From Paramacrobiotus metropolitanus (taxonomy: Eukaryota > Tardigrada > Eutardigrada > Parachela > Macrobiotidae): a stretch of DNA of 64,000 nt. The notes under the pieces are model-generated. The model saw nothing but the letters and a program-made list of their open reading frames with translations, was not told where the DNA came from and searched no databases. Below, piece after piece: positions 1-64,000 of the stretch. Each line of letters begins with the position of its first letter. Positions within the stretch are counted from its first letter, which is position 1. Position numbers and translations under genes: made by a program. The stretch covers positions 806,001 to 870,000 of the forward strand of contig NW_026570260.1 of assembly GCF_019649055.1 (NCBI RefSeq), given 5' to 3'.

Positions 1-598
1 TACTTCATCCTGATGCTGATTATCCATGGGGTCATGTGGATAGTCTGGATCGCTTCTGTGATCGTCCACATCGTAATGCGTAAGTTAAGTAGGCTAATGT
101 AGTACGTGTTACTACCGGTATTGAGAAGTTAGAAAATTGTTGATTAGGTTCTCTGGAACACTGGACAGGAATTGTGTACCTCCCGGCGTGCCTTATACAA
201 ATAGGCATTGGGATAGCAAATCTGCACTTTCTGTACGTCCTGTTATCATGTCAGCGGGATCTGCTCAAACTGGGGCTGACTGTGCACGAATTCGTACGTG
301 ATTTTAAAGAGCGTGTGTCAAGCGGGTGTTTGCGGATACACTGTGTTGTTTCCCTCAACAGAAAACGGACAAATATTATAACCGGAGCATGCATCGTTTC
401 CGTAGTCCCTTCGATTGTGGATCCTTGCGGAAAAATATGGTGGAGGCGTTCTGGAAACCGTGGCGACCTTTGTGCGTAAAGCATTCAAAACCGCTCACAT
501 GGAAATTCTTTGAGAATCGTACAGAACTCCGGTTAACCTACATTTTAACTGGCTTTTTATGCGATATGCAGGTCCTATCTGCCAAACCTGGCAGTTGA
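1..598 (+). CDS. DHHC palmitoyltransferase, C-terminal part (ZDHHC13/17-like), cut by window edge
   Basis: Three exons can be spliced: 1-79, 148-293 and 362-598, with phases 1 and 0 and donors gtaagt and gtacgt. The first two exons encode two hydrophobic membrane segments. They are followed by LTVHEF, in the place of the TTxE motif that follows the last membrane span of DHHC enzymes, and then by SPFDCGSLRKN, in the place of the NPFxxGxxxN motif seen just after it. The spacing (TTxE, about 20 residues, then the PF-x-x-G motif and a W-rich tail) is closest to HIP14-type enzymes (ZDHHC17/13), which transfer palmitate to cysteines at Golgi and vesicle membranes. The DHHC catalytic core and any ankyrin repeats would lie left of the window, so the family call rests only on the C-terminal motifs. 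The stop codon is at 596-598. Confidence 0.62.
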
Positions 599-1496
599 TT
601 TAATTACTCCCAACAATTCGCCTCAGACTCCTTCTACCGGGAACCGGGGTGATGCTACCATAGCTCAAAAGAAACAAAATGAGTCAAAGCTCGTTCAACC
701 CAAGTTAACCAACCCAAGTTCAGTGGTGCAATTGACTGCAAAGCTTGATCATGTAATACTGATCTAGCCGATAATGATGTCTGCATTCGAGTTTCTGAGG
801 GGAATATTTGATTTTAAAGGAGAGATACAATTATCTACGAGTGCATGGTACGCGTACTATTCTTGTACTAGTACTCAGTACTTGTTTTTTTTACTTGACG
901 ATACATCCACCTGAACACATTTCCGCTTGATATTGTTGACTAATCCATTGGTGGAAGCATTTTCAGTTGCGAAGCCTTTCCTGATTAACCCTAAGGGATA
1001 CATTATGTTTTTTTTGCCCTTGGAGTTCCCAAATGTAAAGAACAGTTGGAATACTTAGAATAAAACGTTTTGGATGAAGCTAACCAAAAGAAACGTTTAA
1101 TATCCAAGTTTGTGATTACTGTACTGAGTACTGTAATAGTTTCATATTGATAATTAGACATATACCGGTACGAGCGATGGTCGATAAGGTCACCGCATTA
1201 CATACTATGCCCGCACGTGTTAATGTTTTGCAGTGTTACTATAATACACGGTGCCACCGAAAAAATTAGTTGTAATAAGTACATACGTTTTTCGGTAAAT
1301 TTGGCAAAGGTCATGGGGAAAACCGTTTTCTGGTTGCTTGGATATGACTGCAACCCTTTTCTTATTGTTTCGCAACCGGTGCATCGTGCAGCTGAATCAG
1401 TCTCGATGGGATGGTTTAGAGTTCAGTTGTAATTTTGTCCACGTACTCCCAACACAGAATCTGCGCTACATTAACCTCGACACTGTTTCCCTGCTC
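599..1496. other. Intergenic; no gene seen
   Basis: About 900 bp of AT-rich sequence between the palmitoyltransferase and the protamine-like gene. A possible polyadenylation signal AATAAA lies at 1059-1064 for the upstream gene. Open frames here are short and lack splice partners. The promoter and any 5' untranslated exon of the next gene must lie here. Confidence 0.5.
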
Positions 1497-2121
1497 ATGA
1501 CTTTGACCAAACAACTGCGCAGCGGCAAAAAACTCGTCTTCTTCCGCACTTGCAAGGGTGAAATGGTCTCGTTCGCGGCACGAAGTGGCAGTTGCGGCAA
1601 GAAAAAGGTATGACTACATAAATGTCGTAACGCCATTACCAAATGAACAACAATTAAATTAACTGAATACATAATACTGAATAATGTAATGCTTCTAATC
1701 AACAAAAATATCTCATACCATTCAAAAGAGAGCAGCATAACCTTCGGCTGTGATTTTAACAGCCAAGCTGCGGCAAATCCAAGTCGAAGTCGAAATGCGG
1801 CAGCAAGAAGCGCAGCCGATCGAAGTCCCGCGGTTGCTCGCGTAAGGCTAAAAAGTCCTCCTGCAAGCCGAAGAAGTCCTCCTGCAAATCCAAAAAGGTC
1901 AAGAAGTCCTGCAAACCCAAAAAGCGCTCCGGCTGCAAATCCAAATCCAAGAAGCGCTCGTGTGGTGCGCGTCGCAAGTCACGCTCTCGCTCTCGCTCTC
2001 GCTGCGGCGGCATGAAGAAGTCCAAGGTCAGTTACTGAGCAACCCAGCGTTCATGATGTGTAATGAAGGCCTTTAATTGCAGAAATCATCCTGCCCTAGT
2101 GCCTGTGGAGCCGGAATGTAA
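1497..2121 (+). CDS. Protamine-like, Cys/Lys/Ser/Arg-rich sperm nuclear basic protein (candidate)
   Basis: Three exons join in phase 0: 1497-1607, 1763-2026 and 2083-2121 (introns 155 and 56 bp, GT-AG), giving about 137 residues. From residue 38 the protein is almost entirely K, S, R, C, G and P, built from short units such as SSCKPKK and SGCKSKSKK, with an RS run (RRKSRSRSRSR) near the end. I count 13 cysteines spaced through the basic region. This composition is typical of protamines and protamine-like proteins that pack sperm DNA and are cross-linked through disulfides. An SR-type RNA-binding tail is the main alternative, but there is no RRM and the regular cysteines argue against it. The first exon (37 residues) is not low complexity; its start ATG is chosen because the frame joins cleanly, and an earlier start in the same open frame is possible. 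AATAAA follows at 2238-2243. Confidence 0.6.
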
Positions 2122-2492
2122 GCCGGAAAGTGATGCCATTCTTGACTGGATGTTGTTATCCTTAGCGTTTGGTTGGAGGAGTGACTGTTAATTACTGCTG
2201 CTGGTTGTGAGGTTAAGTCGCAAAGAATTTAGTTTGTAATAAATCGACACGGTATTGGTTGCTCGCGATTCTCTAAAATGTAATGCTTATCCAGATCCGA
2301 GTATTTCAGTATTTCACATCCCGTGACTTTTCGCGCGAACAGTAAGCCACATAATTTACATATTCTTTCGGTTGATTATGACATTTACTCCAAGTAGTTC
2401 TAGTTTTTCCGTGCACAACCACCAAAACATTGTCACACAACAATAATATAGTTCTTTTATTATTACGTATTATTATTATATAAACCTTATTG
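2122..2492. terminator. Convergent 3' ends
   Basis: Short spacer between two convergent genes. AATAAA at 2238-2243 serves the plus-strand protamine-like gene. TTTATT at 2456-2461 reads AATAAA on the minus strand, 32 bp past the stop of the synaptotagmin-like gene. No other gene is seen. Confidence 0.5.
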
Positions 2493-4592
2493 TCATCGCG
2501 CGGCGGCCACGCTTCGAACACTGATATCCGGCTCGAAGAGCGGCGCATCGCCCTCCGCTCGGAACGTCCTCACAACAACCCTCAACGACACCACTGACAG
2601 TGTGACAAATCCATCATTGACTTCAAAACTCGTCGACACAGTCAACCCCTTTGATTTTAACACACTCGCCAATCTTACAAAACCCTGCCCCAAGCGGACG
2701 TCCTTGACCCCGTCCACGACTTCCACTTGAATCTCATCGTGCAGCAGGTCATAGATAGGAAATGCTAGGACCTCCTTCCACGCCGGTACCTTGGCGTAAT
2801 CATGCCGGTTGGAGGTTCGCTGCTGGTCACCCAGCCGTGCGGTGACCTTGACCGGGAAACTCCTGGGTAGGTGGAAAGGATCTAGATGAGCTTTGGACGC
2901 CGCCACCACGTAGCACAGCGCCACCGGTAGGATGCAGTTGGTCTTCTCCCGAATACGCTGGCAGATCAGCATCTGCATGGTGAAGTCGTCGAAACGATCG
3001 GATAAGCTCCGCCATTCATAACGTAAATGTAGAATCCCACTGCCGACGTTCTCCAAAGCGTAAAACTCCTCAATGACTCCGTTGATTTGCACCCGTAATA
3101 GGTCCAACCGCCCTTCACCCAGCGGCAAGCGGGTAATCGGGTCCTGGTCGAACACCGTAAAGGTCAAGGGGATACGCTCGCTGCGCCGGTGAAAGACAAT
3201 CTGGTAGAAATGGTTCCAGGTGGGACTTAGGCTGTCTTCCACCACCGGCGACACGAATACCTCGTTGCCGTAAGTGAACTCTACATAGGGGTTTGAGACG
3301 CCGTGAAGATCGGCAGCCTCCAGTTGAAAAGCATCGATGAGGTGAATGCGGACGATGCCCAGAGGCAGGTCAATCTCCAGATCGTGGCTGGCATAGTTCT
3401 GGGCGATGTAAATCTGAAGAGCATGCGGGGTCACCATAGTGTGGCGCAGAATACCGTGGATGGTCTTGTCCAGAACGCCGGCCACCGCCTCAAAGTTCAG
3501 AAAGTTTAGGAAGTTGGTAAATTCATAGTGTAATTGTGGTGGTTCCAAGAAATACAGCTGGGTTCCTCCTGAAATAAGCGAACAAATAGGGAATAAACTA
3601 TTTTCAGTCACCAAAAGAAAATGAAAGCAGAAATGAGTACAAACGTCAAAGGTGCAACTATAAAAAAAATAGAATCTAACGTGAGTATACTGATACAGTA
3701 ATACTAAGTTTGGCTGATATTAACGTTTAAATTACATGCGTTGTAAACTATTATTATGCTTATTTTTGTTACAAACAAGGTAACCGTCAAAAAACACTTA
3801 AAATAATTCAACATATAAAAATGGTTTTAGATAACCTTCGTAAGAGGTTTTCTTTAAAGAATATACATTCTTTAAAGATACACATTTTTTTAAAGAAAGG
3901 AGAACTTTTTGTTCAGAAACCACGAAACGAAAAGAACCGGAGACGTCGAATACGGGCATCCATTACCGATAACTGGTAATTCTGGCAGCAGTGGCTTTAA
4001 AATCAACCGCAGCGTTCCGCGTAATTGGATGTTTTTGATGCCTGTAAAGCCAGCAACCTTACCACTACAACGGTCATTGCAATGGACTCACTCCTTACCA
4101 GCCCCACCTGCCTGCTTGCACATATCCCACCCGGACCACAAATTCCGCATTGCCGCGGTACAGGACATCTAAATCCACGCATACCTCCTCTGTCGGGTCC
4201 TCCGGATAGCTGCGAACCCCTTCCACTTGAAACGGCATTGTCCCCAGATCCAGCTTGACAAAAGCAAACGACACTTTAATTGCCCGCTGCAGTTCCTCAT
4301 TGAGAAGCGCCGTGATTTCTACGCGAAAAATATGCTGGAGGTAGCGATTGATGGGCGTCCACAACCGGCGAATGACCTCGTTCAGCCACTCGACCGATTC
4401 CATGTCGTGCTCGTGGGGGTGGAGAGGCCGCAGGGGACCGGTGTTTAGCGTGGGGCGCAAGGCAGTGATGACCTTTAGGAGGCAGTAAATGAACTCTGAA
4501 ATGACGTACCACGGGACGCTGACGTCAGTGCGGAAAAGGTAAAAAAAGGTCAGATGGATGGAAAAGTCCAGGAACTGGAATAGAACACCCAT
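2493..4592 (-). CDS. Extended synaptotagmin-like lipid-transfer protein (SMP plus C2 domains)
   Basis: Exons 4592-4112, 4041-3967 and 3568-2493 give about 543 residues in matching phase. Order: a hydrophobic hairpin-like N terminus (about residues 5-45), an SMP lipid-transfer domain starting at ESVEWLNEVIRRLW and running through GIKNIQLRGTLRLILKPLL, then a C2 domain (about 255-365, IVRIHLIDA) and a second, degenerate C2-like region. E-Syts tether the ER to the plasma membrane and move lipids between them. It is short: animal E-Syts usually have three or more C2 domains and over 800 residues. In the first C2 the usual SDPY loop is SNPY, so one calcium ligand is lost while FDQD is kept. The first intron (4111-4042) appears to use a GC donor (gcaggt); the only in-phase alternative I see breaks the SMP sequence. 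Confidence 0.82.
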
Positions 4593-5481
4593 TTCACGGG
4601 TCGCTGGAGGATAGTGCGGTCATTGACTACAACGCTCATTAAGCCACACAGTCGTTAATAACGAACTGACGTCCATTATTCGCCGGATTTAATAAATTGA
4701 CATTAAGGTGAGCATGGTGAAGGTAAGTAATTTTGGCTCATGTTTAGTGTGCACCAAAGACTGCTGCTGTCGTTGTCAGATTTATTTTAACCATAAATGT
4801 GGGCTGATATAAACGTTTCAGGCGAACACATTATTGGCTGAGGCAATATCTATGTACTTAATTAACCAACAGCAGAGACGGATGTACTGGTACGCGTCAC
4901 ATCACCAAAATAAAACAATCCTGCACTCATCCGTCTTATGCGAGCACGTCACGCAAATCAAAACCATTAACGGCCATCCTTGGTTGCTAGGGCTTCGGCG
5001 CTTCTAAGCATGTCCGATGGTGCCGGCCGTTTTCTCAGACTAACGGTTGTACTTACAGTACATACCGTGAAAGATCGTGCGGCACACTTCCTAGCTAGTC
5101 GATTCGAGATGAAGTAACTGCGGAACTGCTGGTAATATAACAGGCGTCAGAGTTCAAAACGAAACATGTACTGTACTGTACTATTCTATACTAGTACTGT
5201 AGAATCTAGCGAACGCTTTTGCCGGTGCCGTGTGCAATCTGGAATGATACTGCATTGACTGAAGATTGTACTGCTTTGGATTCGGCACTTAGTACTGACA
5301 ACTTCGTGGCAATACCTGTATAAAATTCTGAAACTTTCTAACGACGACACTTGCCTTGTGTAAAGAGAAAGCTTTTAGTGCGTTTACAACCGTAACACTT
5401 TACGACGTAATAGTGGGTTGACATAGTTCTCTCTGTCTAGGTTGTTTTGGCATTGCCGCTCATAGCCAAACTACAGCAGAA
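4593..5481. promoter_or_regulatory. Divergent intergenic region
   Basis: An 889-bp spacer between divergently transcribed synaptotagmin-like and DCST1-like genes; both promoters should lie here. I see simple GTACT-rich stretches around 5165-5205 but no recognisable element or open frame. Confidence 0.35.
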
Positions 5482-8400
5482 ATGTGGATGCAGATAAAAA
5501 TGTTTTTTAAGCTGCTGAAGCTGCGACGCAAGATCCGCCGGCTAAAGCTAGCCAAGGAGAACACCTACCGCATCGAGCAAGGTCTGTCTCCGATCTATCC
5601 ATTTAGCGAGATCTTGCGTATGTACCTGGTGGACAAACCTCTGGATTTCATCTACCATGCTCTGTGTCCATGCTGTATCTATGACCGCTACCGGCATGAG
5701 AAACGGCGCCGGCGTCCTGCGCCGACCACTTGGTACGGCCGCATGATCTTCCAGGTAGCGCTTCAATAAGGAACTAATAACAGTAAAGATTTCATTTGTC
5801 ATAACGGGACAGAACGGCTCCATTTTTGTTTTTGTCATAGTCAGATTGACTGCATGGTGTGTCTTGCAGCCAATCACCATAAGACTAACGATTGACACAA
5901 TAATAATGAAGTTGAGCTCCCATGCGCAATTGCGCACACATGTATGCCGTGCCGAAAAAGATCATAGCACAGCGGGCCAGAAATTTGCGTTCAGCGTTCA
6001 CGTTTCTCAGTTATGAGCCGCAATGCGATGAGCATTCTGGATAATGTTCCGTCTGACTTTAACTAGAACAGATGTTTATTTGATGCGTGCGTTTTTGAAC
6101 GATCCTGAAAACTGAGATCTTGGCAAACCCTAAACTCAGTATAGTTTAATTTCCAGAAAACTATAATATACCATAAAGGCAATTCGAGTGACAAAAAATG
6201 TTATGTAGTGTTCAGTAACGCATCCTTCTTCTGCAGGGCACGTACGAGAACCAAGTCCTTAAGAGCGTTCTGGGTTTCTTAATCGGAATACTAATCAACT
6301 ACCTCATCTATTTGTACATGATATACCAACTACGCTTCCAACTTTTGACTGCCACCGTTTGGGCGTTAATCGCCGGCAACGTGCTGACTTTGGGATTGGC
6401 GTTCAGCGACCCGGTGCGATGCATCGCATTGCTCATTGTGCCGTCGGTATGTACGGGGAAGGGCCGGACAGCCCTTCTGGCGACGGCCATGGTGATGACC
6501 TTTAACGGGCCAGCGATGAATGCTGGGGAGAACGCTATGCGCTTGGCGGGGACGATTCAGTGCGGACAGGAACTGCTGCGGAACACCACCATCGAGGTCA
6601 TCAAAGAGGCTCTTAGTCGGTTATTCTTGTCTGACACTCTGATGCTGCAAGTTAGCTAAGCTGTGCAAACACCGGCCGCAATGCTGCAGAGCTATAGAAG
6701 TACCGCACTCCGCAGTGAAGCTATCCGGTTAATGACTGCGTTTGCGCATCTTGCAGCACCAGCCAATAAGCATACGATTAAAGATAACGATAATAACGTT
6801 TGCGCTTTTCAGCTCCCATTCGCACCATTTACGCCGTACTGAAAAAGGTCGTCAAGGAGCTGGCCGAATTGGCGAAGAAGATTAAAGCGGCGTTCCTGGC
6901 GGTGGTGAAAGTGTTTCGGGACATTGTGGACTCCATCAAACAGGCTTTTGCCTGGCTGGCCAGTGTCGTGGAGGAGTGCAACGAGCGCGTCGGCACTCCG
7001 GCCAAAAAATGTTACAAGTCCATCGACGAGGCGGTGGAGAAGTGCGAAGTGGCGTTGGGCAAGACGTTTAGCTGGCTGTGTTATGTGGCGCACGTGGCAT
7101 ACATCGCCTGTGCGGCAATGAGTCTAGTGGTGGCCCTATGCAACCTGCCTAAAGCCGTCAGCGTATGTATACATTTAGTGGATTTTTATGCTGCAACTCT
7201 GGATGAGTTTTAACTTTAAGCATCCAACCAAAGCTGTTTTGTGACCACAATGCTTGATGTTTAGGAGAACATTCTGGAGCCGATTAAAAAACTGGTGAAG
7301 ACGCTGGTGGCTAAGATCAAATATCAGTTGTACGTCAAAATTGCTTTTAGCCATCACATGAATTACACATTAGAGCAAAGCAAGTCTGTAACGGACATAC
7401 GAAAAGACATTATGGATGAGATTCGACAAAGAGTGGACATTTTCGATTTGACACTGGAATGGACCGATGTCGTTTTGTTCTTAATAATTTTCACCATCGT
7501 CTGGAAAGCGTTTTGGTACCGGCAGCGATACTTGACGCAGGATCGCTACGATAACATTTACATCACATTCACCGTGCGCGATATCGATGTAAGCTTAGTG
7601 TTACTCGAATAAAATGCCGCTTAAGTTTGATTAAAAAACCCCTGAAAAAATTTTCTGCATTAAGACACTCAAATTCTGCAAATTTTAAACTTTTATTGAA
7701 CTGTAAAATGGGTTTGTTTTTTTGCACTTTTACTCGCTAGGAAAGGCGTCTCGATTTGGGGAAAGAAACTCTTTTACCACTACGCCACGACGAGAAGAAG
7801 ATTTACGTCAAAACCAACGCTTGGAGCTTTGCTCACGCCGAGAAGAAGAAGCTCTTCTCATCGCTGGCCTTCTTCAGCGGACCGGCCATGCAGGCAGTCT
7901 TCTACATGTTTATGGACACCACCTTATTCTGGCTGTTGAAGACCATCCGCAAGTACGGAGCTTTCGATGCGGAAATCGAGATTCCCGCCAGTATCGAACT
8001 GCACGTGCGGGGCTCGGGTTTCCTTGCGCGGATGTACCGCACCATCATTAAGGCCTTCAAACCGCTGCTGAAACTAATGCCACGGGTGGACACGACACCT
8101 TGTCTACCGGTCGCCAGTATCCCTGATTACAACCGCTATAAACTCATCCTGTTTCTGCTATGGCTGGTTTTGCTGCTTATTGTGGGGGAAGCGTATGGGT
8201 TGCGGTTCCGGCATGTAATTTGCAGCTGGTTCGCGCCGCATCGTGAAAAAGAGGTAAAGCAGGTTTTTTACTTCAGAAATAACGAAATTTGTGGCTTGAT
8301 TTTTACCGCATATCAATGTCAGTAATGTTTGACCTTTTAGCGCGCAATTTGGCTGTACAACAACATCCTGCGTCAACGCGGTGGTTTCGTTAAGTTCATG

Positions 8401-9030
8401 CGTCGGCGTCTGCGCGAAAAGTACGGCATCGAAAAATTTACCAAGTCCGCCGCGGAGAAGACGAGTTTGATTGAATACTTGGCGACAAAATCGGAGTTTC
8501 TCAGGCAGATTTTCAAATTCTTTGGTTACACCGAGAAAAAATTTTGCATCGTCTGCAGCAAACCAGGTTTTCAGGATGATTATGAGACGTTCAAGCACTG
8601 CCAGACACCGGGCTGTAAAGGCATTTACTGCGATGACTGCTTCCGTGATCTGCACAACATGTGCACCATCTGCATGCATCCGATTGAGTACGGTGATCTG
8701 TCGGATCTGTCGGAGGAGCTAGATTCCAGTGACGAAGAAGAAATCTTGCGGAAGCGCGAAGAGGCCAGACTAAGGGCGATGCAACTAAGGGCGATGCAGA
8801 GACGATCGGAAAGGTCAACGGAGCTGTTTGAACTGGAAGCGGATGAGGAAGGGAATGTGGACGCGCAGGATTTGTACGAGTACACGCAGCAGTTGGCTAT
8901 GCGGGCTGAGGATGCTCGTCACGGGAGGAAAGACCGGGTTTCGATGGAAATTTTTAGTAATGAGGAAAGCGACGAATCGACGGACGACAATGATGAGTCA
9001 GACTTTGAAGAACAGATTACGATTGTATGA
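5482..9030 (+). CDS. DC-STAMP domain protein, DCST1/sneaky-like gamete membrane protein
   Basis: Six exons (5482-5754, 6237-6615, 6813-7162, 7265-7588, 7741-8253, 8341-9030) splice in phase to about 842 residues. Several membrane spans occur in exons 2, 3, 4 and 5. Exon 2 carries the family hallmark GKGRTALLATAMVMTFNGPA followed by N and IQCG. The last exon contains eight paired cysteines (about residues 682-724: CIVC, CQTPGC, CDDC, CTIC), the RING-like finger at the C terminus of DCST1/sneaky proteins, then a long acidic Ser/Asp/Glu tail. Family members (Drosophila sneaky, nematode SPE-42/SPE-49, vertebrate DCST1/2) are sperm membrane proteins needed for gamete fusion or sperm membrane breakdown after entry. 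The exon 2 donor (A|gtcggt) is weak but is the only one I found that keeps phase. Human DCST1 is about 700 residues. Confidence 0.85.
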
Positions 9031-10289
9031 AATGATGCAGGCATGTAAATCAGTGTATTATGAGTGAAATTATTGTCTTAAAAAAAAAAGTGCGAGGCGA
9101 AACTTGCATTAACTGAGAACGTTATTCTGGTTAACGTTTAATAGTGCATTTAAAATAAGCAGCGATTAAAACACAGGGAATCTCTCTTGCATTAAAAAAG
9201 GCTTAAAAACAGCCCAGTTTAAACAACTGTGGTATACCGTGTACGTGAGTTTGAGTCTTGAGACACTAGCTCGATATATAGAGTAGACGATGGCGTTGGT
9301 CCGGTAGACAAAACTGACTGAATACTCTATTAATAAGCTTTTTGTAAAAATGTTTTGCGGGAAACAACTTATTACACTTTCAAAAATGCTTATTTGTGGA
9401 ATGACAAATTGATGCAGGAGCCGGTGGGGAAAAATCATCAATAATTGATATCTTGAAAGAAAGACAGTATTATTAAATACCAAAACTCTTAAACAGCAAA
9501 ATAATGACACTGAAAATTTGAAAGTTACAACAAAACGCTTCGGATATGTCGCCCGAGTCGGGCAGGGTGCCCATAACGCATAACTGATCCTCTTTGAACA
9601 TGAATGGACAGTCGACGAGTCATTGTCGAAAAAATCTATGGAACGTTGTTGCCCGGTAGAGTGTGCGATCCCACGTCCTATCCTAGCTTTTTGTTCTGTC
9701 TGGACTCTGGGAGTAGGAAGTATAATTGTTGATTTCGTTCCAGTCCCGACCGGCAACCGCCATGGCACGCTCCATACTTGTATCGATTTATATTACTTTA
9801 CATTTGGCTGCGCCTACGCTCGTTACGCCACGCTTGTAAGTCGTGCCTCGTCAGTCAAAAACAGGAACGACTTGAATTTCGTTGCTTTCCCGTGGAATTG
9901 TGCTAATTCTTGAGTGCTTCACCCTCAGTTACTAGTAAATTTTCTCATTCGTAACTTAACCGTAAGAACTGTGCTCTGATTTTTTATTTGTTCACAAATT
10001 TAGCTACGTATCCGTTATCCGGCATCATAATTGCTTAATATTCTCGGTAAGTTTGGGGGCTGCTCCACCTTTCAGTGCACATTTTGTGCGCAAAAGCTAT
10101 AATCGAAGGCGAAGGCAGTCGCCTCTAAACACGGTTGCTGAAAGCCTGACTTGTAACAGTGTAGCTCATAACTTGTGTTTCTAGTGATATTAAGCAGCGT
10201 GTTTGTTTTTGTATACATAGATTGACTATTTGCGCTGTTGCGCGATTGTATGATCGTTTAGCAGTCTGCAAATTGCTGTGTTTTCCTGG
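9031..10289. other. Intergenic; NDUFS1 promoter region
   Basis: About 1.26 kb with no convincing gene. A 200-codon minus-strand open frame (9166-9768) has unremarkable composition and no family features. An ATG in good context at 9762, with a hydrophobic run ending at a gtaagt donor (9836), could be a stray 5' exon but has no partner that I can find. Confidence 0.4.
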
Positions 10290-13200
10290 ATGATCCCGTT
10301 TGTCAGAATGCTGGGGACACTGTGCAGCAAGCCCGTCTGCGTTCGGCTGGCCCGTGGCGCCTGTTCCTCCCCGCGCGCCTTCCAGCAGGCGCAGCAGACA
10401 GCCAAGAAGGACGACAAAGCCGCGGCCCCTCCGGCCGCCCCTGCCCCCGCGGCCGACACCCGCGTGGAGGTCTTCATCGACGACAAGCCCGTGATGGTGG
10501 CGCCCGGGACGACGGTGCTGCAGGCGGCCGCCCTCGTCGGCGTGGAGATCCCCCGCTTCTGCTACCACGACCGCCTCAGCATCGCGGGCAACTGTCGCAT
10601 GTGTCTGGTGGAGGTAGAGAAGTCTGCCAAGCCCGTCGCCTCCTGCGCGATGCCCGTCATGAAGGTGAGCAGTGTGTCTTTGGATTCTTGTATTGTAAAA
10701 TTGCCATTTTTTGCTGCCTTCGGTGATTTTTGTAGGTGATCTTGAAATCAGAGTAATAGATTATTTAAAAGTGTAACCGAATTTGGTTCATTTTTTCTGC
10801 ATTTTTATGAGCATGATATACTGAAATACAATGGAACAAAAATATTACTATCTGACAGTTACATTGAGACTTTTGAGTACAGTTTTTGATAAGCGAGCGT
10901 TGAGAAATTGTTTGACACTATGCAGGTGCTGTTTTGAAATGGCTTTTTTGGTGCTTATCAACCGATGGTTTTTGCAGAATAACGCGGTAATGGTTTTCAT
11001 TGTTTTCTGTGTAGGGCATGCGCGTGAAGACGAACTCGCTGATGAGTCGCAAAGCGCGTGAAGGCGTGATGGAGTTCCTGCTGATGAACCATCCGTTGGA
11101 TTGTCCGATTTGCGATCAAGGAGGCGAATGCGACCTGCAGGATCAGTCCATGATGTTCGGCAGCGATCGCAGTCGCTTCACGGATATCAAGTTCGACGGG
11201 AAGCGCGCGGTGGAAGACAAGAACATCGGGCCCCTCGTCAAGACCATCATGACGCGCTGCATTCACTGCACGCGCTGCATTCGCTTCGGCAGCGAAGTGG
11301 CCGGGGTGGAGGATCTGGGTAATACAGTCATAATGATTGCATTTGAACATTTCGCAGCCTTAATGGCTCGGAATTCATTCGGATTGAACCTGACATCAGC
11401 AACTGTGTCGAACCTCAATCATGCGGAGCTTTCATGCTTTAGTATAATAAATAATTGCACTGTAACCAGAAGTTTGGTTGATGTTGCACTAATGGTTTCA
11501 GTTATTCAGATCACGCAGCTTATTATATAGATTGATCGGCGGATTTGGTTGATTAAGTATTACTGTTATATCCGCGTTTGATTTCTTGGGCTTGGTTTTT
11601 AATTTTTATGCATTCACGGCTGTCTATATTCTGATTGTATATTGTAGTACGTTATCGAAATCTGCTGTAATGCTAATAGCGTATTTAAAATTGTAGTTTC
11701 CCTAAACTTGATTAATGTAATGACATTTATACCGCATACGGAATCTCGCGATTGTTTACATTTGCACTTGACGCCATTCCAGGTACCACCGGCCGTGGCC
11801 AGGACATGCAGGTGGGCACCTATGTGGAGAAGCTCTTCGCCTCGGAACTGTCGGGCAACGTGATCGACCTGTGTCCCGTTGGCGCTCTCACCAGCAAACC
11901 TTACGCCTTTACGGCGCGCCCCTGGGAGATCCGCAAGATGGACTCGGTGGACGTCATGGACGCCCTGGGCAGCAACATTGTCGTGCACACGCGAGGGGGA
12001 GAAGTAATGCGGGTGCTGCCGCGGCCGAACGATAACATCAATGAGGAGTGGATTTCCGATAAGACGCGTTTTGCGTATGATGGGCTAAAACGTCAGCGCC
12101 TGACACTGCCAATGTTGAAAAACCACAAGGTCTGCTAATTTAACTGCAAGCGATTAACGATTTGTGGCATAATTAAATCTAAAAGTTGTCAGCTGTAAAT
12201 TAGGATGGGTGTAAATTGTCAGCTGTTCTACAGAATACAGGTGCAGAACTGAAACATTCTTCATAATTATTTTAAAGTGATCAGAGAGCGGCTTCACCGG
12301 TTCTGATAGATAGAATCATAAGGAGGGTAATCGGGGAGGTTCTTATAATTTACAGGGACTGCTGGAGCCAACCGACTGGGAAACGGTATTGACCCGCGTA
12401 GCCGGCAAACTGGAGGGCGCCCACGGGAACGAGTTGGCGGCGTTGGTAGGCGGGCTGTGTGACGTGGAGGCGCTTGTTGTCCTGAAGGACTTGTTGAACG
12501 CGCTGGGCAGTGAGACGTTGTGTACCGAGGAAGATCTGCCACTTGGCTCCGGCGCAACGGATCTGCGCTCCAGCTATTTGATGAACAGCACCATTAATGG
12601 GATTGAGGAGGCCGATCTGGTGCTGCTGATCGGGACGAACGCACGCTTCGAAGCGCCGGTGCTCAATGCACGCATCCGCAAGGGCTACTTGCACAACAAT
12701 CTGCGGGTGGCCGTCATCGGGGAGGCGGTGGATTTGCGCTACGAGTATGACCATCTGGGCGGGGATGTGGCCGCGCTGGAGCAGTTGGCCGATGGAAAAC
12801 ATAAATTTTCAGAAGTGTTGTCTAAGGTATTACTACTCAGCTTACATCAGAAGCAGGATACCTATTTTCTTTCCCTTACCGAACGACCGTATCAAACAAC
12901 AGCTTACTATGCTTGAGTAGCATCAGTTTTGAATTTTTAGATTGTAAATTTTCACATCCCGTAGATTTTCTGACAGTGTCAGTAAGGATTTCATAGATAT
13001 ACAGTACTACAATAAAAGTTGTGAATAAATTCCTAATATGTACTAGTATGCGCACGGGATGCCTTGTCTCTGTTATAATAATTATGGCATATTCTTTATA
13101 TTGATTCACGTTATTTACGATTAGTCTGTATTTGTTTTCGCGCAGTTTCTTCGCATGTCCAGTATCAGATTAGTAAAATTTTTAGGATTAAGTGTTCTTG

Positions 13201-14188
13201 CATTTTTAAGCTTATTTTTGGTTGTCTAGGCTAAGAAACCGATGCTGATTGTGGGCAGTGCCAGTCTGCAGGGCGCCGATGGCGCAGCCCTCTTGGCCAA
13301 CAGTATGGTGCTGGCCAACCGACTCCGCTCCAAATCCTCCGGTGGTAATTTAAACGACGACTGGAAAGTGCTGAACGTGCTGCACCGTTGCGCTGGGCAA
13401 GTGGGTGCGCTGGATGTGGGCTATAAGCCGGGTCCGGCAGCCATCAGAGAGGTTGGTAGTGTTTTCGTTAGTGCGCTGCGGAGTTCGTCGTATCTGTGTG
13501 TTACAGCTGAAACCACGGGTGCTCTATCTGATGGGTGCGGATGAAGGGCTAATTACGCGCAAGGATTTGGCACCGGGCGCCTTTATAATCTACCAAGGAC
13601 ATCATGGGGACAAGGGCGCAGAGATCGCCGATGCCGTGCTGCCAGGTGAGGAATACTTACTTGAAGGATGTTGTTAACTCTTGTTTTTTAACAAAACAGT
13701 TATTTGAACGACATACATGTGTGTGACGTCGGACTGTTTTAACATTGGGATTAACTTTTACAGGAGCCGCATACACGGAAAAAGCCGCCACGTACGTGAA
13801 TACTGAGGGCCGCCCGCAGCGCACAAACGTGGCCGTAACGCCACCGGGCATGGCCCGTGAGGACTGGAAGATCATTCGGGCTCTGTCGGAGTTCGTAACA
13901 GGGGCCCGTCTTCCCTACGACAGTCTGGAGGACGTGCGAACGCGCATGGCCGACGTGGCGCCCCATCTTCTCCGTTATAACAGCGTGGAGCCGGCTAACT
14001 ATTTTAAACAGGCCCATGACCTTGTCTTTACCCAGCAACGGCCTAAACATTCGGGGAAAGCACTGCAAGGCCTGCAGAAGGAACTGGAAGAGTTCTATAT
14101 GACGGACTCAATCAGTCGGGCCTCGCGGACCATGGCCAAATGTGTACAGGCCGCCAAGCAGCAGAAGACGTCGAAGTACGGGCTGTAA
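10290..14188 (+). CDS. NDUFS1: NADH dehydrogenase [ubiquinone] iron-sulfur protein 1 (complex I 75-kDa subunit)
   Basis: Seven exons (10290-10664, 11015-11318, 11783-12129, 12356-12826, 13230-13451, 13507-13645, 13764-14188) join in phase to about 760 residues (human 727). After a basic, Ala/Pro-rich mitochondrial targeting region comes the [2Fe-2S] ferredoxin fold ([17 protein letters not shown]), the [18 protein letters not shown] [4Fe-4S] site, the second site (TRCIHCTRC with [19 protein letters not shown]), then the molybdopterin-oxidoreductase-like domain ending [17 protein letters not shown]. It holds three Fe-S clusters of the electron-input module of complex I in the mitochondrial matrix. 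Start: ATG at 10290 or the in-frame ATG at 10308. All cluster ligands appear intact. The first exon is far more GC-rich than the introns. AATAAA at 14303-14308. Confidence 0.97.
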
Positions 14189-14443
14189 GGCCCGGTGTGT
14201 ATAGATAGATGTTGATTTTATTGGGTTTCTGTGTCGCATTTCAAATCGTTTATGTACATTGTGTTGCGTCGATATTAAGCGTTAACATTAATTATTTTAA
14301 CTAATAAAAATTAGAAACAAAAAGAATTATGGTACTGGTAGCTGCAGCGAAAGCCGGGAAAACAAAAAGGCAACAGAAACAAAAGCTAGTTAACAAACAA
14401 AATGAAAGCGACGAGGTGATTGAGATTAGATGCGCGGAGCGGG
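14189..14443. terminator. Overlapping convergent 3' UTRs
   Basis: NDUFS1 (plus) ends at 14188 and cathepsin D (minus) at 14444. The plus-strand AATAAA at 14303-14308 lies beyond the minus-strand signal at 14222-14217 (TTTATT as read on plus), so the two transcripts should overlap antisense by roughly 90 bp or more. Confidence 0.5.
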
Positions 14444-18459
<4,016 letters not shown>

Positions 18460-19394
18460 CGTTTATTAGATCAAGAATTGCGGTTTTCACGAAAAAAATC
18501 CAGATAAAAACTTAATGGACCACAACACTAACAATGACAACACGGTGTAAAACTGTAGTAAAACAGTAAGTCTTCAACTGGGTAAAAATTTAATAGCCAA
18601 ACAGGCCCAACTCAAAAATTCCGAAGTCATCGCGCTGCAATGCTCAGTGAGCGCGTCTTGTTTACGTACTCAGCTGATCATGGTGTGCACCATGCACACT
18701 GCACGACACAAGCTGGGTACTGTGCATGCAGATATGTACTTTCTAGTTTTAAATAATTATCAATTTTAATAACCCGCAGATAGATGAATACTGTAAAATC
18801 CACTTTATCGTCACATGTTTTCACTGATATTTAGTTTGAAAAATGTCCAACCCCGCGTAAGTTGGACAGCAGTTAGCGCTGTAGCCAAAGGGCAGTTCCA
18901 CTTCCGGCTCACACTCTGTATGCCCAGACGCACAGCAAGTGGTTTATAATAAATATACTTATATCTTTTATATCCTCAAAAAATTTAATATAGTCCTAGT
19001 ACTTACACGATAAAATTTATTATTAGTCTTCCCGAGTACGAGTAACCTACTTCTTTTAAATACAAACTCTTACCATTGGGTGCCTACCGACAGTTGTTTT
19101 AATTCATAACAGTACTGCACCCACACCCCGACGAGAACGGTTTCGTTCGATTTTGTAGTGAAAATTTTTTAATACTGCTTACCAGTTAGAGCCGAATTTC
19201 GTGAGCAATACGGTACTTGTCTCGGCTCGTGCGCTTGCCAAAAAGTGCATGAAAGAAATTCCAAAGTGCGGCATGACGGATGTGTCATGAACAGATAAGT
19301 AAAAAGCCAAGGCTCTCTTGTAAGTATGTATAATATGATAATATGCACAGAATGCCTTAATTATCACCATCTCTAGCCGCCGGCTTAAATCAAA
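18460..19394. other. Intergenic; cathepsin D promoter side
   Basis: About 930 bp between the cathepsin D start and the end of AK7, both on the minus strand. AT-rich, no convincing frame or repeat seen. Confidence 0.4.
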
Positions 19395-21890
19395 CTAGAA
19401 CCGGGAAGCGCGGGCTAGTTTTTGGTTGGTCGTTAATGGTGGTTGCGCCCTCTCCGGGTTGGCTAACTGCAGTAGAAATTCGCCGAGGAAGTCCACAGGA
19501 TCTTCCGGCCGCACCCTCGCCGCCTCCAACAACCCTGCCTGCAACTGCGGCAGGACGTTCTTCAGCAGATAATCCCGGACATTGGCCGTACCTTCTTGCA
19601 CTTGTTGGCCGCGCAATCGATGGTGGTCCTCAAGCTTCATTGCCCACTCCGCGCAGTTCTTTTGCCGCTTGACAAGAAATTCTCTTTCATTCATCTTTCG
19701 AATCTTTTCCTCTTCTTCGCGTCGTTTCCGTTCCTTTTCTTGATCTTTTCGCAGCTCTTCCAGCCGATCTTCTTTTGAAAGTCCATAGTTGTGTGGCGGC
19801 CCTACGATCCCTACAGCCGTTTGAAAGGTCAATTCGGGATCGACATGCGCACGGTCTAAGAAGTGGACGGGATGGGAGTGTTCATCGCAGTATTTGACGA
19901 CACCGTTTTCGTTGCCTGGATGAGTTTCGTGATACTCTTTAAGGCGACTGCGGTAGCGGTCTTCTGAAGTGGGCGCGGCGGTCGGACCGGGCTCATCGGG
20001 GCGTTCCATAACCATCTTATACATAGAGGAAGTTATCGCAGATGTGTGCTTAAGACAAAGTTGACTGGTAAGTTCTTACTTTTCTTATTAGCTCTTCTGG
20101 CGAATCCAAATAAAAAACAAATTCTGCAGCAAACAACGTTTAGCAACATCAAATGCCATTAAAATCTAAGAGTTACCTGGAACTGGTGCAGAACCAAATT
20201 CATCGTCGTGATTTGATTCTGCTTCTTCTTCCTCGTCGTCCTCACCTCGGTCAGCTCCAAAGAGCAATTTTGCGTGGCCGAAAGTATCCGGAAAATTATC
20301 CAGGACGAAACCCTGGTTTTTACTTGGATTACTCGCCAGCGTTTCCTTAACAAACCGTATCACAAACGTTTCCCCGATCTTCCCATCCTTTTCCTGGCTC
20401 TCCTCGATTTTGATCATAAGCTCCTGGGACGTCTCCAACCGGCTTGACTCCTCTTCTGGTTCATTCTCCAGTTCGTCTTCCGTCAATGCGGCGCGGCGCT
20501 TCGTTTCGCTGTCAATGAATTTTCGCAACGCGGTCAGTGCTGTTTCCACCACTTCATGGACGTCGAGATAGTGCAAATGGTAATGGTCACACAGGCGGTG
20601 CGATAACTGCGTTTTCCCAGTGAACGGAGGACCAGCGACCAGAATCCGGATGGGCGTTAAGCGCCGTACGAGACGATACTCCTGGATGACCTTTTGCAAA
20701 GCATCAAGTATTCCGGTTTCGGCGGTCCACGTAAATTTCATATCGGATTTGACGATCCCGGGGGTGAAGTGGAGGTCAGTGGTGAGGATGTCGAATTGCA
20801 CCTGATCGATTAAGCGGAGCGTGAGGAGCTTAGATGGATTAATGTTCTCAACGAAACCAGAACCCAGATTCACGCTAACTGCTTCGGCAATCTGCAAATT
20901 CCCATCGGACTTAGTATTCAGCGTTACCCTAACCAGTTTCTTCACCTAGTTGTACACGACACACGTACCTCTGCCGCTGACCTTTTGGAATTTAATGCTC
21001 CCACTATCCACACCCACCAAATAGCGCCTGCTTGGTTTATTCTCACAGAAACTCTGTACAATCTGACACAAATCACGGGCGTGGATCATGGGAGTCCTAA
21101 TCTTGCCTTCTCCCGGTAACCTCACCGCATCGCGTCCTTCCCACGCATCCCGCAGCATCCAGTGCAGCGTGTCCTCGCCCAGCCCGTAAACCAATCCCAC
21201 CGCTACCACGGCCGTTGTCAGCTGACCAGGATGATCGCTGCCATACTTTAAAACGTCCTTTTCCAGTTCGAGATGGTACCGGTAAGCCGGATGGGTGCGG
21301 CGTTTTCGGAAGGTTTCTTCTGTGAGACCCTCCTCCTCTTCGTCGTCCTCGGTCTTTTCCGTGTCCTTTTCAGTGTTATCACCGGGTTTTTTGGTCAGCG
21401 CCCAAGTCATCGTAGTCGACAGAAGGATGAATGTTTTCTTTTTCTTCTGCTTTACTGCGATATCTTTAGCTATCAACACGGCTTCTTTAGCGTCACGTAG
21501 AACCTGATTGACGGCGTTATCTTCAAAGATATTGAAAATGCATACATCAGCATCCTCGATCAGTTTGTTGCGTTGGCGCTCATCATCGAAACGAATCAAC
21601 GATTTCACCGCGGGAAGTATCGGAGCCTCAGTTTGGTTCGGGGGAGTGACAACCGATTGCGGGTCTGTAAGAGGTCGCCAGGCCGCGGTGACTGGAAAGG
21701 TCGTGGCCGCCGATGAAGCTGTGAGGAAATCGACTGTTATCGGTTGGTCCTCAGCGTCTTCGGGTTCTTCGGTGGGACCAGGAACGGTGGTGCCCAAATG
21801 TTGCGCGAGAATTTTCCCGAAATAGGTGTCACTGCGGTGGATGAAAATCGTAGGTGGAGACGGCAGGTCCTCATCTTCCTCGTCCTTCAT
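19395..21890 (-). CDS. AK7: Adenylate kinase 7 (axonemal AK7)
   Basis: Four exons, 21890-20982, 20945-20177, 20123-20080 and 20015-19395, join in phase to about 780 residues (human 723). Order: an N-terminal Rossmann/epimerase-like domain (about 1-300, LLSTTMTWAL, VVAVGLVYGLGEDTLHWML), an adenylate kinase core with P-loop GPPFTGKT (about residue 408) and LDNFPDT, an acidic insert, a Glu/Arg-rich coiled coil, and a C-terminal DPY-30 motif (DYLLKNVLPQLQAGLLEA, then RPEDPVDFLGEFL). AK7 balances ATP, ADP and AMP in motile cilia and sperm tails; the DPY-30 motif docks on anchoring helices. A 44-nt microexon encodes FVFYLDSPEELIRK, matching the beta-strand before the kinase lid; without it the phase fails. 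Only 37 bp separate exons 1 and 2, an unusually short intron. Confidence 0.93.
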
Positions 21891-22151
21891 TTTTGCTCAC
21901 AGCACCAGCGCTTCGAAATTTAGGAGGCAAAAATTGAACGGTAACAATATGTTGAAAATGGTTACACTGAAATCGTGAAATGACTCAAAAGTAAGCAGCA
22001 CGAAGCGATACATGTACACTGTAAGTTGCTATGAGCCGTAACGGAACATAGCGGTGCTGTTGACGGGACCACGTCAGATCGCTAGCCTAGTTCTCAATTC
22101 TCGCGAATAAATTAGCAAAAGTATCAGCAGAGATTAAGCAAAAATCGATGA
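21891..22151. promoter_or_regulatory. Divergent promoter, AK7 and SLC17-like genes
   Basis: Only 261 bp separate the two divergent start codons, so the promoters and 5' leaders share this interval. I see no clear TATA box. Confidence 0.45.
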
Positions 22152-25100
22152 ATGATATTGAAGCGGAAAGCCTTTCGCCTGGGCTATCGGCATTCCATCG
22201 TGGCCCTGGGGTTCTGTGGGAATTTCGTCTCCTACACCATGCGCTTAACGCTGAACATGGCCATCGTTCAGATGACCGCCCCAAAGAGCGACAGTTCTGC
22301 CGACAATTCCACGAATACCACCGTCGCCGAAGAATGTCCGCGACGGGATGCCAACTTAACTGTTGCCGATGGCCACAACGTATGTACGTACACCAACCAA
22401 ATCACGATTTCATTAAATCAACCTTCTTGAAGAAGCAGACGCGAAGTTGGAAATAACTGTTGCTCTAGAAATATGGATGGCATTTGTAGGACGAAATATT
22501 TGACTGGACGAGCGAGCAAAAAGGCCGGCTCCTGGGTTCTTTTTACTATGGCTATGTCGTGACGCAGATTCCTTCGGGCTACATGTCCGGATATTACGGA
22601 GCCAAACTTCCGTACCTCGTCGGTATCTTCTTGACATCTGTCTTCACTTTGTGTGCACCAGCAGCTGCGCGCTACAACATTAATGCACTGATGGCCATTC
22701 GCATCTTGATGGGATTATCGCAGGTACCATGCTTCGAATATTAGACAATTGTTACCTTACGCGGGAGGCCGGGAGTTACGCCGTTACAACCAGACTGGTG
22801 TTCACACGGGATGCAACAGCTACTCTGTATCTGCCACCCTATAAGCGCCAGTCTGTTCGTTATTCATGAACATTTTCACATTCGACATACTAAATATAGA
22901 AGTATTAATGTTAATCTTCCTAACTGCACGCAACGAGGTCCGGAAGTGTGTGGGCTATCTGAGCGGAGGCTGAAGGGGCACCCGGCAGGTGTCGTGCTCG
23001 GCCTGCACGTGCGTGCGCAGCGATCGACCCGTCCTGCCTGCGCCCTTCTACACCTTGGCCCTTTATTTCGAGATACAATCGAGAACAGCAAGAAAACAGA
23101 GGTGTGGCGGGCGGGGAAAACATCGAAATGCCGGTAAAATGCAAAACTGAAAATGAACAGATCGGTGCTGCTGAAAACGCCTTATATAGGGAGACATGCA
23201 CAGCCGGACAGTGGGCGTAACTGAGAAGACGCAACAGGGACGTTAGTCCAATGAACATTAATAGAATTTAACATGTTAAATAATCATTAATGTTAATCTT
23301 CCTAACTGCACGCAACGAGGTCCGGAAGTGTGTGGGCTATCTGAGCGGAGGCTGAAGGGGCACCCGGCAGGTGTCGTGCTCGGCCTGCACGTGCGTGCGC
23401 AGCGATCGACCCGTCCTGCCTGCGCCCTTCTACACCTTGGCCCAAACACCCAAATCAAAGAGGGTAGGCCTGGATGCCGCGGATGGGTACCGTGTTTCGT
23501 ACGTAACGGGTGTAGCAGTTACTTCGCCATCGCCCCGCTTCCTGTAAACGCTGATGGGAAGTGCCATTTGCCGCTGCGGCGCTTGAGCCGCCGATGCGGA
23601 AGCTGTGGGTGCCGTATCTGTCGATGTCGGGAACTCCCGCTAGACCGGTCTTCATGGCTCTTTCGAAGGAGTGTCGGGTGACGTAACTGCCGCTCGGTAG
23701 AATGTAGAACGGGTCATTTTTGCCGGTGGTAATTCGGACGTCCATGTAGGCTTTTGTGGAGCGCACTGGGCAAACTGAGCGGCCGGTGGCGGACAGGGTG
23801 ATGCGGTAGCCATGGTGGAATTGGTCCGTTTTTGAGCTGCGAATGGTGATGATTAGAGCATTTTCGTGAAGGATAACGTCGTTGAAGCGGAGAGTGGAGG
23901 CTGGGCAACACTTCCCGGTCTCGTTCGCTACCAGCTCGCTGACGCGGAAAAGGCCAAAGAAGGCAACGCAGAATGCACTCCAGTAGAGGAGCTGTTCCTG
24001 TTGCGGAAGATGCGAGTTGTGTAGTTTGTCTTTCATGGAGCGCATCAGATCCAGCGTTATTGGCAACCGCCGATCTGTACCTGGCATGTTGAGCCGCTTC
24101 AAGCCATTGACCGCCCGCGTGATGGCTGCGGTTGCTGAAGGGCGACTGATGCCCACCTCGGAGTGCGCATTGTCGATTCCGGCAAGGTAGACGATGGTGG
24201 TGGATGTTCCCAGGCCGTCGAGGTGGAGTTGCGCAATAAAGCGGAGAATAGTCTGCTCTGTCGCTGGTATAGGAGGCTCGCCGATGGTTTTGCAAAATTG
24301 CGCAAAGCGGCTCCATCCGGTTTGGTAGGTCTTCCTGGTAGAGGCAGCGATGTGGTGAAACTGGACTGATGCGATGGTAGCGTCCAGGGCTGCCGTTAGC
24401 TGTAGCTTAGTCGCAGGCTTTCCCACATGTCCGGTAAGGGATCCGGTAATGTTGCGGCGCCCGGTGCAAGGCGGCGGAACCGGCTGACCTGAAAGCGTGA
24501 TAGTGCGTCAGCGATTGCGTTGTCTGTCCCATTGATGTGCTTAATGGTTAACGCAAAGTTATTCTGAGCAGCAATCAAGCTTAAACGCCGCATAAGGTCG
24601 ACCACGCCTGGATTGCGTGAGCCTAGCTTTTCCCACGCTTGGGAAGCCCCTAGATTGTCGCAGTGAAAAACAACGCGCCTGAGTACGAGTTGATCTGCCC
24701 ACAGCGCGACTGCGAAAAGGATGGCACACATTTCGAGATACTCTATGCATGGTGAGCAGCCCAGTATCCAATCTGGCCAGCGTGACTGAAACCAGCGGCC
24801 TCGGAAGTAGCCGCCTATACCGAGCGTTGCGGATGCGTCGGTATAGAGGTCAAGGGTGTTTGCTACTGTCCACTCCGGTTCTAAAAACTTGGTCGTGCCG
24901 TTCCAGCGCGGAAGGAATTCTAACCACCATTCGACGTCTAGGCGGAAGTTGCTGTCTAACCGGATGGTCGCATTTGAGGCTTTTTTGTGACATTCATTTT
25001 CGCTGAGGAGGAAGGTCATGCGCCTTAGATAGAGCCGACCGGCGGGGACGCATTTGGTTGCAAATGCGAGAAGACCGATTAGACTCTGCAGATCTCTGAT

Positions 25101-28100
25101 CGTACACAAGTCGCGGTGGCGCCACTGCTCCAGAGCGCTTGTTAGCTCCTGCAGTTTGCCAGCTGGTAATGACAGAGTTTTCTTTACGGAATCGAGGACG
25201 ATTCCTAAGAAAACTATTTCGGTGGATGGGCCTTCAAGCTTGTCGACTGCTAGGGGAACACCCAGCTCATCGCAAAGCTTTTGGAATGCAAGTACGAGCT
25301 CCCGACACCGCTGTATGTTCTTGCATATCAACAGGAAGTCGTCGATATAATGTAGGAGGTCAAAATGCTTAGCGATCTGACTAAACATCCAGTGTAATGC
25401 GTCGGAGAACTTACAGAATATCCCTGGTGCAGACCGGCAGCCGAATGGAAGGACTACGTCGTGGAAGTACTGTCCATCCAGTTGGAATCCAAGTAGGTGC
25501 CACTGGTCGCGTCTCACTGGGATTAGTCGGAAAGCGTTCTTGATATCCAGTTTTGCCATGACTGCGGCGCTTCCGTTGCGTAGAATCAATTTGATGGCGT
25601 CGTCGACCGAGCAGAACTTGAGTGGTGGGGAATCTTTGGTGATGTAGTCATTTATGCTGTCGCCGGTTGGTCGTGATAAGTCGGAGATGATTCGATGGCC
25701 GCCGCTTTTCTTGGGCCGCACTGACTGAGAGTTTGTTGTGAACGGGATAAAAGGCACGGTTAAGAATGGCCCGCGCGTGTGACCTGCTGCCACCTCTTTG
25801 GCAACCGCGGCGCGTAGGATATCGGCATGAGTGGAAGCGGAAATTGCATTAGGTGTGAATCGCGACTTGTCTGGACCACGATACCCGATGTCCGCACCGT
25901 TAGTGAGGATGTCCAGAATAAGGTTAGCAATATTAGGGAATGGATAGTTAGTAAGGTGCCGCCGCCACGCTGAGAAGTTAAGCGGAGTGATCCGGCTTGC
26001 CGCGAATGGCGCCCCCGGATATGTCTGCTCCACCATGGCTGTGATGGTTGTGGTAGCCGTGGCCATTTGAGCCGCAGATGGAGCAGGAGTGCTGCCGACC
26101 GGATGGGCATGGATTGCGGCAGCGTCCGTAGTTGAAATTACGGCAGATTTCCCCGTCTGCGGCGGTGCCGGCTCGAAAAAGCGGCTTAGGCGACGGACAG
26201 TCTCTGGCTAGGTGACCCGTGGCAGAACAGTTCCTGCATTGTGCGCGCTGATGTTTTGGGTTGCCGGTAAAGGTCACGCCTGTGGATGTGGAGGGGGTCC
26301 TGGGATTTGCTATGCATTCCTGGAAGGATTCTTCGTGTCGTCGCGTCCACACCTCAGTGTCCTCCGGGTTGTTGGCAGCATTGTTGCGAAACTGAATGTC
26401 GTATTCCAGCACGTGCTCCAGTTTGTAGCCCCGTAGTGGATCCATAAGCAGCGCAATGTGGTCCAAATATCGTAAGAGTGGCTGGGTGAGTTCCGGGTGG
26501 TCGATTATGCGATAACCCATGAAGACGGAGAACGCCCTCGTCCAGCTGGAGACCGACGTTATCTGCTCTTTCTTCGGGCCTGATACGAACGCAATCTCGC
26601 CGGTTTCGTCCTGGATCATGCGGGTGCCGGTATTTGACCTTTTTGCAGGTGCGCGATTATGTGGCAGAAGGTCGACAAAGTCCACAAACTGCGTGTGGTC
26701 AAGGAGTTGCTCCCGCACCTTCGGACTCACTGCCGGCAGTCCGTGGGACTGCGCGGTGCAGCTGTTCGGTGGAGCTCCCAGTCGTTTAAACACGGATACT
26801 TTTGGCGGTATAACAGATTCGGTGATCACACTTTCAGCTCGCTTACCGGTATCGGTTGTGATGTGGTTGGACGCCGGGGAAAGTGAGCGTTTGGAGGAAG
26901 AGCTGTCGACCTGCAGCGCCGGCTGGCGGGAGCCATGCTGCCCAGTGGATTTCAGCTCGGTAACTTCGCGTTTCAGGTCCGCAATTTGTGCCATTAGCTG
27001 TTCCATGACGCTGGTTGTCTGGATGGAGGATTCCGGTGGCACGACAACTCGGGAATTCACTCGTTTGCTGGGTCGCGGAGGCGAAATATCCCGAGTTCTT
27101 TTACCGGTATTTCCCGCTGTCCGGGTTCGACGGCGCGCAGCCGGACCTGATGGCTGGCCTGCATTGTTGTTTGACCTCTTTGGAGGCATGATATAATGCG
27201 GATCCGTGTTAGTGGGTTGCGTAATTGTTTAGCAGACAATGTGGATGGCAGGTCACGCTGTCTCTGACTCGATCACACTTGATCGATTTGAGTGTTATCT
27301 CTGACTCGATATCAGACTATCGCTGAGAGAAAAACATCGAAATGCCGGTAAAATGCAAAACTGAAAATGAACAGATCGGTGCTGCTGAAAACGCCTTATA
27401 TAGGGAGACATGCACAGCCGGACAGTGGGCGTAACTGAGAAGACGCAACAGGGACGTTAGTCCAATGAACATTAATAGAATTTAACATGTTAAATAATCA
27501 TTATTATACGAGTATCGTGAATGGGACTCGCAAGCTCATAACTTCCCCACCTATTGCGCGCTGCTTTATTTATTGACGAATTTATCGAATACGACCTTTG
27601 GTTTGCATGTGTATCTAGAAAATCATGTATGCATATGTATCTAGAATGTGAATATCGCTTCGTGCTGCTTACTTTTGAGTCATATGTATGTTTGCATATG
27701 TATATAGAAAATCTCTTCTCCCTACTTGGGCTGTGGTCTGGTTTGATAAGTTAACGGTTTCGTCATGCTGATAACAATTCATCCGAAATATAAATTACTG
27801 CAACGTAGTAATAAATACAAATACCCGCTGGTATGCATGAAACTGGCAAACTTCTATAGGGTGTCAGCTTCCCATTGATGAGCACGATATTTGGCCGCTG
27901 GGCGCCGCCAGCGGAGCGCACAAAGCTGTTAGCTATCACTTCCGCCGGTGTACAGCTGGGTACCGTCATTGCCTTTCCGCTCTGCGGCGCCTTGGGCATC
28001 GCCTTCGGCTGGGCCAGCATGTTTTATTTCTTCGGAATTTTTGGGCTGCTTTTCTGCATTCCATGGTACTTCTTCGCCTTCGATTCCCCGGAGGAACATC

Positions 28101-29482
28101 CCCGCATTACCGGCGAAGAGAAGAGCTACATTGTCAGCTCCATCGGGGCACCCGCCATGGGCGCCAAACCCAGTCGGGTCCCGTGGCGCCGCATCTGCCG
28201 GTCACTACCCTTCTGGTCCTTGATCACTTCCTGTTGGTGTTCGGACTGGGGTTTCTATACTCTCCTGTCCGACGTCCCATTGTACCTTCAAGGCAACCTT
28301 CATTTTGGGCTGAAAGACAACGCCAATTTCGCGGGAGTGCCGTACATTGTCATGTGGGTGGTAATTGTGACATTTAGTCCGGTGGCCGACTGGATCATTT
28401 CCAGGGAGATGTGTTCAGTGACCGTGCTGCGCAAGGTGGCCACGGTGATTGGGACGGTGATCCCGGCGTTCCTATTGATCGGCATACCGCTATCCGGCTG
28501 TTCAATTCCTTCAGTGTTGGCGTTGTTGGCGCTATCGACGGGCTTTACGGGGTTCGCCAGCTGTGGATTCCGTGTGAATTTCAATGATATTTCCCCCAGT
28601 CATGCTGGATTTATTTATGCCATCGGGAACAGCGTCGGTACCATTACTGGTAACACTTACAAAAATTTTTTTGGTAATCTATTCAAATGCCTGGTTATGC
28701 TCGCTATAGGCTTCGTGGGCCCAGCCGTTACCGGCACGCTGACCAGCGGTCCCCATGGACACTCCTCTTCCAACTGGCAGAAGGTCTTCTTCATCGCCGC
28801 CGGTTTCTACTTCCTCGGCTGCCTGGTGTACGTCCTTTTTGGCTCCGGTGAACAGCAGAACTGGGACAATAAAGAAAAAGGGTTTAACACATACCGTGTG
28901 GCACCGGAAGCTCTGGCCGAAAAGCCGCTAGTTGAAGGCGTCAACGTCATGCCACCTACCCGTCGTAAGAGCTACATTCCACCATGGATTCCGCCCAGCC
29001 AAAACGCACAGCTGACCGAGAGTACCGTCCATGAGCAGGAGAAGCGACGCCGCAGCAGCATTGTACCACCGGGAATGGAGGCCAACGGCATGGAGCCTGG
29101 TAAACGGGGAAGTTTTGCCGAAAGGTCAGGCTTTCCGGGGCGGGTGATGTCGACGTTAACGGGCACGCGACATGAAGAGAAGCCGCATCTACTGCCGGCG
29201 TCTTCGACGTTGACAGGGGCTCCGACGCCGGTGATGTCGACTATGTCCAGGAACCCTGGGAAGGTGGTCTCCAAGATACCACCGTATACGCCGTCAACGA
29301 GGGATACTTACCCCGCTGGTGCACAGCTAGAGGAGAAGCCATATATTTTGCCGGCTTCGTCGACATTGACGGGAGCACCGATGCCGGTCATATCGGCCCT
29401 GTCTCGGAATCCTGGCAACGTAGCATCGAAGATTCCGCCGTACAAACCATCCATGCGGGACACCCATCCAGATCGAATGTAG
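22152..29482 (+). CDS. SLC17-family (sialin / sodium-phosphate type) major facilitator transporter
   Basis: Exons 22152-22379, 22490-22723 and 27860-29482 join in phase 0 to about 694 residues. Multi-span MFS protein: first helix with FCGNFVSYTMRLTLNMAIVQM, a glycosylated loop (NSTNTT), then DWTSEQKGRLLGSFYYGYVVTQIPSG cut here as two motifs, and WAPPAERTKLL, all hallmarks of SLC17 anion/vesicular transporters. Substrate cannot be told from sequence. The third exon carries an unusually long C-terminal tail with two tandem copies (about 47 residues each) beginning EEKPHLLPASSTLTG and EEKPYILPASSTLTG. The second intron is about 5.1 kb because a DIRS-order retrotransposon sits in it in antisense orientation (22904-27503). 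Splice sites on both sides (CAG|gtacca, ctatag|GG) are intact and the coding join is exact, so the gene is probably still functional. Confidence 0.88.
22904..23061 (-). repeat. Split direct repeat B2 (158 bp)
   Basis: Outer 3' end of the element, starting ATTAATG at 22904. The flanking host sequence to its left (22724-22903) is intron. Confidence 0.9.
23117..23289 (-). repeat. Split direct repeat A2 (173 bp)
   Basis: Internal copy of A1, abutting B1. The B1/A2 junction imitates the head-to-tail joint of a circular copy. A 55-bp spacer (23062-23116) separates it from B2. Confidence 0.9.
23286..23443 (-). repeat. Split direct repeat B1 (158 bp)
   Basis: Internal B copy directly after the recombinase frame; matches 22904-23061 base for base by eye. 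It overlaps A2 by the four bases ATTA. Confidence 0.9.
23455..24426 (-). CDS. Retrotransposon ORF3, tyrosine recombinase
   Basis: 323 codons with a lambda-integrase-like fold: N-terminal SAM-like region (STRKTYQTGWSRFAQFC), catalytic Arg in FGLFRVSELV, HSFRIGGSSAAA (H-x-x-R box), and the nucleophile region GRWRSNCYTRYVR. The R, H-x-x-R and Tyr residues are all present. Such enzymes insert DIRS-order elements from circular DNA. It ends 11 bp before repeat B1. Confidence 0.92.
   Translation of the reverse strand: MGKPATKLQLTAALDATIASVQFHHIAASTRKTYQTGWSRFAQFCKTIGEPPIPATEQTILRFIAQLHLDGLGTSTTIVYLAGIDNAHSEVGISRPSATAAITRAVNGLKRLNMPGTDRRLPITLDLMRSMKDKLHNSHLPQQEQLLYWSAFCVAFFGLFRVSELVANETGKCCPASTLRFNDVILHENALIITIRSSKTDQFHHGYRITLSATGRSVCPVRSTKAYMDVRITTGKNDPFYILPSGSYVTRHSFERAMKTGLAGVPDIDRYGTHSFRIGGSSAAAANGTSHQRLQEAGRWRSNCYTRYVRNTVPIRGIQAYPL
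24396..26066 (-). CDS. Retrotransposon ORF2, reverse transcriptase and RNase H
   Basis: 556 codons. The polymerase shows AKLDIKNAFRLIPV (first catalytic Asp), LPFGCRSAPGIF and the active-site box HYIDDFLLI. The RNase H part has LDLYTDASATLGIGG, CDNLGASQAWEKLGSRN and IKHINGTDNAIADALSR. These match the DIRS/Ngaro group, where RT-RH is not followed by an integrase. It starts inside ORF1 in another frame and overlaps ORF3 by 31 bp. No stop or frameshift is visible. Confidence 0.92.
   Translation of the reverse strand: MATATTTITAMVEQTYPGAPFAASRITPLNFSAWRRHLTNYPFPNIANLILDILTNGADIGYRGPDKSRFTPNAISASTHADILRAAVAKEVAAGHTRGPFLTVPFIPFTTNSQSVRPKKSGGHRIISDLSRPTGDSINDYITKDSPPLKFCSVDDAIKLILRNGSAAVMAKLDIKNAFRLIPVRRDQWHLLGFQLDGQYFHDVVLPFGCRSAPGIFCKFSDALHWMFSQIAKHFDLLHYIDDFLLICKNIQRCRELVLAFQKLCDELGVPLAVDKLEGPSTEIVFLGIVLDSVKKTLSLPAGKLQELTSALEQWRHRDLCTIRDLQSLIGLLAFATKCVPAGRLYLRRMTFLLSENECHKKASNATIRLDSNFRLDVEWWLEFLPRWNGTTKFLEPEWTVANTLDLYTDASATLGIGGYFRGRWFQSRWPDWILGCSPCIEYLEMCAILFAVALWADQLVLRRVVFHCDNLGASQAWEKLGSRNPGVVDLMRRLSLIAAQNNFALTIKHINGTDNAIADALSRFQVSRFRRLAPGAATLPDPLPDMWESLRLSYS
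25978..27189 (-). CDS. Retrotransposon ORF1, gag-like zinc-knuckle protein
   Basis: 403 codons starting MPPKRSNNNAGQPSG with a basic, disordered N terminus and a short coiled coil (LMAQIADLKREVTELKS). A CCHC knuckle CRNCSATGHLARDC lies near residue 315, followed by further Cys/His motifs (CRNFNYGRCRNPC; CSICGSNGHGYHNHH). This would be the nucleic-acid-binding structural protein of the element. It overlaps the next frame by 89 bp. Confidence 0.85.
   Translation of the reverse strand: MPPKRSNNNAGQPSGPAARRRTRTAGNTGKRTRDISPPRPSKRVNSRVVVPPESSIQTTSVMEQLMAQIADLKREVTELKSTGQHGSRQPALQVDSSSSKRSLSPASNHITTDTGKRAESVITESVIPPKVSVFKRLGAPPNSCTAQSHGLPAVSPKVREQLLDHTQFVDFVDLLPHNRAPAKRSNTGTRMIQDETGEIAFVSGPKKEQITSVSSWTRAFSVFMGYRIIDHPELTQPLLRYLDHIALLMDPLRGYKLEHVLEYDIQFRNNAANNPEDTEVWTRRHEESFQECIANPRTPSTSTGVTFTGNPKHQRAQCRNCSATGHLARDCPSPKPLFRAGTAADGEICRNFNYGRCRNPCPSGRQHSCSICGSNGHGYHNHHSHGGADISGGAIRGKPDHSA
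27331..27503 (-). repeat. Split direct repeat A1 (173 bp)
   Basis: Outer 5' end of the element. It matches 23117-23289 base for base by eye. It ends outward in ATTA (27500-27503) and likely contains the promoter. Confidence 0.9.
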
Positions 29483-29962
29483 AACCATCAGACCTCGTGT
29501 TAAACTTTTTATCTCTCGCTTGTACCTAGAAATTTTTATTGCTATTTTTGTCAATGAGATGCTAGGAATTACATTGTATAAATTTTAAGCATTTTACCAT
29601 TTTATTTCGTTTGCTGATTTTGTTGTCACTGTACTTGCCAGTTACTGCAATTTGACTACGAGTACTGATCGTGCTTCAACAAAAAGTGTCTATGCATATT
29701 CTATTCAGAGAACTCAGGCTCCAAACCGATTGATTGGATTGACGTAAATGATAATTAACGCCGATTTCTAATGTTCGCAACATCTGCGGATATTTGTACA
29801 TCAAGGAAACTCCATGTTGTGTGGCCATTACAACACACCGTTCACATTTTACATGCCAGTAACGTTGTTACTTTCAACTAAACACGACAGGAAAGTAAGT
29901 GATGAAACACAACAAAAACATTAGCGCAAAAATGATCACTACCAAAGATGCGACATGATGCG
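29483..29962. other. Convergent intergenic region
   Basis: 480 bp between the SLC17-like gene and the small membrane protein gene. No gene or repeat recognised. Confidence 0.4.
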
Positions 29963-30349
29963 CTAAGCGATAATATGCGCAGACTGCGCGGCATCGTGTG
30001 CCACTTTAGCGGCCGGCTGGAACCAGTTGAGCAGATACTCTTTGGTCAGCGGTGCCATGACCCGGACATGCTGCACAATTTCGGTGAAGAGCTGGTTCTT
30101 GTGCATTAAACCCATAATGGTCACCGCCACGCCCACCGTCATTACGGCCATGCACATGGACACCGGGTTCTTGCTGGACCAGCGAACTGAGTTCCACAGC
30201 ACCTGCGTCAGGCACACGGCCAGGATGACGTAGAGAATGATGAAAGACAAATCGGTAAGGAAGTCACTCCAGTGCGGATTGGTGGCCAGGATGCCGCCGA
30301 GGAAGCTGACCAGGGCACTGGCCATGCCCATGACGAAATAGTCCAGCAT
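29963..30349 (-). CDS. Small multi-span membrane protein, unrecognised
   Basis: An intronless frame of 128 residues starting MLDYFVMGMASALVSFLGG. Hydropathy by eye suggests three membrane segments (about 5-22, 32-52, 66-84) followed by a soluble, His/Ala-rich tail. I do not recognise the family. It is on the minus strand, downstream of the RIIa gene with about 380 bp between. The start codon could be preceded by another exon, but the N terminus begins directly with a hydrophobic run, which suits a true start. Confidence 0.55.
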   Translation of the reverse strand: MLDYFVMGMASALVSFLGGILATNPHWSDFLTDLSFIILYVILAVCLTQVLWNSVRWSSKNPVSMCMAVMTVGVAVTIMGLMHKNQLFTEIVQHVRVMAPLTKEYLLNWFQPAAKVAHDAAQSAHIIA

Positions 30350-30730
30350 GGCTCTGTAATCAGGACACTTGGGCAGAAGGAGACCTGTTTATGTCATTCC
30401 GTCCACGTACTTGATAGCGACGCGGAATGGGATGCGGGTTAACAGCCGGAGAGGAAGGTGGGAGAGAATGGTGAATAGGAGGCTCATACGGGATAATTTG
30501 AGAAGTACGCACGGATTGATATGTCAGGTTATGTCATAAATGCACCACGAAATATAGTAAATATTACGCATTTGTGGATTGTAAATGTACACGTTGCTAA
30601 GATGTGATTGGTGCGAGTCAACAAGTCGTAAGCAAATGGTCTGTTACAAAGTAAAAGTGTTAAAAATGGTTAAGTTATAAAAGTCGGAGGAAAACAAGCA
30701 ATGAAGGACAGATAAGAGAACGAAGAACGA
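30350..30730. other. Intergenic; nothing recognised
   Basis: 381 bp between two minus-strand genes; no open frame with partners and no repeat seen. Confidence 0.35.
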
Positions 30731-31497
30731 TTAGCGGCTGGATCCGCGGGAACTGGCGGCACGCGACGTCCCGGTGGAGGGCCCCGGGGAGGGTCCGCCA
30801 CGGGCGCCCTTTCCGCACATTTTGCTCCGATAGGCTTCCGATGCAGCGCGCCGCTCGGTTACCTTCTTTGCATAGTACCTGCAATTAAGCAACTTACTAA
30901 GCATTCGATATTTTCGCGCCACATTCTGTAACTTATGGTCAACGTGCGAGTACGGGCTCAACATTTGTTGATAAGCACATACTCGGCCGACCAGGCCAAA
31001 ATGTCCGTGGGCGATTTGCGCAGCACTTCTTTGGTGTAGTCCTTCAACATCGTCCAGATGACGTCGTTGTATGCACTGGCGTAAATTTTGGGCGCCCGCG
31101 CGAGCTTGCCCTTTCCCTTCTTTGGCGCATCGCCCTCTCCGCCGCTTTCGGCCCCGGAGCCGCGACTGCTCTGACTGCCCTTACTGGCCCTGCTACCTTT
31201 CGACTGCTCCTTCGATTGCTCCTTCTTTGCGTCCGCTTTGCCTCCCTTTTTCTTTGAATCCTTTTTGCTCTTTTTTGAACTGGCCGAACTCTTACCGCTT
31301 TTTCCCTCACTTCCTACAAGGAAGTTACGAAGACGCTATTACTACATTCGTAAAACCATTTCTTTCTGCATATTTCAAAATATACTCTTGCTCGATTTTA
31401 ATATCTTTTGTAAACAAAGCTCTTAATACTATAGGCAAGGGAATCGAAATAAATTGGCAGTAGCTTTACCGACGCTGGAAGCTGATGATCCGGCCAT
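30731..31497 (-). CDS. RIIa-domain protein, ROPN1L/RSP11-like
   Basis: Exons 31497-31470 (28 nt), 31313-30983 and 30878-30731 join in phase to 168 residues. The protein starts MAGSSASSVGSEG, has a Lys/Ser-rich disordered region, then an RIIa dimerisation/docking motif (about residues 84-125): WTMLKDYTKEVLRKSPTDILAW followed by SAEYYAKKV, and a Gly/Ser/Pro tail. The motif is that of ropporin and ROPN1L, which bind A-kinase-anchoring helices in the sperm fibrous sheath and radial spokes (RSP11). A bare RIIa motif also occurs in PKA regulatory subunits and SPA17, but no cyclic-nucleotide or IQ domain follows here. The first exon is supported by an in-frame ATG and a perfect phase-1 join. Confidence 0.75.
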
Positions 31498-31746
31498 CAA
31501 TCAAACAAAATTGTCAACTATCCGGAATGGCGTCTTTTGGATTTACGAACTCTTGAATATCAGCCGATTCGAACTTTTTAAGCAGGTTTGTTTGCTGTTG
31601 GTAAAAAATACGCCTACAGTTTTTAATTATTCTAGCATCATGACGCAATCGAAACATTCAGTTTCGGTCGAAACGTTAGGAAAACCATGGTTACAACAAC
31701 TTCCGCTAAACTTAACATCAGATCGTTCAAATGCCGAAGCACAAAT

Positions 31747-34700
31747 TTAAAGGGCTGTTTTCTTCAAACCATCGCAAGTATCGCTCGTGCAAATCTGTAT
31801 GGACAAGCTGCTATCGGTCTCCATCACGGAACTGTTGCCGAACGAGTTCTTTTCTACCCGTGCCGTCCGTTCGGCACGACGAACCATAATTCGATGAGGC
31901 TTCAGGTTGTCGAACTGCTTCGGCTGTCGCAAATCATTCGCCAAGGTCACCGTGGTGCTTTTCCAGATTTCTTTGCCAGTTTCGACAGCACATCCATTAG
32001 ATTGCTGTAAACAAAACATTCGACAAATGCGTTTATGCAGCTTTCTCAACAAGTGCGGTACCGTTTGTTTCTGCATGACTGAGCTCGATCGCTGCTGATT
32101 TGTCGCCGGAGACGTTTCTTCGGTGTGGCGGCACACGGACCAAATGTTCTTGTTCAGCTGTTGGAACCGCTTAAGGGATTCCTCCACTGTTTGAGTAACC
32201 GGAGACCTTTCCGGCTTGCTTTCCTTCGGAAGCGTGGTTTTCGGGTGACAGTCCGCGTTAAGGTACTTCAGTCCCAGAATCTGCATGGCTTGTTCAGCGC
32301 CAAGACTCTGCCGATAATTAATGTATGCTGTTTCCACTAGCCAACGTTGTGTAACACGGTGCACGTCGAGAACATTCTGACGACACAATTTTTCGGCATT
32401 GGCTGAGTTCCACGTCCGCATAATATCATCGATCAACTTGGTCTCGCTCTTGGAGAACAATGTACAGCGGTCCAGTCGAAAAAGATGCAGCATGAGTTTG
32501 ACGTCGTTGACCTCGTCATCGGAGAGATTCCGGGTTCGGCCGCTTTTATACAGGTGCAAGTAGAAAGGGAACTTCTGCCGAAAGATGGAACGGGATCGGC
32601 CATCGGCGTCCACCCGAAAATGCGACACCAAGTAGTCACGCAGATAGTCCCGGTTGGTTGGTACGTTAAAGGTGAAGGCCTTGGGACGATTGACTGGGAT
32701 TTCCAATACACCGGCTTGAAAAAGTTCCTGTGCGGCAATGGAATCGTCTTCGGGAATTTCCAAGGATGACTGCGCGGGCGTGGATGTACAATACATTTTA
32801 ATGAAATGAATGAATCGGTTATAAGAAAACTGTGCGTATTGAGCAAAGATGCCACTATGGATTTCTTTCTTTCCGGAAAGGGAAGATAACTGAGACTTCC
32901 ATGCTTCCCAGATGGCGTGAACGTCCTTGGGATGACATTTTAACGGTGCGTCTAGCTGGAAGATATGGAGTAAGTGCTGCAATACTTCGAGGGTGGGGAT
33001 GACGAAACCTTTTTCCACTTGCAAGAGCGACAGCTTTTCTTGGAGCATCTCGGGAGGCAGTCGCGCTGGCTCGGATTCGGCAAATGTTACCTGCTTAACT
33101 CGCGGCTTCGATGATGATTCAACTGGCTGTGGTTGTCCACGACAGCTGTCACCGCCTGAATCCCGGTTAGTGTAGATTCTTGTTAGCACACTCCGGTCGA
33201 AACTCTTTTTTCGTCGGCATTCGTCGCAATGGAAGTTGCGGTGTTTGTGGTATTTGGACAATGTCGGAATGAACTGCACACGGCGCTTTCGGGCCTTTGC
33301 CGCTGATTGGTTACAAACAGACACCTGGCAGCCAGCAGATACCGATATGCAGGGTAGAGATTGTCGCGGCTCCTGGAGCGGTTCGTTGGGCAAATCGAGC
33401 AGAACGGCTTCGTTGTGGAAGACTGTGTCAGTTGCTTCAAAATGCGTCTGTTCAGCTCTATCCGACAGACTAATGCGCTCTGCTAAGTTTGCATCAGTTT
33501 TCTCGGTCGTGACCTTGTTTAATATGGCGGTCAGATTGGCTAGATTAGAAATCAGCAGCATCTGCTGAAATTCGGCAGTAATATTGCCAGGTGGTATGAC
33601 GGGGATCTCTGGGTGGGAATCGGATGTTTGGAAAGACTCGTACGAATGCGATGCGGTGATTATTTCGCACGGCGTGCTGGCATGGGAAGCAGCGATTTGT
33701 TCCTCGACGACAGTTTCTGGCATAGAATAGTGACTGATAGTTTGAATATGGTTCCTTTCGTCGGGGGCGAAGTTCACTTCTACCAAGTCGTTGCGCTCGG
33801 GAGATCCAGCTTCAGTTGGTTTCGACGGTGCTTCGGTGGGAACGGCAACTGGACTATCACTGGTCGATTGCCTAATGTAAATAATTCGACGAACCGGGCA
33901 CCGTCCGTAGCGCTTAAGGACGTGGCGCCGCTTAGGTAATCGGCGCAACCACTGCCTTGATACAGGCTGGGGAACTTTTTCTTCAAGTTTATTTTGAGTG
34001 CTTTCGAAGTGATCTGTATCTTCCGCTGCCGGTTTATTGTCTAGTCCGATAACATCGCCATCCGGTGGCTCAGATTGCGGATCAGGCACTTGTGAGTCTA
34101 AGTTTGTACTGCAATTATGGTAACAGGTTGTTAATTTTGCAGACTGGGTTGATAAAATAGTCTTGACAAGAATATATGTATCAAATTTGCTAGGCTTAGG
34201 CTTGATCAGCATAGACAAAAACGACACTCTGAATATGTTACCTGTTAGGAGCCCCTATTGTGCGTAAGGTTTCTTGTAGGTACGCCAACGCTTCTTGTGT
34301 CGGTTCAGCAACAACTTCGTTTGGTGCAACTGCCTCTTTACCGGCAGTTGCTGGGTCTTCTACGGGAATCGACTGGTTTTTGTCATTGCCACTTTCGGAC
34401 TGCACCGCGGCATTATTGACGTCAGCCAGCTGGCGCTGGTGACAAGGACATAATGGGGTAGTGGGCAAGGGCAAGCCAAAAGCACAAGGTTCAATGACAA
34501 AACGGTTATGAGGAGCCTGGTTGTAGACGGTTAGGTGTACAAATTTTTCACGTTGCGGTTTCGGCCGGCAACGAATACGGAGGTGACGATCACGTCGGGG
34601 GCGTGGGCATGGATGCGGACTATCCGTAATATGTTGGGTCAAAACCGTGGGTGCCGGTGATTCTTCCGCTAAACAAAGAAAATGCTTGTAACAAATAAGT

Positions 34701-36228
34701 TACCCGTCCTGTACAGGTTTCGGATGCTTACATGAAAGCGACACTTGTGTCGCGGTATCCATCTCCATCTTCTCTGGGATCACGGTTTGCTCTTGCTGTT
34801 CAAACCATTCAACATCGTTGTCGCTCAACAAAAGCAGCTGATGACTTTTTGATTTTCTCGACTTAATGTCCAGATCTCCAATAAGGGAAGCTCTGGAAGC
34901 CGCCGCCCGGACGGATGGTGCAGGAAAAGCGCTTGATCGCGGGGGTTTCGGCGGCGTCTCTGTTACCGCTTCCGTTACCACCTGCCTTTCTTGCTCCAGG
35001 TCCGCGACATCACTCAAGGATAAATCGGACGGAATACTGGCGAGATATTCTTCACAGCGGCGCCAATTATTTACTCCTCTTTGAACGCTTACAGAGGCTG
35101 AGCCCGCTGAGAAAGGAGCTGGTGGAGCTTCGCGAGGTGGCTGGGAATTGACAAGACTTGACTCTTTGAATGGCGGTTGCGGAATGAGCCGTGACAATTT
35201 TGCAGGAGAGGTCCGGACGGACAGCGTCGGTTTTCTCCGAGTTGGCTGCGGTATAGGAAGTGAGGGTTTTTCGTGAGGTGGTCGGGGGACGGGAAGAGGT
35301 ACTCGACGAGCCAGTCGCGATGAGGATGGTGGATGGTTCAGTCGGTTTCGCGGCTTCCCTATCTAAAGCAACCAATGTATGACGTCGGTTTCGGGATGGT
35401 TCGCGTACACAAATTTGAACCGTAATTCTTAGATAGTTGATAAGCTGAGCTCCAGAAAAATGCGAGAAACGTACTCGGCCGGCCCAACTTTCCTGTGGTC
35501 ACTTCGTTTGCTTTGTATTTCTTCAGTTTACCTAAAGACGGGTAATTGCAACTATCTGTACTGGGACCAGACTGAAGTAAAATTTAGTCAGTACCTTGTG
35601 CATACTGGTCGCGTAACTGGCGAAACTTAGTTTTCAATGTGTTCTCGTGAATATCTGAAATATAAGGATAAATCAGAAAAAATCAAACGATTGAATCAGT
35701 AACATAAGGAAGTTCGTAACGATTTTTACCAAATTTCTGTACACTTTCCGGCACTCGCCGCACTCCAATGCCCGAAGAACCCTCACTGTCGCTATTTGTT
35801 GCGTTACCTTTGAAAGACAGTGTAATCAATGTTTACCAAAATACCAGGATAACCAAAGCAAAGTCACTAAATACATTATACAACGTACTACCGCGCGCCG
35901 TGAATCCACAACGTTCCGTAGTGGAATCGTTACGCCAGGGGCCGCTGACGCTGGATGTTCGCGACCGGGAACGCCGCTCTGTGGCCCGGTGGAAGCGAGT
36001 GGTGTTAGGCACAGACTTGCTGCGCAGTGCCATTCCCGTCGACGACAGGCGGCGCTTAAACTGCTGCCAGTGTTTGCTGAACCAGGCAATGGTGCTCATC
36101 TTTTTGGTTTTTAGGGGCGGCGATGATGCCGGTTGTTCTCCGCCGCGGGGAACAGAAATGGAGCTCAGCTTGCTGAGGGAGGGCGTGCCCGGGGTTTTTG
36201 TTGAATCGGTTGACTCCGACTTCGCCAT
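31747..36228 (-). CDS. Large unrecognised multi-exon gene with long terminal exon
   Basis: Exons I can join in phase: 36228-35892, 35807-35730, 35654-35595, 35531-35475. Then, after an unresolved junction, an exon ending at 34732, followed by 34668-34242 and a 787-codon terminal exon 34108-31747. The first exon starts MAKSESTDSTKTPGTP and is basic and Ser-rich (FSKHWQQFKRRLSS). The proline/arginine-rich exon at about 35370-34732 contains VPLPVPRPPHEKPSLPIPQP. The last exon is mostly disordered but has two related helical segments (VLQHLLHIFQLDAPLKC and VKLMLHLFRLDRCTLFS), hinting at an internal duplication. No known domain is recognised. Between 35475 and 35370 I could not find a donor/acceptor pair that keeps frame, so either another small exon exists or two genes abut here. 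Confidence 0.5.
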
Positions 36229-36608
36229 AATGAACAGAAAAACCAAAAAGTGATTTGGGATTTAATAGATTGCAAACGGGGAAAAGGAGTATTCGATGTC
36301 GGCTGAGTAATCCATAGCGTAGCGTTCAGAGAAGCGAGACTGATTACAGTGCGCCTTAAAAGTGGTAAAGCTTGTTCTGCGGGGGTGCTGCTGCTACTCT
36401 TGAGACGGCGTTCTGCGTGCGGTGAGTTGCTAAGCACCACTAGCTGACTTGAATGCGAATGTGTTGGTGTTAGGATGTCGTGCGCTGCAGAGATTTGACC
36501 GCTCTTTGCCTAATAATCAATGGATCTTGGTCCTGGGTCAATACGTCTCCACCTGGTTGTACTGACATCTGAGACTTTGATTTAAGCAAATATGTCTGCT
36601 TGGTTTAA
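36229..36608. promoter_or_regulatory. Divergent intergenic region before OMA1
   Basis: 380 bp between divergent start codons; both promoters should be here. No clear motif. Confidence 0.4.
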
Positions 36609-39026
36609 ATGTCTAGATGGCGGAATTTACTGAAAATCAGTGGTAATCGTGCGATTTATCGAGAGGCTTTGAGCAGACAGTGGCAATTGTCTTTGCAGTC
36701 CCAGGTCCCGATCTTCCTTGGACAGCGCAGCGCTCGCTGTCAGCTGTTTGCAGCGTCTACACAACGAAAAGCTATTGCTTGTTCCATTCCGTACTGCACA
36801 CTTGTTTCTCGTTGTTTTTCCACCAATACCCCTCGACATGCTTTGGTGGTGCCAACATTGGCCATACGGATTGTGGGCATCCCGTTGGCCGTTCTGGTCG
36901 GAAGGTACTAAAACTAAAGCTCTTTCAAGAAAATCTGAATAATTGGTAACCAGTGACACAATGCAGTCGTTCCATGCGATATGTATAAGCAAGCCACCAC
37001 GTGATTATTTTGTGCTCTTTTGCAACCGTGGAAAGGAAGTTTTACAGTATTTTGGGTTTTTATACGGGCTTTATGAACCCCCAGAAAGACCTAGGCCTGA
37101 ATGTGTTTTAAAGTGCGCATTCCTTGCGTGCGTATTGAAGTTCTGATGGGAGTTAATCTTATGGAAACAGTCTTAGTTTCCCAATTGTACTGTCTGCTTT
37201 ACCGCAACTGAACAGTTCTATTCAAAGTTAGTACATACAGAATACACTTAGCGTAAATTGAATTGACCTTTTCATGATGAAGATATGCGCGGCGCTACTG
37301 GATGAATAAATCCTTATCGGAACGGCGACGTTTATTGGATGCTTATCTGTATTATGCAGCGGGTATGGTCCAATCACCGCAAACGTTTGAACAACAACTG
37401 TTTCAAGTGTATTTGTGAAAGCGTAGGGGGAATAATGGGCTTGGCGATGTTTGCTCTGCTCTATTACTATATCCACCTGGACACTGCACCGGTGACCAAG
37501 CGAAAGCGTTTTATGTTATTTAACGTCAATGAATTTGAGAGTATCGTGGAGATGGAAAAGGCTATGGTACCCGCTAAACTGTTATTCAACCTCGCCCTAC
37601 GGAACTCGAATGTTGTTTGTTTACAGCTATTCCGTCTGATGAAGAACCACTTCATCACCACCAGTCATCCGGCGTACAAACAGGTCAATCGGGTGGTCAC
37701 TCGCATTTTGAAAAGCAATGCGGATCTGCCGGCGGTTAAAAACAAACACTGGATGGTTACCGTTATCGACAGTCCCAAACAAAACGCATTTGTTGTTCCT
37801 GTAAGTGCGGAAACAAGGAGCCGACTTAGTCAGTAGTATTAGCTACTTTCACGAGAAGCAAACAGATTGCTTCGCTCGCTTGGCTAATGCCTGTTTGCTG
37901 CCGCAGACAGGACACATCTTTGTTTTCACCGGGATTCTGGACATTCTGGCCAACGACGATCATTTAGCGGTGGTGCTCAGTCATGAACTGGCGCATACTA
38001 TCCTGGATCACGTGGTAATCTTACTTGTTATCCACCTGATCACGCCACCTACCCTTCACAAAATTCTTCTAACTCGTTCACTATTTTGGGCTTTTGCAGC
38101 CGGAACTGCACAGCACGACACATTGTGCCGAGATTTCGGCACTTTTTGTAAGAACGCACAAACAGTACTGGTTGCCGTTGGGCGGAGTTAAGAGGAGTGC
38201 GTTGTAGGCGCTTGCCGGGATTTGGTTATGGATTCCGTCTTTTATGTTGGCATTGGCGGCGTCTGTCGTGCTTTATGAAATTATCAGTGTAAGTGGCACG
38301 TTCAGGTAATTGTTTCGTTGCGTATTCCTTCGATAAAAGTATTGGAACTTCTCATTTCTGTTGCGATTGTCTGAAAATGCGTCACCACATATGCCGATAT
38401 TATACGTATGCCTTAATATACTGTATCTAGATTCATGGCAGTAAATGGTATTCCATTTTTTCCGCAGGAAGTGATAGTTACGTTCATTACAAAGTGTGAT
38501 GCAAATGTGTTTTTTAGCTTTGTGTGTATCTGCCGCATCATCGTTTGCTGGAGCTCGAAGCCGATGAAGTGGGTCTGCGACTGACAGCCAAAGCCTGCTA
38601 CGACGTCCGGGAGAATGTGGCATTCTGGCAGCGGATGCACCTTATCAACAAAATCCAGCGCTCCGTGGACATAAACGCCGTCACTGTGCCGGAGTATTTT
38701 AGCACGCATCCCAGCCACCGCAAACGAGCGGCCAAACTGGCGCAGCAGATGCCGGAGGTGACGCTCGCTAAGTAGTTCGCCGGTGCCCATCTATTTAATG
38801 GCTGAATCTACGAAAGTGATGTTTTTTCTGCACATTACGAGATAAATCGGCTCGTAATCCGTTTTATCCAAGTCTGTTGCTGTAGGCGCTTGCGTTGCGT
38901 GAGTCCTGCAACTGCTCCCCGCTTCCAGCCAAAGATCCCTCGTTAGACGTGGCAAAATTGCGATTAGCCATGAGAAACGCCAAAGAGTTCAACGATCCAT
39001 GGAAGCCCTTTACCAGTGAAGTGTGA
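36609..39026 (+). CDS. OMA1: OMA1 mitochondrial inner-membrane zinc metallopeptidase
   Basis: Eight exons (36609-36904, 37283-37362, 37427-37800, 37907-38014, 38100-38147, 38208-38288, 38518-38757, 38886-39026) join in phase to about 455 residues. Order: mitochondrial presequence, membrane span (GLAMFALLYYYIHL), conserved TKRKRFMLF, DSPKQNAFVVP, GHIFVFTGIL, the zinc site SHELAHTILDHV (HExxH), a hydrophobic segment (WLWIPSFMLALAASVVL), the third-ligand region LELEADEVGLRL, FSTHPSHRKRA and the C-terminal RESCNCSPLPAKDPSL. OMA1 is the stress-activated protease that cleaves OPA1 and DELE1. Catalytic residues are intact. Several introns are only 60-110 bp. The last exon lies beyond an in-frame stop that would otherwise end the protein at 38775; the match to the family's conserved C terminus decides for splicing. 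Confidence 0.95.
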
Positions 39027-39586
39027 CCTGATATGTTTGTCTACCGTAGACTAAGATGGTCTAACGTAGAGTCAGATGGCATGATGGTTTAACAGATCCG
39101 CAATGGATTTTACGGCCGCTCTGTTAGATCATCGTACCTTATTTTTAATATTTTGTGATAAGTTTTGTGTTTAAACTGTAGCCGGAAAGTTGTGCTCTTG
39201 TGCTGACGAAAGTTTGTGTGTTTAAGAAGTGCGGTGGGAAACGTTGTTTTATGTTAGGTGAAAACAGAAACGCAATAAATAGCGGAAGTAAAAAATTCTA
39301 ACAAAGTCATATAAAATAATTATAATATTATATACATGCAAAATGATTCCTAGAAACACAAAAATTAAAAGCTCTCATGATCCAGTCAACACACAAAAGA
39401 AACGGAGTGTCTAACACAGGGCGCAGGTAGAACAGCAAGCGTACTGCTTCTTGGCGCTCTTCCGCGGCGTTCCCGGTGGCCGGGGGCTGCTCTGTTGGGA
39501 GGATGCAGGACAGTTAGACTGCGAACGGCAACTAAAACACAGACAGTACGTACGTGATTATTCAAGCGCGTCCATGCGGTGCTGCT
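39027..39586. other. Convergent intergenic region
   Basis: 560 bp between OMA1 and the next minus-strand gene. Contains AT-rich stretches and short GTCTAACGTAGA-like repeats around 39040-39075. No gene seen. Confidence 0.4.
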
Positions 39587-40953
39587 TTAGCTACGCGCCA
39601 CTAACGCTTTTCGCGAGGACTCCGGGAAACGGCTGTCCAGAAAGTGGTGCAGGGCGTCTCGTTCATCTTGGAACAACTTATTGTTGATCTTCCCTTGGAA
39701 TGTATTTAACTCCTTGTTAGACAGATCCGACGAACGTAATAACCCCGGAACCAGCGGTTCGTCTTGTTCCATGGCCAGTTCCTCGGGGCCACCAAAAGTT
39801 TGGGCCTTCTCGTCCGACCACAAATGAGGACTTCGGTCCTCCATCTCTGTGTCTGGTGCCACCGTGACTGCGGTCTCCCGGATAGGGCTTGGCGCAAAGC
39901 GGACGGTCTTGGATATGCGGGGAACAGCCGACAGGGTCTGTCGTCGGACGTTAACCGCGATTAGTTTGGTACGGCGTCGGGCAGGCGGCGCTGGCATGTC
40001 GGGGACCGAGTTGGTATGAGAGCTGCTGATCTCTTGAACGGACTGCCGTGGCACCGTGGGACCGCTAGAAGCCGTCTCTGCGGTCTCGGAGCTGCTGGTA
40101 ATGGCAATCTCGGGCACATCCGCGGTAGACTTTGTCAACTGCTGTACGACAAAAATTCGGCTGTTCTCTAGCGACGGTACTGGGGCGGATTCGTCAATGG
40201 GGACCTCCATGACCACCGTCTCCAAAATGACGTTATTAGCCTCTTTCAGCGCGCTGGGCGGAGTAATCTCAATTTTTATTCCACCTGCCACTGAGCTGCG
40301 TGGTAACCGAAAGTGCTCGGCAGAATCCCTTGGTGCCAAGATCGGGAGCGTCTGCTCCGGAGAATCACTGTCCTGAGCATCCGGATTGATCACTGCCGCC
40401 GGCTCGATGTACTGCTCAACGGCCTCATGCTGCGCAAAGTAGGCCAGTGGAGTCAAGCTGTCGCGACGTGGCGGAATACTCAAGGAGTCTCTTGTTATAC
40501 TGGCCCGCTTTTGCACTTCAGGTGTGACCAGGGACAATCGTCGGCCGGCGCGCGACAACGACCGATCTTTGGAAGAGCGGTCCTCGTCAGGTGCGGAGGT
40601 GGAGGACGCTGCGTCGCGGTTCGATGAGCGAAAGTAACCGGAAAACATGGTTGGATCATGCCACTCACGGCCGCCGTCCTCTTGGCGGGGCTTAGCAGTG
40701 ATGACCTTTAATTTGGGATCGGTCTCGTCAGTGGTCTGGACGCTGGCGAACCGATGCTTGAGGTCGCCAAGTTTGGGTTTCTGCGATTTCGGCTGATATG
40801 GTTTTGCCTGACTTTCCGAATCGGTCGAATCTTAATAACAAAAATAAAATGGATCGTTTACTTTAAAGGTACATGGTAATTCATTATTGTGCAAAACGAA
40901 TGGAGCTCACCTACAGGGTTTATATTGTTTTGATTATCTTTCGAAGATGGCAT
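39587..40953 (-). CDS. Disordered protein, unrecognised
   Basis: Two exons, 40953-40911 and 40830-39587, join in phase to about 428 residues: MPSSKDNQNNINPV, then STDSESQAKPYQPKSQKPK and a long Ser/Pro/Glu-rich sequence. Motifs such as SKTVRFAP and RRLSLVTPEVQKR look like phosphorylation or PP1-docking-type segments, but I do not recognise a domain. The C terminus (LFQDERDALHHFLDSRF) may form a helix. It is divergent from the gene at 41248, 294 bp away, so the two may share a promoter. Confidence 0.65.
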
Positions 40954-41247
40954 CGGCTTTCAGTTTGCACAGAAAAACGTGATTCCATAGAAATATCATG
41001 GCCATTAATCTCCACGCACGCACATCATAAAGATGAAAATACGACTGAAGATGGTATTACCCATGATACTACGAATCAAAAAATTAGTTGAAAAGTTCCC
41101 TTATTGTTTTGGGACATTTTTGTGAAATCGAAACATTTTGAATTGTAAACAATAGTTGAACTTGCATCGACATCATATAGTCGGGCCGATTGTCGAATGC
41201 GTACGTAACGTTTCCATGGTTCCTTGATACTCTAACAACGCACGCCA
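40954..41247. promoter_or_regulatory. Probable bidirectional promoter
   Basis: 294 bp between two divergent ATGs. AT-rich, no TATA box that I would trust. Confidence 0.4.
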
Positions 41248-41856
41248 ATGGGCAAAAAAGATGAGAAAGGTAAGGCGAAAGCCAAGAGTCCCAAACCGGA
41301 TGCTCCGGAAATCCCAGACATCCCGATAGGACGTCCCAACGCTTTCGAACTCATTCGCCGCAAACTCAAGCGGGAGAAAAGCGCCCGCACCGCAAGTTGG
41401 CTGCTTTTTCCGGACGTACCCACCTGCACCAAGGAGCTCGGTCTCGATGAACCGAAGGCCAAAGGGAAGAAGGGCGGAACTTCCGCTCCCGTGGAGAAGG
41501 CTCCACCGCCTCGTTCCGTCGCTTCTGAGATGCGCTCGCGAGTCCTAACCCCAGTTAGCGACAGTGATGAGGCCAAACGCAAAGTGGTGCTATTCAATTT
41601 GAATATGAAGGAGTACGATGTGAAGCCGGAAGAGGAAGCTTGGGTGGAGGGCGAGCATCTGGGAGATACGGATCCCGAAAGCGAGGGGTCGGTCAAGAAG
41701 TACGTAACGGATATTAGACAGTTGGCACGCTTCCGGGAGATGTACGAGGCGCCGGGGAAGCGGCGTGGAGAAGGCAGGGCGGCGGAAAGGTCACGCGGTT
41801 CCAAAGGGACGCTGCCGACGTTGGAAGGTAGACGGGCGTCGATCAAAAGCAAATAA
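41248..41856 (+). CDS. Basic/acidic disordered protein, unrecognised
   Basis: Intronless frame of 202 residues: MGKKDEKGKAKAKSPKP, a conserved-looking patch (NAFELIRRKLKREKSARTAS), WLLFPDVPTCTKELGLDEP, then a region with LFNLNMKEYDV and EGSVKKYVTDIRQLARF, and a basic tail. Codon use resembles neighbouring genes. It is highly charged and probably intracellular. No family recognised. The length of the uninterrupted frame and its composition support it as a real gene. Confidence 0.65.
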   Translation: MGKKDEKGKAKAKSPKPDAPEIPDIPIGRPNAFELIRRKLKREKSARTASWLLFPDVPTCTKELGLDEPKAKGKKGGTSAPVEKAPPPRSVASEMRSRVLTPVSDSDEAKRKVVLFNLNMKEYDVKPEEEAWVEGEHLGDTDPESEGSVKKYVTDIRQLARFREMYEAPGKRRGEGRAAERSRGSKGTLPTLEGRRASIKSK

Positions 41857-42134
41857 ATGAATACATTGTCGGCAAATTTATGGTGATGAAAAGCTGGGCT
41901 TCAAGCTGTTTTGCCAGACTAAAAAATTGCACGTTTACTTTAAACAAACATTTATCATAAAAAAGCAAAGCGCAAGGACATACATATACAGAACCACCAA
42001 GTAAGCGTAAAATTCATCAAAACTTTCGTTCTGCCAAAGACAAAGCACCACACTGTACTAATAAAAAGTTGAAATGTTATGTTTGGTCGAAAACGATGGA
42101 AAAGAGCCGTCTATTAAATGCATACCCTTTATGG

Positions 42135-43206
42135 TTAACCTTTGTTTGGTTTGGTACTATTCGGCAACTGCAGCATCTTCCCCACCGGCAAAAACTCATA
42201 AGTAAACAACACATCATACAGATCCACCATGGTGGTGTACATTTTGGCGGCGTAGTAGGCCTCCCGATCCGGGCAATACATGTCCAGCCGGCACACCGGG
42301 CAAGAGAACTCCCGACTAATGTGGATCCAATGCAGGATGCAGTGGGTGTGGAAGACATGTCGGCATGGTGCCATGAAACATCGGTCGCACCGCTCGAAAA
42401 ACTCCAAACACACACTACAGATCTCCCTCTCTAGCGGCTTACCGTTGCAAATGGCAGAAAGGGTAAGGGAGTCGATGCTAGTCTCTTCCGGTGGGTAATC
42501 GGAGTGGGCTGGGGCGGTTGCGCGGTAGCGGAAGATGGGCGCGGACGAGAACGACGTGGAGGTAGTGATAACCTGCTGCTCGATAGTGCCCAGGGCGCGG
42601 TAGCCTAACAGCTTGCAAGCCTGTGCCAATGTTTTCCTACAAACATGTGTCCAAAAAGATTGTGGGGAGAAGTAAAACAAATAGGTTTGTCGTTTTATTC
42701 GAGATATATTCAATGTAGGACGACTCGTCCTACATTGAATATATCTCGAATAAAACGACAAACGAATATATCTCGAATAAAACGACAAACGATTTTTAAT
42801 ATGCGCTCGTCCTGGACGAGCGTAAATTAAAAATCATAAGACTTCAATAATTGCAATAAAATTGCAATAAAAATTGCAAAACGATAATATAATAAAAACA
42901 AAATGGAATTTCGAAAATAAACAAGGCAAGCGCGATGACTACAGTATCTGTATTTAATGTTAATGACCAAATCGAAAACAGTGACACTTCTGATTTATTA
43001 ATATATACTGCACAGTAACAAACGTCACCACTCACATACCCAACAGCAGCGGATAGTGACCTTATATTTAGGAGCACAAATGAACGCAACAGTAATCCCG
43101 AGTGTAGGAGATGATCCACGACGACGATACCCGTGTGAATGCTGATTTGCAGCACGCTGTTGCTGACGTGGTTGACAGTATCAGGGATCGACAGAACGAT
43201 CGCCAT
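42135..43206 (-). CDS. Membrane-associated RING-H2 E3 ubiquitin ligase (candidate)
   Basis: Exons 43206-43040 and 42636-42135 join in phase to 222 residues. The N-terminal half has weakly hydrophobic helices (IHTGIVVVDHLLHSGLLL), and the C-terminal half has a RING-H2 finger: CSVCLEFFERC, then CRHVFHTHC and CPVCRLD, with the eight Cys/His metal ligands in C3H2C3 order. After the finger comes a conserved-looking helix (YYAAKMYTTMVDLYDVLF). RING-H2 proteins of this kind recruit ubiquitin-conjugating enzymes, and those with membrane spans usually act in the ER or endosomes; substrate is unknown. The 403-bp intron contains a long palindrome (42685-42835). The first exon is supported by ATG, donor gtatgt and phase, but not by homology. 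Confidence 0.7.
42685..42835. repeat. Nested palindromes with tandem 27-bp repeat, intronic
   Basis: Arms 42685-42723 and 42725-42763 are perfect reverse complements (39 bp each) around a single central C. The right arm runs into a second copy of its last part: direct repeats with period 27 starting at 42737 and 42764. A second, imperfect palindrome follows (42791-42812 with 42814-42835, centre 42813); its inner CGCTCGTCC/GGACGAGCG echoes the ACGACTCGTCC core of the first. It could fold into a strong hairpin in the RING gene transcript. Confidence 0.9.
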
Positions 43207-43483
43207 CTTCTAAAACTGGTTGCACATGCATTTATGCCGCCGTGATCATGGTTCATAATTTTCATGCATTGTTGACTAGTCGGAATTATTTCATATTTTC
43301 ATGAATTTTTATAGTTTTCCTGCACCCAAGTAAGTAATTAAAACCGAAATTAAAAAGAACATCGTGGTTTCGTCTTATGAAGCGTCGCCTGGAGATTTTG
43401 TAAACTGGTGACAGTGAGCGCAAGGGTCGGCGGTGAAAGTTTTTTTTTTATTTAGTTCTTTCTCATTTTCCCGATGAAGGTAG

Positions 43484-44155
43484 CTACGTTCTCGTTGTAA
43501 CGAACGTAGCCGCCAATATTAAAATGAAGATAAATCTTAAAACAACCAAATCAATGGCACCATTGCCACTGCTGCTAACTCGTGACTCCGGTTCTATTTC
43601 CGTCCCATTCAGTGCACCACCTGGGCGAAAGTAGCCCGCACACGCTGGTCCTGGTATACGCACCGTTGGATTAGCCAAGAACACCGGCTGGGTTAGTATT
43701 GCGAAATCCCGCAGCACCCAACTGTTGCAACACTCCCCGCTGCAGCGACACAGCATGCTTTTTTTCTGTGGCTGCAAAGTCTTATTGGTATCTTTAATCT
43801 GAGTCAACATTTCCGATGTGAGGGGCTGATCATCTACGAAGGTCACACAGTTCGCGGTTCCAAAGTCGGCCGTGCTGGTGAGACAGCCGCGTTTGAGAGC
43901 AAATGCAGGAGCGCTTTGGTTCGCCGGGGCAGTGCGGTTGTCGCTGGATGGCAAAGGAGGGTTGATGAATGCTGTAGCCTCAGCGAAACAATACGGTACG
44001 GTATCGTAGCAGGCCATTATGCGGTCGTCGGGCAGGCGGTTACAGGGAATCCCGTCGGCGTCTAGATAATTGGGTCCGCGGCAGTCGTAGCAGTGCAGCC
44101 GCGCGTCTACCGCGCTGACAGCGGTGAGAAGCAAAAAGTTCACGTTTATGGCCAT
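43484..44155 (-). CDS. Ly6/uPAR-like GPI-anchored cell-surface protein
   Basis: Frame of 223 residues starting MAINVNFLLLTAVSAVDA (signal peptide), followed by LHCYDCRGPNY, several spaced cysteines, and the closing CRCSGECCNSW box, then a C-terminal hydrophobic segment (LRFIFILILAATFV) fitting a GPI-anchor signal. N-glycosylation sites are present (NRT, NQS, NKT, NGT). The cysteine pattern ending CCN is the three-finger Ly6/uPAR signature. An in-frame upstream ATG at 44197 exists, but the start at 44155 gives a proper signal peptide. It is a paralogue of the gene at 48541-49128: both share LHCYDC/LQCFHC, PCN, KRGC/TRGC, CVTxxDD and CRC-CCN in the same order. Ligand and role unknown. Confidence 0.75.
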   Translation of the reverse strand: MAINVNFLLLTAVSAVDARLHCYDCRGPNYLDADGIPCNRLPDDRIMACYDTVPYCFAEATAFINPPLPSSDNRTAPANQSAPAFALKRGCLTSTADFGTANCVTFVDDQPLTSEMLTQIKDTNKTLQPQKKSMLCRCSGECCNSWVLRDFAILTQPVFLANPTVRIPGPACAGYFRPGGALNGTEIEPESRVSSSGNGAIDLVVLRFIFILILAATFVTTRT

Positions 44156-44612
44156 CTTTGCTTTGCGTGTGCTCGTAGTGACCTTGCATAATTTCACGTT
44201 AACTCGGGTTTGCCATCAAGCAAACATCTTTAATTAATTAATTTGAGCACGTATGACCTTTATGTTGTACCACGCTGCTTGGGCTTTCCCACGTTAGAAA
44301 GAAGGACGTTTATGCAAAATAACCAGCCAGCTGGAATTGCTAACGCATGCTTCGGAAAGTTTCCTTGCGTAAATGCTTGGGTTACTCGGGCTTCTAGATA
44401 ATTTACGTTCTTTGTTGTTAAATGCATGGTATGTTGCTACGTAGGGCGCACTAAGAAACTTCGTAGGTGACTGTTACAACAGAAAACGTCATCACTGATC
44501 ATCACAAACCACAAACTGGCTGTAGATATAACAGCAACTAATTAACCATTAATTAGACCAGAATCAATCAGGTACAAAGTACTGTAGGCATCCCAACCGC
44601 CCTATCATTTTT
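44156..44612. other. Intergenic
   Basis: About 457 bp between the Ly6-like start and the beta-tubulin end, both on the minus strand. No open frame or repeat of note. Confidence 0.35.
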
Positions 44613-47235
<2,623 letters not shown>

Positions 47236-47721
47236 TATGAATTCCGCTAATTCTGCAAAGCAGAAACCCTTTGTCAAACAACGGCTCGGCATATGAAACA
47301 GTTGATTCGTGGATCTGTCTTCTTACCGAATAGCAAGTGCCGATGGAGAACTACGAGGTATGAGAAAATTTGTTAAAATAACTTTTGAATACTAATTGTT
47401 TGACGTCGTCTCCCTTCGGCATTTAATTTCGAAAAAGTTAAGGATGTGATGTATGCAGCACGACTCACGAGAGCTTTATTGCCGCGAAACTTCACGTCTG
47501 GGCATTCAACGGAAGCGCAAAAGATTTGTAATGAATGCATGGGTTTACTTATGCATTTATGTCGACCGCGGTCACGTTGCTGTGCAACCAACGACCTGCA
47601 AATTTGTTCAACAGCAGCCGGCAGCGCCACCATTTAGCAGCAGCAGCAGCAAGAATTTTATTTGGCAAGAACGCGTGAAGGAACGGAAATCACGGAAAGT
47701 GCGGGATTTTTATTATATCGC
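47236..47721. other. Intergenic; beta-tubulin promoter region
   Basis: About 490 bp upstream of the tubulin ATG. An 87-codon minus frame and a 109-codon plus frame overlap here but neither has features of a real protein. Confidence 0.35.
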
Positions 47722-48049
47722 TCATGCTACTGGCTCAATAAACTCAAGTCTAAAAGATTTTTGGGACAGTTTACCGATTTGACATAGTCCTAGAAAACTT
47801 AAGGGAATTGCTGAAATACACCATGCGGAATAAAATGCAAAAACTAACGATAACAGAACATGATACCCACAGTACTGTATTATCAGTATACAAAAAGTAG
47901 TACTTACGAATACAGTTAGGTTCTCTGCTTTGAGCAGAAGTAGCAAAACCACATTCCGTCCCCATAAGACATCGTTTACTTAACGAAAATTCTTTAAAGA
48001 CGGCCAATTGCTCTGCGGCTTTCAGCAAGTATTTTACAGCGTTTCCCAT
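47722..48049 (-). CDS. Possible small two-exon gene, unrecognised
   Basis: Exons 48049-47908 and 47810-47722 join at a good donor (C|gtaagt) and acceptor (tttcag) in phase to give 75 residues: MGNAVKYLLKAAEQLAVFKE, then a Cys/Ser-rich middle and PIPLSFLGLCQIGKL. No family is recognised. The evidence is only the ATG, the splice signals and the phase, so it could be chance. Confidence 0.3.
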
Positions 48050-48540
48050 CGATTACTGGATGAAGACTTTTGTTAATTGACGCAAACCGTTCCCACGAAG
48101 TGCTGCAATGAGTTCGATACGGGAGCGCCGCCCCACTCCGGCCGTGCCGCTGCGTTCGGCCATGGCCAAGCACCAGTGCTCGAAGACGCCAGGCTGTGTC
48201 AGGCAGAAGACGAGCAAAACCGTGCGGATAACAACACCGGATTACGGATGCGGTCTATGTCAAGGTAGCAACATGGTCTTCCACATGGCGGCTTTGACAA
48301 GCACGCAGTCATTTAATTCGAATTTTTGCACTGTTCTTTTTGTAGTTTGCAGAAAAATCCCCTTGATTAACCTAATTTTCCGATGATTTTCAACGCTCCC
48401 CAATATACTGCTTCGATGTTTCACAGTATGTACACGAGATTTGCTTTAATAATAATCTTCTTACGAATTATTATCCAAAAAAACCGTAAAATCAAGGTAA
48501 TCGTTTTGAACAGTTAAGATCACCTTTTCTATTACTTATG
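48050..48540. other. Intergenic
   Basis: About 490 bp. A plus-strand ATG at 48108 opens a 52-codon Arg/Cys-containing frame ending at a weak donor (CAAG|gtagca, 48263); no following exon was found, so I do not call a gene. Confidence 0.3.
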
Positions 48541-49128
48541 CTACGTACACGTCAATAAAAAAGTAAACAGAGTTATCAACAAAGGCAAGCATGAGCGCAT
48601 CCGTTCCGCATAATTCCCCGTGACCTCTGGAATCGCACTAGCGTTTCGGCACTCGAATGTCTGGTTATCTGGGTCCTTTACGCGCGGCTCTACCTGTAGC
48701 TCCGGCCAGCCGTCGAAATCAGCTAGCTGCGCTTTATTACAGCAGTCTGTCTTACACCGACAAATAACCGTTTGCTTGCGCATCCGGTAGCGGTCACTGC
48801 GTATATCATTCAACAGAGATGCACTCAACAGGGTCTTGTCATCGATGATCGTCACACATCCGGTCGCCGTATCCGGCCAAGATACGCTGCCGCCCTCCAC
48901 ACAACCGCGAGTCAGGGCATAGGATGACAACTGCTCGCTCTCCACCGGCGTCGTGCTCACCTGAGTGTAGCAGGAAGTGGAGCTGTTGGAACACACACGC
49001 GAAGTCTCGGGGATGACGTTGCAGGGAACCCGTTTCTCATCGAGGTTATGGAAGCCTTTGCAATGGAAACATTGGAGAGACCCAGAACTGTGTATAATAA
49101 AGAGAATGCTGGTGATACTGTAAAGCAT
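48541..49128 (-). CDS. Ly6/uPAR-like GPI-anchored protein, second copy
   Basis: Intronless frame of 195 residues: signal peptide (MLYSITSILFIIHSSGS), LQCFHCKGFHN, PCNVIPETSRVC, TRGC, CVTIIDDKTLL, the closing CRCKTDCCNKAQL box and a hydrophobic C terminus (LPLLITLFTFLLTC) for GPI addition. The order of cysteines and the flanking words match the gene at 43484-44155, so the two are paralogues lying either side of the beta-tubulin gene. Secreted to the cell surface; partner unknown. Starts only 81 bp from the divergent gene at 49210. Confidence 0.75.
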   Translation of the reverse strand: MLYSITSILFIIHSSGSLQCFHCKGFHNLDEKRVPCNVIPETSRVCSNSSTSCYTQVSTTPVESEQLSSYALTRGCVEGGSVSWPDTATGCVTIIDDKTLLSASLLNDIRSDRYRMRKQTVICRCKTDCCNKAQLADFDGWPELQVEPRVKDPDNQTFECRNASAIPEVTGNYAERMRSCLPLLITLFTFLLTCT

Positions 49129-49209
49129 TCTCAGTAACCAGGGGAACAGGCTTGTCGATTTAGGAAAGAGACAGTTTCTGTACTCGTAAAAACTCCCATA
49201 AAATTTAAT
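49129..49209. promoter_or_regulatory. Very short divergent promoter interval
   Basis: 81 bp between the start codons of the Ly6-like gene (minus) and the coiled-coil gene (plus). Any shared promoter must be here or overlap the coding sequence, unless 5' exons lie further out. Confidence 0.4.
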
Positions 49210-50061
49210 ATGACTCTATTCTTAGCCACGGCACTCCCGATCGGGACGCTGATCTTGCTGATCTGTTTTTATATCCACGCAAAGTATAGCCGCAACCAAA
49301 AAGCCGCCACCACCAGTAGCGTCGTTGACTTTTCCGCCAATCTCGCCCAGCTCGCTGGTGAGAATGGGGCTACCACGGTACAACAGCCGGATTTCCAGGC
49401 CATGCACCTGGAGGTCCAGAAACTCTTAGCCGAGGCACTAGAGAACCGCCGCTCTGCTCACCACCTCGAGGTCGACCTGGCCACCAAGAACGACCTCCAC
49501 GACCAACTAGAGGTTCATTTGAAGCGCATCCAGTCGGACATCCAGACGGAGCGGGCCTTCGTTCGGGCTGCCGGGAAGCGCCTGACGGCACTGCTCGAGT
49601 TAGACAAGAAACTAGAGGATGAAGAGGAGGAACAACCTACAATACAAGAGGGCCCCGACATGGGCGAACTGGGGATGGAGCTGCTGCTTAAAGTCGCCGA
49701 AGAGACCAGCGTAAATCTGGCCAAGGTGCTGCGTAACATCGACAAGATTAACGCCAGTATGATGAAATTGAACAGTAAGCAGTCGGAATATCTGGAGCAT
49801 GTGGCGGCACTGCAAAAACTGAAGGACCAACGTCACCGTTTGACCATGGAAATGGCACTGCTGGAGCGCATCGCCATCATGCACCAGTCTGGGGTCAATA
49901 TGGCAAGTAGACCCAGCGAGTCAGCTTTTAAGCGCGTGGGAAAATTCTTTGCCCGCCCAAGTGGGCAGTTCTCGGAAACGAGACTGTCCGATGAAACCAG
50001 AAGGGTGCTAAAGAGCATCACTGCGCCGGTGCCTGGAGTCAGTTTAACCGCTCACAGTTAA
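49210..50061 (+). CDS. Membrane-anchored coiled-coil protein, unrecognised
   Basis: Intronless frame of 283 residues. Residues 2-24 form one N-terminal membrane span (LFLATALPIGTLILLICFYI), followed by a short basic stretch and a long region of heptad-like Leu/Ile spacing (about 60-235) with an acidic break (EDEEEEQPTIQEGP), typical of coiled coil. The C terminus is Ser/Arg-rich. The topology (short lumenal N terminus, large cytosolic coiled coil) resembles organelle tethers, but no family is recognised. Confidence 0.65.
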   Translation: MTLFLATALPIGTLILLICFYIHAKYSRNQKAATTSSVVDFSANLAQLAGENGATTVQQPDFQAMHLEVQKLLAEALENRRSAHHLEVDLATKNDLHDQLEVHLKRIQSDIQTERAFVRAAGKRLTALLELDKKLEDEEEEQPTIQEGPDMGELGMELLLKVAEETSVNLAKVLRNIDKINASMMKLNSKQSEYLEHVAALQKLKDQRHRLTMEMALLERIAIMHQSGVNMASRPSESAFKRVGKFFARPSGQFSETRLSDETRRVLKSITAPVPGVSLTAHS

Positions 50062-50402
50062 ATCATTGTTATTTTGTAACCACTGTTAATTTTGTGCGGC
50101 GTTGCTAACTGCACATAAGAAACAGGAATTTGTGATACGTACGAATATGTAGCGAACTATCAATGAATCTCGGTATCCAGATGAGAAATCACAAAGCCAT
50201 AATTTCTTAGACGGATTTGTTAAACAGGATAATTTTGTGAACTGTAACAAACGTGACTAAAAGAGCAGCTGGTATAAAGAAAGTTACATAAAAATATAAC
50301 TGTGCTATAAAAGGCCAAACGGTCCGCCGGGAGCGCGAAGTTTGCATGTTCCCTGATTAGTCAGGATCGAAGAGGTTCACCAACAAGTGTTAACAGTAGT
50401 AA
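50062..50402. other. Convergent intergenic region
   Basis: 341 bp between convergent genes; nothing recognised beyond AT-rich sequence. Confidence 0.35.
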
Positions 50403-51513
50403 TTATTGATTAAGCCTGTCGTGCCCGCCGCTGTCCTCAAAGTACAGATAATCCTGAAAGACGTATAAATTAACGCTGAGCATTTCACAACTGTACTGAA
50501 AGATGATACCCACAATCATAAAACAGGCGGCCAGAAGCGTAGCTTTTCCTTTGATATCCACATTACTGGGAAACTCAATGGCGAAATTGTCGGCATCGGT
50601 AAAGAACTCTTGAATGCCCGACCACTTTTTTGCGATGCGACCCACCTGATTCTCGCCTTCCGGATCCAGAATCTGAGTAAAAATGACCGGCGTAAGCTGT
50701 TAACATATATGTAAGATTGAGAAAGCGGTGTCTGGCGATGTGCCTACCTTGAATTCAACGTCCCGACAGCAACAACTGGACGTACAACAAGGTCCCTTGA
50801 TTCGGAACATCACATCTTTATCCTCGTCCAGAATGCGGAATTTAGGCAGACAGCAAGAGCAGTCCTGCTCCACGAAGCCGATAGGTGTGCCGGGCGGGGC
50901 TTGGATCTCCATAGTCTACAGAGAAAGCACGCCTCTGCAAACATCAATCTGTTGGCGTCGTGTCCAGTTCGAAGTGACATGCCGGGTTGCGCACCTGGAG
51001 GCAGCAGAAACAGCAGCAGCTGTCACATTTGTAGGGCCGGATTATATTGATCACATGGCGTTGAATGTTGTCATAGATGCCCATCTCAAAGGGACGCAAA
51101 GTGCCCAGAAACCAACGTGCACAAAAATGACTGTTTTCCGCGGCGAAGTACATGTAGGCGCCTTTCTCGTCTTTCAAAATGTAGCGATTGGCTTCCTCGA
51201 AGCCCGTAAACACTGAAAAGCAGTCGTTCTTCAATGAAATCGGTCAGAAAAAATGGAATTTGCTGTGGTTGCTTATGGCACCTTCCAACCATTCGTGTTG
51301 TTGCTCGACCTTAACGAACTCCTTCCCGTGTAGCATTTCCAGTCCGGGCGGGACGCCAGGGATGGGCGTGGGCATGGGAGCCCAAATGACCAACGGCTGC
51401 ATGCTCATGCTCATGCCCATGGGCATACTAGGCATGCTTCCCGGCTGTTGGAAAACCACTTGTGGGGCAGACGCTCCTGTAATCAAAGACCATGGATTAG
51501 ACCACCATGACAT
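50403..51513 (-). CDS. Phospholipid scramblase
   Basis: Five exons (51513-51282, 51212-50995, 50915-50748, 50696-50514, 50453-50403) join in phase to 283 residues. After a Met/Pro-rich N terminus (MPSMPMGMSMSMQPLV) come LEVFTGFEEANRY, YFAAENSHFC, the cysteine cluster CCCFCCLQ (palmitoylation type), MEIQAPPGTPIGFVEQ, FTDADNFAIEFP (the calcium-binding-loop region) and DYLYFED. Scramblases of the PLSCR family are lipid-anchored or membrane-inserted proteins linked to calcium-dependent lipid redistribution and signalling. In the second exon the acceptor at 51213-51214 is chosen because it gives the conserved LEVFTGFE; a nearer one breaks the frame. An extra upstream exon is possible. Confidence 0.93.
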
Positions 51514-52072
51514 GTGCTCCAAATCCGCCAAGTAAAGTGATCTCAAGGTACAGACAACAAACTGATTTATGTTATTTGACTAATGGTACGCAGTAAAGCT
51601 CCATACCAGAAGCAGACATTCCTACGAAGTGGCTCAAAAATAGAGAAGCAAGAAGAAATGATCCACAAAATCGCCCTAGTTCTCAGAGCGATAAGGCTGC
51701 TTTAACAAAATTATTAATCGTAGAACGTAAACAATGGCGGGTTCCTTTTGTATCACTGACTGAGTGACTGTAATTGTATACTTTGACTGAGTTGGCTGAA
51801 GTCAATTTGCGCTAATTCCTCAGGTAGTCCACAATTGTCAGCACTAGAAATAGTAAGTCTGAGTGGTTGTCAGCAGATCACCTCGAGAGTAGAGCGTCTT
51901 TTCGGTAAGTACTGAGTACTGGGCACTGTTCAGCACGTGCAGTTGAAACTTGCAACATTGTTGCTACGGCTAGCTCGCCAAAATTAATAACTGAACCCTG
52001 AACCTGCTCGGGCTACAATATTAAGAGAGGAAGTTTAACACATCCATTGAAACTGAAGTCGATCAGTATTAC
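51514..52072. promoter_or_regulatory. Divergent intergenic region
   Basis: 559 bp between divergent scramblase and RSPH9 genes. Short GTACTGAGTACTG-like palindromic runs near 51905-51925; nothing else recognised. Confidence 0.35.
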
Positions 52073-53702
52073 ATGGATCCGCAATCTCCTTTGGCATCCA
52101 GCATTTCCGTGGAGGAGAATCTGTTTATCCGAACCGGATGTCGGCTTTTGGAGTCCGACACTAAGCAGGGACCGTTTGCCTTCTGGGGGAAGGTCTTCGG
52201 TACACAGAATGACTATTACGTGATACAAGCCAGCACACTGCATCCCTTTCGTGCACCCGTCACCTACTACAGGTGCGTGATGGTTCACATCATTCACAAT
52301 ATGCTTTCTTCAATCAGAAGGAAACTATTCCGAGATAAGTAAATTTGATGACGATTTTCGCTTAGTTAAAGTCTTATGGCTGTTTTCATCGCAAAGATGA
52401 CATTTTGCCTGTTTATTCGACGCAGAGGATGAACGATTTCAATGTTTGATTGCAGTCGCGATGCTCGCATCTGGCAAATGTTACCGCTCGTTAGCGCCAT
52501 TCTTAAGAAGAAATCTCCACGACTCAGCGGAATGTTTACGGGAGATCCTAGTTTTACGAGTCATTTTGTAGAGTATCGTTACACCAGCGAAGCCTACTAT
52601 GAGCCTACAACGGTATGGCTCACTTAGCTTCTTTTGTTATTATCTGCTACCTACTGCTGACTATTGTCATATTATTCATTCTACCAAACGATGAGCATTC
52701 TGAGTGATATAGACTCCTGTCAAAGAAGAAGAACGTTTGGCATATCTTGTATACTCCGTGGATAACGAAGCCACGATCTTCCCCAAAGGAGCTGTGGGGC
52801 TGAATGAGAAAGGATTTCTGGTAAGAAATCCTACCTATTCAGGTCCGCCGCTGCAGATCCGTATTCGAGGTAAAACAATAAGCTGAAAGCTGTGTGCCAT
52901 GTAGGGATGTCCTACGACCACTGCCGGGATTTTCACAGCTACGTAGTGTTCAAGCCCGCTTTTCAATCTGGCATTGAGAAATCGTCCGATGTCGGCATCG
53001 CCGATCCAGATTACCGGTTTTTGCGTCCGCTTTTGGCGATGGAGCCGGCGGATCCACAGACAACGTTTGGTGAGCGGAAACAAAGCACTGCACAACTACG
53101 GAAAACGTTGTTGCATAGGTTTTTATTTATTACATGTGCGACCTTTCTAAGTGTTTTTATGTCGGTTTTTCGTGATCTTTATTGACATTTAAATCAGCGG
53201 CCTCATAAACCGAGACTTTATTTCATTGGTAGGGTCATGGGTTTTCCGAGATGCCATGGAGATGAACTGTGTCCTCATGGAGAACGCTCTGTGGCCGGGT
53301 TTGTACTTCTGGCAGAACGTTGGCACTCCTAACTACGGACGTTGTTATATCGGCCGCGGCGACAAGGAAATCGACGCCCCTTTCATCCTGGGCAGCAGTC
53401 TGGACCAAGAGCTAGTGGTGGACATCGGCATTTACCCGGAATATGACTACAAGGCCATCCCCGAAACGGCGCTGAAAGAGGCCGACGAGGCATTCCTGGC
53501 CGATGAGGAACGCCGGAAGGAACTGCTGCCGCCGTTGCCGGTGAAAGAAGATGCCCCGGGAGAGGTAGAAGGGGAGTCGAAGGGCGAGGAGACATCCGGG
53601 GCCGGCGGTGACACGACAGAGCAGGAGATGACGGAGGGAGAACCCACTTCCGCAGAAGTCACGGATGTCTCCGAGGCGGAAGCTGAGGAGACTGAGGCAT
53701 AG
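52073..53702 (+). CDS. RSPH9: Radial spoke head protein 9
   Basis: Five exons (52073-52272, 52456-52612, 52713-52842, 52905-53069, 53233-53702) join in phase to 373 residues. Landmarks of the family appear in order: FWGKVFGTQNDYYVIQA, GMFTGDPSF, ERLAYLVYSVDNEATIFPKG, the SYVVFKPAF segment, ALWPGLYFWQNVGTPNYG and YIGRGDKEIDAPFIL. RSPH9 is part of the radial spoke head that regulates dynein in 9+2 axonemes. The domain ends near residue 280 as in vertebrates (276 residues), but this protein continues with about 90 mostly acidic residues rich in Glu, Ala and Pro. Introns are short (about 62-185 bp); the one after exon 3 is only 62 bp. Confidence 0.93.
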
Positions 53703-54276
53703 GCAAGAGCGAAAATAAGTCTGCTAGATGACTTGATTAATGGCTAGTGCCTAATGGAAGCCGGAAGGTACCATTCAATAGCAGAATACTGTTGTTTCGA
53801 TCATGAGGACGTATGAATTAAGCGATACTGCAAAGGATTCAATGAGTTTTACCGTATGCACGTGAGGATATTTTAAGGGAAGGATTTGCTATACGATCCA
53901 ATGTGGGTACCCTGTAATTACCATAATACTGTAACTGTTAAACAAGGGTCATCTCCCATAATAATAACTGTGTGGCGCCATAATACCTGTTAAACAAGTT
54001 TCATACTGTACGTGTCGTCGGTGTCGATGTTCAACAGCTTCGGTTTAACATTTCTTGCAGAAAACTGAATGTGGATGACAACCATCTTTCATACTGTATA
54101 GTGTTACTGTACATTAACAACGTAAACTACACTGAGGACAGAGGACAACCGGGTACAATACTTTTGAGTGTTGTTTAGGATATTGCTCAACTCTACAGAG
54201 CACTGAACAGAGTTTATAGCCAAAAACTTCCTATGGTAAACGAAACATCTTACTGTATTTCGAAGTATACGATCCG
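53703..54276. other. Convergent intergenic region
   Basis: 574 bp between RSPH9 and the phosphodiesterase 3' end. A short repeated phrase (CCTGTTAAACAAG or CTGTTAAACAAG) occurs at about 53935 and 53987. No gene seen. Confidence 0.4.
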
Positions 54277-57200
54277 TTACATCGCATTCGCTTTTGCTCT
54301 GGTAGCCTTGTCATCCACTTTTCCCGCTTTTGGTTTGGGTGATTTTGCTAGCCCCCTTCCATGCTTGTCCCGAGTATCCACATCACTAGCTCCCGAGCGC
54401 GGGGTGCGAGGCCGCTTCGCTTTTCCTCCCATAACCACATCACTGGGATCCAGATGCTCAACCTCATTAGCGCGCTCATGGGTTCCCACAGCGAGCTTCT
54501 CCGTTTGGGCTTCCTCCGCCTTGATGACCTCCTGTTCCCAGTGCATCATGTTGACCACGCAGCTGTCCACCAGACACTGCGTACTGGGCAGTATGCGGCT
54601 AACTAGCGCATACAACGGCATGCACACGTACCGCAAAAATCCAACTTGCTCCCGGGCCAGGTTGCCTTCGTTATCCCGATCCAACATTGGGATGGGTGGC
54701 TCGCCGTAGCGTTTCTCAATGTCGCCTTGGGTGTAGAATTCATCGTACAGATCCCGAGTGCACTCGGCCTGGTACCCCCAGGGTTTGGTGGACGCCGTCA
54801 GGTCGCAGGCGTTCATCAGGATATTCATCAGCCGCCGTCGGTGGTCGCCGTTGTCTAGGCGAATCTCATCGTTGTCCAGCATGGCTTCGAAAGAGCGTTT
54901 CCCGGCAAAATACAGCGCTAGATCCGTGGCCAGGATGGCCTCTTTGATCATGACGGCAACGGCGGATTTGTCCGCTTCCGACCAGTTATGGAAGATGTCG
55001 CAGTTAATAATGGACAGGATACGGAATGTCTCGCGGATGTGGTGGTTCTCCATCTGTGAGGCCGGATACAGTTTCTCCAACGGAGAAATGAACTTCTTGG
55101 CAAAGGCGTTATTGAAGCCCAAATGATCGAGGTCGTGACAAAGGGTGGCGACCATTAAAGACTTCCGCTCGAGATCCGTGAAATGGTCACGGTTATCGCG
55201 CAGCATCACGAACATTGTGTGTGCTACCTAAAGAAACAGGCTTTTCCTGTGAAGAAAAAACTTAATATTACCAACGCTTCCTGTTACGGCTTACGCTGAT
55301 CCCGTGATGCCATCCATGGTAGCGGACACTCCGATAGCCTTCGCGCACTGCCAACGTAAAAGCCGCCAACTTCCGCTGGTCAAAAGCGTCGTTTCCAAAC
55401 AGATCCTCCACCATCATCATGAACAAATACGGCAGTTTCAAATTATCTTCCAAATATGCCTTACAGTAAAAATCATGCGTGTAGAACTCTGACGGCACTG
55501 AAAAGTTTCCCTGGCACATTCGCAGAAGATCCTCGACATCGTCGAGGCTTTCGATGCTCAGTCGGCAGAATAAGTCCCCCTCGGCCCTTAGCGGTCGCGA
55601 TGTGGCCTGTACCCGGTAGCGGTACGATAATGTCCCGATAGCGGACACGAAAAAAGTCAGCAGCGCGCTGAGAATGTGTTCATCGGATGCAGAGAAACCG
55701 TTATTCCCGGGGTCGTTTATCAAAAGAATGAACTCACATAGTTTGTTTTCCAGGTCATCGGTGAATGGCATCGCCAGGAGACTGGTGATCGGTGGGCCCG
55801 GAAGGTATGCCTCTAAACCTTGTCCGGCGATCGACGCATCACTAGGATGCTTGACGTTCATCGGCTGTCGCAGCTGCACTAAGTCGAAGACAAAGGTCGC
55901 ACAGACCGGAATTCTGATGGTCCGGGAGTAGTCAAAGTGGTAGCCGTAGTGAGACATCCTCCCGGTATCGTACGCGGATGCAACGGCATATTTCCGGTCA
56001 GTGTCTACCCGGAATAGGTGGACTCGCGCGGGATTCAATAGGCTTTTCACGAGAATCATAAAGCGGTAGATAATGTGATCGAGATTGTTGGGTTTAACGA
56101 AAAGTTCATGAAACCGTTTTCCGAGGACCCGGTAGACATTCAGCTCGCGACGATAGTCAGCGGCTTTATACAGCATGTAGGCAAAATGGTGGAGGTCCTC
56201 GGTGGCAGAGTGGAGGGCGGCTTCCGTAAATGGTGCCGGGAAGCGCAGAGTGCGTTTGAATTCGATAACGCCGCGACCGGCGCCGTTGGTGTCGTGAAAC
56301 GGAATGGCCATAATATGTTTAACGTCGGATGTGGTATCGTCACCAGTCAAAATAGAGTATCTGTAAAGTAAAACCGCCAATTGTTGGTCTGTTAGAATGG
56401 GGAACTGGCGAGTCCACTCAATCGTAAAAATACTTGTTTTCCTGAACACGCTTTGCTTGACTCACCTCACCTCAGATCATGGTCAACATGATTTGATACG
56501 ATGCAGCGATCACTCTGCAACGCAGCCATTGTGGGATGCCGCGCATCTTTATTCACTACCTTAACGGGCGACTCGTTGATGACCTTTGTTAGACACTTGC
56601 TCATCGGGTCCAGCACATACACTGCGGCTTCGTCCGCCCACATGAGCTCCCTGTAATTTTCTACATACTCATACAGCACCGCTAGATCTGAGTGATCCGG
56701 AAAGTACGCTGCTGGGGCTGCGGGATCACACACCTCTACGGTCTCTACATCCCGAGGAATCTTTCTAGTAGACGGTGGGGTAAAGACATGCTTCGTGCCG
56801 GGGTGGACGAGAATCGATTCTCTCGACGCCGGATCTTCTTTCAACACACAGGGCGTATGTTTGGCTTTGGGCTTGAGTTTGACCTTCTTTTTATTAAACA
56901 GATGGGTTGCTGTGCAGTCAGCTGTTAAATTCTCTAGTAAACGTTCATACAGGCGGATGTCGCCGACGCGAATGTATTCTTTGACAGCGGAGGTTTTTGA
57001 CTTATGCCATTTACCGTACAGGTGGGGCGTAGCGGGTTGAGATTTCTTCTCGGTGGATTCGCTCGTCACGTTTTCGGGTAACTCTTCGCCTAGTAATTTA
57101 TATCGGTACGGATCCGTTTGAAAGGTTTCCGAGGGGTACTTTTCTGGAAGCACAAAGCGGGATGCTAAGCAAAAGACGGGATCAAGATGTTCGAGTGGTT

Positions 57201-57759
57201 TACACTTTACAGTAGTGAAGTGTGATATCCGTTACTGAAACTGAAGAGACGGATTTGACTACAGCATATGTAAGGTCAATCTTCTCACTGTACTCATATT
57301 GGTGGCCGGTATCCCGATAAACCTCTGGTTCAGATCGTCAAAACTCCACCGTCCATGACTGGTAAAGGCCTGTTCCATCTTGACTCGTTCATTCTCGAAG
57401 CTGTGCAGCTCCTGGAAGAAGTATTCCAACTCGGTCTCAGTAAAGTGCTTAACAAAGACATCCATCAGAAACTGCTTGTTATGGCGTGCATAGTACTGCA
57501 GAGCAATCTTCAGGTCATCGCTGCACAGATCGGTGTGGACGCTCTCGTTGGTCTCTGTCTGCGGGGCGTCGTCGAAATTTACAGCGGTGCCCGCGTCAAC
57601 CACATTGTCCGGACGGCGCTTGGCTGCGGCACGCTCCTGCTTGCGTTGGGCGCGGAGCTTGGCGGCCGCCGGGTCGGCTAGCGGTGTCACGGGATGTTTG
57701 GGGAGATTATTATTGGAAGGAGTATGGAAGGATGAAGCTGAAGGAACGGGAGATGCCAT
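54277..57759 (-). CDS. Tandem-GAF cyclic-nucleotide phosphodiesterase (PDE5/6/11-like)
   Basis: Four exons (57759-57294, 57164-56471, 56360-55295, 55227-54277) join in phase to about 1058 residues. An N-terminal disordered, Ala/Lys-rich region is followed by two GAF domains (the first ending IMAIPFHDTNGAGRGVIEF, the second starting near YRFMILVKSLLNPARVHLF), then the catalytic domain: YHGWHHG (general-acid His), CHDLDHLGFNNAF (metal site, about residue 773), MENHH, NACDLTASTKPW, EFYTQGD and the purine-binding Gln in QVGFLRYVCMPLY. All metal ligands are present. Such enzymes hydrolyse cGMP (some also cAMP), with GAF domains as cyclic-nucleotide sensors. The YHNWRHA box is altered to YHGWHHG. 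The C-terminal Lys/Arg-rich tail ends AKANAM, with no CaaX prenylation box. Confidence 0.9.
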
Positions 57760-58659
57760 AGCGGAAATTAGCTAGCACCTGTGCACGAACATGATTAAAA
57801 TAATTACAAAGTTGTCACAGCATCAGTAGTTTCGCTGATGTTGTATCAGTCACGGCATTCACATTCTGGCACCTCGAACTTCCGGAAGTGCCTCTCATCG
57901 TGGCGCAGTTGCACGTACACGTACAGTCTACAAATTAAATTATACGAGTAGAACAGAGCTCATGTTAAAACTGCTGTCAGACGAGGCTCATAATCTGTGT
58001 TATACCATCAGTAGTAGTTGGTTTGTAGAAGTGGTCCCATAAATGTATACAGCGAAGTTGTTGTTGTTGCTTAAATACACAGCGTATTCCTTACAACTTA
58101 CAAGGACTATTGTTCCAACAAATGAGCATTAGAATCGTCAAGGTAACAAATTAGGTAGACATGTGGCAGTAAAATCACCGCCCATAATTTATTTTTAGTA
58201 GTGATTTAATTGTCACATAAATCTGGGATAGTACGAAGTGCTCGAAAGTGAACTTCAGACGTACAGAAAAATTTAAACTTTAGTTTATAGAAGTACTTCA
58301 TGCAGCGAAATGAGCGAAGTTGTTACAAGAACCATTGCTCCAAGGAATGAAAATTCGTATGGTCAACATAACAAATTAAGCGCGTAGCATTAAGAATCAG
58401 TCGCGCATGTCCAGCAATATCGCTGAAATCTGTTAAAAAACTCCAGACGTTTAAAAGCAGCGGCAACACCCACTTTCTGCTAACGAATCAAATGGCCTTT
58501 AAGCCAGCATGCTCCAGGAATTCCAGTAAAACAAAAAAAACAATGGTAAAAAAGATCGGATGTTGTTTCCGGTGCATAACCGCACGAACACAAAGGCCAG
58601 TTCCATAATACATATAGAAATATTATTATGGAAATACTTTATATTACCTATGTGAATAT
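57760..58659. repeat. Intergenic with a diverged duplication
   Basis: No gene seen. A block around 58085-58170 (TTACAAGGACTATTGTTCC, then ACAAATTAG) is repeated with many differences around 58320-58400 (TTACAAGAACCATTGCTCC, then ACAAATTAAG), both preceded by GCGAAGTTGTT. This looks like an old local duplication of unknown origin. Confidence 0.45.
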
Positions 58660-58810
58660 ATATAAGGGTGGCACTATAGCCACCACAAACACCCCTGTTT
58701 TTATAGGCGAACCCTCTTCCACGCCCCATTAATTATAGGCACCCTTGAAAGAATTAATTAACTTCTTTTAAGAAACCCTGTATTTTATAGGCACCCCTTT
58801 GGCAGTTAAT
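58660..58810. repeat. Short interspersed motif ATTATAGGCACCC and relatives
   Basis: Several loosely tandem copies of TATAGGCACCC or TATAGGCGAACCC separated by AT-rich spacers. A diverged stretch of similar sequence, inverted, occurs at about 62180-62290. Possibly the two ends of a decayed larger insertion that now encloses the LINE remnant and the inverted-repeat element. Confidence 0.4.
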
Positions 58811-59149
58811 TAAATGCGAAACTTAGCAGTGCGTTACTGTAATCTCAACGTACGTGTTTTGTGCACGTACGAAAGTTCTAAGGATTAGCCATAAGGTTGT
58901 GGGTCACAACCACCCGCTCATTGTGGAAAGATGGAAGAAGTTCCAGAAAAGCGGCGGCCAACTGTATAAGTTCGGCGGAGAAAAAAACAATGGTATCGAA
59001 CTATCATGTAGTGCAGAATTGCAGACGTCGCTGCAGCCATTAACAACCATACAACGTCAAATGGGCATTGAGACGGGTAAATTTAAGCTGTTGTTGATAT
59101 CGCAAACATTCGCATCAAAGCGGAAACAACCGACCGATGTTACAAGTGT

Positions 59150-60608
59150 AGTAGAAATGCTATCCTGCATGCTGGAAATCGTCGTACATATCTCCTATTC
59201 CCAAAGGTTCTAAAGATCAAACGAGCCCTCTCAATTACCGGCCAGTTTCTCTGTTGGACCCTGTTTCCAAAATCTTTGAGCGTTGTATTGACAAATACAT
59301 TCGGGTTTATTTAAAAAACCATCAAAAATTAACCGATCACCAATTTGGGTACAGGGAGAAGCGATCATGCGAACTACAGATTTCTTGGTTTGTAAAGTCT
59401 ACAACAGATTTCATTGAAAATGGCGTAGAAGTTCATGCTTTATTTCTGGACTGTTCAAAAGCATTTGACAAATGTGATCATCAGGTTATTGTGGAAGCTT
59501 TGATTAAACTGGGAATTAATAGTAAGGTTGGGCACTTGGTGTCTGATTACCTGAAAGGCAGGAAGCACTGTGTAATGGTTAATGGTTGTGTATCGGAAGT
59601 TATTAATGTTACTAGCGGTGTGCCGCAAGGATCAGTTGTTGGGCCGTGTTTCTTCCTTTGTGTACTAAATTTTTTACCGTCTGCGCTGCTCAACAACAGC
59701 GAGCTGCTTATTTTCGCCGATGATATACAGTAGCTCTTTACCGGCCAGTTTCAACAAAAAGCTGATGAAATTGCGTTACAGTCTGATCTCACTGCTGTAG
59801 AGAGTTGGGTTAAAAACCATAAACTTCTATATTTTAATGTTCTGAAATCGTACCATATTTCCTTTTTGAAAAAACGGGTGCCGATCGTTGACTCACAGTA
59901 TTATCTTAATGGTAATGCGATCGAGAAAGCGACTGTGTTAGGTATTTAGGTATACTTTTTGACCGCAGTTTGAAATTCAAAGACAATACCGACATTTTGG
60001 TAACTAAACTGCGTAAAAAAATACGCTGGATTAATATTGCGTTCAGGAAAGCTGATTCTGCCGCTCGAATTCAGTTGTTCAAGTCTTTGGGGTTCACGGC
60101 GTTTGATCATTGCTGCCCTTTTATTGTGCCTGTTAATAAAACTTGCCGGGAAAAATTAGAACGTTGTTTATCTCGTTTCCTTGATTCACTTTATCTTGGT
60201 AGTTGGTAGTACCAGTCTTAAAGGGCGGTTGCTGAAGCTAAACTGGGACTGTTTTGAATTACGTAGGTTGAAACATAGCCTTGCCTTAATTTACAAACTT
60301 GTGTTCAACCGTATCCCACTTGGTGAACGGTTTTTCTTACTGTATGAGCAAACTGCTGTCGCCGTGTCCTCTGTTTCAGGTAATACATGGTCAGCGTTGC
60401 GGCTATGTGCACACCCGTTTCCCATTATATATGGCGGTACCAACAACTTTATGTGGGAAAACTCTACCGCCTTCCCCGGACTCCCTCTCAAGTCGCCTGG
60501 CGCTATTATGGAACGAAACTGCTCTGGACAAGGAAAGTTATACCTCGCTCAACGCGTTCACGACTGCGCTCGATACCGTCAACTGGAGCAAATTGACCCT
60601 TGTTTAAC
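59150..60608 (+). pseudogene. Decayed non-LTR (LINE) retrotransposon, reverse transcriptase part
   Basis: The plus strand reads NYRPVSLLDPVSKIFERCID, then DHQFGYREKRSCE, LDCSKAFDKCDHQVI, GVPQGSVVGP and the active-site FADD, all diagnostic of Jockey/CR1/I-type LINE reverse transcriptases. A TAG at 59731-59733 follows three codons after FADD. The frame continues to about 59945, shifts (YLGILFDRSLKF resumes in another frame), and the C-terminal part ends in yet another frame (RLLKLNWDCFELRRLKHSLALIYKL, read in pieces). No endonuclease or ORF1 was found to the left, so it is a 5'-truncated dead copy. Confidence 0.88.
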
Positions 60609-60618
60609 GTTTTTGTAA

Positions 60619-61066
60619 CACCAAGTTACTCATGGAATGAACCGGCATGATTAGATAGTGTCAATAGGTTATTTAATGTGGTTGCGATTTAGTTGAAAAA
60701 GTACAGAAAGGCGATTACGTGCGCAAGTGTCATTGCTTTCCTTTTTCCCACGATTTCTTTTGAAAATCTTTCTGAATACTTAAAAACTTAACTACACCTG
60801 GGTTTTGGTTTTATGCATCGACCCCAGCGCGATTGTCTCTCTTCCATTTTGTTTTCCACCATAGCGTCAAGTTATCGCAACCAACATAAAAACGTTTACT
60901 TCCGCTTGTATGCATCCTAATGTTATTGCTGCTGACTGTTTTGGCTGATGTTGTTGATTGTGACTACACGCTTCAATGTTTTCTATTATTTTGTTGTTAG
61001 ACTTCTGCTGTCTGTAGCCTAGAGGGAGCAACTGCTCCATGCAAAGGACAATAAACATTAACAATA
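60619..61066. other. Intergenic; nothing recognised
   Basis: About 450 bp between the LINE remnant and the inverted-repeat element; no coding or structural feature seen. Confidence 0.35.
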
Positions 61067-61998
61067 TGGGTGGTCAAAATCTTCTGTGTAATCGATGCAT
61101 GTAGCGTAAAGGCCAGAACAAGTAAAAACAACCCGATGAATCAGCCAAAAATCTGTCAACAAATGATAAGACGAGTATGTTTGCGTGCCAGGAAAGAAAC
61201 TGACCACCAAAGTGAAAACAAAAGTTACTTTTAATGCAAAATGCGGCGCCACATGAACTAGTCTGCATCATGTCCCGGCATAACGAAGACATCGCTGCGC
61301 CTGTCACGCTGCAGCTATTCTTTATTTGCGAGGCGTTCAAAAATTAATTGCACGTGTATAAATTACAGTAGTGGCAATAACTGTTGTGATTTCTGCAATG
61401 GCACCACCATCTAAAAGGCAGAAATTTCTTAATCTATGCGACAAAAAGATTATCAGTTTAAAGATCGAAGAGTTAATCAATGATGAAACGGAGCAAGCCT
61501 TGTTAGAAAGCGATTCCGAAAGCACCAGCGATAGCGATTTTGATGCGCTTGAATCAGAAGACGACGATGTTGAGTTCATGTTGAAATTTAAAGTGTGTCT
61601 CCAGAGCCGTCGTTATTTAAGCCGGCAACAAATGCAAAGTGAAAGTCAAACAGACTGAAATGCAAAATATGCTGGTAATTCCGTAATTAATCACGCAAGC
61701 GACATATCAGATCATTACATATGAAATTATACAAATCCATTGTATGCAGTGGTTGGCAAAATGTTGACAACAAAGAACTCTGCTGGCTGACATATACGTG
61801 TGTATGTCTGGGTAAGTAATGGTTGCGCTTCGATATCGAAGCGCAACGCTTACATGGAAGAGTAAGCTGATAACCCATCCCAGAATTCTTGTTTACGAAT
61901 GAGCACGTTTGCTTGTTTACGCGCCGTTGACTCACGCTTTTTACCCAACTGCCGCGCAAACTGCCGCGTAAAGAATACACAGAGATTTTGACCACCCA
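61067..61998. mobile_element. Inverted-repeat DNA element, 0.93 kb, TA target duplication
   Basis: The left end TGGGTGGTCAAAATCT at 61067 is repeated in inverse orientation ending at 61998; similarity extends about 30 bp with small gaps (TCTGTGTA, then GCGTAAAG or CTTTACGCG). TA flanks both ends (61065-61066 and 61999-62000), as expected of Tc1/mariner-type insertion. The interior holds one short acidic frame but no transposase I recognise, so it is probably non-autonomous. Confidence 0.75.
61398..61658 (+). CDS. Short acidic frame inside the DNA element
   Basis: 86 codons starting MAPPSKRQKFLNL; basic start, then Asp/Glu/Ser-rich (ALLESDSESTSDSDFDALE), then VEFMLKFKVCLQSRRYL. The pattern resembles the N-terminal leader of some transposase or host genes, possibly a captured or deleted remnant. 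No catalytic residues. Weak call. Confidence 0.3.
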   Translation: MAPPSKRQKFLNLCDKKIISLKIEELINDETEQALLESDSESTSDSDFDALESEDDDVEFMLKFKVCLQSRRYLSRQQMQSESQTD

Positions 61999-62832
61999 TA
62001 ATGCTGGACCACTTACAGTATTTGGTTGTATAACGAAATTCGCGTCAAAGATCCAGACACTGTCGTTGATATTGTCATTTTGCCTACTGGAAAGGTCATA
62101 AATAACAGAAGTTTATGAATTTCGCTTGACATTGGTGAAATATAAAATTAATATAAATCACAGATTCTTAATAATGGGCAATGAACTGGGTGTCTGTAAT
62201 AACCGAACAGGGTGTCCCTACTTCGCTAATGTAAAGAGGGTGCATGTAATTAACGGGGTGCGAAAAGGGGTGGCTATAATCAGGCCCGTTTGGAGACCCT
62301 GGTTAGATTTTTAAAACGCTGCTCCTCCTACAGTTTTGATCGCACATTTTTTTTGTGCAACATTAGACTCGCCGTGAATGAAGCATGTTACGATATGGGC
62401 AATTCTGTAATGACCAAGGGTAAACTGCTTCGCTGCGCCTAACTGTAAAAAAATTATGATGGGATGATGGCTGATATTGGCACCGTCGCAATTCTGACTC
62501 TGATCCTCGCCACTCACCGCTGCTGTGATGCCTGTTCCAAAACCACAACGCTTGCACCAACCACGAAACAGCTGCCACGCAGTAAGACTGCCACGCATTG
62601 GATATACATGGCTCGTACTTCGATGTACCTCAATTAAAGACGGATCACTTTGATCATACGGTCTGAAACGTGGATAACGGGCCCCATGTTGCACGTTACA
62701 TAATGTGCTCCTGATCGCATTACATGGGTGATCTACTTTCAACCGTATACTCCCTCAAATATCCATCTTTGAGGCACATCGAGGTATAGCATCTGTAGAA
62801 GGCTTACAAAGGCAAGCCTCTTAATTTTACAG
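61999..62832. other. Intergenic with diverged inverted motif
   Basis: About 830 bp. Around 62180-62290 the minus strand reads TATAGCCACCCC, GCACCCCGTTAATTA and GCACCCTCTTTAC, resembling 58660-58810 in inverse orientation. A 143-codon minus frame (62311-62742) has no family features. Confidence 0.35.
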
Positions 62833-63131
62833 CAACACCCATACCAGAGAAATACCGTATGATAACCCAGCCGCCCAACATTCCCACAAAGTGTCTGCGC
62901 TGCTCGTCGCGCTATGACAGCCATGACTTGAATAAGGATCTCGATCCCAGTTGTCCAACGGGGCAGAGGTTCAGGGATTTACAGAAACAGCCCAACTGGC
63001 AAACGCAGCTGGAAAGCACCCTTAACCAACCAACGTCAAACGTTGACGTATGCTTTAAAGACGACACGATGTGCGTTATGGCGCTTATGGTACAGGATCG
63101 CCAGATTGGCGAAAACATGATAAGTAAGTGA
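62833..63131 (+). CDS. Exon of a possible Ly6/quiver-like secreted protein
   Basis: After an acceptor (ttttacag, 62831-62832) the frame reads on through KCLRCSSRYDSHDL and PSCPTGQRF, with VCFKDDTMCVMALMV near the end. It either ends at a TGA (63129-63131) or is spliced at gtaagt (63124). The CxxCxSRYD start and the spaced cysteines resemble the quiver/sleepless branch of Ly6 proteins, but the first exon (signal peptide) and the last box (CCN) are not visible. Could be a fragment. Confidence 0.4.
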
Positions 63132-63312
63132 AAGCATTCTAGTACTCTTGCCGCAGTTCTTCCTTTTTATCGCCCTACGCTTACTTATGTAATCGGATCA
63201 CTCGAACTGTGGTCTGTGGTCACTGAACGTTCACCAGTATTTGATTTTTTTGCGAGATAACCATGTCACCAAATTTTTCGCCTGTCATTGGATACCTCAC
63301 AGAGGTAGACTA

Positions 63313-63739
63313 AGGGTACTCAAACATCCTTTACGAACGGCTCTATAAGTTATAGATGCGATTTCTCTTTAACTCTCACTAGCCAATCATACTTCTCTAA
63401 ATCGGTTAATGATTAGTTAGGTTTGAATGGGTGTTTACGCATCCCACTTCACAAGAGGACAGAAAGTCTAAAACCATTGGAAACAAATTTCAGTAGTCCG
63501 CAACAGATATCTGCATATTAGATGCAGGATCCGTTTCAGTTTGCACTAGCGATTTCCAACTCAGCGGGCCCTATACCGAAAAGTAACGATTTTGGTACTT
63601 TAAGTTAAAGGACTTTAAGTTAAAGAGAGGAAAATTATAGAGCCCTTCGTCCAATGGTCGTGCAGAGACGGAGCCAAAAGTTAAACGATCTGGCCCCTTT
63701 AAGTTATAGAGCCATTCGTAAAGGATGTTTGAGTACCCT
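63313..63739. mobile_element. MITE-like element, 427 bp, with long terminal inverted repeats
   Basis: The left end AGGGTACTCAAACATCCTTT at 63313 and its inverse at the right end (ending 63739) agree for over 35 bp with one difference (ACGAACGG versus ACGAATGG). TA flanks both sides (63311-63312, 63740-63741). The interior has repeated TTTAAGTTAAAG and TATAGAGCC words but no coding frame. A non-autonomous DNA transposon. Confidence 0.85.
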
Positions 63740-63741
63740 TA

Positions 63742-64000
63742 CTGTAATGGAGCTCACTCGGTGCAAGTGATGTGGTTAACGCCCAATTCTAACTGTGTCC
63801 AACGCGTGAGGGATGCTTCTTTTGGCAGAACATGAAACATGAATTTTCAGCAAGAACTGCTTTTCCTTAGCCACTTAACCATAGCCGTGCCTTTAATGTG
63901 TCATTGATCTGCATATCCGTTGAAGAAACCATGAATAAGTTATGAATGGGAATTATTATTATTATGTTAATAATGAATAATTATATATACTATTACCATT
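63742..64000. other. Right edge, no feature seen
   Basis: About 260 bp, ending in an AT-rich run of ATTATTATTATG-type repeats; the window stops here. Confidence 0.35.

Follow-up and report, generated by a model that had tools for sequence, protein, structure and literature searches.

The 4600 bp at positions 22904-27503 of the window (the whole 64,000-nucleotide stretch of DNA that was analysed) is very likely a structurally complete, recently inserted tyrosine-recombinase (YR) retrotransposon of the Ngaro type, that is, one with split direct repeats and no methyltransferase, and a replication cycle is proposed for it below. YR retrotransposons are a rare kind of element whose replication has been little tested; this element is a well-preserved case of a known, little-studied class and not a new kind of system. 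Its ends are exact at both outer repeat edges, and its layout is A1-gag-RT/RH-YR-B1-A2-gap-B2, as follows:

22904..27503, minus strand: whole YR retrotransposon, delimited by repeat ends and ORFs; the sense strand is the minus strand
22725..27859, plus strand: host intron in an MFS transporter gene, GT...AG, phase 0; 5,135 nt, 539 nt without the element
27331..27503, minus strand: A1 repeat (element 5' end), 173 bp, 0/173 differences from A2
27396..27402, minus strand: TATATAA in A1, putative promoter box
25978..27189, minus strand: ORF1, gag-like, 403 aa from ATG, with zinc clusters
24396..26207, minus strand: ORF2, RT + RNase H, 603 aa stop to stop, +1 relative to gag
23455..24507, minus strand: ORF3, tyrosine recombinase, 350 aa stop to stop, -1 relative to ORF2
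23286..23443, minus strand: B1 repeat, 158 bp, 0/158 differences from B2
23286..23289, no strand assigned: 4-bp core ATTA (sense TAAT), putative crossover site, read from the sequence
23117..23289, minus strand: A2 repeat, 173 bp, 4 bp in common with B1
23062..23116, minus strand: unique A2-B2 gap, 55 nt, terminating in the sense strand's only AATAAA
22904..23061, minus strand: B2 repeat (element 3' end), 158 bp, identical to B1

The element is antisense to a host gene whose intron is spliced and whose neighbours look animal-like, features that suggest a host other than a kinetoplastid. The intron boundaries are ...GLSQ/GT...AG/GVSFP... in phase 0, and the downstream exon matches MFS_1 (Pfam, E 1.9e-32), which bears out an earlier note's description of antisense nesting in a transporter intron; the coordinates given there are exact, running from where the outer 158-bp repeat begins to where the outer 173-bp repeat stops. 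A 31-nt inverted repeat flanks the insertion; it was weighed as a possible component of the element and discounted because both of its arms fall beyond the element ends. Rfam and tRNA scans of the 64-kb window gave 0 and 0 matches.

Measured between stop codons, the element's three ORFs are 416, 603 and 350 aa long; all lie on the minus strand, in the order gag, RT-RH, YR, which is the Ngaro order. Across 300 dinucleotide shuffles, the longest ORF between stops in each had a mean length of 184 aa and a maximum of 357 aa, so the 416- and 603-aa frames are beyond chance, while the length of the 350-aa frame alone is not, and homology supports that frame. ORF1 has a CCHC knuckle from residue 318 followed by CCCH-like and CCHH-like clusters at residues 349-382, and it gives a zf-CCHC match (Pfam, E 1.1e-6), the Gag zinc finger that is a criterion of the Pat1 subgroup. 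ORF2 matches RVT_1 (Pfam, E 2.8e-16), and its first ATG (26066) lies within the overlap with gag. ORF3 has only one Pfam match, Phage_int_SAM_4, at an E of 0.0046 that falls under its curated cut-off; it also matches Cre recombinase (E 2e-5) and the recombinase of L003, the nearest relative found (E 4e-56, 36% across 303 aligned positions). The residues that we take to be catalytic are present in the RT (Y287-x-D289-D290), RNase H (D457, E492, D517, D567) and YR (R188, K226, H301, R304, W327, Y335), and those checked are conserved in L003. The three open frames and the catalytic residues claimed earlier are thus both there, and the element may be called intact in the sense that, as read from the sequence, its frames are open and the expected residues are in place. 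Structures predicted for the YR (alignment A3, 2 rows) and the Gag (single sequence) had mean pLDDT values of 38.4 and 38.2, which are too poor for fold searches, and were dropped.

The stop-to-stop frames overlap by 230 nt (ORF1/ORF2) and 112 nt (ORF2/ORF3). Neither overlap contains an in-phase -1 slippery heptamer (each has one GGGAAA-type heptamer, both out of phase), and the earliest ATG of ORF3 does not come before residue 141; the heptamer result and the missing early ATG both count against the explanation we prefer.

Both repeat pairs are identical (0/173 differences for A and 0/158 for B), as had been suspected by eye, and the insertion is therefore recent or its repeats were recently converted. 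It is quite unlikely that the identity arose by gene conversion or in the assembly rather than from a young insertion, an alternative that bears on recency only: a single copy is visible within the 64-kb window, which would suit it, but identity in both pairs comes together with undamaged frames, which repeat conversion alone would not explain. That the element is a dead or domesticated copy, its frames open by chance or for host use, is very improbable; the YR frame without an early ATG points that way, against which stand repeats identical at 331/331 sites, three open frames and an antisense intron position that shows no sign of host use.

Split direct repeats are a criterion of both Ngaro and PAT-like elements. 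As inverted repeats, only imperfect 21-22-nt matches were found near the element ends, compared with the long direct pairs, and the inverted termini with an internal complementary region that mark DIRS1-like elements are absent; the same tool found DIRS1-type inverted ends in the comparator L002, which served as positive control for repeat typing. The core ATTA is present at all three joints, namely the B1/A2 joint and the outer edges (22904-22907 and 27500-27503). The end core of DIRS1-like elements is given as 3 bp, most commonly ATT, in the available portion of PMC3266345. On the sense strand TATATAA occurs in the A repeats only (the second copy, in A2, is at 23182-23188; shuffles average 0.075 per element). 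The sole sense-strand AATAAA (23062-23067) is at the end of the gap before B2; shuffles placed one in the gap in 7/1000 cases and solely there in 4/1000.

Does the element encode a methyltransferase? No Dam/methyltransferase match at E<=1 was found by Pfam in the three ORFs, nor in 19 of the 20 other element-overlapping frames of at least 80 aa. The same library detected Dam in 4/4 comparators (E 1.1e-5, 4.1e-6, 2.2e-3 and 2.5e-4), all four matches being just or well below the Pfam curated cut-off. Only 32 aa of ORF2 are left after the RNase H ADALSR motif, and no PAT-like methyltransferase is found there. Weak Pfam matches in 5 of the 19 other frames (E 0.057 to 0.16) include no methyltransferase and were read as chance; one of them bears the name of a sulfatase C-terminus. 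The Pfam scan of the ORFs and other frames found no hydrolase domain either, so that the earlier note was right about both absences.

The closest relative found, L003, matches all three element proteins and comes from a 4.36-kb contig of a Poribacteria MAG (JAAXHI010000064.1) that is probably sponge-host DNA. Its RT/RH and YR are 40% and 36% identical to those of the element, its Gag is similar with related zinc clusters, and it too lacks a Dam match (E<=0.1); it differs in that no repeats were found on its 4.36-kb contig and its gag region is broken across several frames. An RT/RH tree of 7 rows, including four methyltransferase-bearing elements and L019 as Gypsy outgroup, joined the element and L003 at 100/100, separate from the four Dam-bearing elements, and AU tests in which one of the pair was moved into the methyltransferase-bearing group gave p values of 0.0055 and 0.0058. 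Left out of the tree were the fragments L009, L011-L014, L017 and L018 (degraded elements from the same genome as L003), L015 (an RT within a far longer frame), L020, and as duplicates L005-L008 (the DNA of L003, L004, L001 and L002) and L010 (the same as L016). Among viral contigs no relatives were found with protein P0002, with two RT patterns or with alignments A1 and A2 (183 and 64 pattern matches, 0 confirmed); L021 and L022 turned up with a YR pattern, but at E<=0.01 neither one resembles any of the three element proteins.

The name Ngaro rests on anatomy and exclusion because the tree rows include no labelled Ngaro or PAT element. VIPER-like elements, which also lack a methyltransferase, are confined to kinetoplastids. 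DIRS1-like elements share gag, RT-RH, YR and a short core at the ends with the element but have inverted termini and a methyltransferase, and it has neither. According to the available portions of PMC4157794 and PMC3266345, PAT elements carry a methyltransferase, and Ngaro have split direct repeats without one. The arrangement A1-[ORFs]-B1A2B2 is that given for Ngaro (PMC8547959), and the element shares it, together with the gag / RT-RH / YR order and the lack of a methyltransferase, with amphibian, fungal, fish and Cafeteria Ngaro. It differs from the amphibian elements in having no SGNH hydrolase, a domain that the accessible text of PMC9210276 describes for them and that is not a defining feature of Ngaro, and from the four Ngaro types of Cafeteria burkhardae in length (4.6 kb compared with 6-7 kb; PMC8547959). 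Two features count against Ngaro: the frames overlap, where Ngaro ORFs are usually without overlap (PMC3266345, in part) although those of Xenopus Ngaro do overlap (PMC9210276, in part), and the Gag has zinc fingers, unmentioned in the portions of the cited Ngaro descriptions that were available.

The earlier note had placed the element closest to the PAT-like plan, a reading that finds no support, since the absence of a methyltransferase together with split direct repeats marks Ngaro and the RT/RH groups with the methyltransferase-less L003. Its nearest form, that this is a PAT-like (Pat1, echinoderm-form) element whose methyltransferase was secondarily lost, with unchanged repeat mechanics, we consider unlikely. 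In the classification key, as far as the available part of PMC4157794 goes, Pat1 does agree with the element on split direct repeats and on a Gag with zinc fingers, and a methyltransferase-less Pat1 derivative has been proposed in C. briggsae; but the nearest relative also lacks Dam, the two of them fall outside the group of four Dam-bearing elements (none of the four a proven PAT), and the element recombinase is only weakly similar to those of L004, L001 and L002 (E 0.02, 0.27 and 3.0) compared with L003 (1.6e-51). The missing methyltransferase and missing hydrolase together give no ground for a PAT-like call.

From the parts and their order, the repeat identity, the residues, the motif positions and the common core, all directly observed, we infer each step of the following cycle for the Ngaro-type element. 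A promoter in A1 would have transcription begin close to the end of that repeat, and the RNA would end just inside B2, past the AATAAA of the gap. Gag would package the RNA and the RT-RNase H would copy it. Such an RNA would lack the beginning of A1 and the final stretch of B2, and B1-A2 contains exactly these, joined; because B1-A2 carries the missing outer pieces in this form, it could serve as template for a closed circle of ~4,596 bp. A predicted RNA that holds its outer ends internally as B1-A2 is a requirement of the circular-cDNA model. The recombinase would then cross the B/A joint of the circle, whose core is ATT or ATTA, with a short chromosomal core that matches it, and integration would leave no target-site duplication.

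More tentatively, and with less than even likelihood, the split repeats may divide the labour: A would supply the promoter and the A2-B2 gap the only poly(A) signal, and since none lies before B1, transcripts would be forced through B1-A2 and would carry both missing outer pieces as one template. Such a division, if general, would explain why the A1-B1A2B2 layout is kept in Ngaro and PAT. With its frames open and its repeat pairs identical, this copy is a good candidate in the search for an active Ngaro in the host. Its layout is compact (4.6 kb) and its promoter and poly(A) motifs are single and well placed, which opens the circular-cDNA model to a direct test.

Translation of both strands of the window from stop to stop, with the window read from the plus strand, gives three long minus-strand frames at 25978-27228 (416 aa, or 403 aa counted from its ATG), 24396-26207 (603 aa) and 23455-24507 (350 aa). 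All run without an internal stop, as the earlier note had claimed; across 300 dinucleotide shuffles, the longest ORF had a mean length of 184 aa and a maximum of 357. They lie in the 4600-bp tyrosine-recombinase (YR) retrotransposon at 22904-27503, which has a GC content of 54% (47% for the window) and the following parts, in element coordinates counted 5' to 3' on the minus strand:

1-173, minus strand: A1 repeat
276-1526, minus strand: gag ORF (ORF1), ATG at 315
1297-3108, minus strand: RT/RH ORF (ORF2)
2997-4049, minus strand: YR ORF (ORF3)
4061-4218, minus strand: B1 repeat
4215-4387, minus strand: A2 repeat
4388-4442, minus strand: unique 55-nt gap
4443-4600, minus strand: B2 repeat

The split repeat pairs proved identical, as the same note had reported (0 of 173 mismatches for A and 0 of 158 for B), which limits their divergence to 0.9% or less (95% confidence bound). 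Gene conversion could also keep the members of each pair alike; our preferred reading is that the element is real, complete-looking and probably young. The four letters TAAT form the B1/A2 overlap and are present at both outer edges of the element, so the flanks would be consistent with a pre-insertion site that had a single such core, and with the absence of a target-site duplication. The parts of PMC3266345 consulted describe DIRS1-like elements as integrating at a 3-bp junction without duplication, ATT being the commonest end. A 101-nt stretch around the B/A joint holds three copies of TTAACAT, counting its complement, and these are possible recombinase half-sites.

ORF2 matches Pfam RVT_1 (E 2.8e-16) and six solved chains at E<=0.01, from the "Enzymatic polyprotein" 8r0s (E 2.6e-8) to Ty3 (E 0.0025). 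ORF3 scores below the Pfam cut-offs and finds Cre recombinases as its best solved-structure matches (E 2e-5); its H301, R304, W327 and Y335 align with the Cre C-terminal catalytic block, which alone scores weakly (7.4 bits), and its R188 and K226 are kept in L003, the closest relative found. We take all six residues to have catalytic roles. ORF1 carries a CCHC knuckle (Pfam, E 1.1e-6), followed at residues 349-382 by a CRNFNYGRC...C...H cluster and then a second knuckle-like cluster; the corresponding stretch of L003 reads ICRDFNRRACRRPNCHFKHIC...CGGNH. AlphaFold models of the element proteins were of too poor quality for use. Relative to gag, RT lies in the +1 frame, and an ATG (26066) falls inside their overlap. 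YR in turn lies in the -1 frame relative to RT, and its first 140 residues contain no ATG, so that making the recombinase N-terminus would call for a frameshift, splicing or initiation at a non-AUG codon; a search of the ORF overlaps for slippery heptamers turned up none in phase.

The antisense nesting in a transporter intron that had been proposed holds: the element lies antisense in the intron at 22725-27859 of a plus-strand gene. The exon frames ...RILMGLSQ and GVSFPLMSTIFG... are continuous in phase 0 once the GT...AG intron is removed, and the downstream exon matches MFS_1 (Pfam, E 1.9e-32). The intron is 5135 nt long, or 539 nt once the element is subtracted. No second copy of any element part was found in the window (blastn E<=0.01; best tblastn match outside the element E 0.11). 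A perfect 31-nt inverted repeat (21980-22010 and 27653-27683, blastn E 2.5e-8) has one arm upstream of the transporter start, while the second lies within the transporter intron, 150 nt past the element; both fall outside the element, and the repeat was rejected as part of it. Elsewhere in the window, 63306-63746 (50-nt inverted-repeat arms, 90% complementary, 341 nt between) resembles, from its sequence, a small non-autonomous DNA transposon, and 42685-42763 is a perfect 39-nt inverted repeat with arms 1 nt apart that overlaps a 27-nt tandem repeat (42737-42792). Two cysteine-rich secreted-type ORFs, 43484-44215 and 48541-49215, are alike in layout and have no Pfam match at E<=0.001; they are possibly tandem Ly6-like paralogues.

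No relative was found in viral contigs with the query protein P0002, two RT patterns and two alignments. A degenerate RT pattern matched four contigs in genome_contigs, L001 to L004; the source genomes of all four loci were matched, and one (G001) yielded an extra element, L016. Wider samples of 84, 392, 395 and 396 genomes gave 1, 2, 1 and 2 matches, of which 0, 1, 0 and 1 are new because the starting genome is counted in each; at most three candidates per genome were scored in the last three. Of the two new matches, L019 is a Gypsy element and served as tree outgroup, and the other, L015, was excluded from the tree. Loci L001, L002, L003, L004 and L016 are eukaryotic-type YR retrotransposons on bacterial-MAG contigs that probably represent DNA of a host or an alga binned with the bacteria. 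L003 matches all three element proteins (RT/RH 39% over 593 positions, YR 36% over 315, Gag 27% over 203), and L001, L002 and L004 are 25-29% identical in RT/RH. Methyltransferase (Dam) matches in L001 (E 2.2e-3), L002 (E 1.1e-5), L004 (E 4.1e-6) and L016 (E 2.5e-4) all score under the Pfam curated cut-off, so that the domain is backed by position and repetition and by no single score. In the RT/RH tree (seven rows unlabelled by publications, 456 of 585 columns, a long Gypsy row) the element pairs with L003 (100/100), and the four Dam-bearing rows group at 88/95, a fork the program left open, or 93/97 with a simpler model. Constraining the element or L003 to lie within that group costs 16.0 in likelihood (AU p 0.0055 and 0.0058).

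A Pfam scan of the three ORFs found neither a methyltransferase nor a hydrolase, and scanning 19 out of 20 further element-overlapping frames of at least 80 aa found none either (the twentieth, excluded, overlaps the element by 14 nt), which agrees with what had been noted from the sequence. In the portions consulted of the literature (PMC4157794, PMC6681497, PMC3783388, PMC9210276, PMC11071193, PMC8547959, PMC3266345), a methyltransferase is present in DIRS and PAT and absent in Ngaro and VIPER (PMC4157794, PMC3266345), split direct repeats are ascribed to PAT, Ngaro and VIPER, and a hydrolase is placed in amphibian Ngaro (PMC9210276). By these published descriptions the element is Ngaro-type, the compared tree rows being unlabelled, and the earlier assignment as "closest to the PAT-like plan" is not supported, since PAT is credited with the methyltransferase that the element lacks in our searches. 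Two features pull against the Ngaro reading: the ORF1 zinc finger is shared with Pat1, of which it is a listed mark (PMC4157794, in part), and the ORFs overlap, which excerpts of PMC3266345 call unusual in Ngaro. The consulted text of PMC4157794 stresses homoplasy of features. Ngaro elements, our preferred class here, are already on record in ecdysozoans, tardigrades included, in parts of PMC4157794 and PMC11071193. One in a compact animal genome would therefore be unsurprising.

The circle-closing model of replication is taken here to hold for split-repeat elements too. In its DIRS1-like form, as passages of PMC3266345 give it, the cDNA is circularised by means of internal repeats, and the circle is inserted via recombination. 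What the present element adds is the placement of TATATAA and AATAAA. TATATAA is confined to A1 and A2, where shuffled elements would have 0.075 copies each on average. The sole AATAAA (0.69 expected per element) is at element 4437-4442, directly before B2; it fell in the gap in 7 of 1000 shuffles and exclusively there in 4 of 1000, figures that are descriptive because the motif places were chosen after the sequence was seen. A transcript would then run from about 135 to about 4460 (element coordinates), lacking the greater part of both A1 and B2, while B1-A2 would supply exactly the lost A1 and B2 pieces, already joined; with no AATAAA ahead of B1, the RNA could read through. A thin literature search found no paper on TATA or polyadenylation placement in Ngaro. 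The element is a good example of a class already described, and it offers one structural insight that lends itself to testing.
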